Origin: Actinomycetes bacterium
Lineage (GTDB): Bacteria > Actinomycetota > Acidimicrobiia > Acidimicrobiales > Palsa-688
Reading direction: 5' to 3'
Assembly (NCBI GenBank): GCA_021808665.1
Contig: JAKBBA010000147.1
Location: forward strand, 1-7,742
Length of the DNA stretch: 7,742 nt
The notes under the pieces are model-generated. The model did not search any database. It was not told the DNA's origin and was given only the letters and a program-made list of their open reading frames with translations. Numbering within the stretch: position 1 is the first letter of the stretch; each line of letters opens with the position of its first letter. The translations under genes were made by a program, and so were the position numbers. This document shows positions 1 to 7,742 of this stretch, one piece after another.

Positions 1-432
1 TATCGGTCTGTCGCTATGCTGCTCGTAGCATAGCCCTGAGCTGGCGGCGGCCAGCAGGTCGACCGCGGGTGTCGGACGACGGGAGTCGATGTCTCCTTGA
101 ATGTCGAGAACTATCAGACGCTCATTGCTGACGCCCGGCCGGAAGAGACTCGGCAGCGGAGCCAGCCCGGGCCAGTCCTCTCCTCCGGTAATGCAGATGT
201 CTGCGCGCTCTGCCAACTCCCTAAGTGCGACTGGTCCCACCCTTCGGCTTCCCTCATGCCAAACGCTGTAGGCGGGATATACCGCATAGAACGGGTCGTC
301 GTCGCGCTCGACCCGGAACACTTTGGCACCGTGCTCCCGAAGAAAGTGCGCGACGACAGCCGGAGCCATCCCGAGACCCAAGTCAAGAACCGTCAATTCC
401 GAGATCGAACGCAACTTGCGCATTTGCCGCAC
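1..432 (-). CDS. CaiB/BaiF (family III) CoA-transferase, N-terminal part, runs off the left edge
   Basis: An open frame of 144 codons begins at a GTG (432-430) and reaches base 1 without a stop, so the C-terminal part lies outside the window. GGGAG at 442-438 sits 5 bases before the GTG; an ATG three codons later (423) is the alternative start. The N-terminus MRQMRKLRSISELTVLDLG leads into a Rossmann-like segment (LGLGMAPAVVAHFLREHGAK, then VFRVERDDDPF). Next come a WHEGSRRV segment resembling the family's WNRGKRSV, an ADICITGG segment where the family has ADVxxENF, then LIVLDIQG and VDLLAAASSGLCYE. This block order is that of the CaiB/BaiF/formyl-CoA transferase family, which moves CoA between acids or racemises acyl-CoA in the cytoplasm. 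The family's catalytic Asp (about residue 170) is beyond the edge, so activity cannot be judged. It follows the binding-protein gene by about 110 bases on the same strand and is probably co-transcribed, acting on a ring-cleavage product or on substrate activation (inference). Confidence 0.8.
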   Translation of the reverse strand, partial: MRQMRKLRSISELTVLDLGLGMAPAVVAHFLREHGAKVFRVERDDDPFYAVYPAYSVWHEGSRRVGPVALRELAERADICITGGEDWPGLAPLPSLFRPGVSNERLIVLDIQGDIDSRRPTPAVDLLAAASSGLCYEQHSDRPI

Positions 433-543
433 TGCATCTCCCTGCGGTCGATTTCCTGAGCGCATTTGTGGGAGGATCCTTTCTCGCTTTGTAGGTTTCG
501 CTGAGCTGCATCGTCATAGCGCGCCCCCCTGCTACCGGTGCGC
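433..543. other. Short gap between the binding-protein and CoA-transferase genes
   Basis: 111 bases with no clear promoter hexamers and no hairpin-plus-T-run terminator. It holds the CoA-transferase ribosome binding site (GGGAG at 442-438, minus strand). Read-through from the upstream gene is likely. Confidence 0.5.
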
Positions 544-1698
544 TCAGCCGACACCCCACAATTGCTTGAATAGAGTCTGGTAGTTCGTTGGCAGGTCCCA
601 AGAGGTAGCGGGCTTGGTGAGGTTGGACTTGGTGAGCAGTACGAATGGGATGGCGCCGTAGTTCGCTGGTAAGGCGACGCCTTCGCTGAAGCGGGCCGCA
701 GCGTCGACGACGAGCCAACCCGAGTAGAAGTAGCCCTGAGTCGTGACTGCGTTCTCTGTTCCCTGCTGGATGGCCTGCTGGTCGAGGACCGTCCCGGAGC
801 CGGCGGCTATCTTGATATTTTTTATCCCCGCCGCCGCGAGTGCACTCGGCAACCCGGTTGAAAATGCGCCGAGCGTCGATACCACGTAGTTGACCGAGGG
901 GTTACGTCGGAGCGCGGAGACGATCAGCGGTACCGCCTGACCGCCGTCGACCTGGGGGATGGTGGCGTCCAAGTGAGTGATCGTGCAGCCGGCACAGCTC
1001 GAGAGGACCTGCTTGAACGAGGTGCTGAACTGACCGAGGATTGGGTAGGAGGGAACGTTGAAGAGCAGGACGTGTGCCTTTCCCGACGAGTTTGAGATCA
1101 CCCAGTTTGCAATCGCTTTTCCTGAGGAAGGCTGGCTAGGTTGGCCAATGCTGGCAAGTACCGTGCTATTGACCGTGACAGGTCCCGTGAAGGTGGGAAG
1201 AAGCGCCACCTTCGCGCTTGCGTACGCTGGGATCACGCTCGACCATACGGCCTCTGGCAGGCCGACGAAGCTGACTGCGACAGGATGGTACTGCAGCGCC
1301 TGCGTGAGCGCACTCACGAGCGACGCCGGATTGGACTCTGTCGACTGCAGCTGGTGATAGTTCCAGCCCAGCGCAGTAGCTGCCTGCTGTACTCCCTGGC
1401 CGACGAGTGTGCATTCCGGTACTTCGCAGCTGATATATACAATCGTCTTCCCTGTCGCTGGTTTCGAAGGAAGGGGAGCTGTCACGCTGAGCGACGTAGG
1501 TATTGCCTCGTCCTGCCGCACCGCTGCAGTTGCTGATGCGAGCGCTGCGCTCCCGCTACCCGACGATGTCGGCGTCGACGAGGTGGGCGCCGACGGCGCC
1601 GCGGTGTTGGACGACACCGCCTTCGACGCCGACGAGCAGCTCGCAACGAGCAGGGCGGCCATCGCTACCGATGCGAGAGATGCGATTCGGTTCCTCAC
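544..1698 (-). CDS. Solute-binding lipoprotein, periplasmic-binding-protein type 1 (ABC sugar-binding-like)
   Basis: A 384-residue exported lipoprotein. I chose the GTG at 1698 because AAGGAG (1710-1705) lies 6 bases before it; an in-frame ATG at 1713 precedes that Shine-Dalgarno sequence and has a poor one itself. The protein begins MRNRIASLASVAMAALLVAS and has a lipobox VASC with Cys21. A Ser/Thr/Ala/Pro-rich linker follows to about residue 60, typical of actinobacterial surface lipoproteins. The rest reads as a type 1 periplasmic-binding fold: TIVYISC at the first beta strand, VQQAATALGW on the following helix, then SLVSALTQAL, HVLLFNVPSYP, VNYVVSTLGAF, ALAAAGIKNIKIAAG and a C-terminal YGAIPFVLLTKSN. 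Two cysteine pairs, C91/C96 and C235/C238, are unusual for sugar-binding relatives. No permease or ATPase gene is visible nearby, so it either lends substrate to a distant transporter or acts as a sensor. Its place inside a ring-degradation operon suggests an aromatic ligand (inference). Confidence 0.85.
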   Translation of the reverse strand: MRNRIASLASVAMAALLVASCSSASKAVSSNTAAPSAPTSSTPTSSGSGSAALASATAAVRQDEAIPTSLSVTAPLPSKPATGKTIVYISCEVPECTLVGQGVQQAATALGWNYHQLQSTESNPASLVSALTQALQYHPVAVSFVGLPEAVWSSVIPAYASAKVALLPTFTGPVTVNSTVLASIGQPSQPSSGKAIANWVISNSSGKAHVLLFNVPSYPILGQFSTSFKQVLSSCAGCTITHLDATIPQVDGGQAVPLIVSALRRNPSVNYVVSTLGAFSTGLPSALAAAGIKNIKIAAGSGTVLDQQAIQQGTENAVTTQGYFYSGWLVVDAAARFSEGVALPANYGAIPFVLLTKSNLTKPATSWDLPTNYQTLFKQLWGVG

Positions 1699-1704
1699 AT
1701 TTGA

Positions 1705-1710
1705 CTCCTT
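1705..1710 (-). promoter_or_regulatory. Ribosome binding site of the solute-binding lipoprotein gene
   Basis: AAGGAG on the minus strand lies 6 bases before the GTG at 1698. It falls inside the longer frame that starts at ATG 1713, so it argues for the shorter protein beginning MRNR. Confidence 0.75.
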
Positions 1711-1771
1711 CATTGGTTGTTTTGCGGACTCACGAAACTTCTAGTCAGCCATGCCGCCGACGGGCCGCGTG

Positions 1772-2755
1772 TCAGACCTGCCAGGTCAAGAACCCGTTGC
1801 CGCAGCCGGACCCCGCAGGGCTGCGGCGCGTTGGGACGTACTCGCACCATTTGACGGGGTGCTGGGCGAACACTCCAGCAGCGGCAATCCAGTTTCGGAT
1901 CTCGCTCGATCCTTCCAATAGGCGCTCCGCTGGAAGACGCTCGAGAATATGCCTGTCGCTGCGTGCGATCGCCTCGAGGACGCTGCGGTCAAGATCTTCC
2001 TCGACGATGAAGTGGCTAAGACCGCCAGAGGCCAAAATTCCAACGCGGTCGGAAGTGCCGGCCGTCTTAAGCGCTTGGCAGAGCGCCGCGCCGATCGCGT
2101 AGCACCGGGCCGGGGTCGGCTGATTTGGGGCGTAATAGGTATTGATGAGGATCGGAAGGAGGCGAACCGGACCGTCCAAGAGAAGGCGTCGGTGGGGAAA
2201 CGTGAAAGCATGCCCCAGCCCTCGACCAGTAACGTCGGTGTTGAAAGGCGCGACATCGAAACCTTGCCTCACCAAGCTCTCGATGACCTGAACAGCGAGC
2301 TCTCCGGCGGTCGGTAACGGACGGCTTCGGTCCATGCCGAGCCCGGCTACCGCCCGATGCATCCACGGCGCGGCGTCATCGGGTACGGGCATTTGCGCCG
2401 CCGTGGCTTGCTCGCCGGTGTGTATAGCCAGCGTGGGTGTAGACGACGGAGGAAATGCCTCCCCTTGGTCATCACCAATCACGACAAGCACATCAAGCCG
2501 GGCCGCCTCGATATCGCGCCGAAGCCGATCGAGTGCGCCCTGAATCATCCGTCCGCGCTCTTCGAGTACTGCAGGTTGCAGCTGCGCCGAGAGCGAATCA
2601 CCGGCCTCTTCAGCGAGGTCTTGGTAGCTGCGACGTCGACCCTGCTTGTACAACGGCAGCTTCGCGTCGTCTTCGGCACGGCCGAGCCAGTCCTGCCACT
2701 GGACAACCGCGGTGACACCGTGAGATGTCGCGCCTCCAAAAACCACTTCGGTCAA
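1772..2755 (-). CDS. Class III extradiol ring-cleavage dioxygenase (LigB-type)
   Basis: Predicted non-heme Fe(II) enzyme opening a catecholic ring by meta cleavage in the cytoplasm. I chose the TTG at 2755 (327 aa) because the protein then starts three residues before the strand EVVFGGATSHG, which opens nearly all LigB-like proteins. The frame stays open up to a GTG at 2845, but that adds 30 Ser/Arg-rich residues lying mostly over the SDR gene's 3' end. A GTG at 2746 is also possible, and none has a strong Shine-Dalgarno sequence. From the TTG: His12 matches LigB iron ligand His12, Glu285 (SSEIRNWI) matches Glu242, His248 (SGGLSHF) matches the base His195, and His182 (GLGHAFTFP) matches His127. 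The position of ligand His61 reads Gln97 in VIGDDQGEAF. The C-terminus PTRRSPAGSGCGNGF is a conserved tail in related dioxygenases. The gene starts about 50 bases after the SDR stop and likely consumes the SDR's diol product. Confidence 0.85.
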   Translation of the reverse strand: MTEVVFGGATSHGVTAVVQWQDWLGRAEDDAKLPLYKQGRRRSYQDLAEEAGDSLSAQLQPAVLEERGRMIQGALDRLRRDIEAARLDVLVVIGDDQGEAFPPSSTPTLAIHTGEQATAAQMPVPDDAAPWMHRAVAGLGMDRSRPLPTAGELAVQVIESLVRQGFDVAPFNTDVTGRGLGHAFTFPHRRLLLDGPVRLLPILINTYYAPNQPTPARCYAIGAALCQALKTAGTSDRVGILASGGLSHFIVEEDLDRSVLEAIARSDRHILERLPAERLLEGSSEIRNWIAAAGVFAQHPVKWCEYVPTRRSPAGSGCGNGFLTWQV

Positions 2756-2807
2756 GGTGTGACCGAGCCTTGTGCGGGCGGCCGAAGCAGCCGACGTGAG
2801 AGATAAG

Positions 2808-3605
2808 TCACGGCATGAGCTCCGCCGGGTACGGGAACTTGACACTTGCGCCGCCGTCGACGAGCAGGGTTTGGCCTGTGATCTGGCGGGCCATCGACGA
2901 GGAGAGGAAGAGGATCGCGGCGGCGATGTCTGAAGGCTCCGCGAGCGAACCCAGCGGAATCGAGCGGGCGAACCCGGCGCGAACTTCCTCGGTCAAGGTC
3001 GTGAGTACCCGAGGGGTAGCGACGGTGCCCGGAGCGACGGAGTTGACGCGGATCCCCGACCCGCCCAACTCGACGGCCGCTGTTCTCACCAACGAGTTCA
3101 GTCCAGCCTTCGCTGCACCGTACGCGACCTGGCGCGGAGCGCTTGTAACACCGGCAATCGATGACACGAAGACCATCGATCCGCCGCCCTCCGCCGCCAT
3201 GAGCCGGCCGACGAGCTGCGCGAAAAGGAAGGCATGCCGGAGCACCATTCCTGTCGTCCAGTGAAAGTCCTCGTCGGTCATGTCCAACAAGGAGGCGTAT
3301 CGGGATTGTCCTACTATGTCTACGAATCCAGCGATCCTTCCGAGCGCCTCTCTAGCGGCATCTACGGTCGCTGTCACGTCAGCCCGATCGCGGGCGTCAG
3401 CAACCCACGCCGTTCCGCCCACTTCATCGGCGATGCTTTTAGCTAGTCCCTCGTTGATGTCGACGCAGAACAGCTCTGCGCCAGCCGAGCGCAGTGCGTG
3501 AGCGGTTGCTCTGCCGATGCCGTTACCGGCGCCGACGACGACGAAACCGCACCCGTCAAGTCGGAGAGACGGAGCACTCTGCGCAGCTGAGACGGGCGCT
3601 GTCAT
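2808..3605 (-). CDS. Short-chain dehydrogenase/reductase (SDR), classical type, divergent
   Basis: 265-residue NAD(P)-dependent oxidoreductase, close to the usual 250-residue length of classical SDRs. The ATG at 3605 directly follows the Rieske gene's TAG; GAGGA lies 10 bases upstream. Cofactor motif: G25-AGN-G29-I-G31. Asp49 (FCVDIN) at the end of beta 2 suggests NAD rather than NADP. Catalytic residues are Ser149 (VFVSSIAG), Tyr162 and Lys166 (YGAAK). The C-terminus carries RVNSVAPGTVATP and the usual ITGQTLLVDGGAS. Two classical features are missing: the NNAG motif is replaced by DIVGQS (96-101), and the tetrad Asn position, in MVLRHAF around residue 121, is Val. Next to a ring-hydroxylating dioxygenase, the expected job is oxidation of a cis-dihydrodiol to a catechol (inference from order); another alcohol or keto group on the substrate is equally possible. 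Confidence 0.9.
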   Translation of the reverse strand: MTAPVSAAQSAPSLRLDGCGFVVVGAGNGIGRATAHALRSAGAELFCVDINEGLAKSIADEVGGTAWVADARDRADVTATVDAAREALGRIAGFVDIVGQSRYASLLDMTDEDFHWTTGMVLRHAFLFAQLVGRLMAAEGGGSMVFVSSIAGVTSAPRQVAYGAAKAGLNSLVRTAAVELGGSGIRVNSVAPGTVATPRVLTTLTEEVRAGFARSIPLGSLAEPSDIAAAILFLSSSMARQITGQTLLVDGGASVKFPYPAELMP

Positions 3606-4931
3606 CTACGATATGTCCTCGCTGTCGTCGGACTCGCTGTCACCCGTGGGCGCGTCGTGGCCGACGAATTCCTGCCACGGTCTGCTGATGTCCGCCAGCG
3701 CTTCGACCGCCCTTATCGACGACATACCGGCCGGGTCGCAGCGTAGCGGTTCCTCCCCCGCCTGGACTCTCAGCGCCGACTCGATGAGCAATCGTCTCGC
3801 CTTGAGGACTGCCCGGTCAGCGGGGACGACGACTTCGCGAGAGTGGTCATAGAGGGGTCCCATCGACACCTGCATGGCAGCGTCTTCGGCCAGAGTGGTC
3901 CGTAGGCCGCTAAAGCTCGCTCCGCGCATGGTCTCGCGCTGCTGACCATAGTTGTTGGCCCGGTTCATCCTGACATGACCGTCGGGATCAACCAGGTCGG
4001 CCGGGAAGCCGATATTGGCTTTGCGCATCCCTTCGGCGTCGACATTGGCCAGAAACAGCCAGGTGTGTTCGTCGTCTATGGGAGCCCACAACAGCGGCCG
4101 GCCGGTTTCTCCGGGGATGAGTGCCATGTGCGGGACAACGAACGCCGTGATGCGCAAGTGGCGTTTACCTTCAGGAACGCCGCCCCCGGTGCGGATGCCG
4201 GCGTAGTAGAAGCCGAAGTCCGTGGAGAGGAACTCGAGGCGCGGGACTGTCTGCTCGGGATTGAAATTCCGCTCAAGGGTTCCCTCTGACGAGGTGTTCC
4301 TAGACCATTGTTTGACGAGATCAGTGTGAAGCACAAAGGCGTGGGAAGTGTCAAGATTACCGTCCATGACTTGGACGTAGTTGCAGTCGATCAGGTAGCG
4401 GATCGGCTGCTTGTCGGGAGTAGTCTCGTCCATGAACGCGTATTGCGGAAACGGAGGCTGCGTATCAGGCCTGCCGACGTAAACCCAGATGAGCCCGCCG
4501 GCCGAGCGAATCGGGTATGAGGGCTGCTTGACTCGTTCCTTGAACCTTCCGTCGGGCATGTTCGGTGTCTCTTGGATCGTCCCGTCGACACCAAACTTCC
4601 AGCCGTGGTACAGACAACGGATGCCGCAATCTTCGACACGTCCCAGTGCCAACGACGAGCCACGATGGCAGCAGTTCTCGTCGAGTAACCCCAAGACGCC
4701 GTTAGTGTCGCGAAAGGCCACGAAGTCGCGGCCAAGCAGACGCACGTGGCGCGGGTCGCTGTCGGGTATCGCGAAGTCTGCATCGACGCCGACAGGCCAC
4801 CAGTAGCGGCTCAGGGCCTCGCCCATAGGCGTCCCGGGACCAACCCGGCAGAGGAAGTCGTTGTCGACCTCAGGTCGTCGCACGGCCCCGTTACGGGTGA
4901 CTTGAGGGTTCTCAATCTCACTTAGAGTCAT
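3606..4931 (-). CDS. Rieske non-heme iron aromatic ring-hydroxylating oxygenase, alpha subunit (phthalate dioxygenase-like)
   Basis: 441-residue terminal oxygenase that would add O2 to an aromatic ring or O-demethylate a ring substituent, using electrons from a reductase not seen in the window. The ATG (4931) overlaps the preceding gene's stop as ATGA, and GAGGGA lies 8 bases upstream. Rieske [2Fe-2S] domain: Cys87-x-His89 and Cys106-x2-His109, followed by WKF. Catalytic domain: D194-xx-H197-xxxx-H202 (MDGNLDTSHAFVLH) provides the two iron His ligands and the bridging Asp; Asp350 (AEDAAMQVSMGPLYDHSRE) is the likely third ligand. The MGPLYDHSRE block and the length match the phthalate 4,5-dioxygenase group, which works as alpha-only oligomers with separate reductases. 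The small gene upstream is therefore not needed as a beta subunit. The C-terminal 20 residues are Asp/Ser/Glu-rich. The substrate is unknown; the flanking SDR and LigB genes favour a ring dihydroxylation. Confidence 0.93.
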   Translation of the reverse strand: MTLSEIENPQVTRNGAVRRPEVDNDFLCRVGPGTPMGEALSRYWWPVGVDADFAIPDSDPRHVRLLGRDFVAFRDTNGVLGLLDENCCHRGSSLALGRVEDCGIRCLYHGWKFGVDGTIQETPNMPDGRFKERVKQPSYPIRSAGGLIWVYVGRPDTQPPFPQYAFMDETTPDKQPIRYLIDCNYVQVMDGNLDTSHAFVLHTDLVKQWSRNTSSEGTLERNFNPEQTVPRLEFLSTDFGFYYAGIRTGGGVPEGKRHLRITAFVVPHMALIPGETGRPLLWAPIDDEHTWLFLANVDAEGMRKANIGFPADLVDPDGHVRMNRANNYGQQRETMRGASFSGLRTTLAEDAAMQVSMGPLYDHSREVVVPADRAVLKARRLLIESALRVQAGEEPLRCDPAGMSSIRAVEALADISRPWQEFVGHDAPTGDSESDDSEDIS

Positions 4932-5386
4932 TGATTTTGTCCCTCGTCTCCTTCAAGCCAGCCGTCGACGATCGCCAAGAGTTCCGGCGCAGCGCAATAA
5001 ATCCGCTCTGCCTGTAGGCGCTCACCGTCAAACGCCATCACCGCTGACGCGGGATAGCTTCGACCGCCATTCGCGGTGTTGAAGATCCACGCGAACTCTG
5101 TAGCTACCGTCTCTTCACCGAACACGACGGAGCGGTACTCCAACGGAGCGAGTTCGCCGAGATGCTTGATGAATGCCTCGTAGAAGCGTCGAACTGAGTC
5201 CCGGCCCTCGAAGCACCGGCCGCCGAACTCCCACACCGGGGCCGTCGACACGGTTTCCATCACTGCCTCGATGTCAGCGGAGCGTTCAGCACGAGAATGT
5301 TCCTCCATAATCTCCAGAAGCCGAGTGTCCGCTGGCGACAACGGTCTCGCTCCTGATGTGGCCACCGACCTAAGGGTTTGCGACAT
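4928..5386 (-). CDS. NTF2-like / SnoaL-like family protein, first gene of the operon
   Basis: 152 residues from the ATG at 5386. The frame extends to a GTG at 5503, but that would add residues lacking family character and would overlap the operator next to the transcription start. A GTG at 5395 with GAAGAG 7 bases upstream is another candidate. The fold signature is a long N-terminal helix (RLLEIMEEHSRAERSADIEAV), then VWEFGGRCFEGRDSVRRFYE, VVFGEETVATEFAWIF and SAVMAFDGERLQAERIYC. This alternates helix and strand as in the cone-shaped NTF2/SnoaL group and resembles its limonene-epoxide-hydrolase, ketosteroid-isomerase and polyketide-cyclase branches. I cannot assign catalytic residues. Ring-hydroxylating beta subunits share this fold, but the Rieske partner belongs to a group that normally has none. 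A role in isomerising or dehydrating a pathway intermediate is possible. The stop overlaps the Rieske start by 4 bases (ATGA), so the two are probably translationally coupled. Confidence 0.78.
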   Translation of the reverse strand: MSQTLRSVATSGARPLSPADTRLLEIMEEHSRAERSADIEAVMETVSTAPVWEFGGRCFEGRDSVRRFYEAFIKHLGELAPLEYRSVVFGEETVATEFAWIFNTANGGRSYPASAVMAFDGERLQAERIYCAAPELLAIVDGWLEGDEGQNQ

Positions 5387-5493
5387 TGTTTGCACGCTCT
5401 CTTTCTCTTCGCCTGACAGCAACCGGGTCCGACCTTCTCCTTGATCTAGACCGTCGAGTCCCCATACCGGAGTGCCCTCCCACAAGGCAGACC

Positions 5494-5509
5494 GACTGAT
5501 CACTCATTC
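5494..5509. promoter_or_regulatory. Putative TetR operator O1
   Basis: GACTGATCACTCATTC matches the site upstream of tetR (5627-5642) at 13 of 16 positions. Its arms GACTGA and TCATTC are inverted except for one base. It lies about 13-28 bases downstream of the predicted operon start and 19 bp from O2, centre to centre. Confidence 0.6.
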
Positions 5510-5512
5510 ACT

Positions 5513-5528
5513 GACTGATCGTTCGCTC
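5513..5528. promoter_or_regulatory. Putative TetR operator O2
   Basis: GACTGATCGTTCGCTC shares the 8-base GACTGATC with O1 and matches the tetR-proximal site at 12 of 16 positions. It begins the base after the operon's -10 box and covers the predicted start point. Its right arm is the weakest of the three sites (4 of 6 inverted positions). Confidence 0.6.
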
Positions 5529-5557
5529 ACTATAGGAGACCGGGGCGCACGTGTCAA
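5529..5557 (-). promoter_or_regulatory. SigA/sigma-70-type promoter of the catabolic operon
   Basis: On the minus strand TTGACA (5557-5552) is followed by a 17-base spacer and TATAGT (5534-5529). That is a perfect -35, the optimal spacing and a -10 with one base off TATAAT. The start point is predicted near 5522. A tandem pair of operator-like sites begins directly after the -10 box, so a repressor bound there would block transcription initiation. Confidence 0.8.
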
Positions 5558-5626
5558 GAGTCCGAGACCGCGCCGACGATCCTCCGGTCGAACACTCCTA
5601 AACCATCGCCATCGAAGCGGACCCAG

Positions 5627-5642
5627 ACTGAACGCTCAGTCG
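5627..5642. promoter_or_regulatory. Putative TetR operator O3 (autoregulatory)
   Basis: A perfect inverted repeat: arms GACTGA and TCAGTC around the centre ACGC. It lies 56 bases before the tetR start codon, where the promoter of that gene must be. It would sit between -35 and -10 if TACCAT (5648-5653) is the -10. It is the best-formed of the three related sites and suggests that TetR represses its own gene. Confidence 0.65.
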
Positions 5643-5686
5643 CTGCTACCATCCACAGGTGTTAAGAGCCGAAGCTCCGATTCGAC

Positions 5687-5693
5687 GAGGAGA
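5687..5693 (+). promoter_or_regulatory. tetR ribosome binding site
   Basis: GAGGAGA, with the AGGAG core 5 bases before the GTG at 5698, decides between that start and the upstream GTG at 5659. Confidence 0.75.
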
Positions 5694-5697
5694 TCCA

Positions 5698-6411
5698 GTG
5701 GCAGAACGATCCGCTTCCGCCATCATTAAGAGACCTGTAGCCAGGGTCGCCGACGACCGCCTCGTCGAGGTCAGACGAGAGCAGATCGTCGACGCTGCCA
5801 TTAAGTTGGTAACCACCCAGGGATTTTCCAAGACGACGGTCCGCCAGATAGCCGACGCCGCTGAAATGTCCGTGGGGCTTGTCTATGAGTACATCCGCCG
5901 CAAGGAAGACATCCTCTTCCTCATCATGGAACACGGCCACGAGGTCTGGCGCCGAGGGCTTGCCGAGGCACTCGCCGGAGACGCCTCGTCGCTGGAGAGG
6001 CTACGTCGCGGAGCGACTTTCCTCGTCGACAGCGCCTCCAAGCACCCCGACGAGATTCTTATCTGGTACCGGGAGTCCGGCTACCTGAGTGCCGCCGGCC
6101 TGACTATGGCCAAGGACGCCGAGTGCGACCTCGTCGACCTGTTGAGAGGGGTAATCGTCGAAGCGATCGCAGACGGATATTTAGTCAAAAGCACCGACCC
6201 CTTCTACCTCGCGACCATGCTCGTAGCATCGAGTCACACCTGGGTCCTCAAGGGTTACCTGCTATCCGGCCACATGACTCGAAGCGACTTCACCTCCAAC
6301 CTGATCAACACCCTCATAGTCCCAATCGCGTCAAGGGCACCTAGCAAACCGGGCCCGCCAAACCCGCACGAACGATCGGATCCCCGAAAGCGTGTTCGCC
6401 GAGCGCCGTAA
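5698..6411 (+). CDS. TetR/AcrR-family transcriptional regulator, divergent to the catabolic operon
   Basis: 237 residues from the GTG at 5698, chosen because AGGAG (5688-5692) lies 5 bases upstream; the frame is open from another GTG at 5659 without such a site. An 18-residue basic N-terminal arm precedes the TetR DNA-binding domain at about residues 24-72: VRREQIVDAAIKLVTTQGFS, then TTVRQIADAAEMSVGLVYEYI with the recognition helix at VGLVYEYI, then RRKEDIL. The rest is a helical ligand-binding and dimerisation domain (GATFLVDSASKHPDEILIWY, YLATMLVASSHTWVLKGYLL). The C-terminal 25 residues are Pro/Arg-rich and probably disordered. Its divergent position and the three shared operator-like sites indicate a local repressor of the ring-degradation operon and of itself, released by the substrate or an intermediate (inference). 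An acyl-CoA or aromatic effector cannot be told apart from sequence. Confidence 0.9.
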   Translation: MAERSASAIIKRPVARVADDRLVEVRREQIVDAAIKLVTTQGFSKTTVRQIADAAEMSVGLVYEYIRRKEDILFLIMEHGHEVWRRGLAEALAGDASSLERLRRGATFLVDSASKHPDEILIWYRESGYLSAAGLTMAKDAECDLVDLLRGVIVEAIADGYLVKSTDPFYLATMLVASSHTWVLKGYLLSGHMTRSDFTSNLINTLIVPIASRAPSKPGPPNPHERSDPRKRVRRAP

Positions 6412-6466
6412 CTTAGGGAGCACGACTACTAACTCGATCGCGTGGCCGGTGCAATCGCCGACGTAC

Positions 6467-7699
6467 TCAGGGCAGGAGCTTTCGCAGGGTGTCCCGCCGT
6501 TCGGTCAGGCGGCGTAGCGCGTCCCGACCCAGATGCTCCCCGAGTACCGGCCACGCTGCAAGCACCCGTTGAACAGCCCGGTCGGCGCGCTCGCGGCCAA
6601 GCCCGCCGTCCCATCCCGCCTTCTCGGCGAGTCGGCCGAACGCCGCAAGATCGACGTCGGCGAACGAACGCGAACCATTGAGCTTGAGGCCAAGATCGTC
6701 ATGGGGAATGTAGAGCACCGTCGGCACGATGTCGTAGGCGGGGCTGAGCTGCGGGCGGCTGCCGTCCGGGTAGATGAACGTCCAGTTCTTGACGTGGGCG
6801 TCGCCATTGCCGACGAGAATATTCAAGACAATCCGGTCGATCACCTCCCCGACGCGCTCGGCACCGCTAAGAGCTGCGACCGTTCGAGCGACCGTCTCAA
6901 AGTTGGCCCGCTCGTACTTGCGAGCGGGCCGAATGTCGAGGACTTGGGCGAGGTCCTCCGCGTGGACGCGGCTGCTGGCTAGGCGACGATCGAAGCGCCG
7001 CACGAGGAGCGCCCAGCCGTTGGTCCTGGCCCATTCCGGCAGACCGCCGATGCCGCTGACATCGACGAGTCGGGTCTCAGGCACGTCGATGCCCGAAGCG
7101 GCGGCCAGCTGCATGGCCGCGTACTCGGCTTCGGGGACCCCTTCGTAGCCGACGCGGGCATCGGGAAGCTTGGCGATCCATGTACCCGACTCGCCGGTCG
7201 CTGGGATGGTGAGACCACGCCCATGTTCTGTCAACGAGAATTTGAGCTGCACGCCAGCGAGAGAAAATTTGATGGAACCAGATGCGTCGGCGTGTTCGAC
7301 CGCAGGGATTTCGTCGTCGGGCATCGACATGTCCGCCTCGATGTCGACCGGATGGAGGCGAAGAGCACCAGGGAGATCGTCTCGGCCGATGCGAGCGAGG
7401 AGGGCGAATTCGCGCTCCGCCTTGACACCGACTGCCCGAGCGATCGTGTCCCGCAGAGTTCCCTCTGGAAGGAGGTTCGAAAACCAGCTTGGTAACGCAG
7501 CACGCGCGGACAGTCGCCACGACGGTCCGCGTTGCTCGAAGACCTGCCCCAGTACCGGCCTCGAAGGCGCTTCCCAATAGCTTTCGAATGACGAGAAGAC
7601 AGTCGTCTCGCCGTCACGGACGAGGCGACCGCCCGCTATCCACCGACCCTCAGAGTCTTGGAGGTCGACCTGCAAGGCTGACGGGATAGCGTCGCTCAC
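6467..7699 (-). CDS. HipA-family serine/threonine protein kinase (toxin of a HipBA-type module)
   Basis: 410 residues from a GTG at 7699, a usual HipA length. An in-frame GTG at 7717 is the longest possible start, since a TGA lies three codons above it. I prefer 7699 because it overlaps a probable upstream stop as GTGA. The N-terminal subdomain (to about residue 115) has GRLVRDG, FSSFESYW, and SNLLPEG at 74-80. The kinase core has the flexible loop FSLAGVQLK, where Ser146 corresponds to the autophosphorylated Ser150 of E. coli HipA by motif. It also has the ATP-binding Lys177 (WIAKLPD), LLVRRFDR at 231-238, catalytic GNGDAHVKNW with Asp300, and SPAYDIVPT with metal-binding Asp323. All key residues are present, so it is predicted active. 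E. coli HipA phosphorylates glutamyl-tRNA synthetase; the target here is unknown. It converges on tetR, with 55 bases between the stops and no clear terminator, and is probably unrelated to the catabolic genes. Confidence 0.92.
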   Translation of the reverse strand: MSDAIPSALQVDLQDSEGRWIAGGRLVRDGETTVFSSFESYWEAPSRPVLGQVFEQRGPSWRLSARAALPSWFSNLLPEGTLRDTIARAVGVKAEREFALLARIGRDDLPGALRLHPVDIEADMSMPDDEIPAVEHADASGSIKFSLAGVQLKFSLTEHGRGLTIPATGESGTWIAKLPDARVGYEGVPEAEYAAMQLAAASGIDVPETRLVDVSGIGGLPEWARTNGWALLVRRFDRRLASSRVHAEDLAQVLDIRPARKYERANFETVARTVAALSGAERVGEVIDRIVLNILVGNGDAHVKNWTFIYPDGSRPQLSPAYDIVPTVLYIPHDDLGLKLNGSRSFADVDLAAFGRLAEKAGWDGGLGRERADRAVQRVLAAWPVLGEHLGRDALRRLTERRDTLRKLLP

Positions 7700-7742
7700 G
7701 CTGGGTCGGGCACCCACAGCTCGTCAAGGGGGGGACTACGGG
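7696..7742 (-). CDS. 3' end of an upstream gene, probably a hipB-like antitoxin (partial)
   Basis: The last 15 codons of a minus-strand frame enter from the right edge and end at TGA (7698-7696), reading RSPPLDELWVPDPA. The stop overlaps the preferred hipA start as GTGA. This is the normal arrangement for a HipB-type helix-turn-helix antitoxin upstream of hipA, and the acidic, proline-containing tail would suit one. Too little is visible to recognise the family, so the identity rests on position. Confidence 0.4.
   Translation of the reverse strand, partial: RSPPLDELWVPDPA

Follow-up and report, generated by a model that had tools for sequence, protein, structure and literature searches.

Divergent regulators that switch off both a neighbouring gene cluster and themselves are common in bacteria. 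The tetA/tetR-type switch is one such arrangement, and it has divergent genes, operators at both promoters and expected autoregulation in common with the locus described here. PMC3511530 describes TetR with two 15-bp palindromes, whereas SCO7222 and ActR appear there with three operator sites. It treats divergent targets of TetR-family regulators as reliable when the distance is below 200 bp, and names as exceptions repressors with 280, 409 and 898 bp. Two repressors of the same family that are displaced by fatty acids, BM3R1 and FatR, are covered by the excerpt of PMC3814354: BM3R1 works by roadblock, and FatR has an 18-bp palindrome between the transcription start and the Shine-Dalgarno sequence.

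The window (the whole analysed stretch of DNA, 7,742 nucleotides in length) contains a tetR gene on the plus strand, which diverges from an operon on the minus strand (Table 1). The start codons of tetR and of the first operon gene are separated by 311 bp, or by 275 bp if the operon begins at TTG 5422. The gene cluster looks suited to the breakdown of aromatic compounds. Some sources name the relatives of its Rieske protein phthalate 4,5-dioxygenase, and the best solved relatives of this protein are 7fjl and 7fhr, so that an aromatic substrate of the operon is likely on the basis of these matches. The gene that follows the LigB-type dioxygenase encodes a sugar-type binding protein, which is odd company for an aromatic operon. 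Past the end of tetR, a gene for a HipA-like kinase (HipA_C, Couple_hipA; 6467–7717) is encoded on the minus strand, and any HipB partner upstream of it would fall at or beyond the end of the window. The product of the cut-off gene at the other end (1–465, minus strand) gave no Pfam or NCBIfam match; by eye it looks like the beginning of CaiB/BaiF CoA-transferases.

Table 1. Coordinates of the predicted regulatory features and genes of the window.
Feature	Position	Strand	Description	Remarks
O1	5494..5509	+	operator-like box GACTGATCACTCATTC	approximately +14 to +29 in the transcript expected from the predicted operon promoter
O2	5513..5528	+	operator-like box GACTGATCGTTCGCTC	begins at the base next to the operon -10 hexamer, directly downstream of it; spans the expected start
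O3	5626..5641	.	palindromic operator-like box GACTGAACGCTCAGTC	6-bp arms, 4-bp centre
Operon promoter	5529..5557	-	sigma-70-like, TTGACA-17-TATAGT, 11/12	predicted; start expected near 5522
Candidate tetR promoter	5624..5652	+	CAGACT-17-TACCAT, 7/12, weak	tentative; overlapped by O3
tetR	5698..6411	+	TetR_N, TetR_C_24; 237 aa	likely start GTG 5698 after GAGGAG
SnoaL_2-type gene	4928..5386	-	first operon gene	start ATG 5386, or TTG 5422 behind AAGGAGAAGG
Rieske oxygenase gene	3606..4931	-	with LigXa_C domain	4-bp overlap with the SnoaL gene
Short-chain dehydrogenase gene	2808..3605	-	domain match	
LigB-type extradiol dioxygenase gene	1772..2845	-		listed GTG overlaps the preceding gene, and the actual start may lie inside the listed frame
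Periplasmic substrate-binding protein gene	544..1713	-	Peripla_BP_4	operon membership suggested by strand and spacing

The divergent regulator is a member of the TetR family, with scores of 41.3 bits for TetR_N (PF00440; cut-off 24) and 36.9 bits for TetR_C_24 (PF17932; cut-off 26.4). Its predicted model (mean pLDDT 82.8) has the all-helical TetR fold, and the 50 Foldseek matches listed are TetR-family structures. A database copy of the protein (P0001) also has 237 aa. In both sequence match and predicted fold the regulator is like the acyl-CoA-responsive TetRs FadR of Bacillus and AibR: its best PDB sequence match was AibR (5k7f, E 2.7e-12), and its fold matched 3whb_B (FadR, TMt 0.84) and 5k7z_A (AibR, 0.79). 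The NCBIfam FadR model matched the N-terminal part (E 1.2e-9) with 38.2 bits, a score far below the cut-off of 200 for FadR membership. Since TetRs that do not respond to acyl-CoA, e.g. SmcR, scored equally in the fold search, the likeness of fold leaves the ligand class unsettled. The FadR box, which we take to be TGAATGAnTAnTCATTCA, resembles O1.

Three boxes of 16 bp lie between tetR and the operon. According to the original prediction, they share the pattern GACTGAnCnnTCnnTC, and O1 and O2 form a tandem pair, exactly 19 bp apart, over the predicted operon start. Each of the three 16-mers was found and conforms to this pattern, the coordinates and spacing of the pair are exact, and its position over the start agrees with the predicted promoter. 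O3 was correctly described as a perfect palindrome with 6-bp arms (GACTGA-ACGC-TCAGTC), but it lies one base lower than the proposed 5627–5642; owing to this shift, the distance from O2 to O3 is 113 bp (start to start) instead of 114 bp, and that from O1 to O3 is 132 bp. On the opposite strand the right halves of O1 and O2 read GAATGA and GAGCGA, respectively, and these two boxes are thus imperfect palindromes. The nearest likely translation starts of the operon (TTG 5422 and ATG 5386) are found 71–107 bp past O1. The search for the operon promoter found one (shuffle mean 0.0, sd 0.2), while the candidate tetR promoter is below the main search threshold and was picked up solely with laxer limits.

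The three sites are real and more alike than expected by chance. The pattern matched four times in the window (O3 being counted on both strands), whereas 200 shuffles averaged 0.01 matches; this excess is inflated because the pattern was derived from these very sites. An unbiased repeat search grouped the same three sites as one family. In an unbiased test of the intergenic region (5387–5697), in which any three non-overlapping 16-mers with at least 11 columns in common were accepted, a trio this alike was reached by only two of 500 dinucleotide shuffles. We consider it extremely unlikely that the likeness of the sites reflects chance, or functionless periodic sequence rich in GACT/GATC around 5490–5532. 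Near-matches at 5490 and 5509 overlap the pair, other registers overlap both O1 and O2, and the palindrome of O3 is not significant when taken by itself (a perfect 6-4-6 palindrome appeared in 8.9% of 2,000 shuffles); the rarity of the trio, the location of the boxes at promoters and the recurrence of the box in three other loci (L001, L002 and L004, see below) nevertheless argue against such an origin.

The strongest support for the putative operators comes from the boxes of related TetRs. A scan of genome contigs for relatives of the window TetR yielded four loci (L001–L004). Two of them, L001 and L002, from Actinomycetota MAGs, encode TetRs 47% and 46% identical to that of the window, and the gene opposite tetR codes for an acyl-CoA dehydrogenase instead of the Rieske/LigB operon. 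Each of these loci carries two boxes, GACCGAACGTTCAATC and GACTGAACCCTCATTC, placed 65 and 64 bp apart, respectively, with one box per promoter. The former is located mainly in the -35/-10 spacer of the predicted dehydrogenase promoter, and the latter upstream of tetR, where it touches the edge of the predicted -35 hexamer in L001. No further match to the window palindrome with up to two mismatches was detected anywhere in the two loci, and none of 1,999 permuted palindromes matched the L001 intergenic region. The presence of the box at the promoters of TetRs that face another gene suggests that the box stays with the regulator even where a different operon is its target. In L004 (Planctomycetota), whose TetR has the same VYEYVR-KED stretch, GACCGACCAGTCAGTC was found 8 bp before the probable ATG of tetR; a longer frame would place this box inside the gene, and the TetR domain starts after the box. 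In L003 (Dehalococcoidia) the box is absent near tetR.

Whole-locus scans of 18 more distant TetR loci (L007–L024) revealed no boxes with up to two mismatches. With three mismatches, sites were detected in L018, far from tetR, and in L022, which has one site approximately 80 bp before the matched stretch and another far away. Two of these loci, L015 and L018, contain another palindrome, GTGAATnnnnATTCAC; the sequences GTGAATCTATATTCAC, GTGAATTCAGATTCAC and GTGAATATCGATTCAC upstream of their tetR genes represent a second box type, and their TetRs read YRYFGGKD in place of YEYIRRKED.

The database proteins P0002 (TetR, 81%) and P0014 (Rieske protein, 88%) agree in source, contig number (3) and longest contig (11,873), and they are probably encoded on one contig, in which case the tetR-Rieske arrangement has been kept in at least one relative. 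Searches for more orthologues matched two of 100 relatives of G001, namely G001 itself and G002 (which carry L001 and L002, respectively), and, at the set E limits, 8 of 396 and 4 of 395 genomes (overlapping sets). A codon pattern for VYEY(V/I/M)xxK(E/D), applied to 396 genomes, matched G001 alone, which adds no independent case because the TetR of this genome was known beforehand. A pattern was matched by 216 stretches of viral contigs, but no relative is encoded in any of them. TetR matches were present in 23 plasmid records (best identity 31.6%) and Rieske matches in 622, all of them below 60% identity.

The comparison with L001 and L002 also bears on the spacing of the boxes. The 19 bp between O1 and O2, together with a third box 113 bp off, might point to cooperative filling of the pair and to a DNA loop from O2/O1 to O3 that couples both promoters. 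Measured centre to centre at 10.5 bp per turn, however, the distances of 19, 113 and 132 bp correspond to 1.81, 10.8 and 12.6 turns, which leaves O1 and O2 approximately 70 degrees short of the same helix face. The single boxes at each promoter in the two relatives, 65 and 64 bp apart, indicate that neither the pair nor the spacing has been kept. Cooperative binding combined with looping is therefore very unlikely. Looping, which had been proposed earlier, was rejected with respect to distance, phase and conservation, since the two longer distances (10.8 and 12.6 turns) are both short and neither is a whole number of turns. We know of no TetR-family dimers that form DNA loops.

A role of the repeats in a structured, riboswitch-like leader RNA, rather than as DNA operators, seems scarcely credible. 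O1 and most of O2 would indeed fall within the transcribed leader, but O3 lies outside the operon transcript and the boxes of the relatives are located in promoters, not in leaders. An RNA element was rejected, as no Rfam match was obtained at E up to 1 within 4900–5800.

The exact palindrome GACTGANCGNTCAGTC was found at seven sites in 296 genomes, once per genome, and five of the seven lie beside tetR genes; its reversed control was missing from the matches listed for the same genomes. These five sites are found (i) beside a TetR_C_6-type tetR, opposite the gene of an amine-oxidase-like FAD protein (L046 and L047), and (ii) as GACTGAACGTTCAGTC in three genomes, upstream of a TetR_C_24 gene with an MMPL-type neighbour (L048–L050; this neighbour was recognized by Pfam in L048 and by likeness in the other two). 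They represent two lineages, not five independent events, and their tetR genes belong to subfamilies other than that of the window TetR. The remaining two sites, inside Tad-like and dihydrodipicolinate-synthase-like genes, look like chance matches. The box is thus shared by unrelated TetR subfamilies and does not by itself identify its binder.

The pattern GACYGAACNNTCANTC, with up to one mismatch, was detected at 13 sites in G001 and 9 in G002, four of them exact in each genome; the sites that define the pattern account for two in each (two of the exact ones in both cases). When these, and two G001 sites on contig C646, are set aside, 13 of the 16 remaining sites are followed within 60 bp by a gene start according to our own ORF calls, and three (L028, L029 and L040) are ambiguous. 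The genes behind the boxes encode AMP-binding/AMP-ligase proteins, acyl-CoA dehydrogenase, enoyl-CoA hydratase, P450, aldehyde dehydrogenase and luciferase-like proteins; one has a MaoC-like match below the cut-off, and another, without an assigned family, precedes a TetR gene. Six 16-mers are common to both genomes. Two boxes 63 bp apart (positions 1501–1516 of both L042 and L043, G001:C640) occupy the space between an aldehyde dehydrogenase gene and a luciferase-like gene that diverge from each other. Two matched shuffled control patterns gave, with up to one mismatch, 5 and 5, and 6 and 5 sites in G001 and G002, none exact (a third control, with 1 and 1 and likewise no exact site, has one extra fixed base and is stricter, so that only the first two are matched). 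The controls were compared with the box by the count of matches alone and the numerical excess is modest, so that the evidence lies in placement and recurrence. The gene-start placement and the recurrence beside several TetR types suggest that several TetRs share the box as a class of operator. Among literature matches for the core TGAACGTTCA (a scope outside which most subscription journals fall) no title pointed to a TetR operator paper, and the excerpt of PMC6262395 contains no usable operator consensus.

These observations raise the question of which protein binds the boxes. They could be TetR-type operators bound mainly by unlinked TetRs within a shared regulon, the adjacent TetR having a different target. 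The exact palindrome beside TetR_C_6-type and MMPL-linked genes is in line with this, as are the boxes before varied catabolic genes in G001 and G002, which suggest shared or overlapping regulons; the cognate regulator could thus be another TetR, a point that counts against self-regulation by the window TetR. However, the predicted tetR promoter has a box of its own, and the layout recurs with a 46–47% identical TetR opposite another operon, as a cognate operator predicts. Mainly unlinked binding therefore appears unlikely.

We consider it likely that the intergenic region is a divergent, autoregulated TetR-family switch of the Rieske/LigB operon, and the boxes are very probably the docking sites of a regulator that switches off both the cluster and itself. 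The initial proposal of operators at both promoters is borne out, as far as sequence comparison goes, by the placement of the boxes, by the same box at the L001 and L002 promoters and by tetR-adjacent boxes in other genomes, including that of L004. Binding by the window TetR, repression, autoregulation, the inducer and the filling of O1 and O2, whether independent or cooperative, are parts of a model in which dimers of this TetR would occupy O2 and O1 when the inducer is absent. The dimer on O2 would stop polymerase from initiating at the strong operon promoter, and that on O1 would block it just downstream of the start, in early elongation. A dimer bound to O3 would cover the tetR promoter and limit synthesis of the repressor. 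The dimers would be released by a small pathway compound, for which an aromatic acid, a CoA thioester or a product of ring cleavage is the probable candidate, and the SnoaL-Rieske-SDR-LigB genes would then be expressed. The doubled site may tighten repression of the operon, whereas L001 and L002 manage with one box per promoter.

A broader proposal, which we put forward tentatively and regard as doubtful, is that GACYGAnCGnTCAnTC represents a shared operator class of catabolic TetRs in Actinomycetota and beyond. The window TetR would then be a member that has captured an aromatic ring-cleavage operon, and the two sites past the -10 hexamer would shut the operon more tightly than tetR. If this is true, cross-talk between several TetRs through such closely related boxes would be built by design into the acyl-CoA and aromatic catabolism of these bacteria. 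The locus provides a concrete, testable candidate operator for an unstudied TetR group, tied to a Rieske/LigB operon, and the inducer, once found, would point to the substrate of the operon. The occurrence of one box in several TetR subfamilies calls for caution in naming a binder from the box alone.

Compared with the tetA/tetR-type switch, palindromic boxes are likewise found at both predicted promoters (O2/O1 at that of the operon, O3 at the weak one of tetR), but the target is a catabolic operon and not an efflux pump, two of the three boxes come after the -10 hexamer in the target promoter, and the start codons are 311 bp apart, a distance above 200 bp. BM3R1 and FatR, which we set beside the locus by their descriptions, are likewise TetR-family repressors, and the position of the FatR palindrome resembles that of O1 and O2; the post-start site of FatR and the roadblock of BM3R1 are precedents for the proposed action at O2 and O1. 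The operator core of BM3R1, which we take to be GAATGAACGTTCATTC, is close to the window box. The two systems differ in that BM3R1 and FatR have P450 targets and a fatty-acid inducer, whereas the target here is a Rieske/LigB operon.
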